A stretch of DNA of 64,000 bases from NCBI GenBank assembly GCA_021323595.1, contig JAJPKR010000014.1, positions 124,001 to 188,000 of the forward strand, read 5' to 3'. A program made the position numbers and the translations under genes. Shown here in pieces: positions 1 through 64,000 of this stretch (its first letter is position 1; the number at the start of each line of letters is the position of its first letter). The notes under the pieces were generated by a model, which saw only the letters and a list, made by a program, of their open reading frames with translations, was not told the origin of the DNA and did not search any database. The stretch is from Terriglobia bacterium (GTDB taxonomy: Bacteria; Acidobacteriota; Terriglobia; Terriglobales; SCQP01).

Positions 1-1
1 C

Positions 2-856
2 TACCGCGATCCGCTGGTCTCGGCCAACCAGCTGACGGTGCTGATCTCGCAGTCGGGCGAGACTGCCGACACCTTGGCCGCCCAGCGGCAAGCACGCGAG
101 CAAGGCTCGCGCACGCTGGCCATCTGCAACGTCGTCGGCAGCATGCTGACGCGGGAGGCGAACGGCACGCTCTATACCCATGCCGGGCCCGAGATCGGCG
201 TGGCCTCGACGAAGGCCTTCACCGCGCAACTGACGGCGCTCCTGGTGCTGGCGCTCTATCTGGGGCGCGCACGCGGCGTGCTGTCTCCCGCGCAAGCGAC
301 GGCGCTCATGGAGGAGTGCGACCGGCTGCCCGGCAAGCTCGAAGCGCTGCTCAATCGAGATGACGACTACGAAGGGCTGGCGCGCCGCTTCCACCGCAGC
401 CGCGACTTTCTCTATCTGGGCCGCGGCATCCACTATCCCATCGCGCTCGAAGGCGCGCTCAAGCTCAAGGAAATTTCCTACATTCATGCCGAGGGCTATC
501 CCGCCGGCGAGATGAAGCACGGGCCCAACGCGCTGATCGACGAGAACCTGCCGGTCGTGGTCATCGCCACCCGCGAACCGGGCAGTTCCGCCTCCGAAGT
601 GCGCTACGAAAAGACCCTCAGCAACATGCGCGAGGTGCAAGCGCGCGAGGGCCAGGTCATCGCCATCGTCAACGACGGCGACCGCGAGGCGCGCGATGCC
701 GCCGATTACGCCATCGCCGTGCCGGGCGCGCCGGAGTTGCTGCTGCCCATTCTGGAAGTGGTGCCGCTGCAACTGCTTGCCTATCACATCGCCATCCGGC
801 GCGGCTGCGACGTGGACCAGCCGCGCAATCTCGCGAAGTCAGTCACGGTCGAGTAG
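2..856 (+). CDS. glmS: Glutamine--fructose-6-phosphate aminotransferase (isomerising), C-terminal part
   Basis: Makes glucosamine-6-phosphate from fructose-6-phosphate and glutamine, the entry step to amino sugars for peptidoglycan and lipid A; cytosolic. The frame is open from the left edge of the window, so the N-terminal glutaminase domain lies outside. What remains (about 284 residues) is the two SIS isomerase domains. Visible family motifs are [49 protein letters not shown] and the C-terminal [15 protein letters not shown]. It converges on the HPP gene with a 57-bp gap. The assignment is firm; only the 5' end is missing. Confidence 0.97.
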
Positions 857-913
857 GGTTCGGCGTTGGGCGGAGGGCGTTCGGCGCGCGCAACGCCGCG
901 CCGGAACCGGGGT

Positions 914-1570
914 CTAGCCGCCGCCGGAGCCGGCGCCGGCGGGCGGTTGGGGTTCGCGCGCCGCCCACAGCGGATAGTCGAGCCCGGCGAGGCGGTTCAT
1001 CGCGATCGCTTGCAGCGTCAGCGCCACCACCGCGACTTCGATCACCACCAGCGAGAGCGGCCGGACAACGATGCCCAGGGAAATGATCAGGGTCGTGGCG
1101 CCGGCGGGGGGATGCGCCGCCTTGAATAAGATCATCAGCGCGCCGGTGAGGCCCAACGAGAGGCCGGCCGCGACAATGCGCTCGTCGTTGATGCCGACGG
1201 CGGTGATCGAGGGCGCGTGGCTCAAACCCATGATGCGCAGCGCGAAATAGCCGCACAAGATGCCGATGGCGTGGCCATAGATCGTGTGCCGCGGGGAAGC
1301 GGTGGGCGACTGGGGCGTGAAGAAGAACAGGAAGGCGGTCGGGCCGAGCGAGGGAAAGACGAAAGGCGTGTGCGAGAGCATGCCCACCGCCGCCATGATG
1401 CAAATACTGACGAAGCCGTTGACGAAAACGAAGAGCGCCCATAACGGCCGCTCGGGAAAGCGCTCCAACAAATTGGCGAAGCGCAGCCGCCGCAAGAGGC
1501 CGCGAACGACGAGCGGATCGAGCAGGCGCAGGCGCTCCGGAGAGGAACGCGGCGGCTCCGGCTTGGTCAT
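914..1570 (-). CDS. HPP family membrane protein, candidate nitrite transporter
   Basis: A 218-residue integral membrane protein with an HPP domain. About four hydrophobic segments follow a charged N-terminus; the family signature is seen as FPSLGPTAFLFFF and HPPAGATTLI. Plant plastid and cyanobacterial HPP proteins have been reported to carry nitrite. It lies 33 bp downstream of the hemerythrin gene on the same strand, as the last gene of the nitrate reductase operon, and no NarK-type transporter is visible in the window. A role in moving nitrite out of the cell is therefore an inference from family plus position. The C-terminal tail is Pro/Gly-rich. Confidence 0.85.
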   Translation of the reverse strand: MTKPEPPRSSPERLRLLDPLVVRGLLRRLRFANLLERFPERPLWALFVFVNGFVSICIMAAVGMLSHTPFVFPSLGPTAFLFFFTPQSPTASPRHTIYGHAIGILCGYFALRIMGLSHAPSITAVGINDERIVAAGLSLGLTGALMILFKAAHPPAGATTLIISLGIVVRPLSLVVIEVAVVALTLQAIAMNRLAGLDYPLWAAREPQPPAGAGSGGG

Positions 1571-1603
1571 GACATTCCCGCCGGCACGGTCGGCGCCGCC
1601 TGC

Positions 1604-2143
1604 TCAGGCGGCGTTGAGTTGCGCCTCCAGCGCCACGGCGCGCGGGAACACGATGCCGTCTTCCAAGCCGGTGTGAACGGCGAGATCGCGATCGAAGGCG
1701 GCCAGGGCGGCGTAAAGCTCGCGCGCGCGCGCGCCGTCGGCGGCGGCCGGGGTGAAGCCGTTCGAGAGCTCCTTGAGGCGCGCGAGAAAGCGCTCGGCCT
1801 CGCGATGCTCCATGTCCATCATGCGGATCGGAGCGGCGATGCTGCCGAAGCTGAAGCGCGGCGCGGCGGCCTGGCCCGCCGCGGCCTGCTCCAATTGCCC
1901 GATCATCGGGAACAGCACCTGCTCCTCCTTGGCCATGTGCACGGTCAGGGCTTGCTGCACCTGCGTGAACAAGCCCTGCAATCGCAGGAGGGCGGCATCC
2001 TGGCCGCGGGCCGCCAGCTCGTCGGCGAAGAGGCCGGCCACCCGCGCCCCCTGCTCGCGGCAGAAGCGATGGTGGGTGTCGAGGATGTGGCGCATCAGCG
2101 CCGCCAGCGGCTGCTGCCGCCAATCGGTGACCGCTTCGGTCAT
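1604..2143 (-). CDS. Hemerythrin-domain di-iron protein (Ric/YtfE-like C-terminal domain)
   Basis: A 179-residue, probably cytosolic, four-helix protein expected to bind a di-iron centre. The His/Glu ligand pattern is visible: HILDTHH near the N-terminus, HMAKEEQVLFPMI in the middle, MEHREAER, and HTGLEDGIVFPRA near the C-terminus. It resembles the hemerythrin part of the Ric/YtfE iron-sulphur repair proteins but lacks their N-terminal ScdA (DUF542) domain. The start overlaps the stop of the cytochrome b gene by 4 bp (ATGA), so the two are translationally coupled. In a nitrate-respiring operon, NO or oxygen sensing, or repair of NO-damaged clusters, is the likely job (inference). Confidence 0.88.
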   Translation of the reverse strand: MTEAVTDWRQQPLAALMRHILDTHHRFCREQGARVAGLFADELAARGQDAALLRLQGLFTQVQQALTVHMAKEEQVLFPMIGQLEQAAAGQAAAPRFSFGSIAAPIRMMDMEHREAERFLARLKELSNGFTPAAADGARARELYAALAAFDRDLAVHTGLEDGIVFPRAVALEAQLNAA

Positions 2144-3702
2144 GGATGGTTTCCTCCCGGAGCCGCGCCGGCGGGCGCGGCGGTGGCCGGCGGCACGATG
2201 TGCCGCGATTCCAAGAACGCCAACAGCAGCGAGAGCTCATCCGGGGTCATGTTGCCGGTGTAGGAGGGCATGTTGGCGGCGCCGCTGAAGATGCGGGTCG
2301 TGATCTGATCGGCGGTGAGCCGGTCGCCCACGTCGCTCAGGTCGGGGCCGCGAATGCCGCCATAGCCGGAGATGCGGTGGCAATATTCGCAGCCTTTCTC
2401 GTAGTAAACACCCGCGCCGAGCGCCACCGGCCCATATTTCACGCCGACCACCGAAGCCGGCAGCGGGGCGGCGTCGAAGCGGGGCGACCACGGCGCCAGC
2501 GAGCCGAGGTGGGTGTAGAAGGCGATGGTCACGACGATGCCGGCGACGATGAACAGCGACCAGGGCCGGCGCAGCGGGCTGCGCTCGCCGCCGGGCGCCG
2601 CGAAGGGCAGCGCGACCAGCAAGACGATGAAGATGAGCGGCGCGAGGATGATGACGTAGTTCTCGATCCAGCGCGGCAAGACCGAGAGCAAGGCATAGTA
2701 CCAAAGCAAATACCAATCCGGCCGCGGCGACGCCCCGATGATGGTCGGATCGGGCGGGGCATTGACCGCGGGCGCGCCGATCATCACCGCCAGCGCGAAA
2801 ACGATCGCGATCACGATCACCCCGAAGACCGCGTCGCGCCAGGCGGCGTTGGGCCAAAACGGCTCGCCCTCGCGCGCCAGCAGCGCGTGATACCACTGGC
2901 GGTAGGTGCGGCGGTCCACCTTGCGTCCGGCTTGCGGCGGCTCGGAAATGCCGTGGTGCAGCACCAGATAGAGGTGGATGGCCAGGAACAAGAAGATCAG
3001 CGCCGGGATGAAGAAAACGTGCGCGGCGAAGAAGCGGCTGAGGGTCGCGCCGCCCGCGGTATCGCCGGCCAAGACGAAATGCCCGAACCAGTTGCCGATG
3101 AAGGGGGTGCGCCCGGCCTGCTCGGCGCCTACCACCGCCGACCAGAAGCCGTTCTGATCCCAGCGCAGCAATTGGCCGGTGAAGGCCATGCCCAGCGTCA
3201 GAAAGAGCAGCACGACGCCGGTCAGCCAGTTCAATTGCCGTGGGTATTTGTAGGACGCCATCAAGTAAACGCGAATGGCGTGAACGCCGACCAAGATCAC
3301 CATCGCCGAGGCGCCGAAATAGTGCAGCCCGCGCACGATCGCCCCCAGTTTGGTGCTGTCGATGAACTGGAGGGTCAAGTACGCCTGCCCGGAGGAGGGC
3401 ACATAGGCGCTGGCCAAGGCGATGCCGGTGACGATCTGGAGGAGAAAGACGAAGAGCGTGGCGCTGCCGAGCACGAAGAGCCACGCGGATTTGCGCGCCC
3501 GCGGCACGGGGTGGCGCAGGATCGGCCCGATCAAGCTGGAAAAGCCGGTGAGATCGTCCACCCAGTCGCGGCTGCGGCGCCAGATACGCGCGCCGAGGCC
3601 GGCGCGCGACGTCCGCGCGCGCCCTGCCGCGGCAGGGGCGGCCGGTTCCTCGGGAGCTACGTCGGCGCCGGGGGGAGGAGAGGCTGGTTGCGGTTCGTCC
3701 AT
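2140..3702 (-). CDS. Cytochrome b of a bc-type complex fused to a C-terminal cytochrome c domain
   Basis: A 520-residue membrane protein. The N-terminal two thirds is a cytochrome b/b6-like quinol oxidase core: the helix around VILVGVHAIRVY and the helix HVFFIPALIFLFLAIHLYL supply paired heme-ligand histidines, and PDWY stands where bc1/b6f complexes have PEWY. After further helices comes a class I cytochrome c domain with one heme motif, CEYCH (C438-H442), and a candidate Met ligand in ANMPSYT or TGNM. The gene starts 3 bp after the Rieske gene, so Rieske, cytochrome b and cytochrome c functions sit together. It would pass quinol electrons to periplasmic carriers. The N-terminus is Pro/Ala-rich and soluble. 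Confidence 0.93.
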   Translation of the reverse strand: MDEPQPASPPPGADVAPEEPAAPAAAGRARTSRAGLGARIWRRSRDWVDDLTGFSSLIGPILRHPVPRARKSAWLFVLGSATLFVFLLQIVTGIALASAYVPSSGQAYLTLQFIDSTKLGAIVRGLHYFGASAMVILVGVHAIRVYLMASYKYPRQLNWLTGVVLLFLTLGMAFTGQLLRWDQNGFWSAVVGAEQAGRTPFIGNWFGHFVLAGDTAGGATLSRFFAAHVFFIPALIFLFLAIHLYLVLHHGISEPPQAGRKVDRRTYRQWYHALLAREGEPFWPNAAWRDAVFGVIVIAIVFALAVMIGAPAVNAPPDPTIIGASPRPDWYLLWYYALLSVLPRWIENYVIILAPLIFIVLLVALPFAAPGGERSPLRRPWSLFIVAGIVVTIAFYTHLGSLAPWSPRFDAAPLPASVVGVKYGPVALGAGVYYEKGCEYCHRISGYGGIRGPDLSDVGDRLTADQITTRIFSGAANMPSYTGNMTPDELSLLLAFLESRHIVPPATAAPAGAAPGGNHP

Positions 3703-3705
3703 GGC

Positions 3706-4218
3706 TTAGGTGATCGGCAGCGGCGAAGTAAAGATCTCCACCTGCCCGTTCATCACGCGCACCGGATAGCGGGTGAGTGGCCGCGGCGGCGGACCGGAAG
3801 CCACGGTGCCGTCGGCGTAGAACACGCCGCCATGGCAGGGGCACATGAACAGATTGGCGCCGGGCAGCCAGCGCACCGGGCAGCCCAGGTGCGTGCAATC
3901 GACCGAGAAGGCGATGAACTCGGTTTCGCTGGAGCGGCGCAGCCAGGCCGCGGTGTTCGCGGTCACGCCCGCCCAGGGCAGCGGCGAGGGATCTTGAAAG
4001 GCGACCTTGGTGGTGCTGCCGACGCGAAAGTCGCCGACATTGCCCACGGCGCGCCAGACCTTGGTCGGGCGGCGCAGGCCCAGCAAGAAGCCGATGCTCG
4101 GCACCGCGACCAGCAGCGCGCCGATGGCCCCGGCGGCGATGCTGAGGCGCTCGAGGAACCGCCGCCGCGGCAAATCTTCCGCGGCGGCGCAGTCAGGGCA
4201 AGGTTCGTCAGGATTCAT
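3706..4218 (-). CDS. Rieske [2Fe-2S] iron-sulphur protein
   Basis: A 170-residue Rieske subunit of the adjacent bc-type complex. Cluster-binding boxes CTHLGC and CPCHGG are intact. A twin-arginine motif (RRRFLERLS) before a single hydrophobic helix indicates Tat export with retention of an N-terminal anchor, as usual for Rieske proteins. The reading frame continues upstream, but the ATG at 4218 overlaps the narI stop by 4 bp (ATGA) and gives the correct family N-terminus. It is placed between narI and cytochrome b, linking nitrate reductase and the bc module in one transcript. Confidence 0.95.
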   Translation of the reverse strand: MNPDEPCPDCAAAEDLPRRRFLERLSIAAGAIGALLVAVPSIGFLLGLRRPTKVWRAVGNVGDFRVGSTTKVAFQDPSPLPWAGVTANTAAWLRRSSETEFIAFSVDCTHLGCPVRWLPGANLFMCPCHGGVFYADGTVASGPPPRPLTRYPVRVMNGQVEIFTSPLPIT

Positions 4219-4928
4219 GCTCGACTCCGATTCGTTCCCGCCGCGGGCCGCGGCCGGTGCCACATCACGACTTGATACGGCCGCCAGAGATAGGGCAACG
4301 GGAATTTCACCAAATGCACCAAGCGGCTGAAGGGGAACAGCAAGATCACGATGAAGCCCACGACGAAATGCACTTGCACGAAGCCGGGCAGGAAGGCCAC
4401 CGTGCTGGCATCCGGGTGCAGGCGCGCCAGCGACCAGAACCAGGGCACCGCCGTCTTCAGGTACCACAGGCTGCCCCAGCGATTGAACAGGGAAAGGCCG
4501 AGGCCGGTGACCACCTGCAGCAGCAGGAAGAACAGCAAGAAGCCGTCCATGTAGGAGGTGGTCGCGCGGGGCAGCGAAAACGTCCGCCAGCGGCGGCCGA
4601 TCAGGATCAGCAAGCCGACCAACGCATACAGGGCCAGCGCCATGCCGGTGAACTCGAGCACCATCAGCCGGATGGGCCCGCCCAAGGCCCAGGCCGCCGC
4701 GCCCGGAAACAGGGCGGCCAGCAGGTGCGCCAGCAGGATCAACGTGATCCCGTAATGCCAGGACACGGAGCCCCAAAACAGCTTGCGGTTCTCCAGCAGC
4801 TGCGAGGACAGACTCGAATAGGTGAAGCGATGGCGGTAATAGCGGTAGATGCCGCCGCCGATCGCCAGCGCCAGATCGAGATAGGGCAGGGCCACGAACC
4901 AGAAGATGTCGATGTTCGGGATCAGCAT
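4215..4928 (-). CDS. narI: Respiratory nitrate reductase gamma subunit (cytochrome b)
   Basis: A 237-residue membrane subunit that anchors NarGH and oxidises quinol through two b hemes. Five hydrophobic segments are visible, with histidines in suitable helices (SWHYGITLILLAH near the start, VQVHFVVGFI near the end). The ATG at 4928, 13 bp after narJ, gives the family-typical short N-terminus (MLIPNIDIFWFVALPYL); the longer open frame upstream overlaps narJ and looks non-coding. It is followed without a gap by the Rieske gene. Confidence 0.95.
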   Translation of the reverse strand: MLIPNIDIFWFVALPYLDLALAIGGGIYRYYRHRFTYSSLSSQLLENRKLFWGSVSWHYGITLILLAHLLAALFPGAAAWALGGPIRLMVLEFTGMALALYALVGLLILIGRRWRTFSLPRATTSYMDGFLLFFLLLQVVTGLGLSLFNRWGSLWYLKTAVPWFWSLARLHPDASTVAFLPGFVQVHFVVGFIVILLFPFSRLVHLVKFPLPYLWRPYQVVMWHRPRPAAGTNRSRA

Positions 4929-4941
4929 CGTGCTTAGGTCC

Positions 4942-5496
4942 TCATCCCAGCACCGGCAAGAGATTCTCCGCCGGGCGCGGGACGGGCGCGCCCGGGGGCG
5001 GCAGCGCGGCGGCAATGGCGCGCGCCAGATGACGATAGGGATGATGCGCCGCTTCCAGCCGCTCGCCGAGCCGGGCTACGGCGGGCGCCAGGCAATCCTC
5101 GGCCAACTCCCGCATTTCCGGCGTGTCTTCGCCCCGCGCGAGAAAGCGCAGCAGCAGGCAAGCGTGGTCGGGCAGTTCGCGGTTCTCGGGCTCGAAAGCG
5201 CGGGCCGCGAACATCTCTTTCAACCGCACCAGCAACAGGCTGCGCGCGTAGTCTTCGCCGAAGACGTGGTGGCCGGCGTTCAGGCTCAGATCCGGCTGCA
5301 GATCGAAGGCCGCCGTGTAGAGCTCCTGCAGGCGGCCCAGCGGCAGGTCCGCGACGGCGGCAACGAAGGCGGCGAGCTCGCTGCCTGGGGCGGCCGCCGC
5401 GCGGCAGGCGGCCAGGACCGCCGGCCAGTTCGCGCCCGGGTAGTCGAGCGCATCGGCCATGAGCGAGAGCTGCGCTGCCGGCATCGCGAACGCCAC
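4942..5496 (-). CDS. narJ: Nitrate reductase molybdenum-cofactor assembly chaperone
   Basis: A roughly 184-residue cytosolic chaperone of the NarJ/NarW (TorD-like) class, needed to load molybdopterin into NarG; not part of the final enzyme. Helical, with the family-like stretch PLGRLQELYTAAFDL and a conserved DLSLNAGHHVFGED region. Two starts are possible: GTG at 5496, one base after the narH stop and preceded by GAGG at 8 nt, or ATG at 5484. The GTG is preferred for its ribosome-binding spacing. The longer open frame upstream lies inside narH and is not used. Confidence 0.9.
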   Translation of the reverse strand: MAFAMPAAQLSLMADALDYPGANWPAVLAACRAAAAPGSELAAFVAAVADLPLGRLQELYTAAFDLQPDLSLNAGHHVFGEDYARSLLLVRLKEMFAARAFEPENRELPDHACLLLRFLARGEDTPEMRELAEDCLAPAVARLGERLEAAHHPYRHLARAIAAALPPPGAPVPRPAENLLPVLG

Positions 5497-5497
5497 G

Positions 5498-6985
5498 CTA
5501 GAGTCCTCGCTCCGGCCAGCGCAAGAAGCCGGCGCCGGCCGCCTCTTGGAATAACTGCGGATCGCCGGTGGCCTCGATCGCTTCCTCGCGCAGGAAGGTG
5601 GGAATGACGTAGCGCTCTTCGGCGGTCGCCAGCGCGGTGAGCCGGTAGATCGCCTGCAATTCCTCATGGGTCGTCTCCGCGTCCGCCAGCGCCCGCGCCA
5701 CTTGCTCGGGCGGCACATCGCCGACGGTCTCCGCGCGCAGGCAGAGGCGCCCGGCCATCAGCTTGCGGTAAACCTTCACGATCGTCTCTTCGTCGCCGGC
5801 GGTGAACATGCTGGCGAGAAAGCTCATCGGAATGCGGATGCTCTCCAGGCTGGGGAAGAAATCGCTCGACAGCTCGTAGCTGTTGTTGGACATCGTCGCC
5901 AGCACCGGCAGCAGCGGCGGCACGTAGAACAGCATCGGCAAGGTGCGCCACTCGGGATGCAGCGGCAGCGCCAGCTTCCAGACTTTGACGTATTGATAGA
6001 CGGGCGAGTGCTGGCAGGCCTCCAGCACCTTGTCGTCGATGCCGGCCGCGCGCGCCTCGCGCAAGACCTCCGGGTCGTGCGGATCGAGCAGCAGCTCGCG
6101 CTGCGCCTCGACCAGCTCGGCATCGGGACGGCTGGCGGCGGCGTGAATGCGATCGGCGTCGTACAGCACCATGCCGAGATAGCGGATGCGGCCGGGGCAC
6201 GTGTGAAAGCACGCCGGCGCCTGCCCGCTCTCCAGGCGCGGGTAACAGAGAATGCACTTCTCGGCCTTGCCGGTGGACCAATTGAAATAGACCTTCTTGT
6301 ACGGACAGCCGGAGACGCACATGCGCCAGCCCTGGCATTTTTCCTGGCTGACGAGCACGATGCCGTCTTCGCCGCGCTTGTAGATCGCGCCGCTGGGGCA
6401 GGCGGCCACGCAGCTCGGGTTGAGGCAGTGGTTGCAGATCCGCGGCAGATAGAAGAACACCAACTGCTGCAGGCCGAAGAAGTCGCGGCGCTCCTCCTCG
6501 CTCAGCTTCTGCAGGTTGGGATCGTTGGCGGCGTAGATCTCCGAGCCGCTCAGGTCGTCATCCCAATTCGGACCGGCCTCGATCTCCATGTCGCGGCCGG
6601 TGATCATCGAGACCGGCCGCGCCACCGGCTGGTCGTCGCCTTGGGGGGCGTTGATCAGGTCGCCGTACCGGTAAGTCCAGGGCTCGTAATAGTCGTCGAG
6701 GGTGGGCAGGCGCGGATTGAAGCTGATGTTCACCAACTCGCTGGGGCGGCTGCCCAGGCGCAGCTTCAGCGTGCCCTGCTTCAGCTCCCAACCGCCGCGA
6801 TATTGCTCCTGATCTTCGTAGCGCGTGGGGTAGCCGGTGCCGGGCTTGGTCTCGACGTTGTTCCACCACATGTATTCGGTGCCCGGCCGGTCGGTCCAGA
6901 TGTTCTTGCAGGCCAGACTGCAGGTGTGGCAGCCGATGCACTTATCCAGGTGAAACACCATCGACATTTGCGCGCGGACGTTCAT
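5498..6985 (-). CDS. narH: Respiratory nitrate reductase beta subunit
   Basis: A 495-residue iron-sulphur electron-transfer subunit that links NarI hemes to NarG. Four cysteine groups are visible: CIGCHTCSLACKN at the N-terminus, CNHCLNPSCVAACP, CQGWRMCVSGCP (a Trp replaces one Cys, as in the [3Fe-4S] centre of NarH) and CILCYPR followed by CFHTCPGRIRYLG. It starts 25 bp after narG. No signal peptide is seen, consistent with a cytoplasm-facing enzyme. Confidence 0.97.
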   Translation of the reverse strand: MNVRAQMSMVFHLDKCIGCHTCSLACKNIWTDRPGTEYMWWNNVETKPGTGYPTRYEDQEQYRGGWELKQGTLKLRLGSRPSELVNISFNPRLPTLDDYYEPWTYRYGDLINAPQGDDQPVARPVSMITGRDMEIEAGPNWDDDLSGSEIYAANDPNLQKLSEEERRDFFGLQQLVFFYLPRICNHCLNPSCVAACPSGAIYKRGEDGIVLVSQEKCQGWRMCVSGCPYKKVYFNWSTGKAEKCILCYPRLESGQAPACFHTCPGRIRYLGMVLYDADRIHAAASRPDAELVEAQRELLLDPHDPEVLREARAAGIDDKVLEACQHSPVYQYVKVWKLALPLHPEWRTLPMLFYVPPLLPVLATMSNNSYELSSDFFPSLESIRIPMSFLASMFTAGDEETIVKVYRKLMAGRLCLRAETVGDVPPEQVARALADAETTHEELQAIYRLTALATAEERYVIPTFLREEAIEATGDPQLFQEAAGAGFLRWPERGL

Positions 6986-7010
6986 CGCATGCCTTCCTCT
7001 GCCGTCCTGT

Positions 7011-10000
7011 TCATTCCCATTGCGGCGCCCCGGGCAATTTGCGCACCACCACGTAGGTGTCGCGATCGGTGGCCGGCGGGCCGTAGTCGTTGAAGCGATA
7101 AGTGAATTGCGCGTAGCCGCCGGCCATCAGCACCGGCTTGAGGCGCAGACGCGTCAGGCTGTTGGTCCCGCCCGGGCGGCGGTTGCCGCGCCGCGGGGAC
7201 TTGGGGAAGGAGATCGTGCGTTCCGGGGCGTGATAGAAGATGCACAAGCCGCGCGGAACGCGGGCGCTGACCACCGCGCGCGTCACCACGACGCCGTTGT
7301 CGTTGTAGGCCTCGACCCATTCGTTATCCAAGACGCCGATCGCGGCGGCGTCCTGATCGTTGAGCCAGAAGGGCTCGACGCCGCGGGAAAGCGTGAGCAT
7401 GCGCAGGTCGTCGTAATAGGTGCTGTGGATGTGCCACTTGCCGTGCGGTGTGAGGTAGGCGAGGGTGATGCCTTCGCTGGCGTCGGTGACCTCCAGGTTG
7501 CGGCTGTCGGCGAGGCTGATGGGCGGCTTGAAGGTGGGCAGCGATTCGCCGAAGGCGCGGTAGGCTTCGTGATCGAGATAGAGGTGCTGGCGGCCGCTGA
7601 GCGTGCGCCAGGGCACGAGCCGTTCGATGTTTTGCGCGTACGCGGTGTAAGCGCGGCCGTTATTCAAGATGCCCGACCAGCAGGGGCTGGTGAGGATACG
7701 GCGCGGCTGCTGCACCAGCGCCTCAAAGTCGTAGCACACGCCGCGGTAGGGCTCGGCCAAGTCCGCGAGTTTCTGGCCGGTCTGCCGCTCCCGCTGCAGG
7801 AACCCGCGATAGGCGAGTTCGCCATTCGACTCGGGGGCGAAGTGCAGGATCACGTTGGCGGCCATGACCGGATCCACCAAGGAGGGGTATAGCCGGCCAT
7901 TCCATTCATAGGTCGGGGCCGAGCGGGTGTAAGCGTCGTAGAGGTCGGCCACTTCCATCAGCACGTCGCGGTCTTCCACGCCGTGGTCGCGCATGCCGCG
8001 GCCGAGAGCGGAGAACTGATGGTGGATGTTGGCGTAGTCGCGCGTAACCACGGCCAGGTGCGGCATGGTGAGGCCGGGGACCGGCTCGCACTCGCCGCGC
8101 GCCCAGTCCCGCACCTGCGGCTGCGCCACTTCGTCGCGGGTGTCGTGCTGGAGCGGGGTTGCGACGAGGTCGCGGAAGGGAGCGGGGAAGTGCGCCGGCG
8201 CCAGCGCCGCGATCTTCTCCGCCAGCAGGCGGAAGATTTCCCAGTCGGTCTTCGACTCCCAGCAGGGCGGCACCGCCTGGCCGAGGGGATGCAGGTAGGA
8301 GTGGAGATCGGTGGTGTTGAGATCGTTCTTCTCGTACCAGCTTGCCGACGGCAAGATCACGTCCGAGTACAAGGCCGACGTGTCCATCCGGAAGTTGAGG
8401 TCCACGACCAGGTCCATCTTGCCGGTCGGGGCCGGCTCCCGCCAGACCACGTCGTCCACCGCGCCGGCCCCGGCCTCCCGGCCGATGGCGTTGTCATGCG
8501 TGCCCAGATAGTGGCGCAGAAAGTACTCGTGACCTTTGGCGCTGGTGTGCAGCGCGTTGGCGCGCCAAATGAACCAGAGCCGCGGCCAGTTCTCCGGTGC
8601 GTCGGGGTCCTCGACGGCAAAACGCAGCTTGCCGTGGCGCAACTGGTCCACGGTCCATTGGACGACTTCGGCGTCGCTGCGCGCGCCCTCGCGCTCGGCC
8701 TCGGCCACAACCTCCGCCGGATTGCGGTTGAACTGGGGATAGAAGGGCAGCCACCCCATACGCACCGCCGCCGCTTGCAGATCGGCGATGTGGCGCTTGG
8801 CGAAACGGCCCGGGGCCGGCGCGCCGCCGGGAAAGCCGCTCTCGTAGCGCCACTGGTCGCTGTGCATGTAGTGGAACGAAGGGCTGTTTTGCAGCCGCGG
8901 GGGGCGCGTCCAATCGAGCGCCATCGCCAGCGTCACCCAGGAGGCGGTCGGCACCAGCTTTTCTTGCCCGGTGTAATGGTTGAGCCCGCCGCCGTTGACG
9001 CCGATGCAGCCGCACAGCATCAGCGCCGTGATTCCGGTGCGGTAGTGCAAGTTGGCGTGATACCAGTGATTGGTGCCGGAGCCGACGATGATGGTGCACT
9101 TGCCATGGGTGCGCTCCGCCGTGGTGGCGAACTCGCGCGCCAGTTGCACGACGGTGTTGCGGCCGACCCCGGTGAAGCGCTCTTGCCAGGCGGGGGTATT
9201 GGGCGTGTCCGCGTCGTCATAGGCGACGGGCGTGTCGCCCGCCAAACCGCGATGGACGGCGTACTGCGCCATCAGCAGATCGAAGACGGTGGTGACCGCT
9301 TTTTTGCCCGCGCTCGTCTCCACGTAGCGCGCCGGCACCGGCCGCCGGTACTCGCGCCCGGTGCCGTGCTCGGTGAAGCGCACCATCAACGCCGCCTCCT
9401 GCCGGCCGAGCAGGGTGAGGCAGGGCTGGATGGCGGCGCCGGTGACGCCGTCCTTCGATTCCAGGTTCCATTGCCCGGGCTGCTTCTGCCAGCGAAAACC
9501 GACGGCGCCTTGCGGCACGCGCGGCTGGTTGGTGGCCTCGTCCAGCACCGCCAGCTTCCACTCGCCGAGTTCGAGCTTCTCCTGGCCGGGCAGGGCCGCC
9601 GCCCGCAAGAACGCGCCCGGCACGTAGTCGCCGCCGGCCGGCTCCAGCTCGACCAGAAACGGCGCGTCGGAGAAGCGGCGCAGATAGTCGCGAAAATACG
9701 GAACCTCGCGCGCGGCGTGAAATTCCTTAAGGATGACGTGATTGACCGCCATCCACATCGCCGCATCCATGCCCGCGTTCGCCGGAATCCACCAATCGGC
9801 GAACTTCGAGACTTGGCTGAAATCGGGGGACAGCACCACCAGCTTGGCGCCGTGGTGGCGGGCTTCGGCGACGAAATGGACGTCCGGCGTGCGCGTCATC
9901 GAGAGATTGCTGCCCTCGACGACGATGTACTTGCTATTGAACCAGTCCGCGCTCTCCGCCACGTCGGTTTTCTCGCCCCAGGTCTCGGGCGAAGCCGGGG

Positions 10001-10622
10001 GAAAGTCCGCGTACATGTCGTAGAAGCTCATCATCACGCCGCCCAGCAACTCGATCAGGCGCGAGCCGCCGGCGTAGCTGACCATGGACATGGCGGGAAT
10101 CGGCGAGAAGCCGATGATGCGGTCGGGGCCGTACTTGCGCGCTGTATAGAGCGCGCTGGCGGCGATCAGCTCGAGACAGTCGTCCCAACTCGCCCGCCGC
10201 AGGCCGCCCTTGCCGCGCGCGGTTTGATAGGCGCGGCGCTGCTCCTCGTTTTCGACGATCGAGGCCCAGGCCTCCACCGGATCCGGCTGCCGCGCCTTGG
10301 CGGCATTCCAGAGATCGAGCAGCACGCCGCGCATGTAGGGATAGCGCAAGCGCACCGGGCTATAGACGTACCAGGAGAAGGCGATGCCGCGCTGACAGCC
10401 GCGCGGCTCGTAGGGGGGCAGGCCCGCCTCCAGCTTGGGATAGTCGAGCGCCTGCGTCTCCCAGGTGACGATGCCGTTCTTGACGAAGACGTTCCAGGAG
10501 CAGCCGCCGGTGCAATTCACCCCGTGGGTGCTGCGCACGACGGAGTCATGCTGCCAGCGATTGCGGTAGAACTCCTCCCAGCGGCGCAGCTTGGGATTGG
10601 TTAGGTCCTTGATCCAGCTCAT
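7011..10622 (-). CDS. narG: Respiratory nitrate reductase alpha subunit (molybdopterin, catalytic)
   Basis: A 1203-residue catalytic subunit that reduces nitrate to nitrite at a Mo-bis-MGD centre. N-terminal FS0 motif [11 protein letters not shown] with the later Cys in RGCQRG; ADWFN, whose Asp is the expected Mo ligand, followed by TRTPDVHF; C-terminal WLNDQDA and [11 protein letters not shown] regions are all NarG-like. There is no Tat signal (N-terminus [15 protein letters not shown]), so it should be a cytoplasm-facing Nar rather than the exported archaeal type. The ATG at 10622 overlaps the stop of the cytochrome c gene by 4 bp. The open frame extends further upstream but there overlaps that gene. 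Confidence 0.98.
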
Positions 10623-11185
10623 CGCCCGCCTCCCGCGCCCATTCGCCGCCGCGCGGCGATCGCCCGCCGCACCATGGGGGCGCGCACCCCGCGCGATCGG
10701 TCGCGCCAAAGAAATGCGGTGAGGAGGAACAGCGCGATGCAACCGAGAATGGCGATGGCCACGATCTTGGGTGTCGGATTCCGCGCCGGCCGGCCGGCGG
10801 TGCTGCCGAGGTAAACCAGCAAATCGGCGCGCTCCTCGGGCGTGAGTTGATGCACGCGGTAAATGGGCGCCATCGCCGGGAAATAGAGGGTGCGCAGCGC
10901 CATATCCATGCCTTGCTGTCCCATGCGCCGATAACTCGCGCTCAGATTGGGGCCGAGCGTTCCGCCGTTGGGAAAGGGGGCGCCGGCCGCTTGATGACAC
11001 TCGGCGCAGGCGGGGCCGCCGGCGGCAAATTTCACCGCGCCGGAAAATAGCTCGCGCCCGAGCGCCGCCGATCCCGCCGGCGCCGCCGGAGTCTGGGCGA
11101 AGCCGAGGAGCGCCAATAGTGCGACCATTGCCAGCGCACGCAATGACGCGAAGGGCGCCGGCCCTTCAAGCAGCCCTCTCGTCAT
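10619..11185 (-). CDS. Membrane-anchored monoheme cytochrome c of the nar operon
   Basis: A 188-residue c-type cytochrome, first gene of the nitrate reductase operon. It has a signal peptide (hydrophobic run [10 protein letters not shown]), one heme site CAECH with [10 protein letters not shown] and [10 protein letters not shown] beyond it for a Met ligand, and a C-terminal membrane helix ([20 protein letters not shown]). The ATG at 11185 is preferred over an upstream in-frame TTG at 11200, because the predicted promoter then leaves a short leader of about 16 nt. Thermus-type nar operons also begin with a cytochrome c (narC); direct equivalence is an inference. Confidence 0.88.
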
Positions 11186-11206
11186 GATCTTCTTCGCCAA
11201 AACAGA

Positions 11207-11250
11207 ATTCTATTCCCAGCCTCGGCCTAAGAACTCATGATTTTTGTCAA
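11207..11250 (-). promoter_or_regulatory. FNR/DNR-type promoter of the nar operon
   Basis: On the minus strand an imperfect dyad TTGAC-N4-ATCAT (11237-11250) matches 8 of 10 bases of the FNR/CRP-type half-sites TTGAT-N4-ATCAA. A -10-like TAGAAT follows at 11207-11212, 24 nt further on. This is near the layout of class II FNR-activated promoters, and the predicted start of transcription is about 11200. It would give anaerobic or NO-responsive control of the operon. No regulator gene is visible in the window. Confidence 0.5.
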
Positions 11251-11374
11251 ATAGCGGGGTGGAAACAAGGAAAATCTCCGCGTGCCCGCACGCGGCGGGG
11301 CGCCTTTTAAGGGCTTGCGGGCGAGGGCAGCCGCGCGCGGCCGTGGGCGGCTCTCCGGGAAAGGCTGCGTGCAA

Positions 11375-12577
11375 TTAGCGCAGTTTGGCGCAGAAGCAGG
11401 CGAAGCGCGCCAGGCCTTCGTGAATGGCGTCGAGCGAAGCAGCGTAAGAGAAGCGGATGTGGCTGCTGGTGCCGAAGGCTTCGCCGGGCACGGTGACCAC
11501 CCCGCCCTCCGCCAGCAGCTTCGAGGCAAACTCCAGCGGCGTCTTCACGCCCGGCTTGCCCAGCAAGCCGGAGATGTTCGGGTAGGCGTAGAAGGCGCCG
11601 GCCGGCATGTTGCAGGTCACGCCCGGCACCGCGCGCAGTCCCTCCACGATCACCGTGCGCCGCCGCGCATACTCTGCCAACATTTGGCTCACCGGCTCTT
11701 GCGGGCCCAGGAGCGCGGCGATGCCGGCTTTCTGCACGAACGAGGTCGCGTTCGAGGTCGAGTGCGATTGCAGGTTCACCGCCGCCTTGATCACCGCCTT
11801 GGGCGCCATGAGATAGCCCAATCGCCAGCCGGTCATGGCATAGGTCTTCGAAAGCGAGCCGGCGATGATCAGCCACTCCTTGCCGTTCGGCTCGGAGGCG
11901 GCGCTATAGGGCCGGCCGTCATAGACGAACTTCGAGTAGCACTCGTCGCTGAGCAGCCAGATGCCGCGCTCGCGGCATAGCTCCAGCACGCCGCGAAACG
12001 TCTCGGGCGGGAACACCGCTCCGCTCGGGTTCGAGGGCGAATTCAGCAGGATCATGCGCGTGCGCGCGGTCACCTGCCGCGCGATCATTTCGGCGCTCAG
12101 CCGGAAGCCGTCGGCCTCGTCGGTGGCCACGATCACCGGCGTGCCGCCGGCATAGGTGATTTGATCCTTGAAGCTCACCCAATACGGCGCCGGCAGAATC
12201 ACCTCGTCGCCGTGATCCACCAAGGCGCTGATGGCGTTGAAGAGCGCATGCTTGCCGCCGACCGTGACCAAAACCTCGTCGCGCTCGTACTGGCTGCCGA
12301 AATCGTCGCGGTGGCGCTGGCGAATGGCATCCTTGAGCGCGGCGATGCCGCTCGCCGCCGTGTAGCGGGTGAAATTCTCCTGGATCGCCGCGATCGCCGC
12401 CTGCTTGATGTGCTCGGGGGTGGGGAAATCAGGCTCGCCCATGCCGAAATCCACCAGCGAGACGCCCGCCGCGCGCAGCTTTTCCGCCTCCATGGAGACC
12501 GCCGCGGTGGCGGAGACGGAGATGCGCGCCATGCGCGCCGCGCTCCCGGAAGGACGAATCACACTGGTCGTGGCCAT
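11375..12577 (-). CDS. Pyridoxal-phosphate aminotransferase class I/II (aspartate aminotransferase-like)
   Basis: A 400-residue fold-type I PLP enzyme of the AspC/AspB group that transfers the amino group of aspartate or similar amino acids to a 2-oxo acid; cytosolic. Substrate and cofactor motifs: FGMGEPDFPTPEHI, NSPSNPSGAVF, SDECYSKFVYDG, and the PLP lysine K244 in SLSKTYAMTGWRLGY; the carboxylate-binding region IRFSYA is near the end. The frame extends far upstream across coaD, but the ATG at 12577 gives the family N-terminus and carries a -10 hexamer 6 nt in front, so it is probably leaderless. The exact substrate cannot be told. Confidence 0.93.
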   Translation of the reverse strand: MATTSVIRPSGSAARMARISVSATAAVSMEAEKLRAAGVSLVDFGMGEPDFPTPEHIKQAAIAAIQENFTRYTAASGIAALKDAIRQRHRDDFGSQYERDEVLVTVGGKHALFNAISALVDHGDEVILPAPYWVSFKDQITYAGGTPVIVATDEADGFRLSAEMIARQVTARTRMILLNSPSNPSGAVFPPETFRGVLELCRERGIWLLSDECYSKFVYDGRPYSAASEPNGKEWLIIAGSLSKTYAMTGWRLGYLMAPKAVIKAAVNLQSHSTSNATSFVQKAGIAALLGPQEPVSQMLAEYARRRTVIVEGLRAVPGVTCNMPAGAFYAYPNISGLLGKPGVKTPLEFASKLLAEGGVVTVPGEAFGTSSHIRFSYAASLDAIHEGLARFACFCAKLR

Positions 12578-12583
12578 GGGTTC

Positions 12584-12589
12584 AGTGTA
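12584..12589 (-). promoter_or_regulatory. -10 hexamer TACACT placing transcription start at the aminotransferase ATG
   Basis: TACACT on the minus strand is followed by six bases and then the ATG at 12577. With normal -10 geometry the mRNA would begin at or next to the A of the start codon. No Shine-Dalgarno-like sequence is seen. Confidence 0.5.
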
Positions 12590-12618
12590 AGCCAGCCCCG
12601 CCCGGCGAGACGCCGCGC

Positions 12619-13119
12619 CTAGCCGCGGGCGCCCAGGTCCCGCATCTTCGCCTGGAGCCGCGCTTCGACCCGCGGCGGCACCAGGCCGGTTACCGAGCCG
12701 CCCAGCTCGAAGACTTCTTTCACCAGGCGCGAACTCACGTAGGAAAACGCCTCCGCCGGCATCATGAAGACCGTTTCCAGGCGCGGCGCCAGGCGGCGGT
12801 TCATCAGCGCCATTTGCAGCTCGTATTCGTAGTCGCTGATGGCGCGAATGCCGCGCAAGACTGCCTGCGCCCCGCATTGGCGGGCGAAGTCCACCAGCAG
12901 GCCCTCGAATTCCAGCACCTCGACGTTGCTCAGGCCCTGCGCGATTTCCGCGAGCATGGCGACGCGTTCGCCGGGGGTGAACAGCGGCTGCTTTTCGGCG
13001 TTCCGCAGCACCGCCACGATCAGCCGGTCGAAGAGGCGGCTGCCGCGCTGGATCAGGTCCAGATGACCGTTGGTCGGCGGGTCGAAGCTGCCGGGATAGA
13101 TGGCGACGACGGTCGGCAC
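12619..13119 (-). CDS. coaD: Pantetheine-phosphate adenylyltransferase
   Basis: A 166-residue cytosolic enzyme that transfers AMP from ATP to 4'-phosphopantetheine, the penultimate step of coenzyme A synthesis. Nucleotidyltransferase motif GSFDPPTNGHLDLI near the N-terminus, VLRGIRAISDYEYE in the middle and SYVSSRLVKEV (ISSS/TxxRE-type) near the end. Length is normal. It starts with GTG and a -10 hexamer lies 6 nt upstream. The next gene on this strand begins 41 bp downstream and has its own promoter-like hexamer. Confidence 0.97.
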   Translation of the reverse strand: MPTVVAIYPGSFDPPTNGHLDLIQRGSRLFDRLIVAVLRNAEKQPLFTPGERVAMLAEIAQGLSNVEVLEFEGLLVDFARQCGAQAVLRGIRAISDYEYELQMALMNRRLAPRLETVFMMPAEAFSYVSSRLVKEVFELGGSVTGLVPPRVEARLQAKMRDLGARG

Positions 13120-13125
13120 CCCTGC

Positions 13126-13131
13126 ATTCTA
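13126..13131 (-). promoter_or_regulatory. -10 hexamer TAGAAT for leaderless coaD
   Basis: TAGAAT on the minus strand is followed by six bases (GCAGGG) and the GTG start of coaD, so the predicted transcript begins at the G of the start codon. Confidence 0.5.
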
Positions 13132-13400
13132 CAAGCGGTCTCATCATGCCGGCGCCGCCGGGACCGCAGAGGGCGGGGCTTGCGGCGGGCGGCGCGGCGT
13201 TGGGCGGCGGCGCGCCCGCGCGGATCAGCATCGCAATGGGATAGGCTTCGCGGCGATCCGGATGCGCGTGCGCTTTTTTGTAACCCAACGCCTGGACCGG
13301 CGCGTCGAAGCTTGTCTGGAGGGGTTTCCCCGCCCGCCCCGGCCGGGGTAGCATACAGGGTTCGCGGCCGTTCGCGCCGCGGCGCCCGGGAGCTCAACGC

Positions 13401-14357
13401 GTGCTCGAAGTCGTTCATCTCACCAAGCAATACGGCCCCAAGCTGGCCGTGAATGGCATCAGTTTCAGCGTCAAGAAGGGCGAGATCGTGGCGTTTCTCG
13501 GCCCCAACGGGGCCGGCAAAACCACCACCATGCGCATGATCACCGGCTACCTGCCGCCCACCGCCGGCGAGGTGCGCATCGAGGGCATTCCCATCCGCCA
13601 GAAGCCGATCGAGGCCAAGCGCCGCATCGGCTATCTGCCGGAACTGCCGCCGGTATATCCGGAGATGACGGTGGAGGACTATCTGCACTTCGTCGCCCGG
13701 CTGAAACAAGTGCCGGGCCGCGAGATCAAGGCGCGGGTCGAGCGCGCCTGCGCGCGTTGCGCGCTGGCCGACGTTCGCCGGCGCATCATCGGCCGCCTCT
13801 CCAAGGGCTACCGCCAGCGCGTCGGGCTGGCGCAGGCCATCCTGCACGAGCCCGGCCTGCTGATCCTGGACGAGCCCACTGCCGGCCTCGATCCCCGCCA
13901 GAGCAACGAAACCCGCGAATTGATCCGCAGCCTGGCGGGCGAGCACACGGTCATCCTCAGCACGCACATTTTGTCGGAGGCGGCGCAGGTCTGCGAGCGC
14001 GTCATCATCATCAACCGCGGCGAATTGGTCGCCGTGGATAGTCCCGAGAACCTCGCCCGCCGCGTCAAGAACACCGACACGCTCCTCGTCGAGGCGCGCG
14101 GGCCGGCCGAGGCGGTCGCGCGCGCCCTCGGCGCCGTGCCCGGCGTCGCCGCGGTGGCGCCCCGCGCCGGCGGCGACGGCGTCGCCCAATTTCAGGTCGA
14201 GGCCAAAGGCGCCGACGTGCGCGAGGCGCTGGCGCGCGCCGTGGTCAACGGCGGCTGGGGCCTGCTCGAGCTCAAACCCGTCGAACTCAGCCTGGAAGAG
14301 ATCTTCCTGAACCTCACCGCCGCGCCGGCGCCCGCCGCCGCGCCGGGCCGCCCTTGA
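13401..14357 (+). CDS. ABC transporter ATP-binding protein (GldA/CcmA-like)
   Basis: A 318-residue ATPase of the ABC-2 export class. Walker A FLGPNGAGKTTTMRM, signature RLSKGYRQRVGLAQAI (SKGYRQ variant typical of the GldA group), Walker B LLILDEPTAGLD and H-loop STHI. A roughly 90-residue C-terminal accessory domain follows. The GTG start has GGAG at 8 nt. It is the first gene of a four-gene operon; the permease begins 15 bp downstream. The set (ATPase, permease, GldG-like auxiliary protein, DUF4340 protein) recalls the gliding-motility ABC set but is widespread in non-gliding bacteria. The cargo is unknown. Confidence 0.94.
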   Translation: MLEVVHLTKQYGPKLAVNGISFSVKKGEIVAFLGPNGAGKTTTMRMITGYLPPTAGEVRIEGIPIRQKPIEAKRRIGYLPELPPVYPEMTVEDYLHFVARLKQVPGREIKARVERACARCALADVRRRIIGRLSKGYRQRVGLAQAILHEPGLLILDEPTAGLDPRQSNETRELIRSLAGEHTVILSTHILSEAAQVCERVIIINRGELVAVDSPENLARRVKNTDTLLVEARGPAEAVARALGAVPGVAAVAPRAGGDGVAQFQVEAKGADVREALARAVVNGGWGLLELKPVELSLEEIFLNLTAAPAPAAAPGRP

Positions 14358-14372
14358 GGAGTCGTTTCGCTT

Positions 14373-15128
14373 ATGTCCTCGCTTTGGACCATCGTTCGCA
14401 AGGAATGGAAGCTTTACTTCGTGACCCCCGCCGCCTATGTGGTCTTGGCGCTCTTCGCCGTGATCGCCGGCTTCTTCTTCTACAGCATGCTCGCCATGTA
14501 CGTCATGCAGAGCCTGGGCGGCGGCATGTTCGGCCAGGGCAGCCTCGACGTCAATAGCCAGGTGCTGCAGCCCCTCTTCTTCGACATCGGCATCACGCTG
14601 CTGTTCTTGCTGCCGATGATCACCATGCGCACCTATTCGGAAGAGCTGCGCAGCGGCACCATCGAACTGCTCAAGACCTCGCCCGTGCGCCGCATGGAGG
14701 TGGTGCTGGGCAAATTCCTCGCGACCTTCGGCTTGCTCATCCTGCTGCTGATCATTGCAGCGGGCTACGTCCTAATCGTGGTCCACTACGGCAAGCCCGA
14801 CCTGGGCGCGCTGTGGGCGGCGTTCCTGGGATTGCTGCTGATGGGGGGCTCGTTTCTGGCGCTGGGGCTGCTGATCTCGAGCTTCACCCGCAATCAGATC
14901 GTCGCCGGCGTGGTGACCTTCGCGCTGTTCTTGCTCCTCTGGGTGGCCAATTGGGTCACCGCCTATGGCAGCGGCACGATCTCGGGGATATTTTCCTATC
15001 TCTCGATCACCTCGCATTTCCAGAATTTCACGCAAGGATTGATTGACGTGAAGGATCTGATCTATTACCTGAGCTTGATCGTCGGCGGCTTGTTCCTGAC
15101 CGCCCGGCGCATGGAGCTGGCGGAGTAG
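14373..15128 (+). CDS. ABC-2 type permease (GldF-like)
   Basis: A 251-residue membrane permease partner of the preceding ATPase. Six hydrophobic segments are visible. The family-typical motif TMRTYSEELRSGTIELLKTSPV between the second and third segments matches ABC-2 permeases of the GldF/NosY group. It lies 15 bp after the ATPase gene and 17 bp before the GldG-like gene. Confidence 0.93.
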   Translation: MSSLWTIVRKEWKLYFVTPAAYVVLALFAVIAGFFFYSMLAMYVMQSLGGGMFGQGSLDVNSQVLQPLFFDIGITLLFLLPMITMRTYSEELRSGTIELLKTSPVRRMEVVLGKFLATFGLLILLLIIAAGYVLIVVHYGKPDLGALWAAFLGLLLMGGSFLALGLLISSFTRNQIVAGVVTFALFLLLWVANWVTAYGSGTISGIFSYLSITSHFQNFTQGLIDVKDLIYYLSLIVGGLFLTARRMELAE

Positions 15129-15145
15129 CCGCGGGAGATTCGCAG

Positions 15146-16558
15146 ATGGCGAAAGACACCAAGCCCAACCCCACTCCCGAAGCGGCCGAGGCGGGCTCGC
15201 GCTCGTTCACCGATAAGCTGGCCGCGCGCGGCAGCCTGATCGCCTACATTTTGATCGTCGTGGCGGTGCTGGTGGTGATCAACGTCGTGGTGGCGCGCCA
15301 CGACCACACCTGGGACCTGACCAAGAATCACCGCTACAGCCTCAGCCCGGAATCGGTCAAGATCGTCTCCGAATTGCACCAGCCGCTGGATCTGATCTAC
15401 TTCGACCGTGCCGACCAGTTCGCGCACGCCAAGGAGTTCCTCAGCCGCTACCAGCGCAGTTCGAACGAAGTGCGCTTGCAGTTCGTGGATCCCGACCGCC
15501 ATCCCGACCTGGCGCGCAAGTACAACATCCGCACCTACGGCACCACCGTGGTCGCCACCGGCGGCCGCCAGCAGCTCGTGACCACGCTCGATGAACAGGA
15601 CATCACCAACGCCCTGGTGCGCGTGCTGAAGGGCGGGCCGAAGGTCGTCTATTTCACCACCACGGAAGGCGAGCACGATCCCGACGACACCGGCCGCACC
15701 GGCCTCAGCGCCCTGAAGAAGGCGCTCCAAGACGAAAATTTCACGGTGAAGACGCTGGCGCTGGCGCAGCAGCCCGCGATCCCCAAGGATTGCTCGATCC
15801 TGATCGTCGCCGGCCCGAGATACTCCTTCGTCGCGCCGGAAGTCACCGCCATCGACAACTATCTGAAGCAGGGAGGCCGCGCGCTCTTCATGCTCGGCAT
15901 CGACGTCAAGGGCCCGCTCATCGATTACCTGCAGAACACGCTCGACGTGAAACTGACGCCGGACGTGGTGGTGGACACCAGCGGTGTGGGCCGCCTCTTC
16001 GGCGCCAGCGAGTTGATGCCCATCGTCGCGACCTACGACAGCCATCCCATCACCGATCAGATGGGTCACACCGCGACGATCTTTCCCTTCGCGCGCACGG
16101 TGCAGCCGGGTGACGCCAAGAATTCCACCGCCGTGGTCGAGCCGCTGCTGGAGACCACGCCGGCGAGCCTGGCCAGCACGAGCTTCGCCAACGGCCAGGT
16201 GCGGGTGACCGAGGCCTCGGCGATCCGCGGCCCGCTGACGCTGGCGGTGGCGGGCACGCTGCCGGCCGCCGGCGGCAAGGCCGGTGCGAGCGGGCGATTC
16301 GTCGTCTTCGGCAGCGGCGATTTCGCCACGAACGCCTTCCTCGACTTCGGCGGCAATCGCGACCTGGTGCTGAACAGCATGAACTGGCTTGCGGCGCAAG
16401 AGGCGTTCATCAGCATCCGGCCGAAGCCGCCGGAAAATTCGCCGATCAACTTGAACGCCGCGCAAATGCGGAACATCTGGCTCGCGACGCTGGTGTACCT
16501 GCCGGTGTTCATCATTCTCTGCGGCATCGCCGTGTGGTGGCGCCGCCGCGCCGCCTAG
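15146..16558 (+). CDS. GldG-like ABC auxiliary protein
   Basis: A 470-residue protein with an N-terminal membrane helix (LIAYILIVVAVLVVINVVV), a long periplasmic part and a C-terminal helix (LVYLPVFIILCGIAVWW) followed by a positive cytosolic tail. This is the layout of the GldG / ABC_transp_aux family that works with GldAF-type exporters. Motifs such as NHRYSLSPESVKIV and TTEGEHDPDDT fit. The role in transport is not known. It is third of four genes in the operon. Confidence 0.9.
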   Translation: MAKDTKPNPTPEAAEAGSRSFTDKLAARGSLIAYILIVVAVLVVINVVVARHDHTWDLTKNHRYSLSPESVKIVSELHQPLDLIYFDRADQFAHAKEFLSRYQRSSNEVRLQFVDPDRHPDLARKYNIRTYGTTVVATGGRQQLVTTLDEQDITNALVRVLKGGPKVVYFTTTEGEHDPDDTGRTGLSALKKALQDENFTVKTLALAQQPAIPKDCSILIVAGPRYSFVAPEVTAIDNYLKQGGRALFMLGIDVKGPLIDYLQNTLDVKLTPDVVVDTSGVGRLFGASELMPIVATYDSHPITDQMGHTATIFPFARTVQPGDAKNSTAVVEPLLETTPASLASTSFANGQVRVTEASAIRGPLTLAVAGTLPAAGGKAGASGRFVVFGSGDFATNAFLDFGGNRDLVLNSMNWLAAQEAFISIRPKPPENSPINLNAAQMRNIWLATLVYLPVFIILCGIAVWWRRRAA

Positions 16559-16581
16559 CCGGCGTCTTTGCGGAGTCGAAC

Positions 16582-17565
16582 ATGAAGCGCTTGATCATCG
16601 CCGTGGTGATTCTGATCGCGCTCTTCGCCGCCCTGCGCTGGTGGCCGGCGAAGAAGCCCTCTGTCGCCGCCGCCGCGCCCAGCATCGTGAAGTTCGACAC
16701 CGGGCAGGCGACGCGCATCGAGGTGGATCAAAGCGGCCAGCCCGCCGTCATTCTCGACAAGCTCAACGGCCAGTGGCAACTGGCGCAGCCCTACGCCGCG
16801 CCCGCCGACAGCGGCGCCGTGACGACGCTGCTGACCACCGCCTCCGGCCTCTCGCCCGCCGAGAAGCTCGGCGCCGAAAAGAATCTAGCGCCCTTCGGCC
16901 TCGATGCGCCGGCATCGGTGGCCATCACTCTCGCCGGCGGCAAGAAATACACCTTCCTGTTCGGCGGCAACACGCCCACGGGCGACGACGTTTACGTGAA
17001 GCTGGCCTCGCAGCCTACCGTGTACACGGCGCCCACCTATGTCAAAGACGACATGGTCAAGAGCGCCTTCGACCTGCGCGACAAGAGCATCTTGCACTTC
17101 ACCAGCGATACGGTGGATTCCGTGGCGCTGCGCTATCACGGCAAGAGCTTCGCCTTCCAGCGGGAGAAGGGGAAGTGGACCGGGCCGCAGGCTGACAACC
17201 TCCAAAATCTCACCGATGCGCTGGCCAACGCGCAGATGAATGCGATCGTCGATGCCACGGGCAAGGACGCCGCCAAGTACGGCTTGGCCCATCCCGCCAT
17301 GGTCGTTTCGCTCGTCTGGAACGGCGGCCGGGGCCAGATCGAGGTTGGCGACAAGAAAGGCGCCGACGAATACTACGCGCGCTCCTCCGAATCCCCGGCC
17401 ATCTTCACGATCAACAGCTATCTCACCGACGACATCGCGAACGTGACCAAGCCGCCGAAACCGGCGCCGACGGTCAGCGCCGCGACCGCAGCCACGCCCG
17501 CGCCGGCCAAAAAGTCCAAGCCTGCCAAGCACGCCAAGGCGGGCAAAGCTGGCAAAACGGGCTAA
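16582..17565 (+). CDS. DUF4340 domain-containing membrane-anchored protein
   Basis: A 327-residue protein with one N-terminal helix (LIIAVVILIALFAAL) and a periplasmic body with DUF4340-like repeats (FGLDAPASVAITLAGGKKY; KYGLAHPAMVVSLVW; DLRDKSILHF). DUF4340 proteins regularly follow GldG-like genes. The C-terminus is an Ala/Lys-rich tail of about 25 residues. The ATG at 16582 with GGAG at 7 nt is preferred over an upstream in-frame start that would overlap the GldG gene. Function unknown. Confidence 0.87.
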   Translation: MKRLIIAVVILIALFAALRWWPAKKPSVAAAAPSIVKFDTGQATRIEVDQSGQPAVILDKLNGQWQLAQPYAAPADSGAVTTLLTTASGLSPAEKLGAEKNLAPFGLDAPASVAITLAGGKKYTFLFGGNTPTGDDVYVKLASQPTVYTAPTYVKDDMVKSAFDLRDKSILHFTSDTVDSVALRYHGKSFAFQREKGKWTGPQADNLQNLTDALANAQMNAIVDATGKDAAKYGLAHPAMVVSLVWNGGRGQIEVGDKKGADEYYARSSESPAIFTINSYLTDDIANVTKPPKPAPTVSAATAATPAPAKKSKPAKHAKAGKAGKTG

Positions 17566-17665
17566 CGCAATCCGGCACCGGCGTACGGGGCGCAGCGGCG
17601 GCAATACCGCCCCGCGCGCCGCGCATGCGGGGCCGCCGGCAGTGACGGCGACAGCCGGCGCAGCC

Positions 17666-19090
17666 TCAATAGCGCAGCGTCACCAGCCCATCCGCCGGCA
17701 CGTCCAAGCTCGCGGCGGCCTCGCCGTGGTGAATCTCGACCGCGCCGGCGCCGCCGGCGTTGGCAATGATCAGCGCCTGCCCGCCCCCCGGCAGCCGGGC
17801 GGCGACGTGTTCCATGCCCGCCGGGCCTCCGTGCGAGCCCACCACCACGGAGCCGCGCGGCAATGCCCGCGAAAAGTGCGCCCAGGCCCAATATTGCCCG
17901 CTGCGCGCCAGCGCGCCGGTTTGCGAATGGACGGTCACCAAGCCGCCGCAACTGAAGGGGCCGATGTTGGGCTGGCCGCGCTCGTCCAGGGCGAGATTCC
18001 AGCCGATCAGGCAGCGCGCGCCGTTGCGCAGGACGCCGATGGCCGTGCGCCCCCAATGCACCCAATCGAGCGCGTAATTGGGATCGGCGATATCCGGCCC
18101 GCCTTCGGTCCAGTACATCTCGACTTCGGGATGCGCGGCGGCTACGCGCCGCATCCACGCCGGCTCGCCGACGTAGCCATGCCACGCCACCGCTTTGGCA
18201 TAGCGCGCCACGCCGGGATCGTCGAGCTCGCATATCGCGCGGCCCCAAAGATTGTAGTTGTGGTCGATCAACCAGATGCGGGTGTCGAGGCCGGCCGCGG
18301 CCAAGGCCGGGCCGAGATGGCCGGCGACATAACCGACCTCGATCTCCTGCGGAAATAGGCAGGCGGGCATGAGGCTGTCTTGATCGGTATCCACCTCGTT
18401 TTGCGGCGTGACCGCTTGAATCGCGACGCCTGCGGCGCGATACGCAGCCAGGAACTTGGCCGTGTATTGCGCATACACCGGCAGCAGGTGGCGCCGGATC
18501 GTGCCGCCGAGCATGGAGTTGTTGTCTTTCATCCAGCCGGGCGGGCTCCAGGGCGAAGCCAGCAGGAACAGGCTGGGATTGATCGCGCGGGCGCGGCGCA
18601 TCACCGGCAGGATATAGGCGCGGTCATGATCGATCGAGAAGCGCGATAGCGACGGGTCGGGCGCCCCCTCGTCGAAGCTGTAAGGGAAACGCGCGTAATC
18701 GCTCGAGCCCACGCAGCAACGGCAAACGCTCAGGCCGAGGCCGGAGGCGCCGAAGAGTTCGCGCAAGAGCGCCTCCCCCGCGGCCGTCGGCAGCCGCGCG
18801 ATGTTGTAGCAGGCGGCATCGGTGAAGGCGGCGCCGAAGCCGAGGATCGGCTGCGCTTCCGCCGCCGGCTCGACCGTGATCGCCGCCGGTCCCGGCGCGC
18901 CCCGCGCCGGCTCCCAGGGCAACGGCGCGGCGGGCGCGTGACGGCGCTCGCGGTCGGTGACCCAGACCTGAATGCGGCCGGCGGGCGTGGGCGCGCTTTG
19001 CGCCGGCGCGTTCGAAGACGAGGGCGCCAGCGGAACCACGGCGGCGCCGGCGGCCATGAGCATGAAATCGCGGCGAGTGGGGTGGGACAT
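17666..19090 (-). CDS. Glycoside hydrolase family 30 (glucosylceramidase/beta-glucosidase-like), Tat-exported
   Basis: A 474-residue secreted (beta/alpha)8 hydrolase. N-terminal Tat signal TRRDFMLMAAGAAVV. GH30 features: QPILGFGAAFTDAACYN near residue 85, SPWSPPGWMKDN, the acid/base Glu E232 in TPQNEVD, and the nucleophile E329 in YWTEGGPD. A short beta domain closes the protein. Substrate could be beta-glucan, beta-glucosylceramide or a related beta-linked glycan and cannot be fixed from sequence. It converges on the DUF4340 gene and is divergent from the M1 relic. Confidence 0.92.
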   Translation of the reverse strand: MSHPTRRDFMLMAAGAAVVPLAPSSSNAPAQSAPTPAGRIQVWVTDRERRHAPAAPLPWEPARGAPGPAAITVEPAAEAQPILGFGAAFTDAACYNIARLPTAAGEALLRELFGASGLGLSVCRCCVGSSDYARFPYSFDEGAPDPSLSRFSIDHDRAYILPVMRRARAINPSLFLLASPWSPPGWMKDNNSMLGGTIRRHLLPVYAQYTAKFLAAYRAAGVAIQAVTPQNEVDTDQDSLMPACLFPQEIEVGYVAGHLGPALAAAGLDTRIWLIDHNYNLWGRAICELDDPGVARYAKAVAWHGYVGEPAWMRRVAAAHPEVEMYWTEGGPDIADPNYALDWVHWGRTAIGVLRNGARCLIGWNLALDERGQPNIGPFSCGGLVTVHSQTGALARSGQYWAWAHFSRALPRGSVVVGSHGGPAGMEHVAARLPGGGQALIIANAGGAGAVEIHHGEAAASLDVPADGLVTLRY

Positions 19091-19186
19091 GGTTGTTCCG
19101 GAAAATCCTGAGTAGCTTACTGCGTTTGCTGGACAGCGGCGGGCGCGCCTGCCGCTCCGCGCGAAACGGCGCCAGGGCGAATTTTC

Positions 19187-19216
19187 ATCCGTAGAGCCTC
19201 CAGCTCTGTTTCGGAT
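19187..19216. repeat. Nested hairpin between divergent genes
   Basis: Two nested inverted repeats: outer ATCCG/CGGAT and inner AGAGC/GCTCT around CTCCA, with a 4-nt asymmetric bulge. It sits in the 243-bp gap between the GH30 gene and the M1 relic. It may be a REP-like element or an operator; no copy number can be judged here. Confidence 0.45.
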
Positions 19217-19319
19217 CCGGGCGCGGCTCCCTCGTACCGGCGACTAGCTCTTGCGGGAATTACTCCCGGTCTATGCGTCGGTCCCAAATTGGACGCGACC
19301 AACGGACTAAGAGCGGGTG

Positions 19320-19325
19320 TATGCT
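19320..19325 (+). promoter_or_regulatory. -10 hexamer TATGCT just upstream of the M1-relic ATG
   Basis: TATGCT lies 8 nt before the ATG at 19334, so the transcript would start one or two bases before the codon. Confidence 0.4.
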
Positions 19326-19333
19326 GGCGAGGC

Positions 19334-20377
19334 ATGAAGCGGTCTAGCCTTGTTTTCTGGTTTCTCGCTGCCAACCTGGGCGCGCAATCGCTGCCGGCGA
19401 CTTATCAACAGGTGCTGGCGCCGGCGCTCGATCCGCAGCAGGTGGCGGCGATCGAGAACGTGCGCTTCAGCCGGGACGCGCTGGAGTTCCAGCTCAGCGA
19501 TGGCTTTCTGGCGTTGACCGCGCCGGTGAACGGGCACGTGACCGCCGCGGTCTTCAACGGTCACGGCAGCTTGACGGTGACGCCGCCGACGGCTTCCGAG
19601 GCCGCCGAGGTGCGGCGATTTCTCGGCGAGCCCACAGTGACGGTGCAATTCACCCAAGCGCTGTTTCGCTTTCCCGGCGCCGGCTGGCTGCGAACGCAAT
19701 TGGCGGCGCAGGCGCGCTTTCAGGCGAACCCGCGCGGCGCGGCGCGGCAAACGCTCGAGGAGTGGCGCCGCGACCTGCTGCAGCGCAATCGCTACGGCCG
19801 CGCGCCCGTGGACGAAGGCCCGGTTTGGCTGGGCCAGCGATTGAGCTCCACGCTCGACCCCTCCGCCTACGAGACGGTCGTCTATGACAAGGGCGGCTAC
19901 ATCCTGTACATGCTGCGGGAGATGATGCTCGAGACCGGCACCAAGCAGCCGGATGCGAGCTTCATCGCCATGCTGCACGACTTCACCCAGACCTATTCCG
20001 GCCGCGCCGCCTCCACCGCGGACTTCGAGGCGGTGGTGAACAAGCACATGACGCCGGAGATGGACCTCGACGGCAATCACCGCATGGACTGGTTCTTCAA
20101 CGAGTACGTCTACGGCACCGGCGTGCCACGGGTGCGCTTCGACTATACCCTCGCGCCCAATGCCAAGGGCTCGCTGCTCACCATGCGCTTTCATCAAGAA
20201 CCGGCGAATTGGAAGGAGATCATGCCGGTCTATCTGCACGTTTCCGGCAAGCGCTGGCTGCGCGGCAAGGTAGCCTTGCGGCAAGCGGATGAAACCGTGA
20301 CCGTGCAGGTGCCGGCGGCCGTGCAGTCGGTCTCCGTGAACGATTACGACGACATGCTCGTGATCGTCAGCCGTTAG
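19334..20377 (+). CDS. M1-family peptidase relative lacking the catalytic core
   Basis: A 347-residue secreted protein (signal MKRSSLVFWFLAANLGAQS). Residues 35-115 resemble the N-terminal beta domain of acidobacterial M1 aminopeptidase-like proteins (IENVRFSRDALEFQL, APVNGHVTAAVF). Residues 135-347 resemble the region after the zinc site of the same proteins (EEWRRDLLQRNRYG, GPVWLGQRLSS, VVYDKGGYILYMLREMM, DWFFNEYVYGTGVPRV). The HEXXH zinc motif and its following Glu, which should lie between them, are absent. The frame is intact, so this looks like an in-frame internal deletion of some 300 residues around 19675-19700. It cannot be a zinc peptidase; any role would be binding. Confidence 0.7.
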   Translation: MKRSSLVFWFLAANLGAQSLPATYQQVLAPALDPQQVAAIENVRFSRDALEFQLSDGFLALTAPVNGHVTAAVFNGHGSLTVTPPTASEAAEVRRFLGEPTVTVQFTQALFRFPGAGWLRTQLAAQARFQANPRGAARQTLEEWRRDLLQRNRYGRAPVDEGPVWLGQRLSSTLDPSAYETVVYDKGGYILYMLREMMLETGTKQPDASFIAMLHDFTQTYSGRAASTADFEAVVNKHMTPEMDLDGNHRMDWFFNEYVYGTGVPRVRFDYTLAPNAKGSLLTMRFHQEPANWKEIMPVYLHVSGKRWLRGKVALRQADETVTVQVPAAVQSVSVNDYDDMLVIVSR

Positions 20378-20512
20378 TTACCGCGCCGCCCTCCGCCGTC
20401 TGCGATCCGCAGCCTGCGCGCGGCGGCCCATCGCCAAGGCTCGGCGCCGCCCATTCTCCGCAGGCTCGGAAACGAATTACACTGACTGAAATCCTTAAAG
20501 CCAGGTCATCCC

Positions 20513-23173
20513 ATGGGACGGCGTGCTCTTAGTCGAATGCTAGTCTTTACGGCGGCCGCGCCGGCGCTGGTCGCCGCTTTTGGATGCGGCGGCGGTGGGG
20601 GCGGCGGTAATTCCGGAGGCGGCGCCGGAGCCGGTACGCCGCCCGGGCAAGTCGCGGGGCTTACCGCGACGGTCAGCGTCAACCAAGTGGCCTTATCCTG
20701 GACCGCGACCGCCGGCGCCACGTCCTACGCCGTCGCCCGCGCCTCGGCCGGTGGCGCGGCCTTCACCCAAATCGCCTCGATCTCGACCAACTCCTACACC
20801 GACACCGCGGTGACGCCCGGCACAACTTATACCTACGAAGTCAGCGCCGCCAACGCCGCCGGCAGCGGTCCGGCTTCGGCGCCGGTCACGGCCTTGGCGC
20901 TGGGCAATCAGGCTGTGACCATTGGCGTGGATGCGCTCGCCGACCGCCATCCGATCAGCCCGTTGATTTACGGCGTGGATTTTCCGCCGAGCGCCGCCTA
21001 CATCCAGCAAACCGGCGCGAGTTTCGTGCGCTGGGGCGGCAACGCCAGCTCCCGCTACAACTGGAAGAACTTCTATGCCAATTCGGCGAACGATTGGTAC
21101 TTCCAAGACAACGGTTTTCAGGCGCTCGGCCTCGGCAATCAGGCGGCGGACACCGGCGCCGATTCGGTGCTGTTCGCGCAGACGGTGGCAGCCGCCGGCG
21201 CCGACCCGCTGATGACGCTGCCCATGCTGAGCTGGGTCGCCAAAGGCGGGCCGAGCTATTACAGCTTTTCGGTCCAAAAATACGGGCCGCAGTGCAAGAC
21301 CAACCCCTATCTCGCCGACGACGGCGACGGCCTCGCGCCCGACTGCCAAACGCCGATTACCGGCAACGATCCCAACGACGCCAATGTTCCGCTCCTCGAC
21401 GCGCCCGGCGCCAACGATCCCGCCGGGGCGGTGTATCGCAGCCAGTGGGTGGCCGCGCTGGCGCCGGCCTTCGCCGCCGCGCCGCACTTTTACGATCTCG
21501 GCAACGAACCCGACATCTGGGCCGGCACCCATCGCGACGTTCATCCCGCCAAGGCGACGTATGCGGAGCTGCGCGACGACTTCGTCCTCGAGGCGGGCAA
21601 TCTGAAGACCTGGGATCCGCAAGCGATCGCCTTCGGCCCGGTCTCCTGCTGCTGGTGGTATTACTGGAATTCCGATGCCGGCGCCGCCGACAAGGACGCG
21701 CACGGCGGACTCGATTTCTGGCCCTGGTGGCTCAACGAAGTCGAGTGGGAAGGCGAGATCCAAGGCCGCCGCCTGCTCGACGTCTTCGATCTCCATGCTT
21801 ACCCGGAGTTGAACACGCCGAAGGCGGGGACATCGGCCGCCGCCATCGACGGCGAGATCTTGGCCGCAACCCGCGGTTGGTGGGATCCGACATGGAGCGA
21901 CACGCAAAGCTGGATCGGCACCTCCAGCGGCGTCACCTCGCAGCAGCCCAACCCCACCGCCGAGGCGCGGCTGGTGCGCGCGCTGGCGGTCGCCCACGAA
22001 ATCGATCCCGAGCTGCCGGTCAGCGTGACGGAATGGAATTTCGGCCTGGGCCTGACCGGCGCCGATCCCATCGCCGTCGCGCTGGCGGATGCCGACGCCT
22101 GGGGCCTGCTCGGCCGCTACGGCGCCTATGCCGCCGCGCGCTGGACCGCGCCGGATCCGAACACCGAAGCTCCGTCGGTGGCCGTGCTCGAGCTGTTTCG
22201 CAACTACGACGGCAAAGGCGACGGCTTCGATCCGATCTCGGTCGCGGCGAACAACGATTGCGCCGCGGCACCGCTGCAGCCATACGACTGCAGCACGTTT
22301 GCCGCCGTCAACGCCGCCGGCACGCAGCTTACTCTGCTGGTCGTCAACAAGAGCGCCTACGATCAGCTCACGGCCGCGATCGATCTCGCGAATTTCACCG
22401 CAACGCAGGTCGCCGCCTATTCCGTCTCGGCCGCCAGCCCGGCCCAGATCACCGCCGCCGCCCCCGCCGCCTTCAACGGCAGCGTCATCGTGCCGCCGTA
22501 TTCGGCGACGTTATTGGTGTTCAGCGGGCAAATGAGCCAGCAGCCGGTGGATTGGAGCCTCAATCCCGCGATCGTGATGATGCCGGCCGGCGGCTCGATC
22601 ACCCTGCATCCGGCCTTGCTGGCCGGCGCCAGCGGCAGCGTCACGCTCGAAGGGATGCAAAGCGACGCGGGAATTTCGGGAACGATCACACAACCTACCG
22701 TCACCGCCGCCCAGCCGGGCGCGATCACCATCGCGGCCGGCGCCACGCCGGGCTTCTACCATTTCACGGTGACGGCCAGCGACAGCAGCGGCGCCACGCA
22801 AACCAAGACCGGCATCGTCGAAGCCGGCAACCCCGCGGCGACGTTCACCGCCGCCGGCAGCGGCCAAACCGCGCCCGCCGGCACGGCGGTGACGCTCACG
22901 GTCGCGGTGAATCCGGGGCAAAGCGGCGTCAATGCCGCCGGCCTCGACATTCTCTTCACCACCTCCGCCGGCACCCTCGCAGCCGGGGCCAACAACACCC
23001 TCGTCGCGCAGGCGGCGAGCGGCGCGCAGTTGCTTGAAACCACCGACGCGGCCGGCAGCGCCGCCGTGACGCTCACGCTGCCCGCGGTGTCCGGCGCCAC
23101 GGTCACGGTAACCGCCGAGGGCCCTTACGGCGCGGGTCATCCTCTCGCGACGTTCACCGAGACGACGCAATGA
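20513..23173 (+). CDS. Glycoside hydrolase family 44 (endoglucanase/xyloglucanase-like) with FnIII and Ig-like domains
   Basis: An 886-residue exported enzyme. The N-terminal signal ends at a Cys followed by a Gly run (GFGCGGG), possibly a lipoprotein though the -2 Phe is unusual. Residues about 45-128 are a fibronectin type III domain; about 135-690 is GH44 (HPISPLIYGVDFPP, VRWGGNASSRYNW, acid/base E332 in DLGNEPDIW, nucleophile E507 in VTEWNFG). The C-terminal 200 residues form repetitive bacterial Ig-like beta domains ending in a Big_1-like segment. GH44 enzymes cut internal beta-1,4-glucan bonds in cellulose-like glucans and xyloglucan outside the cell. Confidence 0.93.
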   Translation: MGRRALSRMLVFTAAAPALVAAFGCGGGGGGGNSGGGAGAGTPPGQVAGLTATVSVNQVALSWTATAGATSYAVARASAGGAAFTQIASISTNSYTDTAVTPGTTYTYEVSAANAAGSGPASAPVTALALGNQAVTIGVDALADRHPISPLIYGVDFPPSAAYIQQTGASFVRWGGNASSRYNWKNFYANSANDWYFQDNGFQALGLGNQAADTGADSVLFAQTVAAAGADPLMTLPMLSWVAKGGPSYYSFSVQKYGPQCKTNPYLADDGDGLAPDCQTPITGNDPNDANVPLLDAPGANDPAGAVYRSQWVAALAPAFAAAPHFYDLGNEPDIWAGTHRDVHPAKATYAELRDDFVLEAGNLKTWDPQAIAFGPVSCCWWYYWNSDAGAADKDAHGGLDFWPWWLNEVEWEGEIQGRRLLDVFDLHAYPELNTPKAGTSAAAIDGEILAATRGWWDPTWSDTQSWIGTSSGVTSQQPNPTAEARLVRALAVAHEIDPELPVSVTEWNFGLGLTGADPIAVALADADAWGLLGRYGAYAAARWTAPDPNTEAPSVAVLELFRNYDGKGDGFDPISVAANNDCAAAPLQPYDCSTFAAVNAAGTQLTLLVVNKSAYDQLTAAIDLANFTATQVAAYSVSAASPAQITAAAPAAFNGSVIVPPYSATLLVFSGQMSQQPVDWSLNPAIVMMPAGGSITLHPALLAGASGSVTLEGMQSDAGISGTITQPTVTAAQPGAITIAAGATPGFYHFTVTASDSSGATQTKTGIVEAGNPAATFTAAGSGQTAPAGTAVTLTVAVNPGQSGVNAAGLDILFTTSAGTLAAGANNTLVAQAASGAQLLETTDAAGSAAVTLTLPAVSGATVTVTAEGPYGAGHPLATFTETTQ

Positions 23174-23279
23174 CCCGCGGCGCGCGCCGCTTCTCGCGGC
23201 GGCTGGTCTAAGATGGAAAAACGCGCCTTTACGGCCGCCGTTGGGCTTATCGCGCGCGGAGGGGACTCGGTTTGGAAAC

Positions 23280-24224
23280 ATGCCGCCGGCCATCGCCATC
23301 GCGGGACTTACGAAACGCTATGACGCCGGGGCGAACTCCGTGCTCGCCGTGAATGAGATCGATCTCGAGGTCGCGGAAGGCGAACTCTTCGGCTTGCTCG
23401 GCCCCAACGGCGCCGGCAAATCCACCACCATCGGTATCTGCACGACCCGCGTCATGCCCACCGCCGGGCGGGTGCGGGTGGCGGAGATTGACGTGGTCGC
23501 AGATCCGCCCCGCGCTCGCGCCGAGATGGGCGTGGTGACGCAGTTCCGCGCCCTCGATCGTTCCCTGACCTGCTGGGAAAACCTTTACTACCACGCCCGC
23601 TACTTCGGCATGGGCGCCGCTGCGGCCCGCGCCCGCGCGGGCGAGCTGCTGGAGCAGTTCCGGCTCGCCGACCGCGCCCGCACCCTCCCCGACCGGCTCT
23701 CCGGCGGCATGGCGCAGCGCCTGCAAATCGCGCGCGCCGTGTGCCATCGCCCGCGCGTGCTCTTCCTGGACGAGCCCACCGCCGGGCTCGATCCGCAGAG
23801 CCGGATCGCGGTCTGGGATCTCGTTCGCGAGCTGCGCGCCGGCGGCATGACCGTGCTTTTGACCACGCACTACATCGAAGAAGCCGAGCGCCTCTGCGAT
23901 CGCGTCGCCATCATCGATCACGGCCGCATCCTCATCTGCGATACGCCGGCACAGCTCAAGCGGCAGGCCGGAGCCGGGGTGGTGATGCACCTGCGCGTCG
24001 CGCGCGCCGCGCCGGAACTGGCGGAGCGGCTGCGCGCGCTCGCCGGGGTCAGCGGCGTCGAGCCGATCGAGCAGGGGTTTCGCGTCTTCGCCGCCGATCG
24101 CGACGGGCTGGCGCCCGCGGCCGCCGCCGCGGCCCAGGACTTCGGCCTGGAAGACATCGCCCTCGCCGAACCCAGCCTCGAAACCGTTTTCATCCGCCTC
24201 ACCGGCCGCGAGCTGCGCGAATGA
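23280..24224 (+). CDS. ABC transporter ATP-binding protein (DrrA/NodI-like)
   Basis: A 314-residue ATPase of a two-gene ABC-2 exporter. Walker A LLGPNGAGKSTTIGI, signature RLSGGMAQRLQIARAV, Walker B VLFLDEPTAGLDPQS, H-loop TTHYIEEAE. The C-terminal DrrA-type extension of about 90 residues is present. The ATG at 23280 gives the family N-terminus. It overlaps the permease start by 4 bp (ATGA). Substrate unknown. Confidence 0.94.
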   Translation: MPPAIAIAGLTKRYDAGANSVLAVNEIDLEVAEGELFGLLGPNGAGKSTTIGICTTRVMPTAGRVRVAEIDVVADPPRARAEMGVVTQFRALDRSLTCWENLYYHARYFGMGAAAARARAGELLEQFRLADRARTLPDRLSGGMAQRLQIARAVCHRPRVLFLDEPTAGLDPQSRIAVWDLVRELRAGGMTVLLTTHYIEEAERLCDRVAIIDHGRILICDTPAQLKRQAGAGVVMHLRVARAAPELAERLRALAGVSGVEPIEQGFRVFAADRDGLAPAAAAAAQDFGLEDIALAEPSLETVFIRLTGRELRE

Positions 24225-25063
24225 CCCCCGCCGCCCGACCCTTGCCGAAGCCGGCGCCGCAGCATCCGCGCGCGCGCGCCTTGGCCGCTTTTTGGGGCTT
24301 GGTACTGCGCGATACGCGGGTGCTGCGCCGCGAACTCGTCCCGTTCGTGGTGCGCACGGTGATGAACCCGCTCTTTTTCGTCTTCATCTTCACCGACGTG
24401 ATGCCGAAGATCGGCCAGGGCTTCGCCGCCACCGGCACCAACGCCAACTTCGCCACCGTGCTGGTGCCCGGCTTGGTGGCGATCGCCGTGCTCTTCCAAG
24501 GCATCATGGCCGTGACCCTGCCGCTCTCGATCGAGTTGAGCGGCACGCACGAGATCGAAGACCGGCTGATGGCCCCGCTGCCGGTGAGCTGGGTCGCCTT
24601 CGAAAAAATCTTTTTCAGCGTTTTTCAGTGCATCCTGGCCGCCATCGTCGTTTTCCCGATGGTCTATTTCATTCCCGCCACGCCGGTGTACGTGCACGTG
24701 GCGAACGGGTGGCTGCTGGCGGTGGTGATCGTGCTCTCGGGTGTAGCCTCGGGAGCGCTCGGCTTGGCTCTGGGCACCATCGTCAAGCCGCAGCAGATCA
24801 GCTTGATCTTCGCGGTCTTGCTGACGCCGATCATTTTTCTGGGCTGCGTGTACTATCCTTGGGCGCTGCTGGCGCCGGTGCGCTGGCTGCAGGTGCTGAG
24901 CCTGGCGAATCCGCTGGTCTACGTCAGCGAGGGCCTGCGCATGGCGCTGACGCCGCGCGTGCCGCACATGCCCGCCTGGGCGTTCTTGAGCGCGCTGGTG
25001 ATTTCCGCCGCCGGCTTCAGCGCCTGGGGCATCGCCGGTTTCAAGAAGCGCGTCGGCAGCTGA
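24221..25063 (+). CDS. ABC-2 type permease (DrrB/NodJ-like)
   Basis: A 280-residue membrane permease paired with the preceding ATPase. Six hydrophobic segments and the family pattern SGTHEIEDRLMAPLPVSWVAFEK after the second segment; IFLGCVYYPWALL and LANPLVYVSEGLR near the end are typical of the DrrB/NodJ group. The coding frame is open far upstream, but the ATG overlapping the ATPase stop is the natural start. Confidence 0.94.
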   Translation: MTPAARPLPKPAPQHPRARALAAFWGLVLRDTRVLRRELVPFVVRTVMNPLFFVFIFTDVMPKIGQGFAATGTNANFATVLVPGLVAIAVLFQGIMAVTLPLSIELSGTHEIEDRLMAPLPVSWVAFEKIFFSVFQCILAAIVVFPMVYFIPATPVYVHVANGWLLAVVIVLSGVASGALGLALGTIVKPQQISLIFAVLLTPIIFLGCVYYPWALLAPVRWLQVLSLANPLVYVSEGLRMALTPRVPHMPAWAFLSALVISAAGFSAWGIAGFKKRVGS

Positions 25064-25182
25064 ACGCCTTCGGGCGCAGGCGCCGCCGAGCGGCAGCGGC
25101 CCGGAGCGCGGCCGCCGGCGCGCGGGCTCATCGCCCCAGGCTCGGCGCGCGCTGCGGCAGCGCTTTGCGCCGGCCTTTGCGC

Positions 25183-25188
25183 TACGCT
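25183..25188 (+). promoter_or_regulatory. -10 hexamer TACGCT upstream of the alpha-galactosidase ATG
   Basis: TACGCT is followed by five bases and the ATG at 25194, giving a leaderless or one-base-leader transcript. No ribosome-binding site is seen. Confidence 0.42.
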
Positions 25189-25193
25189 GTGGC

Positions 25194-27695
25194 ATGCTTT
25201 GGCGCTGGCTCATCGCTTCCCTGCTGCTCTTGCCCCTGGCCGGGCAATCGCATCCCGCCGCGCGTTTGCAAAACCGCTGGCTCACCGTCACCGCGAGCGG
25301 CGCCGACGGCGGCTATACATTCGGAGCGCGCGCGACCGGGCCGACGATTGCGGCGAGCGCGGCCGCGCATGCGGATGGCCGCTGGCTGCGCGCCGCCGAC
25401 TATCCGCGCCACGTCATCTCCCGCCGGCCTTTTTCGGATGCCCTCGGCGCCGGTGAAGAACTGCTCATCCTCAACACGGGGCTCCCGGCGCGCCCCGATC
25501 TCCATTTGCGCCTGCGCCTTTATTCCGGCCGCGCTTACGGCAGCATTCGCCTCGCCCTCGTCAATCACACGGAGCAAACCGCCATCGTCAGCGACCTGCG
25601 GCTGCTCGATGCCGCGCGCCTGCCGCTAGGCGGCCCCGACGCCGCCGACCGCCTGCTGCCGGACAGTTACAGCGAAGACCGGCCGGTGCTGCGCATCTTC
25701 GACTTCGGCCGGCCCGGCAACTACCGCGCCATCGGCAGCGAGTTGATCTACAACCGCGCCAGCGGCTGGGCCTTGTTCTTCGGCGCCTTGACTTCGCGCC
25801 GCTTCTTGACTTACCTGCGCGCCGGTAACGAGCACACCGCCCAGGGGCCGCGGCTCGCGCCGTTCACCATCGATTCGGCGGGCACCACCGCCGTCCAGCG
25901 CGATGACGCGCTGCGCGGCGCGCCCGCGGCCGACCAGATCGAACTGCGGCTGCCGGTGGCGCCCGGCGCCAGCCTGGCCTCGGAAACGGTGCTGTTCTCG
26001 CTGCGCCGGGATGCGCAGGCCGCCTTGACCGATTACGGCGCCGCCATCCGCGCCGCTCACGAGGCGCGCGCCGCCACGCCGAACCTGCTGGGCTGGTGGA
26101 GCTGGACGGCGTATTACTTCGGCCTGAATCAAGGCATGGCGCTCACCAACGCCCGCTGGCTGGCGCAGCACCTGCGCCGTCTCGGCTATCGCTACTTCCA
26201 CATCGACGAGGGCTACCAATATGCGCGCGGGGAGTACACCACCGCCAACGCCGCGCAATTCCCCGCCGGCATGGCGGCGCTCGGGCGCCAGCTTGGCCAA
26301 CTGGGCCTGCGCTTCGGACTTTGGACCGCGCCCTTCGAGGTCTCCTCGCGCGCTTGGGTATATCAGCACCATCGCGAGTGGCTGGTCCGCAATGCCGCGG
26401 GACAGCCGATCCCCATCGGCGCGGTCGGCACCGATCGTTTGTACGTGCTCGACGCGACCAACCCCGGCGCGCAGGAGTATCTGCGCCAGACCTACCGGAC
26501 ACTGATGCGCCAATGGGGCGTGCGCTACTTGAAGCTCGATTTCATGGACGACACCGCCATCGAAGGCGACTATTTCCGTCCGCATACGACCGCTCTCGAA
26601 GCCCAGCGCATCGGGCTGCGCGTCATTCGCGAGGCCGTCGGCCCCGGCGTGATCCTGGATAAAGACGGCAGCCCCATGCTGAATTCGGTCGGCCTCGTGG
26701 ATGCCGGGCGCATTTCGGTGGATACCGGCCATGCCTTCGCCGCCAGCCGCGACGCCGCCAGCGGCATCGCCGCGCGCTTTTACATGAACCGCAATTTCTT
26801 CCTGAGCGATCCCGACGCTTTCTCCGTGTCCGAGCAGCTCATTCCCGATCAAAGCTGGCATCAGAGCCGCCGCCCGCTGACGTTGGATGAGGCGCGCGTG
26901 GCGATCGCGCTGGCCGCGGTCTCGGGCGGCATGTTCGAGATCGGCGACGACCTGCCGACGCTCGGCGCCGAGCCCGATCGCTTGGCCCTGGTCGAGAATC
27001 GGGACTTATTGGACGCGGCGCGCCTGAGCCGCGCGGCGATTCCCGTGGACCTCATGGACTATGCGGCCGCCGACGAACAGCCCAGCATCTTTCTGCTGCC
27101 CGAGTCGCGCCGCCAAGCCTTGCTCGCGGTCTTCAACTGGACCGGAGCGCCGCGCGACCATCGTCTCGTGATCACCGCCGGCGCGAAGGGATGGAGCGTC
27201 CAGCCGGCGGCTGCGCCCGCCGCCGGCGCCGCTCCCTTGCTCGCCGGCGATGTCTTCGCCGGCGGCGCCGGCACGCGACTTGAATCCGGCGTGCTGGAGC
27301 TTCCTGCGCAAGCGCCCCATACCGTCCGCCTGTTCAAATTGATCGCTCCGGGCGTCGCCGCGGCGCCGCCCGCCTTCAAGGCCGAGGTGCCGGCGACCGG
27401 ACACACCGGCGCCGCCTTGGCCTTCCAAGCCCAGGCACAAGATCAAACCGCCAACCCCGTTCTGGATTGGCATTGGGACTTCGGCGACGGAACCAGCGCC
27501 CAAGGCGCGCTGGTTTGCCATGCCTACACCCGCCCGCAAACGTACACCGTGACGCTCAGCGCCGGCGGCCTGGACGGCGAATCCGCGCGGCAGACGTATG
27601 CCATCGCCGTGACCGGAGGCTTTTCCACCCAATTCGCTCCCGAACGCAATCGCCGCTTCGTCCCGCGCGCCGCCCCCGCTACCGGCTGTCCTTGA
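25194..27695 (+). CDS. Secreted alpha-galactosidase (GH36-like melibiase) with C-terminal PKD domain
   Basis: An 833-residue exported hydrolase. Signal peptide MLWRWLIASLLLLPLAGQS. Residues to about 290 form the beta-sandwich domain of GH36-type enzymes; about 300-620 is the catalytic barrel (LGWWSWTAYYFGLNQG, FHIDEGYQYARG, GLRFGLWTAPFEVSS, and nucleophile candidate D449 in RYLKLDFMDD). A beta domain follows, and the last 95 residues contain a PKD domain (WHWDFGDGTSAQG, YTVTLSAGG). It would release alpha-galactosyl residues from oligosaccharides or hemicellulose. The 130-bp gap before it contains a -10 hexamer directly at the start codon. Confidence 0.88.
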   Translation: MLWRWLIASLLLLPLAGQSHPAARLQNRWLTVTASGADGGYTFGARATGPTIAASAAAHADGRWLRAADYPRHVISRRPFSDALGAGEELLILNTGLPARPDLHLRLRLYSGRAYGSIRLALVNHTEQTAIVSDLRLLDAARLPLGGPDAADRLLPDSYSEDRPVLRIFDFGRPGNYRAIGSELIYNRASGWALFFGALTSRRFLTYLRAGNEHTAQGPRLAPFTIDSAGTTAVQRDDALRGAPAADQIELRLPVAPGASLASETVLFSLRRDAQAALTDYGAAIRAAHEARAATPNLLGWWSWTAYYFGLNQGMALTNARWLAQHLRRLGYRYFHIDEGYQYARGEYTTANAAQFPAGMAALGRQLGQLGLRFGLWTAPFEVSSRAWVYQHHREWLVRNAAGQPIPIGAVGTDRLYVLDATNPGAQEYLRQTYRTLMRQWGVRYLKLDFMDDTAIEGDYFRPHTTALEAQRIGLRVIREAVGPGVILDKDGSPMLNSVGLVDAGRISVDTGHAFAASRDAASGIAARFYMNRNFFLSDPDAFSVSEQLIPDQSWHQSRRPLTLDEARVAIALAAVSGGMFEIGDDLPTLGAEPDRLALVENRDLLDAARLSRAAIPVDLMDYAAADEQPSIFLLPESRRQALLAVFNWTGAPRDHRLVITAGAKGWSVQPAAAPAAGAAPLLAGDVFAGGAGTRLESGVLELPAQAPHTVRLFKLIAPGVAAAPPAFKAEVPATGHTGAALAFQAQAQDQTANPVLDWHWDFGDGTSAQGALVCHAYTRPQTYTVTLSAGGLDGESARQTYAIAVTGGFSTQFAPERNRRFVPRAAPATGCP

Positions 27696-27807
27696 CCGGG
27701 CCTGTCCCTCGATCCAGGTACACGAAATTGCACGCTCGGAGCGCTCGCGCCGCCCTCCTCCCTGTCGCGGGCGCTGGCGGGTGGGTTATGCTTAATTTCC
27801 CAATCAC

Positions 27808-30009
27808 ATGCGGTTCGGATTCAACCCCGAAAAGACGCTGGCCAACGCCGAAAAATGCGTCCAACAGGGCAAGTTTGCCCAGGCCATCGAGCTCTATGAA
27901 AAGGTCCTGCCGCACCAGCCCAACAACCTCAATCTTCGCAATAACTTGGGCGACCTCTACGTGCGCCAAGGGCGCAACGCCGACGCCGTCCGGCTTTTTC
28001 TCGAGGTAGCCGAGCAGCTCGAGCAGCAGGGCATCACCCCGCGCGTGGCGGCGGTGCTGAAGAAAGTCCTCCGTCTCGATCCCAATGCGCCCGGAGTGCA
28101 GCAGCGTTTGGCGCAGTGCCTGGTGGCGCAAGGGATCCACGGCGAGGCGCGCATGCTGTTGCTGAGCCTGGCGGAGCGCGCCGAGCAAGCGGGCGACTGG
28201 CGGCAGGCCGTCACCGCGCTGGGCCAGATCGCCAGCCTCGATCCCGACCAGCCGCGCCTGCGCGTGCGCTTGGCCCGCGCCCGCGTCCATGCCGGCGATC
28301 GCGCGCAAGCGCAAACGGAACTGCTCAATGCCGCCAAGCTGATGCTCGACAAGAAGGACTGGGAGGGCGTCGAGGCGGCATTGCACGAGCTGGAGGCGCT
28401 CGACAGCACGGCGCCCGGGTTTCAACTGATCCGCGCGCGCAGCCTGTTGGCCCAGGGCAAGCCCGAAGAAGCGCTCGCCGCCCTGCCCGATGTCTCCCAC
28501 ATCAAGGATCTGGGCGCCGAAGGCGCCGGGCTGTGGCGCGTAGCGTGCGACTGCGGCGATTACGACCGCGCCCTGGAACTGGCGCGCGCCGCCCTGCGCG
28601 CCGGCAACGCCATCGCCGCGCAAGTGGGGCAATGGTTCATCGAGCACAAGCAAATCGATCAGGCGATGGCTTGGATTCGCTCCGATCCCGAGCTCTTCCG
28701 GCGCGGCGATCTGGAGCCGATCTGGCTGGAGCTCTTGCAGGCGATCAATACCGTCGAACCCGAGTACGTGCCCTGCCTGGAGACCTGGCTCGAGCTCGTC
28801 AAGGAGGACCGCCGCAGCCGCCGTCACGTGCGCCTGCGTCTGGCGCCCGCCTATGAGCATGCCGGAGATTTGGAAAAGGCGGCGTCCTGCTACCGCGAGC
28901 TGCTGGACGAGGACCCCGGCAATCCCGACTATGCCCGGGAACTGCACCGCCTGCAGGTTGAGTTGGGCCTCGTCGAACCCGAGCCGGAGCCGCCATTGGC
29001 GACGCCCGCCGCCACACCCGCTGCGGGCGAGACGGCCGCCGAGGCCGACACCGCCGGGGCGCCCGCCGAGTTCTCGATCACGCCGGTTGCCGCCGAGGCC
29101 GACGATACTGCCCTCGGCGCCGCTCCAGCGGCGCCGCCGCCCGCTGCCTCCGCGCCACCGGCTACGGCAGCGCCGTCCGCAGTCACCCCGGCAGCCCCGG
29201 CGGCGCGCTCTCGCGCCGTGGAACTCGATCTGTCGAGCGAATGGGGCGACGCGGCGGAATCCGACCTCGAGGCGCGGCTGAGCGAAATTTCTTTCTATCT
29301 CGCCAATGATATGTTGGACGAGGCCGACCGCGCCTTGGCCAAGCAGCGCCATCTCCACCCAGACGAGCCGCGCTTGGGGGCGTTGACCGACCAATTGCGC
29401 CGCGCTCGCGCCGGCGCCGCCGCGCACCCGGCGCCGGCAGCGCCCGCCAAACCGGCGCCCCCGGCCGCCGCCGCGGCTGCCGCCGCGGCCGCGGCCGTCC
29501 CGCTGGAAGTGGCTTCCGCCGCGCCGCCAAGCGCCCCCGCCGCCGCTGCCGGCGCCGGCGGCTTGCTCGATGAAGTGTTCCAGGAGTTTCGTTCCGCCGT
29601 CGAGCAAACGGAGACGCAAGATAAGAGCGACCCCGAGGCGCGCTACAACCTGGGCGTGGCATACAAGGAAATGGGCCTGAGCGAAGAAGCCATCGCCGAG
29701 CTGCAAAAGGCCTTTGCCGGCTGGAAGGCGCGCGGCGGCCCGGCGGCACGCATGCTGAGCTGCGGCGCGACGATCGCTTTATGCTTCCAAGAGGCCAACA
29801 TGCCCGAATTGGCCCTGCAATGGTACGAAACGACGCTGGCCCAAGCGCAACTCTCGCCCCGCGACGCCCTCGGCCCGCGGTTTGAAGCCGCCAAGCTGCT
29901 CGAGCAATTGGGGCGCAAGGACGAAGCTCTCGCCTACTATCGTCAGGTCTATGCCGAGGACGTCGACTACCAGGATGTTGCCGAGTGTGTCCGCCGCCTC
30001 GGCAAATAG
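27808..30009 (+). CDS. Tetratricopeptide-repeat protein
   Basis: A 733-residue protein built of TPR-like helix pairs without signal peptide. Repeats are clear near the N-terminus (GKFAQAIELYEKVLPHQPNNLNLRNNLGDLYV), in the middle (AYEHAGDLEKAASCYRELLDEDP) and at the C-terminus (ARYNLGVAYKEMGLSEEAIAELQ). Two Pro/Ala-rich low-complexity linkers (about residues 390-470 and 530-580) separate them. Acts presumably as a protein-protein scaffold; no partner can be named. A TATGCT hexamer about 20 nt upstream could be its promoter. The next small gene overlaps its end. Confidence 0.85.
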   Translation: MRFGFNPEKTLANAEKCVQQGKFAQAIELYEKVLPHQPNNLNLRNNLGDLYVRQGRNADAVRLFLEVAEQLEQQGITPRVAAVLKKVLRLDPNAPGVQQRLAQCLVAQGIHGEARMLLLSLAERAEQAGDWRQAVTALGQIASLDPDQPRLRVRLARARVHAGDRAQAQTELLNAAKLMLDKKDWEGVEAALHELEALDSTAPGFQLIRARSLLAQGKPEEALAALPDVSHIKDLGAEGAGLWRVACDCGDYDRALELARAALRAGNAIAAQVGQWFIEHKQIDQAMAWIRSDPELFRRGDLEPIWLELLQAINTVEPEYVPCLETWLELVKEDRRSRRHVRLRLAPAYEHAGDLEKAASCYRELLDEDPGNPDYARELHRLQVELGLVEPEPEPPLATPAATPAAGETAAEADTAGAPAEFSITPVAAEADDTALGAAPAAPPPAASAPPATAAPSAVTPAAPAARSRAVELDLSSEWGDAAESDLEARLSEISFYLANDMLDEADRALAKQRHLHPDEPRLGALTDQLRRARAGAAAHPAPAAPAKPAPPAAAAAAAAAAAVPLEVASAAPPSAPAAAAGAGGLLDEVFQEFRSAVEQTETQDKSDPEARYNLGVAYKEMGLSEEAIAELQKAFAGWKARGGPAARMLSCGATIALCFQEANMPELALQWYETTLAQAQLSPRDALGPRFEAAKLLEQLGRKDEALAYYRQVYAEDVDYQDVAECVRRLGK

Positions 30010-30256
30010 TTCGGCGCGGGCCCATTGGCGCCGCCTCGGCCGCGCGGTGCTGATCGTCGTTTTGCTCGAGCTGGGCCTGCTGCTGTTGGTCGTGCCCTGG
30101 ACCGGCGTGTGGCGCAATAACTACTTCTTGCTTCACTCGGCGAGCCTGTCGGCCTGGGCGCTGAGCCCGTTTTGCCGGGGAGCGGTGAGCGGCCTGGGCC
30201 TGCTCAACCTTTGGTTCGGAACCGGAGAGCTCGGCCAGTTTCGTTCGCCGCGCTAG
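29987..30256 (+). CDS. Small single-helix membrane protein
   Basis: About 89 residues from GTG 29987 (or 93 from ATG 29975), overlapping the end of the TPR gene in another frame. It has one strong membrane helix (AVLIVVLLELGLLLLVV) and a second weaker hydrophobic region. It sits 2 bp before thiE, so it is probably co-transcribed and coupled. The family is not recognised. Confidence 0.5.
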   Translation: MSAASANSSARAHWRRLGRAVLIVVLLELGLLLLVVPWTGVWRNNYFLLHSASLSAWALSPFCRGAVSGLGLLNLWFGTGELGQFRSPR

Positions 30257-30258
30257 CC

Positions 30259-30912
30259 GTGCTGCTGTACTACATCACCGACTCCCAGGGCCAGCCCGAT
30301 CGCCCGGCGTGGCTCGAGGAGCGGGTGCTGGCCGCGGCCCGGGCCGGCATCGATTGGATTCAAATTCGCGAAAAGGATCTTCCTGCCCGCGCGCAGTTCG
30401 ATCTCGCCGTGCGGCTGCGACGCCGGCTCGCAACATCGCCGGTGCGGCCGCGGCTGCTGATCAACGATCGTCTCGACATTGCCCTGGCCGCGGGCCTCGA
30501 TGGCGTCCACTTGCCCGCCCAAGGGCTCCCGGTCGCGGATGTCGCGGCGCAGCGCGCGCGTTTGCCGGCGGGATTTCTCATCGTGGCCAGCTGCCACTCG
30601 GCCGCCGCGGTGATGCAAGCCGCGGAGGAAGGCGCCACGGCCGCCGTCCTCGGGCCGATTTTCGCCACGCCGTCGAAGCTGGCCTATGGCGCGCCGCTGG
30701 GTCTGCACGCTTTGCAAGTGGCGCGGCAGGTATCCATCCCGGTGCTCGCGTTGGGAGGCATCGCACTCGATAACGCCGCGGCATGCTTGCGCGCGGGCGC
30801 CGCCGGGCTGGCGGCGATCCGCCTCTTTCAGTCTTCCGAAGTCGCCGAGCGTTGCGCGATCTTGCGGCGCCTCTGGCGGCGCTCTCACGACGCCGATCAA
30901 GCGGGCCCGTAG
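30259..30912 (+). CDS. thiE: Thiamine phosphate synthase
   Basis: A 217-residue TIM-barrel cytosolic enzyme that joins the thiazole and pyrimidine moieties to thiamine phosphate. Motifs: IQIREKDLPAR, LLINDRLDIALAAGLDGVHL, GPIFATPSK and PVLALGGI, all typical of ThiE. The GTG at 30259, 2 bp after the small membrane-protein gene, gives the family N-terminus (LLYYITDS). No other thiamine gene is nearby. ThiE rather than TenI is favoured by the REKD and GPIF motifs, but TenI-like proteins are close relatives. Confidence 0.88.
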   Translation: MLLYYITDSQGQPDRPAWLEERVLAAARAGIDWIQIREKDLPARAQFDLAVRLRRRLATSPVRPRLLINDRLDIALAAGLDGVHLPAQGLPVADVAAQRARLPAGFLIVASCHSAAAVMQAAEEGATAAVLGPIFATPSKLAYGAPLGLHALQVARQVSIPVLALGGIALDNAAACLRAGAAGLAAIRLFQSSEVAERCAILRRLWRRSHDADQAGP

Positions 30913-30977
30913 CTTCCAACTGCCGGCGTTGCACCCGCGCTGTGAACCTATAAACTGAACGCAGGAGGTTCCAGTCC

Positions 30978-31265
30978 ATGACCCCGGAGCAAGCCGCCGG
31001 CACCGTGCAGTTCATTGCGGACCAACAGGGCCAATTCGCCACGGAAATGCTGCGCATGCAGAACCGCCTCGAGCAATCCGACACGCTGCTCAAGCGTGTC
31101 GAGGACCGGCTGCGCGCGGCCACGGAGGGCTGGCAGCAAGCCGCCGGCGATCTCAAGCGCATGGAATCGCTCTTGCGCGAAATGCAGGAGGAGCAAATCC
31201 GGATGCACCGGGAACTCGGCGAATTCCGGCAGGCGCTGTTGCCGAAAGCCAAGTCCGGCGCTTAA
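30978..31265 (+). CDS. Small coiled-coil protein
   Basis: A 95-residue, soluble, almost wholly helical protein with heptad spacing (MLRMQNRLEQSDTLLKRVED). A strong ribosome-binding site AGGAGG lies 8 nt before the ATG and a TATAAA-like -10 about 30 nt upstream, so it is a real, separately transcribed gene. No family recognised. Confidence 0.7.
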   Translation: MTPEQAAGTVQFIADQQGQFATEMLRMQNRLEQSDTLLKRVEDRLRAATEGWQQAAGDLKRMESLLREMQEEQIRMHRELGEFRQALLPKAKSGA

Positions 31266-31323
31266 AGGAAGCGGGCGCGAGGGCGACGAGCGCCGCCCGG
31301 CGCGTCCAGCGGCGCAAGAGCTG

Positions 31324-31950
31324 TCAAGGGAGGATGCCGCCGCCGCCGGTTTTCGCGTCCGCGGGCGGGTGATCGGCCAGCAGCCATGCGCCCAGCAGCG
31401 CGGCCGGCAGCAGCACAAACGGCAGCAGCGCGCCGCGCAAACTGGCGGGAGGATCGAGGCTGGGCGGCATGCCCGGCATGCTTTGGCCGGTGGCGAAGAC
31501 GAGCAGCGCCGCCAAGCCGTAATAGACGGTCACCACTCCCGGGATCAGCAGAATGAAGCCGAGCGCCATGCGCGCCCCGGGGTGATGGCGCTGCGCCCAG
31601 TAACAGCCGAGCACCGCCGCCGGCGCAAGATAGATGCCGCCCGCGCTGCTTGCCAAGAGAGTGGCGCCCAGCAACAACAGCATGCCGAAGAGCGGCTGGC
31701 GCTCGACGATCAGCGCGCCGGTCACAGCCGCCAAGGCCAGCAGCGGCACGATCACCTGGTGGAAAGCGGTCGCCGGCAACCCGAACGTTTCGCCGAACGG
31801 ATCGTAGTTGGCGAGGAACAGCGAATAGACGGCGGTTAAGACGCCCCCCAACACCGCCAAGAAAAGCGTGATGCGCAGCACCTGGCTTCGCCCCGCCGAA
31901 CGCGGTGGCGGCGGCAGAGCGGACGCGGCGGATTCGGCCGGTACCGACAC
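31324..31950 (-). CDS. Multi-helix membrane protein, unknown function
   Basis: A 208-residue protein with five or six hydrophobic segments (VLRITLFLAVLGGVLTAVYSLFLA; VIVPLLALAAVTGAL; MLLLLGATLLASSAGG; MALGFILLIPGVVTVYYGL; ALLPFVLLPAALLGAWLLA). It begins 15 bp after the STAS gene on the same strand and is probably co-transcribed with it. No family recognised. Confidence 0.65.
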   Translation of the reverse strand: MSVPAESAASALPPPPRSAGRSQVLRITLFLAVLGGVLTAVYSLFLANYDPFGETFGLPATAFHQVIVPLLALAAVTGALIVERQPLFGMLLLLGATLLASSAGGIYLAPAAVLGCYWAQRHHPGARMALGFILLIPGVVTVYYGLAALLVFATGQSMPGMPPSLDPPASLRGALLPFVLLPAALLGAWLLADHPPADAKTGGGGILP

Positions 31951-31965
31951 GAACGCGGCGGCGGA

Positions 31966-32310
31966 CTAGGCGAAGCTGCGGACCGCCTCCGCCACCGAGG
32001 GATAGACGTCGAAGACCGTTAGCAGCTTGGTGATAAGCAACAGCTCGTGAAAGCGCTTGGTGATATTGGCCAGGCGAATCTTCGCGCCTTGAGCTTGCGC
32101 AGTGCTGTGCAGCCCGACCAAGGCGCCGAGGCCGCTGCTATCGATGAAATCCACTTGTCCCAGGTTCAAGACGATCTTCTTGCTGCCGCTCGCCAACATC
32201 GCCTTGACCTGCTCGCGCAGGATGTTGGTTTCTTCGCCGAGCACGATGCGCCCCACAGCCTCGACTACGGTGACGTCGCCTTCGGCGTGCTTGCTTAATT
32301 TGAGAGCCAC
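31966..32310 (-). CDS. STAS-domain anti-anti-sigma factor-like protein
   Basis: A 114-residue STAS domain. The phosphoacceptor region is NLGQVDFIDSSGLGALVGLH, with the conserved DSSGLG serine pair. Such proteins bind anti-sigma factors and are switched by serine phosphorylation. Start is GTG at 32310 with AAGGAG 6 nt upstream; the longer frame upstream lacks STAS similarity. No anti-sigma kinase or sigma gene lies beside it; its only operon partner is a membrane protein. Confidence 0.9.
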   Translation of the reverse strand: MALKLSKHAEGDVTVVEAVGRIVLGEETNILREQVKAMLASGSKKIVLNLGQVDFIDSSGLGALVGLHSTAQAQGAKIRLANITKRFHELLLITKLLTVFDVYPSVAEAVRSFA

Positions 32311-32465
32311 CTTGTTCTCCTTTCGCGGCAATTGGAGAGGCGCCCAGCGGCACGGGCCGACCTTGCCACCCATCGCCGCCCGGCACGGGCCGCGATCACG
32401 GGAGCGGCCTCCGACATCAGGCGGCACCGCCGCGTCCGGCCGAACCACCCCGACGCGAATAGGCG

Positions 32466-32494
32466 ATTGTATTGAATCCCCTCTGTGAATGCAA
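32466..32494 (-). promoter_or_regulatory. Sigma-70-like promoter of the STAS gene
   Basis: On the minus strand TTGCAT (32489-32494) and TACAAT (32466-32471) are separated by exactly 17 bp. The predicted start near 32459 leaves a leader of about 150 nt before the GTG at 32310, long for this window. Confidence 0.5.
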
Positions 32495-32601
32495 CCAAAG
32501 CGGCCGGACGGACGTGCGGCGCCGAACAGCGGAGGGCGGCGCCCGGCTCACGGCTCAGGGCCGGCGGGCGGCGGGGAAAAACGCCGATCCGCGGGGCGCG
32601 G

Positions 32602-35600
32602 TCACGGGGCGGAGGAGCGGGCGGAGGCTGGCGCCGAGCGATCGGCGGGGATTCTTGTCTGGGCCGCCAACCAGATGAGCCAGGCTGCGGCGGCCGCCAG
32701 CAACACAGCGCCGGCGGCATGATAGCGCAGCGCACCCTGTCCGCAATACGCCAGCGCCGGCGGCAGCAGCGCCGCCAGCAGGCCGGCGGAGAGATAGGCG
32801 AGCGGATTATCGCGGAGAAAAATCCAAATGAAGATCCCGACCAACGCCCATTCCGCCGCCGTCAGCGCCAGTTCGAAGCCGAATTGCGCGGCGGTGTGAA
32901 CGGACGGCAGAGTGCCCAGGCACAAAAACAGGAGCATGGGCGCGAGCCAAGGCCGCCAGCGGCGGTCGCGCCAAGCCATCGCCAGCGCGGGCACGACGAT
33001 GCCGAGCAGCGCCGCGCCCCAGAGGGCTTGGAAGGGCGCCATCACTAGGTCGGCCAAGCCGGGCACCAGGGTGTCGAGACCGCCGGCCGAGGCCAAAGTG
33101 ATGACGCCGAAGCGATGGCCCCAGGCGTTGAGCACGGCGTCCCAGCGATGCCAGCCTGCCATCCAGAGCAGCGCCAGCAGCCCCGCCCAAAACGCATCGC
33201 GCGCCCAAAGCCGCCGCGCCGCCGGGTTCGCCAGGGCCGCCGTTTTCGGCGCCGTGAGCTGCAGCGGCGCGAAGAGGACGGCGGTGGCCAGAAGGCCGCC
33301 GAGGAAGGCGAAGACGAGTTCAACGGCGAGAAACACCTGCCACAGCCGCCAGGGCATGTCGGTGCGGTACTGCGCGATCAGGGCGGGCCAGCGGTCGGCG
33401 GTGGCAATGACCAGGGCCAGGCCGCCCGCCAGCGCCCAAGCCAAGATCGGCCGCCAGCGCGCCTCGCGTTCGCGAACGAATCGGAACAAGAACCACAGCA
33501 CGACCACGAGCAGCCCGCCATAGACCGCGGCCGGCGCCAGCCGCAACAGCGCCCCCGCCAGCGTCGTCTTCTCGAAGGCGCGCAGGCTCGCCTCGGGCAC
33601 GTAGAAGAAGGCGCGGAACCCGCCGAACCGGTCGCCGATCGTTTGCGCCTCCAGGCGGTAGCGGATATCGCCGAAGTTGCGCGGCGAAGCAGGCGGATCC
33701 TGCCAAACGAAGTCGCTATCCACGCGATGAGGCAGCGTCTGCTGGGTGGCGGTTTCAAGCTGCATGCCGCCGACGTCTTGGTGCACTTGCGCGAGCGCGG
33801 CGGCGGCGACGCGCTGGGCGGCGGCGAGGGAGGGAGCGGCACCGGGAGCGGCCTCCGGCACTTGCCGCGAGAAGCCGGCGACGGTGCGGCCGTCGGGGCG
33901 CAGGGCGACGACGAACTCTTCTTCCTGCAGCGGGCGGAAGAAGCGCACGCGCCAAATCAAGCCGGGGATGACCTGCGAGTAGGCGCGCACCACCGCGGGC
34001 CGGCCGGCGCGCGTGAAGATGAAGTGCGCCGCCGGCGGCGCCTGCGCCGATTCCACCGTCGCCACGGCGCGGAAGCCGGCGGTGGCCAAACCCTGCGCGG
34101 CGAGGTAGGCGCGCGCGGCGGCGATGGCTTCGGCCGGCGTGCTGGTGAAGCGGGAGCCGGGGCGCCAGGAGGCCAGCGGCGCGGCATAGGCGGCGAGCAG
34201 CGCGGCGGCGGCCACGCCGCCGGCGATCCAGGCGCGCGGCGCAACGCGGCGGTAGGCGGGCAGGGGCGGGGGCGGGGCGGCGGGCGCGGGCGGCAGCGGC
34301 GGCGCCGTGCCGGCATCCTCGTTGCGGGCGCCCTGCGCGCCGCTGAACGTGCCGGTCACGGCGTATGCGGCGATCGCGACCAGGAGCGGCAGCGCGAAGA
34401 TCAGCGCGGTGACGCCGCCGGAGACGCGAAAGTAGGCGTTGGGCGAGCGCAGCAATAGCAGCGCCGTATAGAGGGCATCCACGGTGTAATGCCAGACGAC
34501 GGTGGTGAGGATGCCGAAGCGCACCATCACCCAACCCAAGATCACGCCGCCGATGCCCACCTCGACGCCGCGAATATAAAAAGGTTCGTTGGGGTAGGCG
34601 GAGTGGCCGAAGCCCCAGATCAGCGCCGCGGCCACGATCGCGATCCAGAGCGCCGGCGAGCGGAACGAGAGCGTGCCGCCGCGCTCGCCCCGGGGCCGCC
34701 GCGCCAGCCAGCCCTCGAGGAGCGGGATGGCGCCCATGCGGAACATGAACTCCTCGAAGATGGCCGGGAAAAAGCCGCCGAGCAGCACGAAGATCCAGGG
34801 GAAGCGCGTGTTCAGCAACTGGTCGTAGGGCACGTCGGCGGGCGCCCAAGCGCCGAGGTGATTGGCGATGAGGTAGAAGACCGTCTGGTAGGCGAAGAAG
34901 AAAATCGCCAGCACGATGCCCAGCAGCACGCTGACGAAGAACGCCTTGCTGCGCACGCCGCGCCAGCTCAGATACGAGGCGAGCGCCGGCTGGGAGGAAA
35001 AACGCTGGCGATAAAGCGGCTCCGCGGCCGCAGTCAGAAGCGCCAGGAACACGCCCACGGCGAAGGCCGAGAGCGCGTCGCCGACCAGCCCGCGGGTCAG
35101 GAACGCCCCGTAGGACTGGGTGATGGGGTAATCGAAGCGCGTCAGAGAGAAGCCGTTGAGCGCGGCCAGGAACGACAACACCGCGCCCGCGCCGCCCACC
35201 CACAACGCCACCCGCCAGCGCACGTCACCGCGCCGCAGCCGCTCGATCCAAGCGACGAGCAAGCCGATGCCGAGCAAGACGATCAGCAGCGCGTCGACGT
35301 TGCTGGCGGTGTCGTTCTGCGCCCGCAATTGCTGATACGAGCGCAGCCAGGCGTCGGGCACGTGCAGCGATTCTTCGTAGCCGCCGACCGCGCCGCCTTC
35401 GATGCGGACCTCGTGCCGGTACTCGGCTTGGGCGACGATCGCCGGCACGCCGGGGCCGGAGGCCAGGGGCGCGCGATCCTTCCAGGTGAAGTCGTAGTCG
35501 GTGCGGTTGGGCCGGTCCAGGCGCGACGAGCCGATGAACTCGAGCCGGCTCAAGTCGAGGCGCATGGTTTGGGCGAGGAAGCGTTCGGCGAGGGCGCGCG

Positions 35601-36072
35601 CCGCCGCCGGCGACAGGCGCGCGCCGGGCGCCGCCTCGGCGATCGGATGCGCGAAGCCCACCACCTCGCCCGCCGGCGTCACCGCGACGCGCATCTCTTC
35701 GCGCGTCAGCGGCCGGAACCAGCGCTGCTCCCAACGCCACAGGTGCACGCGGGTGCGCAGCAGCTCGCCGGTGCGCGTCAAGCCCAGCTCGCGCTCGAGA
35801 AAGACCTTGGCGTCGTCGTCGTAGCTGAAGCGGGAGGCGTGCTGCCAGCCCGCGGTGGACAGCCCGCGCGCCGCCAAGAACGCGCGCCCGATGCCCGCCG
35901 CTTGCGCGTCGGTCACGCGAAATTCGATCGCCGCCTCGGGAAACGCCAGGTGAAAATAGCGCAGCGCGACCCACAACGACACGGCCGCGATGGCGACGGC
36001 AACGGCAATGAGCCGCGCATCGGCTCGATTCAGGCGCACGCGCGCGCGCACATCGGTGGAGACTTCCGGCAT
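32602..36072 (-). CDS. Giant CPBP-family intramembrane metalloprotease with duplicated extracytoplasmic domains
   Basis: A 1156-residue membrane protein. Order: N-terminal helix (about 20-42); extracytoplasmic module A (about 45-255); several helices; CPBP (Abi/Rce1-like) core with E440-E441 and R445 in IFEEFMFR, H490 in FGHSAY, and H528/D532 in WHYTVD; Pro-rich linker (about 590-607); helix; module B (about 640-840); then a further set of eight or more helices. Modules A and B resemble each other (ARAYLAAQGLATAGF against GRAFLAARGLSTAGW; FFRPLQEEEFVVAL against WFRPLTREEMRVAV). The usual CPBP protein is about 250-350 residues. Substrate unknown. The ATG at 36072 is followed by a normal N-terminus. 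Confidence 0.88.
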   Translation of the reverse strand: MPEVSTDVRARVRLNRADARLIAVAVAIAAVSLWVALRYFHLAFPEAAIEFRVTDAQAAGIGRAFLAARGLSTAGWQHASRFSYDDDAKVFLERELGLTRTGELLRTRVHLWRWEQRWFRPLTREEMRVAVTPAGEVVGFAHPIAEAAPGARLSPAAARALAERFLAQTMRLDLSRLEFIGSSRLDRPNRTDYDFTWKDRAPLASGPGVPAIVAQAEYRHEVRIEGGAVGGYEESLHVPDAWLRSYQQLRAQNDTASNVDALLIVLLGIGLLVAWIERLRRGDVRWRVALWVGGAGAVLSFLAALNGFSLTRFDYPITQSYGAFLTRGLVGDALSAFAVGVFLALLTAAAEPLYRQRFSSQPALASYLSWRGVRSKAFFVSVLLGIVLAIFFFAYQTVFYLIANHLGAWAPADVPYDQLLNTRFPWIFVLLGGFFPAIFEEFMFRMGAIPLLEGWLARRPRGERGGTLSFRSPALWIAIVAAALIWGFGHSAYPNEPFYIRGVEVGIGGVILGWVMVRFGILTTVVWHYTVDALYTALLLLRSPNAYFRVSGGVTALIFALPLLVAIAAYAVTGTFSGAQGARNEDAGTAPPLPPAPAAPPPPLPAYRRVAPRAWIAGGVAAAALLAAYAAPLASWRPGSRFTSTPAEAIAAARAYLAAQGLATAGFRAVATVESAQAPPAAHFIFTRAGRPAVVRAYSQVIPGLIWRVRFFRPLQEEEFVVALRPDGRTVAGFSRQVPEAAPGAAPSLAAAQRVAAAALAQVHQDVGGMQLETATQQTLPHRVDSDFVWQDPPASPRNFGDIRYRLEAQTIGDRFGGFRAFFYVPEASLRAFEKTTLAGALLRLAPAAVYGGLLVVVLWFLFRFVREREARWRPILAWALAGGLALVIATADRWPALIAQYRTDMPWRLWQVFLAVELVFAFLGGLLATAVLFAPLQLTAPKTAALANPAARRLWARDAFWAGLLALLWMAGWHRWDAVLNAWGHRFGVITLASAGGLDTLVPGLADLVMAPFQALWGAALLGIVVPALAMAWRDRRWRPWLAPMLLFLCLGTLPSVHTAAQFGFELALTAAEWALVGIFIWIFLRDNPLAYLSAGLLAALLPPALAYCGQGALRYHAAGAVLLAAAAAWLIWLAAQTRIPADRSAPASARSSAP

Positions 36073-36188
36073 AGGGAGACGAACCGCCAGCCCGCGCTCC
36101 TGCCCACCTTACACGTTTTCCCCGCGTACGTGGGTGCGGCGCCATGGATCCTGGCAGGCGGTCGAGCGCCGTCAGGCGACCCTCGACC

Positions 36189-36208
36189 GGCAGGCAGGAA
36201 TGCCTGCC
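36189..36208. repeat. REP-like hairpin, copy 1
   Basis: Perfect 8-bp inverted repeat GGCAGGCA / TGCCTGCC around GGAA, followed by CCCAC. An identical hairpin occurs at 48385-48404, also between genes. Confidence 0.75.
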
Positions 36209-36272
36209 CCACGCGCGACGGGCGAAAGTCGTCTCTGCCCCAAAGCGGGCGATGCCCTGCTTCATGGACGGC

Positions 36273-36286
36273 GGGCAGGAATGCCC
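36273..36286. repeat. REP-like hairpin, degenerate copy
   Basis: GGGCA / TGCCC around GGAA, followed by TGTCCCACC. It is related to the copies at 36189 and 48385 but has a shorter stem. Confidence 0.6.
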
Positions 36287-36661
36287 TGTCCCACCGTAGT
36301 TCGGCTTACGGCGCGCCTTCGCGCGCACGCAGCCGCCCGGCGCCGGTCAGGCCTCCTGCGCTGGCCCGTGATGGGCGCCCGAAAGGAGGGAACCGTCGGG
36401 CGGCGATTCCCTCCTCGTTGGCCGCTGGAGGCCGCGCATGACCCGATGCAGATTGTCAAACAGCGGCGGGCGCACCCTTCGCTCCGGTGCAGCCCACGGA
36501 GGCTTCCCCTGGGGGGCCTCGTAAGTAGGATTCAGTTTCCGGCAGCAGAGTTGTCCGGAGTAGCGGCAGCCGCGCGCGGCCGCCAAATGGGCTCGCGGCT
36601 CATCGCGGACCCCAGGTCATGAGAAAGCCGAGAGCCGCCGCTCGCCCCGAGCGCGGACGAC

Positions 36662-36667
36662 TACAAT
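36662..36667 (+). promoter_or_regulatory. Putative -10 of argH
   Basis: TACAAT, 5 of 6 bases of the sigma-70 -10 consensus. No convincing -35 at 17 bp. The leader to the argH ATG would be about 95 nt. Confidence 0.35.
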
Positions 36668-36767
36668 AGCCATTCCGGCTGGCCTGCGCCCGAGACGCGA
36701 TCGCACCGGGCTGCAGGCGCAGCGGGGAGACAAACCCGGCGCGCGGCGCGCCGGCAAGAGCACCTCC

Positions 36768-38189
36768 ATGGCGAACGAAAAACTCTGGGGCGGGCGCTTC
36801 ACCCAGCCCGCCGCCGCCGAATTCGAGCGCTTCAGTGAATCGTTTTCGTTCGATCGGCGCCTGCTGCGCGCCGAAATTCGCGGTTCGCGGGCGTATGCCC
36901 GCGCGCTCGAGCGCGCCGGCGTGCTCGCGGCCGGCGAAGCCGCGGCGTTGGCCGCCGCCCTGGATCGGCTCGAGCAAGAGGCCGGCGGCGCGAGCGGCGC
37001 GGCGGAGGCGGGCGCCGTCGCGCCCGAGGACGTGCACACCTTCGTCGCCCAGCGCCTGGAGCAGCTCGCCGGCCCGGCGGCGCGCAAGCTGCAAACCGGC
37101 CGCAGCCGCAACGAACAGGTGGCGCTCGACCTGCGGCTGTATCTGCTCGACCGCCGCGGCGAGCTCGAGGGCGCGCTGGCCGGCTATGTCGCCGCCCTCG
37201 CCCGCTTCGCCGCCGAACATGCCGAGGTGCTCATCCCCGGCTACACGCATTTGCAGCGCGCGCAGCCGGTCTCGCTGGGCCATCACGCGCTGGCCTATGC
37301 CGAAATGCTCTTGCGCGACGCCGGCCGCCTCGCCGACGCCTACCGGCGGCTGGCGGTGCTGCCGCTCGGCAGCGGCGCCTTGGCGGGCACGCCGCTCGCG
37401 GTGGACCGCGCGGCGCTGGCCGCCGAACTCGGCATGAGCGCGGCCAGCCAAAACAGCCTCGACGCCGTCAGCGATCGCGACTTCGCGGCCGAATTGCTCT
37501 TCGCGCTGGCGCTCGCGGGCGTGCATCTGTCGCGCTGGGCCGAGGACTGGATTTTCTATTCCAGCGCCGAGTGCGGCTGGCTGGCGCTCGGCGACCAATT
37601 CGCCAGCGGCAGCAGCCTCATGCCGCAAAAGAAGAATCCGGACGCGCTGGAGCTGATCCGCGGCAAAGCGGCGCGGCAAATCGGCTCGCTCCTGCAACTG
37701 CTGACGCTGCTCAAGTCGCTGCCGCTCGCCTACAATCGCGATCTGCAAGAAGACAAAGAGCCGGTCTTCGACGCCCTCGACACCGCCATCGCTTCGCTGC
37801 GCGTCGCCGCCGGCGTGGTCGCCACCACCGCCGTGCGCCGCGAGCGCGCCGCCGCCGCGGCGGCCGACCCCGCTTTGCTGGCCACCGATCTCGCCGACCT
37901 ATTGGTCGAGGCTGGAGTGGCGTTTCGCGACGCGCACGAGCTGGTAGGCCAACTCATCGCCCGCACCGTGGATCAAGGCCGCGACTTCCGCCAACTAACC
38001 GACGACGAATTGCGCGCGTGGGCGCCGCAAATCGAGCCGGCGCGCGTGCGCGACCTTTCCGCAGCCGCCAGCGTCGCTCGCCGCGCAGCATTGGGCGGCA
38101 CCGCGCCGGCGCAAGTGCGCGCCCAAGCCGCCCGCGTCGCCAAGCTCGCCGCCGATCTCCAAACAGCCCCATCCGACCCACAGCGCTAA
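36768..38189 (+). CDS. argH: Argininosuccinate lyase
   Basis: A 473-residue cytosolic homotetrameric enzyme that splits argininosuccinate into arginine and fumarate, the last step of arginine synthesis. The fumarase-superfamily signature GSSLMPQKKNPD is intact, along with KLQTGRSRNEQVALDLRLYL, GYTHLQRAQPVSLGHH and LAYNRDLQEDKEPVFD. Length is normal for the family. It stands alone; no other arginine gene is in the window. Confidence 0.97.
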   Translation: MANEKLWGGRFTQPAAAEFERFSESFSFDRRLLRAEIRGSRAYARALERAGVLAAGEAAALAAALDRLEQEAGGASGAAEAGAVAPEDVHTFVAQRLEQLAGPAARKLQTGRSRNEQVALDLRLYLLDRRGELEGALAGYVAALARFAAEHAEVLIPGYTHLQRAQPVSLGHHALAYAEMLLRDAGRLADAYRRLAVLPLGSGALAGTPLAVDRAALAAELGMSAASQNSLDAVSDRDFAAELLFALALAGVHLSRWAEDWIFYSSAECGWLALGDQFASGSSLMPQKKNPDALELIRGKAARQIGSLLQLLTLLKSLPLAYNRDLQEDKEPVFDALDTAIASLRVAAGVVATTAVRRERAAAAAADPALLATDLADLLVEAGVAFRDAHELVGQLIARTVDQGRDFRQLTDDELRAWAPQIEPARVRDLSAAASVARRAALGGTAPAQVRAQAARVAKLAADLQTAPSDPQR

Positions 38190-38948
38190 TTGGCCGGGAT
38201 GGCCGCCATCCAGGAGGAGTCACACCGGGCGGCGCAGAGCGTAGTGCCTGGTTGCGGCACGTTCAGGTGAGATTCCGGCCGGGGCGAGCAGCTCAGCAGC
38301 GACTGGATCGAGCTCTACCCTCGTTTGGAGGGATTGGCGCCGGATTACTCATGAGACCACCCCCGGCGAGCGGAGCTGCGGTTCTGAGCGGGATTCTCTT
38401 GATGGTGAAGGAGTTAAGAGTGGGAACACGAAAGGGCAGCGGGCTGAAAAATGGTCTCCTCCCCATTTGTGGGGATGGCGTAAAGCGGCGATCATACGGC
38501 GCGTGAACGGCCGACAGACGCCGGGCGCCGGCGGCAGCGGGCGAAGGTTGAGAGGCCAGCGCACGAGACCACCCCTGACGAGCAGAAATCGTGGATGGAG
38601 GCAGGATCTCATTGGCGCTGAAGGAGTTCGATGGTGACGCGGAGCTTGACGGAGGGCTGAAAAATGGTCTCCTCCTCGTTTGGGGGGAGCGGCAAACGAA
38701 ACGCGGGCAAGTGCGCAGCGATAGGCGGGAGACGGCAGACGGGCGGAAGAAGCCGAGACGAGAGTCATTCGAGACGATGGCCATGGTCTGAATCGGCGCG
38801 AGGGATCGAAGACCTGCGGCGGCAGGCACACCTATGGTTGGGTGAATTTTGGCGGCCTCTGAAGAGAGATGCTCGACGGAGTCGCTGGGTTGGCTGGCAA
38901 TCCCTTTGCGGCGTGCCCTTGGCGGCGGGAACTCCGGCCCTGGCGGAG
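38190..38948. repeat. 759-bp gap with degenerate 213-bp tandem repeats
   Basis: Two clear copies and probably a partial third. Each begins with GAGACCACCCC (38353 and 38565) and contains GGGCTGAAAAATGGTCTCCTC (38441 and 38654), a period of 212-213 bp. Within each unit GAGACC and GGTCTC are complementary and about 100 bp apart (38353/38453; 38565/38666), and copy 1 adds a CCCCA/TGGGG hairpin. A worn partial copy may precede 38340. Short open frames here are not credible genes. Confidence 0.6.
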
Positions 38949-39890
38949 TCAGGCTTCCAGCGCGGCGCGATCCCAGTGCGCGAGGTCGGCGGCAGCGGCA
39001 TAGGTGGTCTCGCAAAACTCGAGCAGCGCCGCCGTCGGCGAAGGCGCTTGCCGCACCGCTTCGTAATCGAGCAGGAACTCGCCGAACTCAGGGCTGTAGC
39101 GCGCCTCCGCCGGACGCACCGCGGCTTCGCGGAAGCCGGGCGGCTCGGGCGCGGCATAGGCGTAGAAGACCGCCGCTTCCACGCCGCTGCCGCGGCGTCC
39201 CGGCCAGAACCCCACGCTCCTGACCTCATGGGAATAGGCCTCGCGGGCGATGGCGTCGGCGCCGGGCCGCGGGGGCGCGCGCCGGCCGGAGAAGCGCGTT
39301 ACCGCCAGGTCGAAGCTGCCCCAGAAAAAATGCACGGGACTGCATTTGCCGATGAAGCCGGCACGGAAGCGCTGAAAGACGCGGGCGGCGGAGCGGAGGA
39401 TGGTCCACAGCAGGCGCGCGACTTCCGGGTCGTAGGCGGCGGCGCGCCGGTCTTGATCGAAGCGCACGGGATCCGGCAGCTCGACGGGCATCGGCCAGAT
39501 CTTGACCACGATGCCGGCGGCGGCGAGCAGCGCCAGAAACTCGCGATAGAAATCGGCGGTAGCGACCGGACGCAGCGGCAAGCGCCGCTCCTCGCCGTCG
39601 GAGACGCGCAGGACGAGCGCTTGGGCGATGAAGTCGAATTCCAGCTCGAAGCTGCGGGGGCCGAGGGGAATGGCCGAGGTGGCGAGGCCGCGCGCGCTGA
39701 CATAGAGCGGCACGTTCCACCAATGATTCACCTTGGGCGTAAGCGCCAGGCGCACCTTGCCCACCATCTGCGTCCAGAGTTGCAAGGTGGCGCAAGTGTC
39801 GAGCCAGCCCGCGACGGCGGCGCGAGGCCAGCACTCCGGCGTGTCGCCGGCGGGGATCTCAACAGGGTGGGTCACAAGCTTCGTCTCCAT
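38949..39890 (-). CDS. DUF5996 family protein
   Basis: A protein of about 313 residues that matches the DUF5996 family by its pattern TLQLWTQMVGKVRLAL, HWWNVPLYVSARGL, FELEFDF and SPVHFFWGSFDLAVTRFSGRRAPP. No catalytic mechanism is known. It is soluble with no signal peptide. ATG at 39890 is preferred; a TTG four codons earlier is possible. It is isolated from its neighbours by long gaps on both sides. Confidence 0.85.
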   Translation of the reverse strand: METKLVTHPVEIPAGDTPECWPRAAVAGWLDTCATLQLWTQMVGKVRLALTPKVNHWWNVPLYVSARGLATSAIPLGPRSFELEFDFIAQALVLRVSDGEERRLPLRPVATADFYREFLALLAAAGIVVKIWPMPVELPDPVRFDQDRRAAAYDPEVARLLWTILRSAARVFQRFRAGFIGKCSPVHFFWGSFDLAVTRFSGRRAPPRPGADAIAREAYSHEVRSVGFWPGRRGSGVEAAVFYAYAAPEPPGFREAAVRPAEARYSPEFGEFLLDYEAVRQAPSPTAALLEFCETTYAAAADLAHWDRAALEA

Positions 39891-40284
39891 TGAACCATGC
39901 AACGCGAGCCGGCCGCCGCGCGGCGGAGGGGCACGAACGGCGAATCCAACGCGAGCAGGGCCGCAGCCACAGCCGCGCGCGCCCGGGGGATTCGGTCCGT
40001 TTCGGGTCCAGTCTCAGCAACCGTTTTGATCCCGGAGCGGCAGTACGGCCGCTCCCGCCATCCGCGCCGGAGCGCCAGCGCGTCGCGCTCGCTTCGCACA
40101 GGTCGTTCAGCTCGTGCATTACCCAGCCTTCGCGGCGCTCTCCCCCGAGATCGGGATCGCTGACAGATGAATACCCGGCATCGTGCGCTGCGCGCATCGC
40201 CGCGCGCCGAATCGGACGGCCGGCCGCGCGCGCCGGACCGTTTGCGGGTATGCTCAACCTTCACTCATGGCGAGGAGCACGGGA
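39891..40284. other. 394-bp gap, nothing recognised except a -10 element
   Basis: No gene supported. A TATGCT hexamer at 40249-40254 would start a transcript near 40261, giving a leader of about 24 nt for the next gene. Confidence 0.5.
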
Positions 40285-41997
40285 ATGCGAGCTACAGCAG
40301 TGGCGGCGGCATGGGTAATGCTGGCGGCGGCGCTGGCGGCGCAGGGGCCGGCGACGGGCCGCAGCGGGGAGGCAACGGCGGCCTACGATCTGGTGATCCG
40401 CAACGGCCACATCATCGACGGGACCGGCTCGCCCTGGTACGCCGGCGACATCGGCATCCGCGGCGGGCGCATCGCCGCCATCGGCAATCTCGCGCACGCG
40501 CGCGCCCGGCGCACGCTGGACGCCGCCGGCCGCGTGGTCGCGCCCGGCTTCATCGACATGCTCGGACAGTCGGAGGTGACGATCCTGGTCAACCCGCACG
40601 TGCCGTCGAAGATCTTCCAGGGCATCACCACCGAGATCACCGGCGAGGGCGACTCGATCGCGCCGCAATCGGCGGCGACGCTTGCCGACGAGCGCGGCGA
40701 GTTCGCGCACTACCATGTCACGCCCACCTGGCGGACGCTGGCGCAATATTTCGCGCGGCTGCGGCGGCAGGGCATCGGCATCAATCTCGGCACGTACGTG
40801 GGGGCGACGCAGGTGCGGCGCTACGTGATCGGCGACGGCGACCGCGCCGCCACGCCAGCCGAGCTGGCGCGCATGCAGGCGCTGGTGGCGGAGGCGATGC
40901 GCGAAGGGGCGATGGGCGTCTCCTCGGCGCTCCAGTACCCGCCCGCGCCCTACGCCTCGACCGAGGAGCTGATCGCGCTGGCGCGCGTGGCGGCGCGCTA
41001 CGGCGGCATCTACGCCACGCACATGCGCAGCGAAGGCGACGGCGAGATGGCGGCGCTGGCCGAAGTCGCGCGCATCGCCCGCGCGGCGCAGGTGCCGGTC
41101 GAGATCTTTCATCTCAAGGCCGGCGGCAAAGCCAACTGGGGCAAGATGCCGCAGATCGTGGCCTTCCTCGACCGGGCGCGCGGCGAGGGCCTGGACATCG
41201 AAGCCGACACCTACGCCTACACCGCCTGGAACAACGATCTCGCCGCCTTCATTCCGCCCTGGGCGCACGACGGCGGCGACGTCCAGATGCTGGCGCGCCT
41301 CAAGGATCCCGCCACCCGCGCGCGCATCCGCAAAGACCTCGAGACGCCCTCCTCGGCCTGGGACAACGAATGGCAGGAGGTCGCCGGCCCGGAAGGCGTG
41401 CTGATCAGTTCAGTCGGCAATCCGGCGCTGCTACCGCTTGAGGGCAAGACGCTGGCCGAGGTGGCCGCGGCCTGGCACGAAGACGCCATGGACGCGCTCT
41501 TCGATCTGCTGATCCGGGATCACGCCTACACCAACGTCTCGGTCTTCGCGATGAGCGAGCCGGACGTCGAGCTGGCGCTGCGCCAACCTTGGGTCTCGAT
41601 CGACAACGATTACTCCGGCGTCGCGCCCACCGGCTTGCTCGGCGAAGAGCACGCGCATCCGCGCGCATACGGCACCTTTCCCCGCATCATTCGCAAATTC
41701 GTGCGGCAGGAGCATTTGCTGACGCTGCCCGAGGCGATCCGCAAATTCAGCGCCTTGCCGGCGCAGCGCATGCGCCTGACCGACCGCGGCGTGCTGAAGA
41801 AGGGGATGTGGGCCGACATCGTCATCTTCGATCCGGCGCGCGTCCGCGATCTCGCCACCTACGCCGATCCCAACCGGCTATCGGAGGGCATGGATTACGT
41901 GCTGGTGAACGGCGTGCCGGTGATCGCCAACGGCAAGATGACCGAGGCTCTGCCCGGCCAGGTGCTGCTCGGTCCGGGCTACGCCGGCCGCAGGTAG
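40285..41997 (+). CDS. Exported D-aminoacylase-like amidohydrolase
   Basis: A 570-residue amidohydrolase with signal peptide (AVAAAWVMLAAALAAQG). Composite beta-domain start YDLVIRNGHIIDGTGSPWYAGDIGI; barrel motifs ATHMRSEGDGE, VEIFHLKAGGKANWG and SIDNDYSG; it resembles N-acyl-D-amino-acid deacylases, which free D-amino acids. The usual HxH metal pair after PGFID is replaced by MLGQ, as in a distinct subgroup of these proteins. The ATG at 40285 has AGGAG 7 nt upstream; an earlier in-frame ATG at 40267 is possible. Confidence 0.85.
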   Translation: MRATAVAAAWVMLAAALAAQGPATGRSGEATAAYDLVIRNGHIIDGTGSPWYAGDIGIRGGRIAAIGNLAHARARRTLDAAGRVVAPGFIDMLGQSEVTILVNPHVPSKIFQGITTEITGEGDSIAPQSAATLADERGEFAHYHVTPTWRTLAQYFARLRRQGIGINLGTYVGATQVRRYVIGDGDRAATPAELARMQALVAEAMREGAMGVSSALQYPPAPYASTEELIALARVAARYGGIYATHMRSEGDGEMAALAEVARIARAAQVPVEIFHLKAGGKANWGKMPQIVAFLDRARGEGLDIEADTYAYTAWNNDLAAFIPPWAHDGGDVQMLARLKDPATRARIRKDLETPSSAWDNEWQEVAGPEGVLISSVGNPALLPLEGKTLAEVAAAWHEDAMDALFDLLIRDHAYTNVSVFAMSEPDVELALRQPWVSIDNDYSGVAPTGLLGEEHAHPRAYGTFPRIIRKFVRQEHLLTLPEAIRKFSALPAQRMRLTDRGVLKKGMWADIVIFDPARVRDLATYADPNRLSEGMDYVLVNGVPVIANGKMTEALPGQVLLGPGYAGRR

Positions 41998-42031
41998 CGG
42001 CGGGCGCCGGCGGCTGGTTCCGCGCCGGCGC

Positions 42032-42062
42032 TTGACATTGACGTAACGTCAGGCCGCACGAT
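42032..42062 (+). promoter_or_regulatory. MerR-type promoter/operator candidate
   Basis: TTGACA (42032-42037) and CACGAT (42057-42062) are 19 bp apart. The spacer contains a perfect dyad TGACGT-A-ACGTCA (42039-42051). A dyad in an over-long spacer is the layout of MerR-family activated promoters. The -10 is weak (3 of 6). It lies about 60 bp upstream of the alpha/beta hydrolase; no MerR gene is seen in the window. Confidence 0.45.
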
Positions 42063-42122
42063 GGATCTTCGCGCGCGGCGCAGGCGAGGCTTGGCCGCCG
42101 CCTAAACCGGGGGGAGAAGATC

Positions 42123-43064
42123 GTGATCCACAGCGAAAGAGTCGCGCTCGAACTCGATGGCGCGCGCATGCCGGGCGTATTGACGCGGCCGGCGGAGGCG
42201 CGGGCGGCGGTGCTGCTGATTCCGGGCTCGCTGTGGTCGGACGTGGACGGGAACTATCCCGCCATGAACGCCTCGCCCGGCCTCTACAAGGACCTGGCCG
42301 AGCAACTGACCGAGCGCGGCGCGGCGGTGCTGCGCTTCGCCAAGACCGGTCCCGGGACGGGAACGGAGGTGCTGGACGAGGAACGCTTCCGCCGCTGCTT
42401 CCGCATCTTTCCGCAACGGCTGCGGGTGGCGTCGGCCTGGCTGGACGAGCTCGAGCACCGCTGCCCGGGCCTGCCGGTGTTTTTGGCCGGGCATAGCGAG
42501 GGGGCGGTGGTAGGGACGCTATTGGCGCGCGAGCGCGCCAACGCGCGCGGGCTGGCCCTGCTCTCCGGCCCGGCGCTGCCGCTGTTACGGCTGCTCATCT
42601 GGCAGCAGCACGAGACGCGGCGCCGCGAGGGCGCAGACGGAGCCGCTGCCGAGGCGGAATTCCGCGCGGCGCTCGGCTGGCTCGACGATTTCGTGGCCGA
42701 ACGGCCGCTGCCGGAGGACTTTGGAGGCAATCCCTACGTGCAGGCGCTGCGCTTCGCCTCGCGGCCGGAGAACGCGCCCTACCTGCGCAGCCTGGAACAA
42801 GTGGATCCGGCGGCGGAATTGGCGCGGCTCGCGCTGCCGGTGCTGATCGTGCAAGGCGGGCGCGACCCCTCGGTGAGCGAGCCTAACGCCGATCTGCTGG
42901 CGCGGGCGCAGCCGCGCGCCGAGATCGCGCGCTTCCCCAAGCTGCAACATTTCTATAAGGAGATTCCGGAGGGGCTGAGCGCGGAGGAGGCCTTCCAGTA
43001 TCGCGGGCCCACCGATCCCGGCGTCGCGGCGACGCTGGCGCGGTGGCTCGAACGTTGGCTTTAG
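42123..43064 (+). CDS. Alpha/beta hydrolase
   Basis: A 313-residue cytosolic serine hydrolase. Nucleophile elbow AGHSEGA with the Ser in the middle, oxyanion region LLIPGSLWSD, a candidate acid Asp in QGGRDPSVS and a late His in KLQHFYKEI. Substrate unknown. GTG start with GGGGAG upstream. Its last codons and stop fall in the 45-bp repeat that marks the left border of the tRNA island, so its end touches an integration site. Confidence 0.85.
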   Translation: MIHSERVALELDGARMPGVLTRPAEARAAVLLIPGSLWSDVDGNYPAMNASPGLYKDLAEQLTERGAAVLRFAKTGPGTGTEVLDEERFRRCFRIFPQRLRVASAWLDELEHRCPGLPVFLAGHSEGAVVGTLLARERANARGLALLSGPALPLLRLLIWQQHETRRREGADGAAAEAEFRAALGWLDDFVAERPLPEDFGGNPYVQALRFASRPENAPYLRSLEQVDPAAELARLALPVLIVQGGRDPSVSEPNADLLARAQPRAEIARFPKLQHFYKEIPEGLSAEEAFQYRGPTDPGVAATLARWLERWL

Positions 43065-43103
43065 GTTGGCTGCCGGGCAGGGACTCGAACCCCGATAGGC
43101 AGA
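43059..43103. repeat. Left attachment repeat (attL), orphan tRNA-Gln 3' half
   Basis: 45 bases identical to 45225-45269. It contains T arm, acceptor 3' strand and CCA of tRNA-Gln on the minus strand, without the D arm or anticodon loop. The stop codon of the alpha/beta hydrolase lies in its first six bases. Confidence 0.85.
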
Positions 43104-43315
43104 CAGCGTGTAAAACAGCACATCGATCGTACGGGAATACAGAACCTCGCCCAGGAAAGCGGGGCAGACGCCAGCAAAACGCGCAGCACCGCCGCAGTAC
43201 ACCAAAGACGGGGAGAGCCTAGGCGGGCGCCAGGTCACTCCCCTGAGGCCCCGCGGCGTTGCTTCGAGGCCGGCACGGGTGACAATATTCTCCGTGCGTC
43301 CGGACATGAATCCCG

Positions 43316-44458
43316 ATGCGAATTGAGATTAAGCCGGAACTGCTACGATGGGCGCGCCAGCGGGCCGGACTTGCGCCGGGCGCGTTGAAATCGCGTTTCC
43401 CGAAGCTCGAGGCGTGGGAGCATGGCGCGTCACAGCCGACGCTGAAACAGCTTGAAAATTTCGCGAAGGCTGCGCGTGTTCCGGTCGGCTTCCTCTTCCT
43501 GTCGGAGCCGCCGGTCGAGACGACGCCGATTCACGATTTTAGGACGGCGGGCGGGGCCCGCGGCCGGCGGCCGAGCCCTGACCTGCTGGATACGATCTAT
43601 ATCTGCCAGGAACGTCAGGTCTGGTTCCGTGACCACGCTGCCACCGTGGGTGAGCGGGAGCTGGCTTTCGTCGGCTCTGCAAGCCGGTCCACCTCTGCCG
43701 AGGCGGTTGCTGCAAAAATCCGGGAGGAACTTCACATTGGTCTTGAGGAGCGCCAAAAAATGGCGACCTGGACCGAAGCCCTGCGTCGTTTGATCGAACA
43801 GGCGGAAACCGCCGGCATTCTCGTGATGTGCAGCGGCGTCGTGTTGAACAACAATCGCCGCCAGCTCGATCCGAGTGAATTCCGCGGTTTCACGCTCGCC
43901 GACACCATCGCACCTTTGATTTTCATTAACGGCTCCGATTCCAAGGCGGCGCAAATGTTCACGCTCGCGCATGAACTGGCCCACGTCTGGCTTGGACAAT
44001 CCGGGGTAGGAGATGAAGAGATGACCCGCGCCTCCGCCGACAACACGGAACGGTGGTGCGATCACGTCGCGGCGGAAGTTCTAGCGCCTATTGCCGAGGT
44101 CGAGCGACTTTATCGCTCTGGGTCGGACCTGAACCATGAGATCAACCGGTTGGCTCGGCATTTTAAGGTCAGCAGCCTGGTGGCACTGCGCCGGGTCTAT
44201 GATTTGGGCAAGCTGAGCCGGCAGCAGTTCCGGCACGCGTACGACCGCGAGCTTGAGAAGATCAAGGCTGCGCCAACCCAAAATGGCGGCGATTTCTACT
44301 TGACGCAGGGTGCGCGCGTTGGAAAACGATTCGTGCGAGCTTTGATCGAAAGCACAGCAGACGGTCGAACGCTTTATCGCGACGCGTTGCGCTTGCTCGG
44401 TTTTACAAAACTCTCGACCCTCCACGAACTTGGTCGCAGCCTTGGGGTGTCGGTCTGA
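43316..44458 (+). CDS. XRE-type HTH fused to ImmA/IrrE (M78) metallopeptidase domain
   Basis: A 380-residue protein. Residues 1-65 are a degenerate HTH_3/XRE domain (LKQLENFAKAARVPVGFLFL). Residues about 150-270 are the ImmA/IrrE zinc-peptidase domain with H219-E-L-A-H223. Such fusions act as repressor-antitoxins or regulators cleaved in response to stress. The stop overlaps the DUF4411 start by one base (TGATG), so the two form a coupled pair. A TATTCT -10 about 25 nt upstream is possible. It is less GC-rich than the flanking genes. Confidence 0.9.
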   Translation: MRIEIKPELLRWARQRAGLAPGALKSRFPKLEAWEHGASQPTLKQLENFAKAARVPVGFLFLSEPPVETTPIHDFRTAGGARGRRPSPDLLDTIYICQERQVWFRDHAATVGERELAFVGSASRSTSAEAVAAKIREELHIGLEERQKMATWTEALRRLIEQAETAGILVMCSGVVLNNNRRQLDPSEFRGFTLADTIAPLIFINGSDSKAAQMFTLAHELAHVWLGQSGVGDEEMTRASADNTERWCDHVAAEVLAPIAEVERLYRSGSDLNHEINRLARHFKVSSLVALRRVYDLGKLSRQQFRHAYDRELEKIKAAPTQNGGDFYLTQGARVGKRFVRALIESTADGRTLYRDALRLLGFTKLSTLHELGRSLGVSV

Positions 44459-44952
44459 TGCCCTACCTTCTTGATTCCAACGTCTTCATTGAGGCGCACA
44501 AACGGCATTACGGATTCGATTTTTGCCCGGCGTTTTGGGATTGGTTGATTCGGAGCAACGCCGCCCAAACGGTTTTCAGCAACGAAAAGGTCGGGGACGA
44601 GATCGAAGTAGGGGATGATACTCTTCGAGATTGGGCCCGCGACCGCGGGACAGACTTTTTCTTAAAGCTCCCAAGTGCAATTGCGAACCCGCTCAGCGTG
44701 GTGAGCCAATGGGTGATGAGCCAGCATTATGAGCCAGCGGCCGTCAGCGCCTTTTTGTCCGGTGCCGACTACTTCCTGGTCGCCCATGCCCTTGCCGCCA
44801 GCTACATTGTCGTGACGCATGAAATTCCTTCGACATCGTCCAAAAGGATTAAAATCCCGGACGCATGCGTCGGGTTGGGCGTGAAATTCGTGACGCCTTA
44901 CCAGATGCTTCGCCAGGAGCGGGCGCGGTTTGTTTTGGGCACTGCGGGTTGA
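44458..44952 (+). CDS. DUF4411 family PIN-like protein, probable toxin partner
   Basis: A 164-residue protein with the DUF4411 pattern YLLDSNVFIEAHKRHYGFDFCPAFWDWL, including the N-terminal Asp of PIN nucleases (LLDSNVFI), an acidic KVGDEIEVGDD segment, the Asp in SGADYFLVAHALA and a late Asp (IPDACVGLG). PIN domains are metal-dependent RNases. Translationally coupled to the ImmA/IrrE gene, with which DUF4411 is often paired. Toxin activity is an inference. Confidence 0.85.
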   Translation: MPYLLDSNVFIEAHKRHYGFDFCPAFWDWLIRSNAAQTVFSNEKVGDEIEVGDDTLRDWARDRGTDFFLKLPSAIANPLSVVSQWVMSQHYEPAAVSAFLSGADYFLVAHALAASYIVVTHEIPSTSSKRIKIPDACVGLGVKFVTPYQMLRQERARFVLGTAG

Positions 44953-45224
44953 TCCCTGCCTGGATCGCTAAGCCGCGAAGCCCAAGAGGTCAACAATTCG
45001 TTGCGATGGGACACCCGGCAGATCACTCGCGCCCAACTAAGACATGGCTTGCTGCGAGATTCTGTCGACCACGTAGGCTCCGATGCGGATCGTGCCGAAT
45101 GGATTGGCCGCCCTCTCGAAGCGGTTCATCGGCGACCTCCGGGACCGGAGGCTCGCCGGCAACACCGTCCCGCTTGCGGTCTCGCCGCTTCGCGCGGTGC
45201 GGCAGTGCCGAGCTGGGTGTGGCC
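44953..45224. other. 272-bp right arm of the island, no gene recognised
   Basis: Open frames run through this stretch and into the tRNA repeat on the plus strand, but none has family features. It is the position where an integrase gene would be expected; nothing integrase-like can be read in any frame. Confidence 0.5.
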
Positions 45225-45269
45225 CTTTAGGTTGGCTGCCGGGCAGGGACTCGAACCCCGATAGGCAGA
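45225..45269. repeat. Right attachment repeat (attR) within tRNA-Gln
   Basis: Identical to 43059-43103. It ends exactly at the junction of anticodon stem and loop in the tRNA, a usual crossover region for tyrosine integrases. Confidence 0.85.
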
Positions 45270-45306
45270 TCCAGAGTCTGCTGTCCTACCATTGAACGAC
45301 CCGGCA
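45233..45306 (-). tRNA. tRNA-Gln (anticodon CTG)
   Basis: Reads codon CAG. The minus strand gives acceptor TGCCGGG pairing with CCCGGCA, discriminator G and encoded CCA; anticodon stem GCAGA/TCTGC with loop CTCTGGA (anticodon at 45272-45274); T loop TTCGAGT. All arms pair. The gene is intact although its 3' half is the right border of the island. Confidence 0.95.
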
Positions 45307-45435
45307 AGCTGGCAGTACCCGCGCGAGGCGGGCGGCGCCACGGCTTCGGGACAGCCGGCGCGGCGCGGGGCCGCGGCGTGAGCTGCCCGAAACAATGGTC
45401 AATTATAGCGTTCCGGCGGCGCGGCGCCGGCGGTG

Positions 45436-46110
45436 CTAGCCGCGCGCCCATTGGAGCCATTGCAGGCCGTGCCAGATCGCGGCCGCGCCCAGCGCCAGCA
45501 TCAGCACGCCCGAGCAAGCGAACAGCCGCTCGCGCAGCTGCGGCGTAAACCGGGCGGCGCCGAGGGCGACGAGGAGCAAGGCGGGAATGGCGCCGGCGCC
45601 GAAGCTCGCCATCACCGCCGCGCCGCGCCAGGGGGAAGCGGTGGCGGCGGCACGGATCAGCATGGTGTAGATCAAGCCGCAGGGCAGCAAACCCAGCAGC
45701 GCTCCGTAGGGCGCGGCGATCCAGGCGCGGGGCAAGCGCAGCACGCGGCGCAGCCCGGCATGCAGCCAGCGCATCGGCACCAGCGCCGTCGCGCGCAGCG
45801 GATTCCAGCGCAACAGCCCCAAGATCGCCAGTCCCAGCGCGCCCAGCGCTGCGCCCGCGACCAGCAGCAGCAGGGCCTGGCCGCGCCCCGCGCGCCAAAA
45901 GAACGCGCTCAGAGAGCCGAGCGCGCCGGTCAGCGCGCCCAAACAGGCATAGCTCGCCACCCGGCCGGCGTGAAACCAAAGCTGCGGGCGCCAGGGGCGC
46001 CGGCGCGCGCCGGCCGTCGCGCCGCTCAACAGCATCACGAAGCCGCCGCACATGCCCACACAATGCATGCTCAGCAAAATGCCCGCGCCGAAGAGGGATA
46101 AATAGAGCAC
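45436..46110 (-). CDS. SafE/TauE-like (cytochrome c biogenesis DsbD-type transmembrane) protein
   Basis: About 224 residues with six hydrophobic segments. The signature SMHCVGMCGGFVML near the N-terminus and LLGLLPCGLIYTML in the middle mark the SafE_2 family, often linked to copper or cytochrome oxidase assembly. The start is uncertain: GTG at 46110 gives the normal family length, while the frame stays open 270 bp further upstream through a region without similarity. No oxidase genes are near. Confidence 0.78.
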   Translation of the reverse strand: MLYLSLFGAGILLSMHCVGMCGGFVMLLSGATAGARRRPWRPQLWFHAGRVASYACLGALTGALGSLSAFFWRAGRGQALLLLVAGAALGALGLAILGLLRWNPLRATALVPMRWLHAGLRRVLRLPRAWIAAPYGALLGLLPCGLIYTMLIRAAATASPWRGAAVMASFGAGAIPALLLVALGAARFTPQLRERLFACSGVLMLALGAAAIWHGLQWLQWARG

Positions 46111-46512
46111 TCCTTGGGTGAGTAGCTCAAAGCCGGCCGCGGGATGGCCGGCGCCTGGGGAGAAGCGCGCGAAAAGCGACGGAAGGCTGGGCCGGCAGAC
46201 CGCGGACGGACGGCGGCGGGCGTTGCGCACCGGCCGAGGGCGGCGAAATGCCCCATGGCTCGCGGCAATGGGGCCTGCGCCGGGGCCGGATCGCCGGACG
46301 GCGGATGGACCTCGGCTGACGGAGGGAGAGCGGCGCCAGCGGATCACGAAGGCAACGGGCCTGACCGAGCGTCCGGCACCGCGCAAGGCAACGGCAAGCG
46401 CATCCCTTGGGCCGGATCGGCGCGATCATTCCCGCTGCCGCCGGAGGAAGGCTGTTAGAATGGATGTGCATCATGCCGCGATGCATCCAGCTTCGCGAAC
46501 TGTTTTTATTAC
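46111..46512. other. 402-bp divergent intergenic region
   Basis: No gene supported. The right end carries the predicted clc promoter and dyad (46456-46489). The upstream open frame of the SafE-like gene crosses it but looks non-coding. Confidence 0.5.
46456..46489 (+). promoter_or_regulatory. -10 element and overlapping dyad upstream of the CLC gene
   Basis: TAGAAT at 46456-46461 is followed at once by an inverted repeat: TGGAT..GCAT pairing with ATGC-ATCCA (46461-46489, 2-nt bulge, 9-nt loop). The predicted start, near 46468, lies in the dyad, so a repressor site or 5' hairpin is possible. Confidence 0.35.
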
Positions 46513-48366
46513 ATGACCCAACACGCCCACGCCCCTCGCCGCGATCCGGCCCGCCTGAATGACCGCTTGTTCTTCCTCTCGGTACTCGGGATCGGCGTCG
46601 GCATCTGCGGCGGCTTGATCGCCGAAGGGCTGCTCAAGGCGATCTGGTTCATCACCGACTTCCTCTTTTTCGGCAAAATCAGCTCGCAGTACCTGCATCC
46701 CAACGAAGCGGTGATTCATTGGTGGACGGCGCTGCTGCCCGCCGCCGGCGGGCTTCTGGTCGGCCTGATGATTCACTACTTTTCGCCCGAAATTAAGGGC
46801 GACGGCATTCCCGAAGCGATGTCGGTCGTGCTGACCAACCGCAGCCAGGTGAAGCCGCGGGTGGGGTTCTTCAAGCCGCTGAGCGCGGCCATCACCGTGG
46901 GCACGGGCGGCCCGTTCGGGGCCGAGGGCCCAATCATTCAGACCGGCGCGGCGGTGGGCTCGATCATCAGCCAATTTATTCCCGCCTCCGCCTCCGAGCG
47001 GCGGACGCTGCTGGCCTGCGGGGCCGCCGCCGGCCTGGCGGGCGTGTTCAAGACGCCGTTTGCCGGCGTGCTGATGGCGGTCGAATTGCTGGTGTTCGAG
47101 TTCCGCGCGCGCTCGTTCATCCCCATCGCGCTGGCTTCGACGGCCGGCACGCTGGTGGCCATCGCGTTTCGGGGAGCGCAGCCGATTTTCCCCTTGCCGG
47201 CGGGCACGCAGTACCACCTTCACGCCGCCGAACTGCCGTTTTTCATCCTGCTCGGCGTCGGCACCGCGGCGCTGGCGCTGCTGATGACGCGCACGCTGTA
47301 CTTCTTCGAGGACTATTTCGAATCGCTCAAAGTCTGGTTCCCCATCGTGCCGGCGGTGGGCGGCTTGGTTGTCGGCATCATCGGCTACTTCTATCCGCAA
47401 GTCTTCGGCATGGGCTACAACGTCATCGCCGACTTGCTCAACGGCCAGCACTCGCTCGGCCTCTACACCGGCGTGGGCGTGGCCAAGCTGGCGGCATTCG
47501 GCGTGGCGCTGGGTTCGGGCGCGTCCGGCGGGACTTTTGCGCCGGCGCTGATGATCGGCGGCAGCCTGGGGGCGGCGTTCGGCTCGCTGGTGCATTTGAT
47601 CCTGCCCACCGCCTCGGCGGTGGCGATCTACGGGATGATTTCGACGGGGGCGCTTTTCGGCGGGATTTATCGCGCCACGCCCACGGCGATCCTCTTCATG
47701 CTGGAGGTCACCGGCGCGTACAACGCCTTCTTCCCGCTGTTTCTGGTCTGCATCATCAGCGATCTGGCGATTCACTACTTCATGGATACGACCATCAACA
47801 CCGAGCGCCTGGTGCGGCGGGGGATTCCCGTACCGGATGCGTATGTGGCGGATCCGATGAAGCTCTTGCGCGCGCGCGACGTGATGAATCCGGCGGTCGA
47901 GAGCATCCCCGCCACGCGCCGCGTGCGGGAATTCCTCGCCACGGCCGCGCACCATGATGCCACCCCCGTGGTGGACGAGCAGAATCACGTGCTCGGCCTC
48001 GTTCACCGCGCGGACCTCATCAACGCGGATCCCGAAGCCACGGCGATCTCGCTGGCGCACCGCGATTTCATTCCGGCGTACTCGGACGAACTCGTGCTCG
48101 ATGTCGCCTTGCGCCTGCTCGACGCGGGGCAGCACGCCAGCCCGGTCCTCGACCGCGACACCGGCGCCATCAGCGGCATGCTCACGGCCTACGACCTGCT
48201 CAAGGCCAAGCAATGGGAGCGCCTGCACGAGGTGCGCGAGCCGGGCACGCTGCGCCTCTTCGACCTGGCCCACTGGCGCTCGCGCTCGCCGGCGCGCACC
48301 GGCACGATCGAAGAAGATATGGCCAAGGGCGAAGCGGTGGCCTCCTCCGAGCAGCCTCGGAGCTAG
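46513..48366 (+). CDS. CLC-type chloride channel/transporter with C-terminal CBS pair
   Basis: A 617-residue membrane protein. CLC filter motifs: GDGIPEAM (GSGIP position), GPFGAEGPIIQTGAAVGS with the gating Glu of GxEGP retained, and GGTFAPALMIGG; GGIYRATPTAILFMLEVTGAYN near the end of the membrane part. Residues about 450-590 form two CBS domains (RDVMNPAVESIPATRRVREFL; VLDVALRLLDAGQHASPVLD), which bind adenosyl nucleotides in other members. Presence of the gating Glu suggests a Cl-/H+ exchanger rather than an open channel (inference). Confidence 0.94.
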   Translation: MTQHAHAPRRDPARLNDRLFFLSVLGIGVGICGGLIAEGLLKAIWFITDFLFFGKISSQYLHPNEAVIHWWTALLPAAGGLLVGLMIHYFSPEIKGDGIPEAMSVVLTNRSQVKPRVGFFKPLSAAITVGTGGPFGAEGPIIQTGAAVGSIISQFIPASASERRTLLACGAAAGLAGVFKTPFAGVLMAVELLVFEFRARSFIPIALASTAGTLVAIAFRGAQPIFPLPAGTQYHLHAAELPFFILLGVGTAALALLMTRTLYFFEDYFESLKVWFPIVPAVGGLVVGIIGYFYPQVFGMGYNVIADLLNGQHSLGLYTGVGVAKLAAFGVALGSGASGGTFAPALMIGGSLGAAFGSLVHLILPTASAVAIYGMISTGALFGGIYRATPTAILFMLEVTGAYNAFFPLFLVCIISDLAIHYFMDTTINTERLVRRGIPVPDAYVADPMKLLRARDVMNPAVESIPATRRVREFLATAAHHDATPVVDEQNHVLGLVHRADLINADPEATAISLAHRDFIPAYSDELVLDVALRLLDAGQHASPVLDRDTGAISGMLTAYDLLKAKQWERLHEVREPGTLRLFDLAHWRSRSPARTGTIEEDMAKGEAVASSEQPRS

Positions 48367-48384
48367 CGGCCTCTCCCCAAGCCT

Positions 48385-48404
48385 GGCAGGCAGGAATGCC
48401 TGCC
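48385..48404. repeat. REP-like hairpin, copy 2
   Basis: Identical stem to 36189-36208 (GGCAGGCA / TGCCTGCC around GGAA), followed by CCCACCG. More degenerate GGCAG- and GCCCGCC-containing sequence follows to about 48470. Confidence 0.75.
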
Positions 48405-48504
48405 CCACCGGGGCCCAAGCCGGCAGCAAAAATGCCCGCCTTACCCGGCCAAACTGGCAGGCGGGGATGGCGGCGCGGCGGACGCCAAGCGCGAGCAGCT
48501 AAGC

Positions 48505-48510
48505 TACAAT
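48505..48510 (+). promoter_or_regulatory. -10 hexamer TACAAT for a leaderless response-regulator mRNA
   Basis: TACAAT overlaps the in-frame ATG at 48509, so that codon could not be in the message if this is the promoter. The GTG at 48518 is 7 nt downstream, at the expected +1. Confidence 0.45.
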
Positions 48511-48517
48511 GGCGCCC

Positions 48518-49198
48518 GTGCGCATTCTCGTCGCCGAAGACGACCGAGCCCTCGCCGACTTCGTCCGCAAAGGCCTGGAGGCCGAGCAGTACACGGTGGA
48601 CTGCGCCGACGACGGTATCACCGCCGGCACGATGGCGCACGACCAGGACTACGACCTGCTGATCCTGGACCTGAACCTGCCGGGCACGAGCGGCGTCGAG
48701 GTGCTGGCCGGCCTGCGCGCGGAAAAGCCCACCGTTCCGGTGCTGGTGCTGACGGCCCGCAGCGGCATCGAAGACCGCGTGCGCGTGCTCGATCTCGGCG
48801 CCGACGATTATCTGACCAAGCCCTTTTCCTTCTCCGAACTGACCGCGCGGGTGCGGGCGCTGCTACGGCGCAGCCATCAGTCCACGGATTCGCTGCTGCG
48901 CATCGAGGATTTGGAATTGAACCGCGTCGCCCGCAAGGTGACGCGCGGCGGCGACAGCGTCGAGCTGACACCGAAGGAGTTCGCGCTGCTGGAGTTCCTG
49001 ATGCTCAACGCGCCGCGCCACGTTTCCCGCACCATGATCATGGAGCACGTCTGGAACACCAGCTTCGACACCCAGACGAACGTCGTGGACGTGTACATCA
49101 ATTACTTGCGCAAGAAGGTGGACGGCGGCCGGCCGGTGAAATTGATCCACACCATTCGCGGCGTGGGCTATTGCATCGGCAAGAAAGAGGACGTGTGA
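48518..49198 (+). CDS. OmpR/PhoB-family response regulator
   Basis: About 226 residues. Receiver domain (VRILVAEDDRALADF; phosphoacceptor D51 in LLILDLNLPG; switch Lys in DDYLTKPFS) and C-terminal winged-helix DNA-binding domain (LTPKEFALLEFLMLN; VVDVYINYLRKKVD; IHTIRGVGYCIG). The GTG at 48518 gives the canonical receiver N-terminus and fits the predicted transcript start; the alternative is ATG 48509. The stop overlaps the next gene (GTGA), so the kinase-like protein is coupled. Confidence 0.93.
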   Translation: MRILVAEDDRALADFVRKGLEAEQYTVDCADDGITAGTMAHDQDYDLLILDLNLPGTSGVEVLAGLRAEKPTVPVLVLTARSGIEDRVRVLDLGADDYLTKPFSFSELTARVRALLRRSHQSTDSLLRIEDLELNRVARKVTRGGDSVELTPKEFALLEFLMLNAPRHVSRTMIMEHVWNTSFDTQTNVVDVYINYLRKKVDGGRPVKLIHTIRGVGYCIGKKEDV

Positions 49199-49929
49199 GC
49201 GCTTTCGGGGGCGGCGGCGGAGCCGGGGGCGGAGCGGCGCCGGCCGCGGCCGGCGCCGCCGCGCCGGCGGCGGGAGGGACGACGGAGCTGATCGCCGCCG
49301 CCCTGCACCGCATGAGCCAGCCGCTTTCGGTGCTGCTGGGAACGCTGGAACTGGCGCTGCGCGGGGAAAAGAGCGCCGCCGAGTATCGAGCGAGCCTGGA
49401 AGCGGCGCTGCGCGAGACGGACCGCCTGCGCGCGCTGGCGGAGGCGCTGCGGGAGCTGGCCGCGCCGCCGCCGGTGCCCGCGCCCACGCCCGCCGAAGCC
49501 CGCGACGCGCTCGCGGCAGTGCTCGAAGACCTGGCGCCGCAAGCCGCCGGGCGCGGCGTCCGGCTGGAGGCGGCGCCGGAGCTGGCCGCGCCGCCCGCCG
49601 CCGCGGCGGCAGCGCACCTGGCCCCGCTGTGCGCGGCTTTGGCGGCGCTGGCGAACGCCGCGCTGGCGCGAGCGCAAAACGCGTTGACGCTGCGGCTGAG
49701 CGCCGGCGGCGGCGCGGCGACGGTCGAAATCGAAGACGATGGCGCGGCGCTCACGGCCGCGGAATGGCGCCGCCGCTTCGATCCCTTCGCCGCCAATGCC
49801 GACATTCGCCACGCGCTGGCGCTGGCGCTCGCTCGCGCCGGACTGGAAGCCGGCGGCGCTTGGTTCACCGCCGGCGGCGGCGAGAGCGGCAACCTGCTCC
49901 GCATCGTCTTCCCGAGCGCGAGCGAATAG
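49195..49929 (+). CDS. Degenerate soluble histidine-kinase-like protein
   Basis: A 244-residue protein starting with GTG inside the response-regulator stop. The first 30 residues are Gly/Ala low complexity. A HisKA-like helix with H38 (LHRMSQPLSVLLGTLELAL) and a second helix follow. The ATPase part is reduced: an N-box-like LANAALARAQNAL and DDGAAL are visible, but no normal G boxes. There is no membrane helix or sensor domain. It may be a weak kinase, a phosphotransfer protein or a phosphatase for the coupled regulator. Confidence 0.7.
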   Translation: MSAFGGGGGAGGGAAPAAAGAAAPAAGGTTELIAAALHRMSQPLSVLLGTLELALRGEKSAAEYRASLEAALRETDRLRALAEALRELAAPPPVPAPTPAEARDALAAVLEDLAPQAAGRGVRLEAAPELAAPPAAAAAAHLAPLCAALAALANAALARAQNALTLRLSAGGGAATVEIEDDGAALTAAEWRRRFDPFAANADIRHALALALARAGLEAGGAWFTAGGGESGNLLRIVFPSASE

Positions 49930-49981
49930 CCATCCCGGGTCACGGTGCATCCGCCGGGCGCGTCCGTCCCTCCAATGGGCT

Positions 49982-50158
49982 ATGGCCTTTCTTTGGGTCT
50001 TCGTTGTCCTATTTATCTTGTGGATCATCGGTCTGGCGGTGCACTGGGCCGCGGTGGCGGTTTGGATCCTCTTCGTCCTTTGGATCATCTTTCTGATCGT
50101 TTTCTTCGCCAAGGGACGAGGGCATCGGCCGACACCGCCGCATCCGACGCGTCCCTGA
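49982..50158 (+). CDS. Small hydrophobic membrane protein (DUF5670-like)
   Basis: 58 residues with two hydrophobic stretches (WVFVVLFILWIIGLAV and VWILFVLWIIFLIVFFA) and a basic, Pro-rich tail. It resembles the small DUF5670/Lmo0937-type membrane proteins in layout. The hydrophobic core is well formed but homology is not certain. It lies 52 bp after the kinase-like gene. Confidence 0.45.
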   Translation: MAFLWVFVVLFILWIIGLAVHWAAVAVWILFVLWIIFLIVFFAKGRGHRPTPPHPTRP

Positions 50159-50498
50159 CCGAGCCGGCTTAGGCCGCGCGGCGCACTCGCGCGCGCGGCG
50201 GCGGCGCCGGGCCGACCGTGCTGGCCGCGGCAGCGCGAGCACGGCGGCACCGGCCGAGATGGCGCAAACCCACGATGCCGCGGCCGAGCAGTTCCTCCCA
50301 AGGAGGAACCGAGCCAAGCCCGGCACCTTAGAGCTGGCGCAGGCGCTCGAGAACGGCACGCTCTCTTGCCAAGGAACGATCTCACCGGCCGCGCGCTGAT
50401 TGCGCCGCGCGCCACCACGCCCTGCGCGACGACCTCGCGACCGCAGGCTTTCTGGCCGCCGGACCGGTGCTTCGCGGCCGCAAGCGCCGCGCGCCGCC
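50159..50498. other. 340-bp gap, nothing recognised
   Basis: No gene, RNA or clear promoter can be supported. Open frames on both strands lack family features. Confidence 0.5.
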
Positions 50499-50960
50499 CT
50501 AGCTTCGCACCGGGATCGTGAACTGCTTGCCCTTTTCGGCCACCTGAAAGATGAGCAGCTTGGCCGGCCGCGTCGCGCTCAGGTTGCGCATCATGCGGTG
50601 AACGTGCATGGCGGGTTCGTAGAAATAGTCGCCGGCGCGATAGGTCCGCGGCGGATTCGGATCGACTTGATTCTCGATCTCGCCTTCCAAAATGTAGGCG
50701 AAGACCGGGCCGATATGCTCGTGCGGCCGCGAACTCGCTCCCGGCGCCATCGTCAGCGTGATCACGCTCACTTCGGGGTTGGGAATCGCGCCGAGCGGCT
50801 CCTGCATGAGCGTCCGAATGCCGGCGCCGCGGCGCGGGGCGGCTCTTTGCCCGCCCGCCGCCGAAGGTGCCAGCGCCCCGGCCGCGACCGCCGCCGGACC
50901 GCTCGCGAAGAGCGCCGCCACCGCCGCCGCCAGCCCGCCATTCATTTCCCGCCGTGTCAT
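50499..50960 (-). CDS. Exported cupin-domain protein
   Basis: A 153-residue protein with an N-terminal Tat-like signal (MTRREMNGGLAAAVAALFA) and one cupin barrel. Metal-binding box 1 is PHEHIGPVFAYILEGEIE and box 2 is HVHRMMRN. Function unknown; small exported cupins often bind a metal and a sugar or phenolic ligand. Start ATG 50960; the longer frame upstream has no cupin similarity. Confidence 0.82.
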   Translation of the reverse strand: MTRREMNGGLAAAVAALFASGPAAVAAGALAPSAAGGQRAAPRRGAGIRTLMQEPLGAIPNPEVSVITLTMAPGASSRPHEHIGPVFAYILEGEIENQVDPNPPRTYRAGDYFYEPAMHVHRMMRNLSATRPAKLLIFQVAEKGKQFTIPVRS

Positions 50961-51028
50961 TCGCCATGCTCCTTTCCGGCTACGCCATCCGCTTGCCGCC
51001 CTGCTCCGGCCGGCATTCTCGCGCCCGG

Positions 51029-52087
51029 TCAACGGCTGCGCCGCGGCGCATACAACTCCGTGCGCGGATGAAACTCCGACCAGGCGAACCAAAACTCCGG
51101 CTCCAAGATCACGCGCCGGAGATGCATGCCCTTGAGCCTGCCCGCGAGGCACGCGCCATAGGCGTCCCAGGTCGAGCGAGTCTCCAGGTCCATCAATCGG
51201 TCCGCCGCCGCATCCGCGGCGCGGAAGCGCAAGCGCTTGCCGCGCGCCTCGGCGACGAAGGCGGTGGTCGTGTCCGAAGCCGGCTGGTGCACGATGACCA
51301 GCGGTTCGCCGCCCACGCGATCGTTGACCACGCGCGCCGCATCGAGCGCGGCCACGGAATATGCCTTCGCCTCGCCCGCGATTTCCAGCCCCACGATCGT
51401 GTCGCGCGGCCGCAGGCGGTCGTCATGGCCGAAGGCGCCCCGCGGCGCCGGCCCCGCTCGTCCGACGATGCCTTGCCGCAGGAGGGCGTTCATCGCCGCC
51501 AGCCGCGCCGCGTAGCCCGGCAGCGGCTTGAGCACCAGCGTCGCAGGATGCAGCTTGCGCCACTCGCCCCACGTGGTCAGCAGGAAGGGATAGATCGTCA
51601 GGTGCGCGCCCTTGAGCGGTCCCGCGATCGCCGCCGCGCTCGACTGCTGCCAGCGGCTGCCCGTCTCGCGATCGCGGAACACTTCATTGCCGCCGATGAT
51701 GCCAACGGTGTCGAAGCGCAGCTCGTGACCTTTGGCCGCGGCCCTGAACACGAGGGCCGTATTGCAATACGATCACCAGGTGACGGCGATCGGTCCATCG
51801 GGCATGCGGTCCTGCACCACGCCGTGCTGCGCCAAGATCGCCGCCGGATAAGCCTTCGCGACCCCGTCCGCGTTTACCCCGATCAGCAGGTCGCCGGGGT
51901 GGAGAAACGCCGCTTGCGCGGCGGGGAGAAACTGCGGATGGTCGATCGTGGTGTAGGGCAGCGCGGGCCGGCGCTGGGATTGGGCGCGCGCCGCGCTCGC
52001 CGCCACCACCACCGCTGCGGCAAGCGCCATCGCGGCCATCGTTTTCGCCGCCGCGATCTTGGCCGCCATTTTGGGCCGATCCGTCAT
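51029..52087 (-). CDS. DUF3179 protein read through an in-frame TGA: candidate selenoprotein (UxxC)
   Basis: A 352-residue exported protein if TGA at 51773-51775 is read as residue 105. Signal peptide runs to about residue 36 (MALAAAVVVAASAARA). DUF3179 core: GDLLIGVNADGVAKAYP, then VTW-U105-S-Y-C108-NTALVF, WQQSSAAAIAGPLKGA, GLEIAGEAKAYSV, VNDRVGGEPLVIVHQP, STWDAYGACLAGRLKG. The same frame continues on both sides and there is no other lesion. DUF3179 proteins normally have Cys at this spot (VTYCPLC-like), so TGA makes UxxC. A SECIS-like hairpin follows. Alternative: a nonsense pseudogene with a 104-residue product ending at 51773. It lies 54 bp after lpxB and has a possible own -10 (TATCGT) 19 nt before the ATG. 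Confidence 0.75.
51739..51759 (-). promoter_or_regulatory. Bacterial SECIS-like hairpin
   Basis: Read on the minus strand, 13 nt after the TGA: stem CGGCCCT / AGGGCCG (7 perfect pairs) around the 7-nt loop CGTGTTC. The loop begins 20 nt after the TGA and its second base is G, followed by U. This fits the known general rules for bacterial SECIS elements (G in the first two loop bases; loop about 16-37 nt from the UGA). Confidence 0.65.
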
Positions 52088-52141
52088 CCGTCGCCGTCCC
52101 CCACTTACGATACCTCCAAAGTCCCGGGCAGATGGCGTGCG

Positions 52142-53287
52142 CTAGGCGCTCCCGGCCGCCAGTTCCTTTTCGACGACGTCGGCGGCGCGGGCGATGGCGC
52201 CGGGCGCGCCGAGGCGGGCGCGGACCTCTTCCAACCCGCGGCGCATCTCCGCGCGCGCCGCTTCGTCGTCCATCAGCTTCAGCGCCCAATCCACCAGCGC
52301 TTGCGGCGTCAGCTCGTCTTGAATCAGTTCCGGCGCCAGGCGCCGGCCGGCGATCAAATTCACCATGGCGAAGTGCGGAGTTTGCACCCAGCGGCGGCCC
52401 AGACGGTAGCTCCAAGGGGAGAGGCGGTAGATGACGACCATGGGGGTGCCCAGGAGCGCCGTTTCGAGCGTCGCCGTCCCGCTGGCGACGAGGGCGACCC
52501 GCGCGTGGGCGATGGCGTCATAGGTCTCGCCGGCGACCACGCGCACGGCGTCGCGCAGGTCCGGGGGTACGGCCGCCGCGAGCGCTGCGCGGCCGAGCGT
52601 GCTCGCCGCGGGGAGCACGAAGCGGGCGCCGCGCAAATCGCGCAGCCGCCGCGCCGCCTCCCACAGCACCGGCAGGTGGAACGCCACTTCGCGGCGGCGG
52701 CTGCCCGGCAGCAGCGCCACCAGCGGTTCCGCGCCGAAGCCATGCCGCCGCCGGAAGTCGGCCGCGCTCAGGCTGGGCTGGACCCGCCCGACGAAGGGAT
52801 GCCCGACGTAGGCGACCTCGACGCCGTGCCGCGCGTAGAACTCCGGCTCGAAGGGGAAGATGCAGATCATCCGCCGCACGTCGCGCCGAATCGCTTTGAC
52901 CCGCCCGCCGCGCCACGCCCACAATTGCGGGCTGATGAAGTAAATCACCGGCACGCCCCGCCGCGCCGCCGCGCGCGCCAGCCGCAGATTGAAGTCGGGA
53001 AAATCCACCAAGATCGCCGCCGCCGGGCGCCGAACTTCCAGCGCCCGCCGCAGCCGCCGGTAGCGGCGATAGATGCGCGGCAGGTGCGCGGCCACCTCGA
53101 ACAGGCCCACCACCGCCAGCTCGCGCGCCTCGACCAGCAGCTCGCAGCCGGCCGCGCGCAGCGCCGCGCCGCCGCAGCCGAACCAGCGCCAGTCCGGATG
53201 GCGCCGCCGCAGCTCGGCCACCAACGCGCCGGCGTGCGCGTCGCCCGACGCCTCACCTGCCACAATCATCAGCTCCCGCGAGCCCAC
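52142..53287 (-). CDS. lpxB: Lipid-A-disaccharide synthase
   Basis: A 381-residue peripheral membrane glycosyltransferase (GT19) that joins UDP-diacylglucosamine and lipid X in lipid A synthesis. Motifs: VAGEASGDAHAG, VDFPDFNLRLA, YFISPQLWAWRGGRVKAI, YVGHPFVG, ALLPGSRRREV, ALVASGTATLETALLGTPMV. Length is normal. GTG start with a -10 hexamer 6 nt upstream. It proves an LPS-type outer membrane. Confidence 0.97.
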   Translation of the reverse strand: MGSRELMIVAGEASGDAHAGALVAELRRRHPDWRWFGCGGAALRAAGCELLVEARELAVVGLFEVAAHLPRIYRRYRRLRRALEVRRPAAAILVDFPDFNLRLARAAARRGVPVIYFISPQLWAWRGGRVKAIRRDVRRMICIFPFEPEFYARHGVEVAYVGHPFVGRVQPSLSAADFRRRHGFGAEPLVALLPGSRRREVAFHLPVLWEAARRLRDLRGARFVLPAASTLGRAALAAAVPPDLRDAVRVVAGETYDAIAHARVALVASGTATLETALLGTPMVVIYRLSPWSYRLGRRWVQTPHFAMVNLIAGRRLAPELIQDELTPQALVDWALKLMDDEAARAEMRRGLEEVRARLGAPGAIARAADVVEKELAAGSA

Positions 53288-53293
53288 CGCTGA

Positions 53294-53299
53294 ACGATA
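53294..53299 (-). promoter_or_regulatory. -10 hexamer TATCGT for leaderless lpxB
   Basis: TATCGT on the minus strand, then TCAGCG, then the GTG start of lpxB: predicted +1 at the start codon. Confidence 0.45.
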
Positions 53300-53500
53300 G
53301 CAGGATGGCGGCGCGCGCGGCGGACACGACGCACGGTCGCCTCACAACGCACGGCTCGAGGCTCGGCGCGCGGAGTCATGGCGCGCCACGGCCGGCGCCG
53401 CCCGCGGCCGCCGGCAGCGCCCGGCGCTTGCCGCTTGCCGGCCGCCCCGCAGGGCCTGCGACGGTCGCAAACACGCTAGTATGCCCACAGGGGAATGCCC

Positions 53501-54220
53501 ATGCGACTCGCCCGCCTCGCTGCCTTGCTCATGCTGCTCGCCGCATGCGCCGCCGCGCAAACCGCGCCCCAGCCGCCGCTGCGCGGCATCGAGGTCACCG
53601 CGCAGGGCCAAGTGCAGGCCCAGCCGGATACGGCGGTGCTGGCCTTCAACGTCTCGGCGCAGGCCAAGACGGCGGCACGCGCCTACGCTCAGGCGCAGCA
53701 GCAGACCGCGGCCATTCGCGGCCTGCTGCGGCGGAACGGCATCCCCACGTCGGAAGCGCAGCTGGGCGCCTATCAACTGCAGCCGCAATACGACTGGAAA
53801 ACGCGGCAAGTCACCGGCTATGCCGTCACCGTGAACGTCAGCGTGGAACTGGAGGATTTCGGGAAGATCGCGCCGATTCTCGACCAAGCGGGGGCTTCCG
53901 GGCTGCCGGCGTCGCAGTCGGTCGAGTTTCGGCTCAAGAACGAGCAAGCGGCCAAGGATCGCGCCGTCGCCGCCGCGTTTCGCAATGCCCGGCAAGAAGC
54001 CGAAGCACTGTCCGAAGCTGCCGGAGTGAGCCTGGGCGCGCTGCGGGGCGCCGCGATTGACGTGCAGGAATCGCCGCGGCCGATCCTGCGCTTCCCCGCG
54101 GCCATGGCCGCCGCTCCCACCGCCATGGCCGCCCCGACGGAAGCTTTCGCGCCGCACCTTATTACCGTCACCGCCACGGTGCACGCCGCCTTCGACCTGC
54201 GCTCTGCTGTCCCCCGATGA
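53501..54220 (+). CDS. SIMPL (DUF541) domain lipoprotein
   Basis: A 239-residue exported protein. The signal ends in lipobox LAAC (residues 13-16), so it is probably a lipoprotein. SIMPL fold: GIEVTAQGQVQAQPDTAVLAFNV at the start, RGLLRRNGIPTSEAQLGAYQLQPQYDW, GYAVTVNVSVELEDFGKI and AVAAAFRNARQEAEALSEAAG. Function of SIMPL proteins is not known in detail. ATG 53501 has AGGGG at 7 nt; an ATG two codons earlier is possible. Confidence 0.88.
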   Translation: MRLARLAALLMLLAACAAAQTAPQPPLRGIEVTAQGQVQAQPDTAVLAFNVSAQAKTAARAYAQAQQQTAAIRGLLRRNGIPTSEAQLGAYQLQPQYDWKTRQVTGYAVTVNVSVELEDFGKIAPILDQAGASGLPASQSVEFRLKNEQAAKDRAVAAAFRNARQEAEALSEAAGVSLGALRGAAIDVQESPRPILRFPAAMAAAPTAMAAPTEAFAPHLITVTATVHAAFDLRSAVPR

Positions 54221-54281
54221 CCGGCGGCCTGCGCCCTTTTTCCGTCCGGATTCCGCCCCTCGCCGCCCGCCGGCGCACCGC

Positions 54282-55250
54282 ATGCCCGAGCCTTCGCCGC
54301 GCCTAAGCGTGGTCATTCCCACTTGGAACGGCGCCGAACTCCTGCGCCGCTATCTGCCCAGCGTGACCGCGGCCATGGCCGAGGCGGAAACCGCCGGGCT
54401 CAGCACCGAACTGGTGATCTCCGATGACGGTTCGAGCGACGGCACCGCGGCCTGGCTCGCGACCGCCTATCCCCAGGCGCGCGTGATCGTGAGCGCGGCG
54501 AATCGCGGCTTCGCGTTCGCCGCCAACGCCGGCATCGAGGCGGCGCGCGGCGAAATCGCCGTCTTGCTCAACAACGACGCCGCGGTCCTGCCCGGGGCAC
54601 TGGCCGTTTGGCCGGAGTGGTTCGCCGACCCGGCGCTCTTCGCGGTGACGTTTCGCGCCCTCGACCCGGCAACGCGCGCCTTCGCCACCGGCGGCAAGCT
54701 CGGCCGCTTTCGCCGCGGCTTTTGGGAGACGTGGCAAAACTACGACGGCGCGCGCGGCCCGTCGTTCGCGCTGGTGGGCGGCTTCTGCGCGGTCCGGCGC
54801 GCGATGTTCCTGGCGCTGGGCGGCTTCGATCCGCTCTTCGCGCCCTACTACTGGGAAGACATCGACCTCTCCTACCGCGCCCGCAAGCGCGGCTGGCGCA
54901 TTGTTTACGCGCCCAGCGCGACGGTCCTGCACGAAATCAGCGCCACGATCCGGCGGCATCGCACGCCGTGGCGGCGGCGGGTGGTGATCCATCGCAACCG
55001 CTTGCTCTTTCACGCCAAGAATCTCGACCCCGGCTGGCTGCGCCGCCATCGCCGCTGGCGCCGCTTGCTGCTCGCGCAACTGGCGCTGCGCGGCGACTTC
55101 GCGTATCACGCCGGCTACCTCGCCGCCTGGCGGCTGCGCCGCGCGGTGGCCGCCGCCCGCCGCCGCGAGAGCTCCGAATGGCGCCTCCCCGACGCGGCGC
55201 TGGCGGTCGCCGCCCCGCCCGCGGACGCGCAAACGCCCGGCCCCTCCTGA
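54282..55250 (+). CDS. Glycosyltransferase family 2
   Basis: A 322-residue GT-A enzyme. SVVIPTWNGAELLRRYLPSV, the ISDDGSSDGT acidic motif, NRGFAFAANAGIEAARGEIAVLLNNDA (DxD-type region), GGFCAVRRAMFLALGGFDPLF, and YYWEDIDLSYRARKRGWR (ED acid pair) place it with rhamnosyl- or similar sugar transferases acting on surface polysaccharide. A basic C-terminal part may contact the membrane. It follows the SIMPL gene by 61 bp. Confidence 0.93.
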   Translation: MPEPSPRLSVVIPTWNGAELLRRYLPSVTAAMAEAETAGLSTELVISDDGSSDGTAAWLATAYPQARVIVSAANRGFAFAANAGIEAARGEIAVLLNNDAAVLPGALAVWPEWFADPALFAVTFRALDPATRAFATGGKLGRFRRGFWETWQNYDGARGPSFALVGGFCAVRRAMFLALGGFDPLFAPYYWEDIDLSYRARKRGWRIVYAPSATVLHEISATIRRHRTPWRRRVVIHRNRLLFHAKNLDPGWLRRHRRWRRLLLAQLALRGDFAYHAGYLAAWRLRRAVAAARRRESSEWRLPDAALAVAAPPADAQTPGPS

Positions 55251-55326
55251 CCGGAATCGCGCGCCGGGCGGCAACTTATCCGCTCTGGTTTGCGTCTGCT
55301 AGACTCAGTACACCGGGGGAATCGGA

Positions 55327-55539
55327 ATGAAGCGCTGGGTCATACCCGCCGTGGCCATCGGCATCGCAATCTTTCTCTTGACGGACAAGGGCCGCGAGAC
55401 GCAGGAGAAGCTTTCCACGAACGTCGGCGATTGGGTCGACAAACTGCTGCGCATCAACGAGACCGTGCAAGAGAAGCTGCAGCAGACGCAGTCGGCGCTC
55501 GAGCATTTCAGCCACGCCCTGCGGGAATCCGCCCGCTAG
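55327..55539 (+). CDS. Small membrane-anchored coiled-coil protein
   Basis: 70 residues: N-terminal helix VIPAVAIGIAIFLLT followed by a charged helix (VDKLLRINETVQEKLQQTQSA). A TAGACT -10 lies about 30 nt upstream. No family recognised. Confidence 0.6.
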   Translation: MKRWVIPAVAIGIAIFLLTDKGRETQEKLSTNVGDWVDKLLRINETVQEKLQQTQSALEHFSHALRESAR

Positions 55540-55636
55540 CCTCCGCGCCCTCGCCGCGAGGCGGTAGAACGGCCACGGCCGCGGCACAAGACGCTCTCTC
55601 GGGTCGCGGCGGGGCGGCCGATCTTCCGGTTCAGCG

Positions 55637-57448
55637 CTATGGCTTTTGTTCCCCCGCGCCCGGCGGCCCGAGCTTGAAAAGCGTCCAGCTTGCGCCTAAC
55701 GGCGGCGTAGCGGCCGCCGCCACCGTGCGGCGATTCGCCACGGCCAAGGCGACGAAGGACTCCACCTCGCGCCGCGGCACCGCCACCAGCGCCTGCGGCG
55801 GCCAGGGGCCGGCGGCGAGATCGCGCGGCGCGCGATGCAGATAGAAGTACAGTCCGTAAATGAAGTCGCGGTTCAGGCGCCACTCGTAGAGCGCGCTGCC
55901 CGCGCACGGCCCGTTCGCAAAGGGCGCTTGCGCCGCTGCCGCCGGGCGCCACGGACCGGCGGAACTCGCCGCCGGGCTGGAGGGCGCGAGCGCGCCGGCG
56001 ATCGGCAAGGGCACGAAGGCCGCCGCGCCGCACGCATTGTCTATCGCCGCCGCCAGCGGCCGGGCCGAAAGCACGGCATCCAATCGGCCGCTCCATGGGC
56101 CGGTCAGCTCGAAGACGCCGAAGCCGACCAGTGCGCAGGTCAAGACGCAATAAGCGAGCCATCGGCGCCGCCAGACCAACAGCGCCAGCACCACGAACGT
56201 GCCTAGCGCCGCCGCCCACACCCCGCCGTCGCGCAGGATGCGCGGCAGCGCCGCCCGCACCGAGCTGCCGCCGTAGAACCAGGGCAGCGCCGCGAGCATC
56301 GCCGCGATCAGCGCCGCCATGGCCGCGCTGATATAGCCCGGCCAGCGCGGCAATTCGTCCCAGCCGCCGTCCATCGCCACCGCCGTCAGCAGCACCAGCG
56401 CCGGCACCGAAGGCAAGATATAGCTCGGCAGTTTCGAGTGGGAAGCGCTGAAAAATACCAGCGGCACCAGCACCCAAAGCCAGAGAAACCGCGCCAGCGA
56501 GACGCGTTCCAGCCGCCGCGGGCGGCGGCGCTTGCGCCAGGCGTCGCGCACGGGCAGCAAGCTCCAACCACTCCAGGGAAACACCGCAAGAAAGAGGATG
56601 GGGAGAAAGAACCAGAACGGCTGCGGATGGGCAAAGCGGTCGGTCGTGAAGCGCTCGATGTTTTGCTGCCAAAAAAACAGCTTGGGAAATTGCGGATTGC
56701 GCAGCGATACCAGCACGTACCAGGGCGCGCTGACGGCGAAGAAGATCGCGACCGCCGCGGGCGAGAGCGCCCGCGTGATCCACTCGCCATGTCCTTGCCA
56801 CCAGGCCAGCAGCACCAGCACGCCTGCAACCAGCACCACCGCGACGGGGCCTTTGGCCAGCACCGCCAAGCCGAGGCAGGCGGCCGCCAGCCACAGCCAG
56901 GCGCGGCGGCGCTCCCGCAGCCAGAGAAACAGCGCCATGAGCGTCCAGCTCAGGGCCGCGGTCAGCGGCATATCGGTGACGGCGGCGCGGGCAAAGCCGA
57001 AAAGAAACGCGGCGGAAGCGGCGAGCATGGCGGCGAGCGCCGCCGCGCGCGCGCAGCGCGCCCGCGCCAGAAACAGCGCCAGCGCCAGCAGCAGGAGCAA
57101 GCCGAGGATCGCGTTCGGCCGCCGCGCGTTGGCGTCGTCGCCGCCCCAGGCATGGAAGCTGGCGGCGGCGACCCAGTAATACAGCACCGGTTTTTCGAAC
57201 CAGCCTTCGCCCAACAGGCGCGGCGTCACATAGTCATGGCGGGCGGCCATGGCGGCGGCGATTTCCGCGTAGCGCGGCTCATCCGGGCCGACCAGCCCGA
57301 TGCCGCCCAGCGCATGGGCGTAGGTCATGAAGGCCAAAGCGGCAATGCCGAGCGCCGCCCACACCAGCCGCCGCCGGCGCGCCGGGCCGGCAATTCGGGC
57401 CGCCGCCGCCGGGTTCGGGTTGCCAGTCATGCCGGGTTGGCGCGCCAT
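55637..57448 (-). CDS. Glycosyltransferase family 39 / ArnT-like membrane mannosyl- or aminoarabinosyltransferase
   Basis: A 603-residue GT-C polytopic enzyme with about eleven hydrophobic segments. The N-terminal loop has GLVGPDEPRYAEIAAAMAAR, the DE/ExRY acid motif of PMT/ArnT proteins, and LLGEGWFEKPVLYYW. It uses a polyprenyl-phosphate sugar donor to modify lipid A or proteins in the periplasm; which one cannot be told. It starts 24 bp after the cca-type gene on the same strand. Confidence 0.92.
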   Translation of the reverse strand: MARQPGMTGNPNPAAAARIAGPARRRRLVWAALGIAALAFMTYAHALGGIGLVGPDEPRYAEIAAAMAARHDYVTPRLLGEGWFEKPVLYYWVAAASFHAWGGDDANARRPNAILGLLLLLALALFLARARCARAAALAAMLAASAAFLFGFARAAVTDMPLTAALSWTLMALFLWLRERRRAWLWLAAACLGLAVLAKGPVAVVLVAGVLVLLAWWQGHGEWITRALSPAAVAIFFAVSAPWYVLVSLRNPQFPKLFFWQQNIERFTTDRFAHPQPFWFFLPILFLAVFPWSGWSLLPVRDAWRKRRRPRRLERVSLARFLWLWVLVPLVFFSASHSKLPSYILPSVPALVLLTAVAMDGGWDELPRWPGYISAAMAALIAAMLAALPWFYGGSSVRAALPRILRDGGVWAAALGTFVVLALLVWRRRWLAYCVLTCALVGFGVFELTGPWSGRLDAVLSARPLAAAIDNACGAAAFVPLPIAGALAPSSPAASSAGPWRPAAAAQAPFANGPCAGSALYEWRLNRDFIYGLYFYLHRAPRDLAAGPWPPQALVAVPRREVESFVALAVANRRTVAAAATPPLGASWTLFKLGPPGAGEQKP

Positions 57449-57472
57449 GGGCTTGCGGGTCCTCCGGCGGCG

Positions 57473-58798
57473 TTAAGGAGTTTGCCGCGGAAAGCGCTCG
57501 CGAATCAATGCTAGCGCCTGCTCGCGGGTCGCCACTTCGCCCTCGAGCTGCGCATCTTCGACGGCGGAGAGGATCTCGCGATAGCGCGGCCCGGGGGCAT
57601 AGCCCAGCGCCTTCAAGTCTTCGCCCGTGATCAAGCGCGGCGGCCGGATCGCCTCAGGCGGCGTGGCGGCGAGCTGCGCGCGCACGAAATCGTAGATTGC
57701 GAGGTTGCCGTGGCTGGCGGCGCAATCCAGCCGGTGCAATTCCAAGTGCTGCTCGAAGCCGCGCTGGCGCAGGAATCGCTTGAGCGTGCTCGGCCGCATC
57801 CGCGGCACGTCGATGAAGCGCATGTGCTGCGCCACGAGCGCGACCACCTGTTCGCACTGCGCCCGGGAGAGCCGCAGGCGCCGCCCGATGCCGGCGGCGA
57901 TGACGGCGCCGATCGCCGCGTGATTGTCGAAGCGAATGCGGTCGGGCGCGCGCCGGAAGGTCGGCGGCTTGCCCACGTCGTGCAACAGGGCGCCCAGCCC
58001 CAGCTCCGCCGGTGCGCCCGCGGGCAGCGCCTCGAGCAGCAGCAGCGTGTGCTGCCAGACATCGCCCTCGGGATGATATTCGGGCGGCTGCGGCACGCCC
58101 TTCATCCGCGCCACCTCCGGCAGGATCACGGCCAGCAGGCCGAGCTCGTCGAGCCATTCGAAGGCGCGGCGGGCGCGGCCTTCGGTAAGCATCTTCAGCA
58201 GCTCGTCGCGAATCCGCTCGGCGCTGATCGCGGCGATCTCGCCCGCCTGCTCGCGGATCGCCGCCGCCGTCGCCGCCTCCACCGTGAACCCCAGGCGCGC
58301 CGCGAAGCGCGCCGCACGCAGCATCCGCAGCCGGTCCTCGCGAAAGCGCCGCCGCGGCTCGCCGATCGCGCGCACCACGCCGCGCCGCAAATCCTCGCGC
58401 CCGCCCACGAAATCCAGCACCTCGCCGGTGAGCGGATCGCGCAGCATGCCGTTGATGGTGAAGTCGCGCCGCAGCACATCTTCTTGCGGCGCGGTCGAAT
58501 AGCGCACGGCGTCGGGATGGCGGCCGTCGCTCGCGCCCACATCGGCGCGGAACGTCGCCACCTCGACGTCGTCGCCCGCCCGCTCCCCGTGCACCAGCAC
58601 CACGCCGAAATGCGCCCCCACGGCCGAGTGCCGCGGAAACAGCCGCATCACCGTCTCCGGCTTCGCATCCGTGGCGATGTCGAAGTCGCCGGCGGCGAGA
58701 CCCAGCAAGCGGTCGCGCACGCAGCCTCCCGCCTCGTACGCTTGATATCCGGAGGCGCGCAACGTCGAGGCGATCTTCAGCGCAAGAGCTTCCGACAT
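57473..58798 (-). CDS. tRNA nucleotidyltransferase / poly(A) polymerase family protein
   Basis: A 441-residue class II nucleotidyltransferase. Head: YEAGGCVRDRLLG and DFDIATDAKPE (GG and DxD motifs), RRDFTINGMLRDP, EDRLRMLRAARFAARLGF. An HD domain follows (LGALLHDVGKPPTF). It adds or repairs the 3' CCA of tRNA, or adds A tails; the split between CCA- and A-adding types is not safe from sequence alone. The intact tRNA-Gln in this window has encoded CCA, so repair is a reasonable role. Confidence 0.9.
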   Translation of the reverse strand: MSEALALKIASTLRASGYQAYEAGGCVRDRLLGLAAGDFDIATDAKPETVMRLFPRHSAVGAHFGVVLVHGERAGDDVEVATFRADVGASDGRHPDAVRYSTAPQEDVLRRDFTINGMLRDPLTGEVLDFVGGREDLRRGVVRAIGEPRRRFREDRLRMLRAARFAARLGFTVEAATAAAIREQAGEIAAISAERIRDELLKMLTEGRARRAFEWLDELGLLAVILPEVARMKGVPQPPEYHPEGDVWQHTLLLLEALPAGAPAELGLGALLHDVGKPPTFRRAPDRIRFDNHAAIGAVIAAGIGRRLRLSRAQCEQVVALVAQHMRFIDVPRMRPSTLKRFLRQRGFEQHLELHRLDCAASHGNLAIYDFVRAQLAATPPEAIRPPRLITGEDLKALGYAPGPRYREILSAVEDAQLEGEVATREQALALIRERFPRQTP

Positions 58799-58970
58799 GC
58801 GGTGGCGGCGGGCGGCGCCCGGCGCCGCACAGTCCCAAGGTAACCGAGATCGCGGCCGCCAGCCCGCGTTCGCCGTCGGCGCGGCGACCGCGGGACGCGG
58901 GGCCGCCGGCCGGCGCGGAAGCGGTGGGCGGATCGCCGGTCCGCTCACATCTGGAGCCGGCGAGCCGGAC

Positions 58971-59375
58971 TCAGGCGGGGCCTCGGCGGTATTGGGCGTC
59001 GCTGACCGGTTCCAGCCACTCGACCATCTTGCCGCCGAGGCGCTCTTGGATCGCGATGTGCGTCATCGCGGCGACCGGCGTCGCGCCATGCCAGTGCTTT
59101 TCGCCGGGCGCGAACCAGACCACGTCGCCGGGGCGGATCTCCGCAATCGGTCCGCCCTCGCGCTGCGCCCAACCGCAGCCGGCGGTGACGATGAGCATCT
59201 GGCCGAGTGGATGGGTATGCCATGCCGTGCGCGCGCCCGGTTCGAAGGTAACGCTGGCGGCGGCAACCCGCGCCGGCTCGGGCGCCTGAAACAGCGGATC
59301 GATGCGCACGGCGCCGGTGAACCACTCCGGCGAACCGTGGGCCGAAGGCTCGACGCCGCTTCGCCTAATCTCCAT
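58971..59375 (-). CDS. Single-domain cupin protein
   Basis: A 134-residue cytosolic cupin. Box 1 is [20 protein letters not shown]; box 2 includes [18 protein letters not shown]. It resembles small cupins annotated as hydroxynitrile-lyase-like or carboxymuconolactone-associated proteins ([10 protein letters not shown]). Substrate unknown. It begins 148 bp before prmC's stop and faces the same direction. Confidence 0.85.
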
Positions 59376-59523
59376 CGCTCGCCTCCCCGATCAGCGGCAC
59401 CCGCCCAGGATCCCCTGGCGAGCACCCCGGTCTCTCTTCGATTTTCCGCCGCCTTGCAAACTCAGGCCGCCATCCGGCGGCCGCGGCCGCGGGTCCAGGA
59501 TGCCGACGGCCGGCGCTCGTGCG

Positions 59524-60360
59524 TCAGCCACGGCGGGCGACAACGACCCGCTCCCAGCCCTGCCAATCGCGGCGGGTCTCGACGTCGCGCCACCGCCCGA
59601 GCAGCGCGCGCACGCCATCGCCCGCGCGATAGCCGATCTCCAGAATCAGCCAGCCGCCGGGCCGCAGCGCCAGCGCCGCCTGCGGCACCAATTTCTCGTA
59701 GGCCTCGAGACCGGTAGGACCGGAGACGAGGGCCGCGCGCGGCTCGTAGTCGCGCACCTCGCGCGCCAGCGACGCCAGCTCGTCATCCGCGACATACGGC
59801 GGGTTGGCGACGATCAGATCGAGGGTCTCGCCGCGGACCGGCGCCAGCCAGTCCGCGACCACGAACGCGACGCGCGCGCCCCAGCGCGCCGCGTTCCGCC
59901 GCGCCACCGCCAGCGCCGCAGCGGAGCGGTCGAGCGCCGCCACCCGCGCCGCCGGCCGCTCCAACGCCAGCGTCACCGCGATCGCGCCCGAGCCGGCGCC
60001 GGCATCCGCCGCGCGCGCCATCTGACCGGGCGCCAGCTTCTCCAGCGCCGCCGCCACCACGAGCTCCGTTTCCGGTCTGGGAATCAGCACCGCCGGCGTG
60101 ACTTCGAAATCGCGGCCGAAAAAGTTCTGCCGGCCGAGGAGATATTGCAGCGGCTGACCGGCGGCGCGCGCGGTGATCAGGCGCGCAAACTCCTCTTGCT
60201 CGCGCGCGGCCGCCTTCGCCTCGGGATGCGCGTAGAGAAATGCGCGCGGCCGGCCCAGCGCCGCCAGCAGCAGCGCCTCGGCGTCCGCGCGCGCATGCGC
60301 CACGCCCGCCGCGGCCAAGCGCGCCTGCGCCTCGTGCAACAATTCGCGTAGTTCAGCCAC
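59524..60360 (-). CDS. prmC: Peptide chain release factor N5-glutamine methyltransferase
   Basis: A 278-residue SAM-dependent enzyme that methylates the GGQ glutamine of release factors RF1/RF2. It has an N-terminal helical domain (ARADAEALLLAALG; GQPLQYLLGRQNFFGRDF), VLIPRPETELVV, a SAM-binding ADAGAGSGAIAV and the catalytic NPPY (VANPPYVADDE). GTG start at 60360, 35 bp after mtnA; the frame extends further but inside mtnA. prfA is not present in the window. Confidence 0.94.
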   Translation of the reverse strand: MAELRELLHEAQARLAAAGVAHARADAEALLLAALGRPRAFLYAHPEAKAAAREQEEFARLITARAAGQPLQYLLGRQNFFGRDFEVTPAVLIPRPETELVVAAALEKLAPGQMARAADAGAGSGAIAVTLALERPAARVAALDRSAAALAVARRNAARWGARVAFVVADWLAPVRGETLDLIVANPPYVADDELASLAREVRDYEPRAALVSGPTGLEAYEKLVPQAALALRPGGWLILEIGYRAGDGVRALLGRWRDVETRRDWQGWERVVVARRG

Positions 60361-60395
60361 GCAACGTCCGGAACGCCGCGACCCTCCGCACGCTT

Positions 60396-61501
<1,106 letters not shown>

Positions 61502-61502
<1 letters not shown>

Positions 61503-62119
61503 CAGCTTCGCGGCTCCAGCGCCAGATGGCGGGCGCACACCTCGGCGGCGGTGAAGAACGCCGTGAACGGGCACGCGCCGCCCGCGCGCGCTTCCCAAAA
61601 CTCCCGGAGCCGCTGCCGCCCGCCCGCTTCCTCGCGCTCGACCAGGCACAGCACGCGCCGGACCTCGAGCCCGGCTTGCCAGGCCGCGTCCAGGGCCTCC
61701 ATGGTCGAGGCGGCGGTCGTGCAGACGTCATCCACGATGGCCACCGGCATGCCCGGCCGCACCGCGCCCTCGATGCGCCGGCCCGTGCCGTGCGCCTTCT
61801 CCTGCTTGCGGACGATGAAAGCGCCGATCTCGGGGGGCGCGAGCGCGCTGGCCATCGCCGTCGCCACGACGATGGGGTCGGCGCCCAGCGTCAGCCCGCC
61901 CACGGCCGCCACCTCCGCCCCATCCGCGCGCAGGGCGCCGAGCACGAGGCGGCCGATGAGCAGCGCGCCGCGCGCGGCGAGGGTCGTCACCCGGCAGTCA
62001 ATGTAGTAGTCGCTGATGCCGCCCGAGGAGAGGCGAAACGAGCCCAGGCGAAACGATTGGCGCGCGAGCAGCGTCAGCAACTCGTCGCGAACGTCGGTGG
62101 CGGAGTCGGCAGCGTGCAT
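61502..62119 (-). CDS. pyrE: Orotate phosphoribosyltransferase
   Basis: A 205-residue enzyme that forms OMP from orotate and [18 protein letters not shown] matches the PyrE N-terminal motif, [12 protein letters not shown] is the orotate-site region, and [14 protein letters not shown] is the PRPP motif. ATG 62119 overlaps the stop of the CPBP gene by one base. A TTG codon earlier is possible but less likely. Confidence 0.94.
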
Positions 62120-63171
62120 CAATGGATCAGCTTATGGAAATCGCGATAGCCGTGCGTGCCCACGAAGAGCAAGAAAAAGAGCGTCCCATTATAGGCGCAG
62201 TGCATCACCCAACTCGCGACGACCGAGCCGCTGGCGGCGCGCACGGCGGTGAGCACGATACCCACCACTGAAATCAAGGCGATGGGAACGAGGGCATTGG
62301 CGAGCTGGCTGCCATGCGCCAGGCCAAAGAGAATGCCCGTGGCCAGGATTGCCAGCAGTTCGGCGCGGCCGAGCCGCGCCAGCAAGCGAAAGACCCATGC
62401 GACGCCATCCAAGATCGGCGCGGCCAAGATGCCGAAAACGATCGCCGCCCAAAAGCCCGCTTCCGCGCGGGTCGGCGGCAGGCCGGCGGCGGCCAGCCGC
62501 AGCCACGCCAGCCCGGCGATCAGCGCCGCCGCCGCCGCGCCCGCCCACAAGAACGGCCGCCAGGCGCGCGCCTGCTGCCGCGACATCCCCTCCCCGAACG
62601 AGCGGCGCAGGCTGGGATAGATCAAGCCGCGAAAAATGATCTCCTCGAAAAACGGCGCGACCACCACGCCGTAGATCGTCACGGCCCAGGCCGTGCGCGG
62701 GTTGAACAGCTTGTCGATCGGCAACTGCTGGGGCAGCGGCAGATAGTTCTCGAGCACCTGCAGCACCAGCGACAAGCCGATGCCGATGAGCAGCGCCCGG
62801 CCGACCCACGAGCTCGGAATCTTGCGCCAATGGATGGCGCGCCAAAACGGGGCGCGATAGAGCGACTGAATCCAGCGCCAGGCGAAGGCCAACCCCGCCG
62901 CCAGGGCCACCGTCTGCACCGCCAGCAAGAAGCGCGCATCGATCAACGGCCGCAGCCCGGCCGCGTCCGCCGCGCCGGTGTGGCCGGCGATCGCGAGCAC
63001 GGCGACGCCGACCAGCAGCGCGACGACCAGCGCCAAGCCGATCATGACCAGGATCAGAGCGACGTCGATGCCGCGCCAGACGGGATCTCGCGGCGGCGCC
63101 GGCGGCGGCGCCGCCTCCGGCGGGCCGGCCGGCGGCCAATCGGGGGTGAGAGGAGGAAGGTCGGGAGTCAA
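62119..63171 (-). CDS. CPBP-family intramembrane metalloprotease
   Basis: A 350-residue membrane protein with a Pro-rich cytosolic N-terminus and about eight hydrophobic segments. CPBP motifs: E176-E177 and R181 in FFEEIIFRG, FGLAHGSQ, and HCAYNGTLF. It is first of the chain CPBP-pyrE-mtnA-prmC joined by one-base overlaps. The start is TTG at 63171, supported by a TATACT -10 located 6 nt upstream. Confidence 0.9.
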   Translation of the reverse strand: MTPDLPPLTPDWPPAGPPEAAPPPAPPRDPVWRGIDVALILVMIGLALVVALLVGVAVLAIAGHTGAADAAGLRPLIDARFLLAVQTVALAAGLAFAWRWIQSLYRAPFWRAIHWRKIPSSWVGRALLIGIGLSLVLQVLENYLPLPQQLPIDKLFNPRTAWAVTIYGVVVAPFFEEIIFRGLIYPSLRRSFGEGMSRQQARAWRPFLWAGAAAAALIAGLAWLRLAAAGLPPTRAEAGFWAAIVFGILAAPILDGVAWVFRLLARLGRAELLAILATGILFGLAHGSQLANALVPIALISVVGIVLTAVRAASGSVVASWVMHCAYNGTLFFLLFVGTHGYRDFHKLIH

Positions 63172-63177
63172 GGGATC

Positions 63178-63183
63178 AGTATA
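63178..63183 (-). promoter_or_regulatory. -10 hexamer TATACT for leaderless CPBP-pyrE-mtnA-prmC transcript
   Basis: TATACT on the minus strand (5 of 6 consensus bases), then GATCCC, then the TTG start. Confidence 0.5.
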
Positions 63184-63218
63184 AGAACGCCAGGGCCGCG
63201 ATTTTCACTTGGACGCCG

Positions 63219-63242
63219 CGCGCCGGGCTGAAGCCCGGCGCG
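63219..63242. terminator. Strong hairpin between gyrA and the CPBP gene
   Basis: A perfect 10-bp GC stem (CGCGCCGGGC / GCCCGGCGCG) with loop TGAA. It lies about 50 bp after the gyrA stop on the minus strand. No U tract follows, so it could be a REP-type element or an mRNA 3'-end stabiliser rather than an intrinsic terminator. Confidence 0.45.
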
Positions 63243-63294
63243 GGCGCGGACCGTCGAGTTCATGCGCAGGGCCTGGGGGGATTTTCGCTCGCCC

Positions 63295-64000
63295 TTATTG
63301 CACCAGCGGCGGCTGCTCGGCTTCGACTTCCTCGGCGGGAATCACCGAGGCGGCCGCGGCGTGATCGCCTTCATCGAGGCGCAGCAGGCGCACGCCTTGC
63401 GTCGCCCGCCCGGCTTCCCGAATGCTGCCGCTATCCACGCGGATGGCCTTGCCTTGCTGGCTGATGGCCATGATTTCGGTGGCTTCGCCCACGGCCAGAA
63501 TCGCCACCACCGGCCCGTTGCGTTCGCTGGTCTTGATGTTGATGACGCCGCTGCCGCCGCGCGATTGCAGCCGGTACTCGCTGAGGGCGGTGCGCTTGCC
63601 GTAGCCGTTGGCGGTGACCGAGAGAATCAGCTGCTTGTCGTCGCGCGCCAGCTCCATGCCCACGATCTCGTCGCCTTTCGCCAGCGACATGCCGCGCACG
63701 CCGCGCGCCGGCCGGCCCATCGGCCGCACGTCTTCCTCGGCGAAGCGGATGCCTTTGCCTTGCCGCGACGCCAGGAAGATTTGCCGCGTCCCATCGCTCA
63801 GACCGGCGTTGACCAGCTCGTCGCCGTCCTCCACGCTCATGGCGATGATGCCGGCCGTGCGCGGGTTCGAGAATTCCTTCACCGGCGTCTTTTTGATCAC
63901 GCCCTGGCGGCTCACCATCACGATGTATTCGCTCTCGCTCTCGAGATCCTTCACCGGCAGCATGGCCTTGACCTTTTCGCCTTCCTGAATCGCCACCAGG
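63295..64000 (-). CDS. gyrA: DNA gyrase subunit A, C-terminal part
   Basis: About 235 residues of the GyrA C-terminal beta-propeller; the gene continues past the right edge. Repeated blade motifs are visible (YIVMVSRQGVIKKTPVKEFS; IFLASRQGKGIRFAEEDVRPMGR; ILSVTANGYGKRTALSEYR; IMAISQQGKAIRVDSGSIRE; TQGVRLLRLDEGD). The tail is short and acidic. It wraps DNA for negative supercoiling. The blades with GxGxRT and RxxGR patterns favour GyrA over ParC. Confidence 0.95.
   Translation of the reverse strand, partial: LVAIQEGEKVKAMLPVKDLESESEYIVMVSRQGVIKKTPVKEFSNPRTAGIIAMSVEDGDELVNAGLSDGTRQIFLASRQGKGIRFAEEDVRPMGRPARGVRGMSLAKGDEIVGMELARDDKQLILSVTANGYGKRTALSEYRLQSRGGSGVINIKTSERNGPVVAILAVGEATEIMAISQQGKAIRVDSGSIREAGRATQGVRLLRLDEGDHAAAASVIPAEEVEAEQPPLVQ

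Follow-up and report, generated by a model that had tools for sequence, protein, structure and literature searches.

An in-frame TGA in a DUF3179 gene of a Terriglobia bacterium almost certainly encodes selenocysteine

The locus

The minus strand of the window (the whole stretch of 64,000 nucleotides that was analysed) carries a DUF3179 gene that the ordinary code splits into two open reading frames at an internal TGA, together with a small cupin gene that adjoins it downstream. The features of the locus are as follows:

51029 to 52087, minus strand: DUF3179 gene, almost certainly for a selenoprotein; 352 codons, ATG at 52087, stop codon TGA at 51031-51029
51962 to 52087, minus strand: N-terminal segment, residues 1 to about 42, containing a hydrophobic run; a signal peptide as judged by eye, with low pLDDT
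51530 to 51907, minus strand: first repeat (residues 61-186), which bears U105 and C108; predicted Rieske-like fold
51773 to 51775, minus strand: TGA codon 105, almost certainly selenocysteine; 82 TGA and 45 Cys in this column among 127 genes
51764 to 51766, minus strand: codon of Cys108, second residue of the UxxC motif
51739 to 51759, minus strand: probable SECIS hairpin; 7-bp stem CGGCCCT/AGGGCCG, loop CGTGTTC with G in second place
51053 to 51418, minus strand: second repeat (residues 224-345); predicted Rieske-like fold, no Cys or Sec at the matching place
50499 to 50960, minus strand: downstream cupin_2 gene (MTRREMNGG...), small, with an exported-looking product; neighbour of the DUF3179 subgroup

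An earlier, sequence-only reading of this stretch had assigned both halves of the split frame to DUF3179 and had placed the single TGA at the first Cys of a C-x-x-C of which the downstream Cys is kept. All of this is confirmed: the TGA, at 51775-51773 on the minus strand, is the only internal one in the frame and stands in the motif VTW-U105-SY-C108-NTALVF, and the read-through product gives one PF11376 match over residues 48-343 (221.8 bits, E=1.6e-65, with a curated cut-off of 27 bits), which makes it a member of the DUF3179 family. When the genome was searched with the profile in six frames, a single DUF3179 match likewise ran across the TGA. As the PF11376 match is continuous, the two halves around the TGA are one domain. 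No NCBIfam model matches the protein and no solved structure is related to it by sequence. The protein looks exported, as judged by eye from its N-terminus and from those of the relatives that were inspected.

The TGA and Cys column among relatives

DUF3179 genes were gathered from the same order, from the phylum (Acidobacteriota) and from named genomes. In the 127 genes of Acidobacteriota that were scored (one further row was left out as a misalignment), the column of codon 105 holds either TGA (82 genes) or Cys (45 genes) and nothing else, and varied stops or frameshift lesions do not occur among the relatives. The stop-containing DUF3179 matches of the profile searches have exactly one stop each, always TGA, and any other in-frame TGA of the extracted frames is located at or past the end of the domain match. 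Within the subgroup of this gene, nine sequences have TGA, which adds eight further genomes to the one studied, and one member (L051) has Cys; the nearest named relative is 'Acidobacteria bacterium isolate 19' (69% identity) and the others are Acidiferrales, Terriglobia and Bryobacterales MAGs, from which the window is assigned to the Acidobacteriota. Judged from substitution rates, purifying selection is acting on both sides of the TGA, as dN/dS in seven comparisons is 0.07-0.31 before it and 0.15-0.35 after it, values that are rough because dS is saturated.

The distribution of the two forms follows that of SelB. In the same order, the SelB C-terminal domain was found in 19 of 19 genomes with the TGA form versus none of the 15 with Cys only, and in the phylum sample it was found in 39 of 43 further TGA genomes; three of the remaining four have a SelB above the cut-off of the full-length model, and the last is a genome 75% complete in which SelA fragments are present. 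The 15 Cys genes of the order form one clade nested within the Sec genes, so that few independent events are involved and it would be wrong to count the SelB contrast as 34 independent cases. This order-level pattern is one Sec-to-Cys change, probably tied to the absence of SelB; the SelB-less clade has the Cys form only. The whole DUF3179 tree requires no fewer than seven switches between Cys and Sec.

The probable SECIS hairpin

The hairpin begins 13 nt past the TGA and has a perfect 7-bp stem and a 7-nt loop of which the second base is G, as described in the sequence-only reading; the distance of 20 nt given there between this G and the UGA has to be corrected, the loop G being the 22nd nucleotide after the TGA, with 21 nt between. 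Rfam gives no match within 51600-51900. The fold energy of this single hairpin is unremarkable (z = -1.9 and -1.1 against shuffles, at two sizes) and the case must therefore rest on comparison with relatives, for which three sets of Sec genes are available.

The codons that make up stem and loop (ACR GCC CTC GTG TTY AGG GCY) are nearly fixed synonymously among the nine close relatives with Sec, even AGG being kept for Arg, while the neighbouring codons drift. Both sides of one stem pair are changed in L049, from G-C to A-U; as a single event, and with the covariation of the subgroup equalled in 57 of 500 shuffles, this is supporting and not decisive. The stem is absent from the Cys member L051. 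The second DUF3179 type keeps CAC ACC GGT CTG GTG TGG in 32 of its 33 Sec genes, and the same wobble positions vary in its 15 Cys genes. The third set, 32 more distant Sec genes with another register, has 98.7% of cells paired, a percentage that is inflated because the genes were selected for six or more pairs in this register; the selection does not inflate the double compensatory changes, which occur in seven of seven stem pairs, and none of 500 shuffles was as good by any measure.

We also counted Watson-Crick stems of at least six pairs with an early loop G, using synonymous resampling as a control. Such stems were observed in 66 of 82 Sec genes where 12.8 are expected and in one of 45 Cys genes where 5.2 are expected, and as the resampling keeps the peptide, the stems are not explained by coding alone. 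The DUF3179 genes offer bacterial SECIS elements of several registers that covary well.

Selenocysteine machinery and decoding of the TGA

The source genome, a draft of 3.55 Mb in 65 contigs (98% complete), contains all four of the genes selA, selB, selC and selD for which the sequence-only reading had proposed a search: SelA (E=3.5e-129), the SelB C-terminal domain within a frame of 653 codons (E=1.6e-17), a tRNA-Sec with anticodon UCA, and SelD (E=4e-105). The SelD gene (L013, G000:C5, around 1531) carries an in-frame TGA of its own, in the motif AG-U-ASK, at the position that is catalytic in other SelD proteins. A strong hairpin accompanies it (z -2.5 and -3.7) and SelD itself looks like a selenoprotein.

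Set against criteria for bacterial selenoproteins taken from PMC1088965, the DUF3179 gene has a TGA that recurs in different sequences (two or more are asked for; the subgroup has 9 and the phylum sample 82), Cys homologues (45), a downstream hairpin with G in its small apical loop, and selA, selB, selC and selD in the genome. The TGA at 51775-51773 almost certainly encodes selenocysteine, and the proposal that Sec105 is genuine is supported by the machinery, the column counts, the co-occurrence with SelB, the conservation of the hairpin and the selection on the gene. We consider it very likely, from these comparisons of sequences, that SelB and tRNA-Sec decode UGA 105 as Sec in an exported-looking DUF3179 protein, guided by the hairpin 13 nt downstream. 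The same evidence supports the view that the whole protein would be made only with Sec insertion.

Three other readings of the TGA were weighed. Two polypeptides could be produced by a stop at the TGA and a restart at the in-frame GTG at 51751, and this is most improbable, because the codons from the TGA to this GTG, Cys108 included, are conserved as protein, the split would part two strands of a hairpin inside one predicted domain, the Cys relatives are single chains and the hairpin is kept in the TGA forms only. A single in-frame stop in a draft of 65 contigs is often a pseudogene or a sequencing error; here, however, the TGA is shared with eight more genomes in the subgroup and found in 82 genes in total, another DUF3179 gene in this genome also has one, purifying selection persists downstream, and the column counts refute random stops, errors and pseudogenes, so that a real stop at this place can practically be discarded. 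A changed genetic code in which TGA means another amino acid has nothing in its favour but the open frame and is hardly conceivable in view of the gene's own terminal TGA, the restriction of TGA to the Cys column within the domain and the complete Sec machinery of the genome. Reading the gene as one chain with Sec105 would give a large phylum back a complete protein that looks exported.

Predicted fold

The protein contains an internal duplication, its two repeats matching each other with E=1.8e-29. AlphaFold2, run with eight sequences, gave a pLDDT of 76 for the whole protein, and 91.5 with a pTM of 0.86 for the first repeat alone. The VIA-align matches listed for the models of both repeats are Rieske-type chains (best Z 9.8 for the second repeat and 8.5 for the first); Foldseek gave weak best E values of 0.02-0.04, and hhalign against Rieske sequences gave no profile support (probability at most 7%). 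The predicted likeness would be a resemblance of fold, which extends to the cluster-less NirD, and not membership of the family: the CxH and CxxH cluster ligands of Rieske proteins are absent from the DUF3179 sequence and its Sec/Cys hairpin does not match the cluster loops. For DUF3179 this is the first indication of a fold, and we know of no tie between the Rieske fold and selenocysteine catalysis.

The spacings between His88, residue 105 and Cys108 (17 and 3) are the same as in a Rieske ferredoxin. For this reason the three residues were considered as Rieske ligands, and the idea was dropped, as structural ranges and a weak profile alignment put Sec105 outside the cluster loops.

A proposed redox role for Sec105

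In selenoprotein families, a column where Sec and Cys replace each other is known to mark a redox Cys. We infer, with somewhat more confidence than doubt, that the redox step takes place at Sec105 in a thiol/selenol enzyme of the cell envelope. The Sec105 selenolate would be the catalytic residue, to be oxidised by a substrate such as a peroxide, a disulfide or a sulfoxide; the oxidised Sec105 would form a selenylsulfide with Cys108, and a thiol donor from outside would reset the pair. The UxxC motif and presumed redox function are shared with selenoproteins of the thioredoxin fold, whereas the predicted fold of DUF3179 is mostly beta and not thioredoxin-like. In the literature searched, which covered few subscription papers, no biochemical function was found for any DUF3179 protein.

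The second Cys of the motif is kept in all 45 Cys forms versus 53 of the 82 Sec forms, those without it having mostly Ala (13) or Thr (8), other residues being rare. The redox pair of U105 and C108 proposed in the sequence-only reading suits this gene. In the family as a whole, however, the second Cys can be dispensed with where the first residue is Sec, and the pair is therefore not the essential unit. The difference fits a mechanism in which a Cys nucleophile would need an internal resolving Cys and Sec could use outside thiols, and DUF3179 is in this respect a natural experiment on the benefit of selenocysteine, the partner Cys being always present in Cys forms and often dropped in Sec forms. 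Motifs of Sec forms that have lost it are UPLA, UPLT, UPLV, UPLS, UPSE, UPAI and UPLK (for example L062, L066, L067, L089, L111-L127 and L131-L133). Other strongly kept residues are Asp139 (in all), Trp146, Gly156, Gly160 and His88 (87%; in 45 of 45 Cys forms and 66 Sec forms).

Sec105 could instead serve as a metal ligand, perhaps together with His88 and Cys108, and not as a redox nucleophile, in keeping with the conservation of His88, the HxH-type motif of the neighbouring cupin and the Rieske-like predicted fold. We find this unlikely: the alignment of folds places Sec105 off the Rieske cluster loops, and the loss of Cys108 in 29 of the 82 Sec forms, unusual for a ligand, argues against both residues being fixed metal ligands.

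For a redox enzyme with Sec105 as nucleophile, the conserved neighbour is a candidate partner. The cupin gene adjoins the DUF3179 gene in 10 of 10 loci of the subgroup, mostly downstream in the same direction and convergent in L145 and L050; the Cys member L051 has one cupin upstream and a second downstream. From this arrangement, the chances appear even that the two proteins act together. It is possible, though doubtful, that DUF3179 proteins are tandem, cluster-less Rieske-fold selenoenzymes of the envelope, paired with an exported cupin, in which Sec would free the enzyme from the resolving Cys and the loss of SelB would force a strict CxxC.

Relation to known DUF3179 selenoproteins

Two reviews already count DUF3179 (PF11376), with a UxxC/T motif, among the selenoprotein families (PMC9312934, PMC13188914), both crediting Zhang and Gladyshev 2007 and the symbiont of Olavius algarvensis; the sequence-only reading had not mentioned this, and it limits the novelty of the present case. 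The listed proteins and this one share the Pfam family, Sec as the first residue of UxxC/T and insertion of the bacterial SECIS type; this gene differs in belonging to the Acidobacteriota and in having WUSYC as its motif, a SECIS register of its own (13-nt spacer, 7-nt loop) and a cupin neighbour. Whereas the reviews give UxxC/T, the second Cys of Sec forms in Acidobacteriota can also be replaced by A, V, S, E, I or K. What seems to be new is the wide use of Sec in DUF3179 of Acidobacteriota with a SelB-less Cys clade nested among the Sec forms, the second Cys being strict in Cys forms versus loose in Sec forms, the conserved exported-looking cupin neighbour and the predicted two-domain Rieske-like fold without cluster ligands.

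Other DUF3179 genes and neighbourhoods

The second DUF3179 gene of the genome (L002, G000:C18, minus strand) has one TGA at 2292-2290 in the motif TY-U-TLC-HTGLVW and a hairpin CCACACC-GGTCT-GGTGTGG; its subtype, YUTLCHTGLVW, differs from that of the main gene. A crude scan around DUF3179 genes of the YUTLCHTG type gave no neighbour common to more than a group of close genomes. No DUF3179 relatives were found on viral contigs, and the best relatives on plasmids, most of them haloarchaeal, share about 30% identity and are uninformative on function. Elsewhere in the window, at 3763-3948 on the minus strand, lies a true Rieske domain (PF00355, E=4.6e-9) that is unrelated to the DUF3179 gene. On the plasmid NZ_CP133216.1 of Thiothrix subterranea (L180), a DUF3179 gene annotated with Cys stands beside genes for a thioredoxin-domain protein, a DUF4395 protein and a GDCCVxC (seleno)protein.
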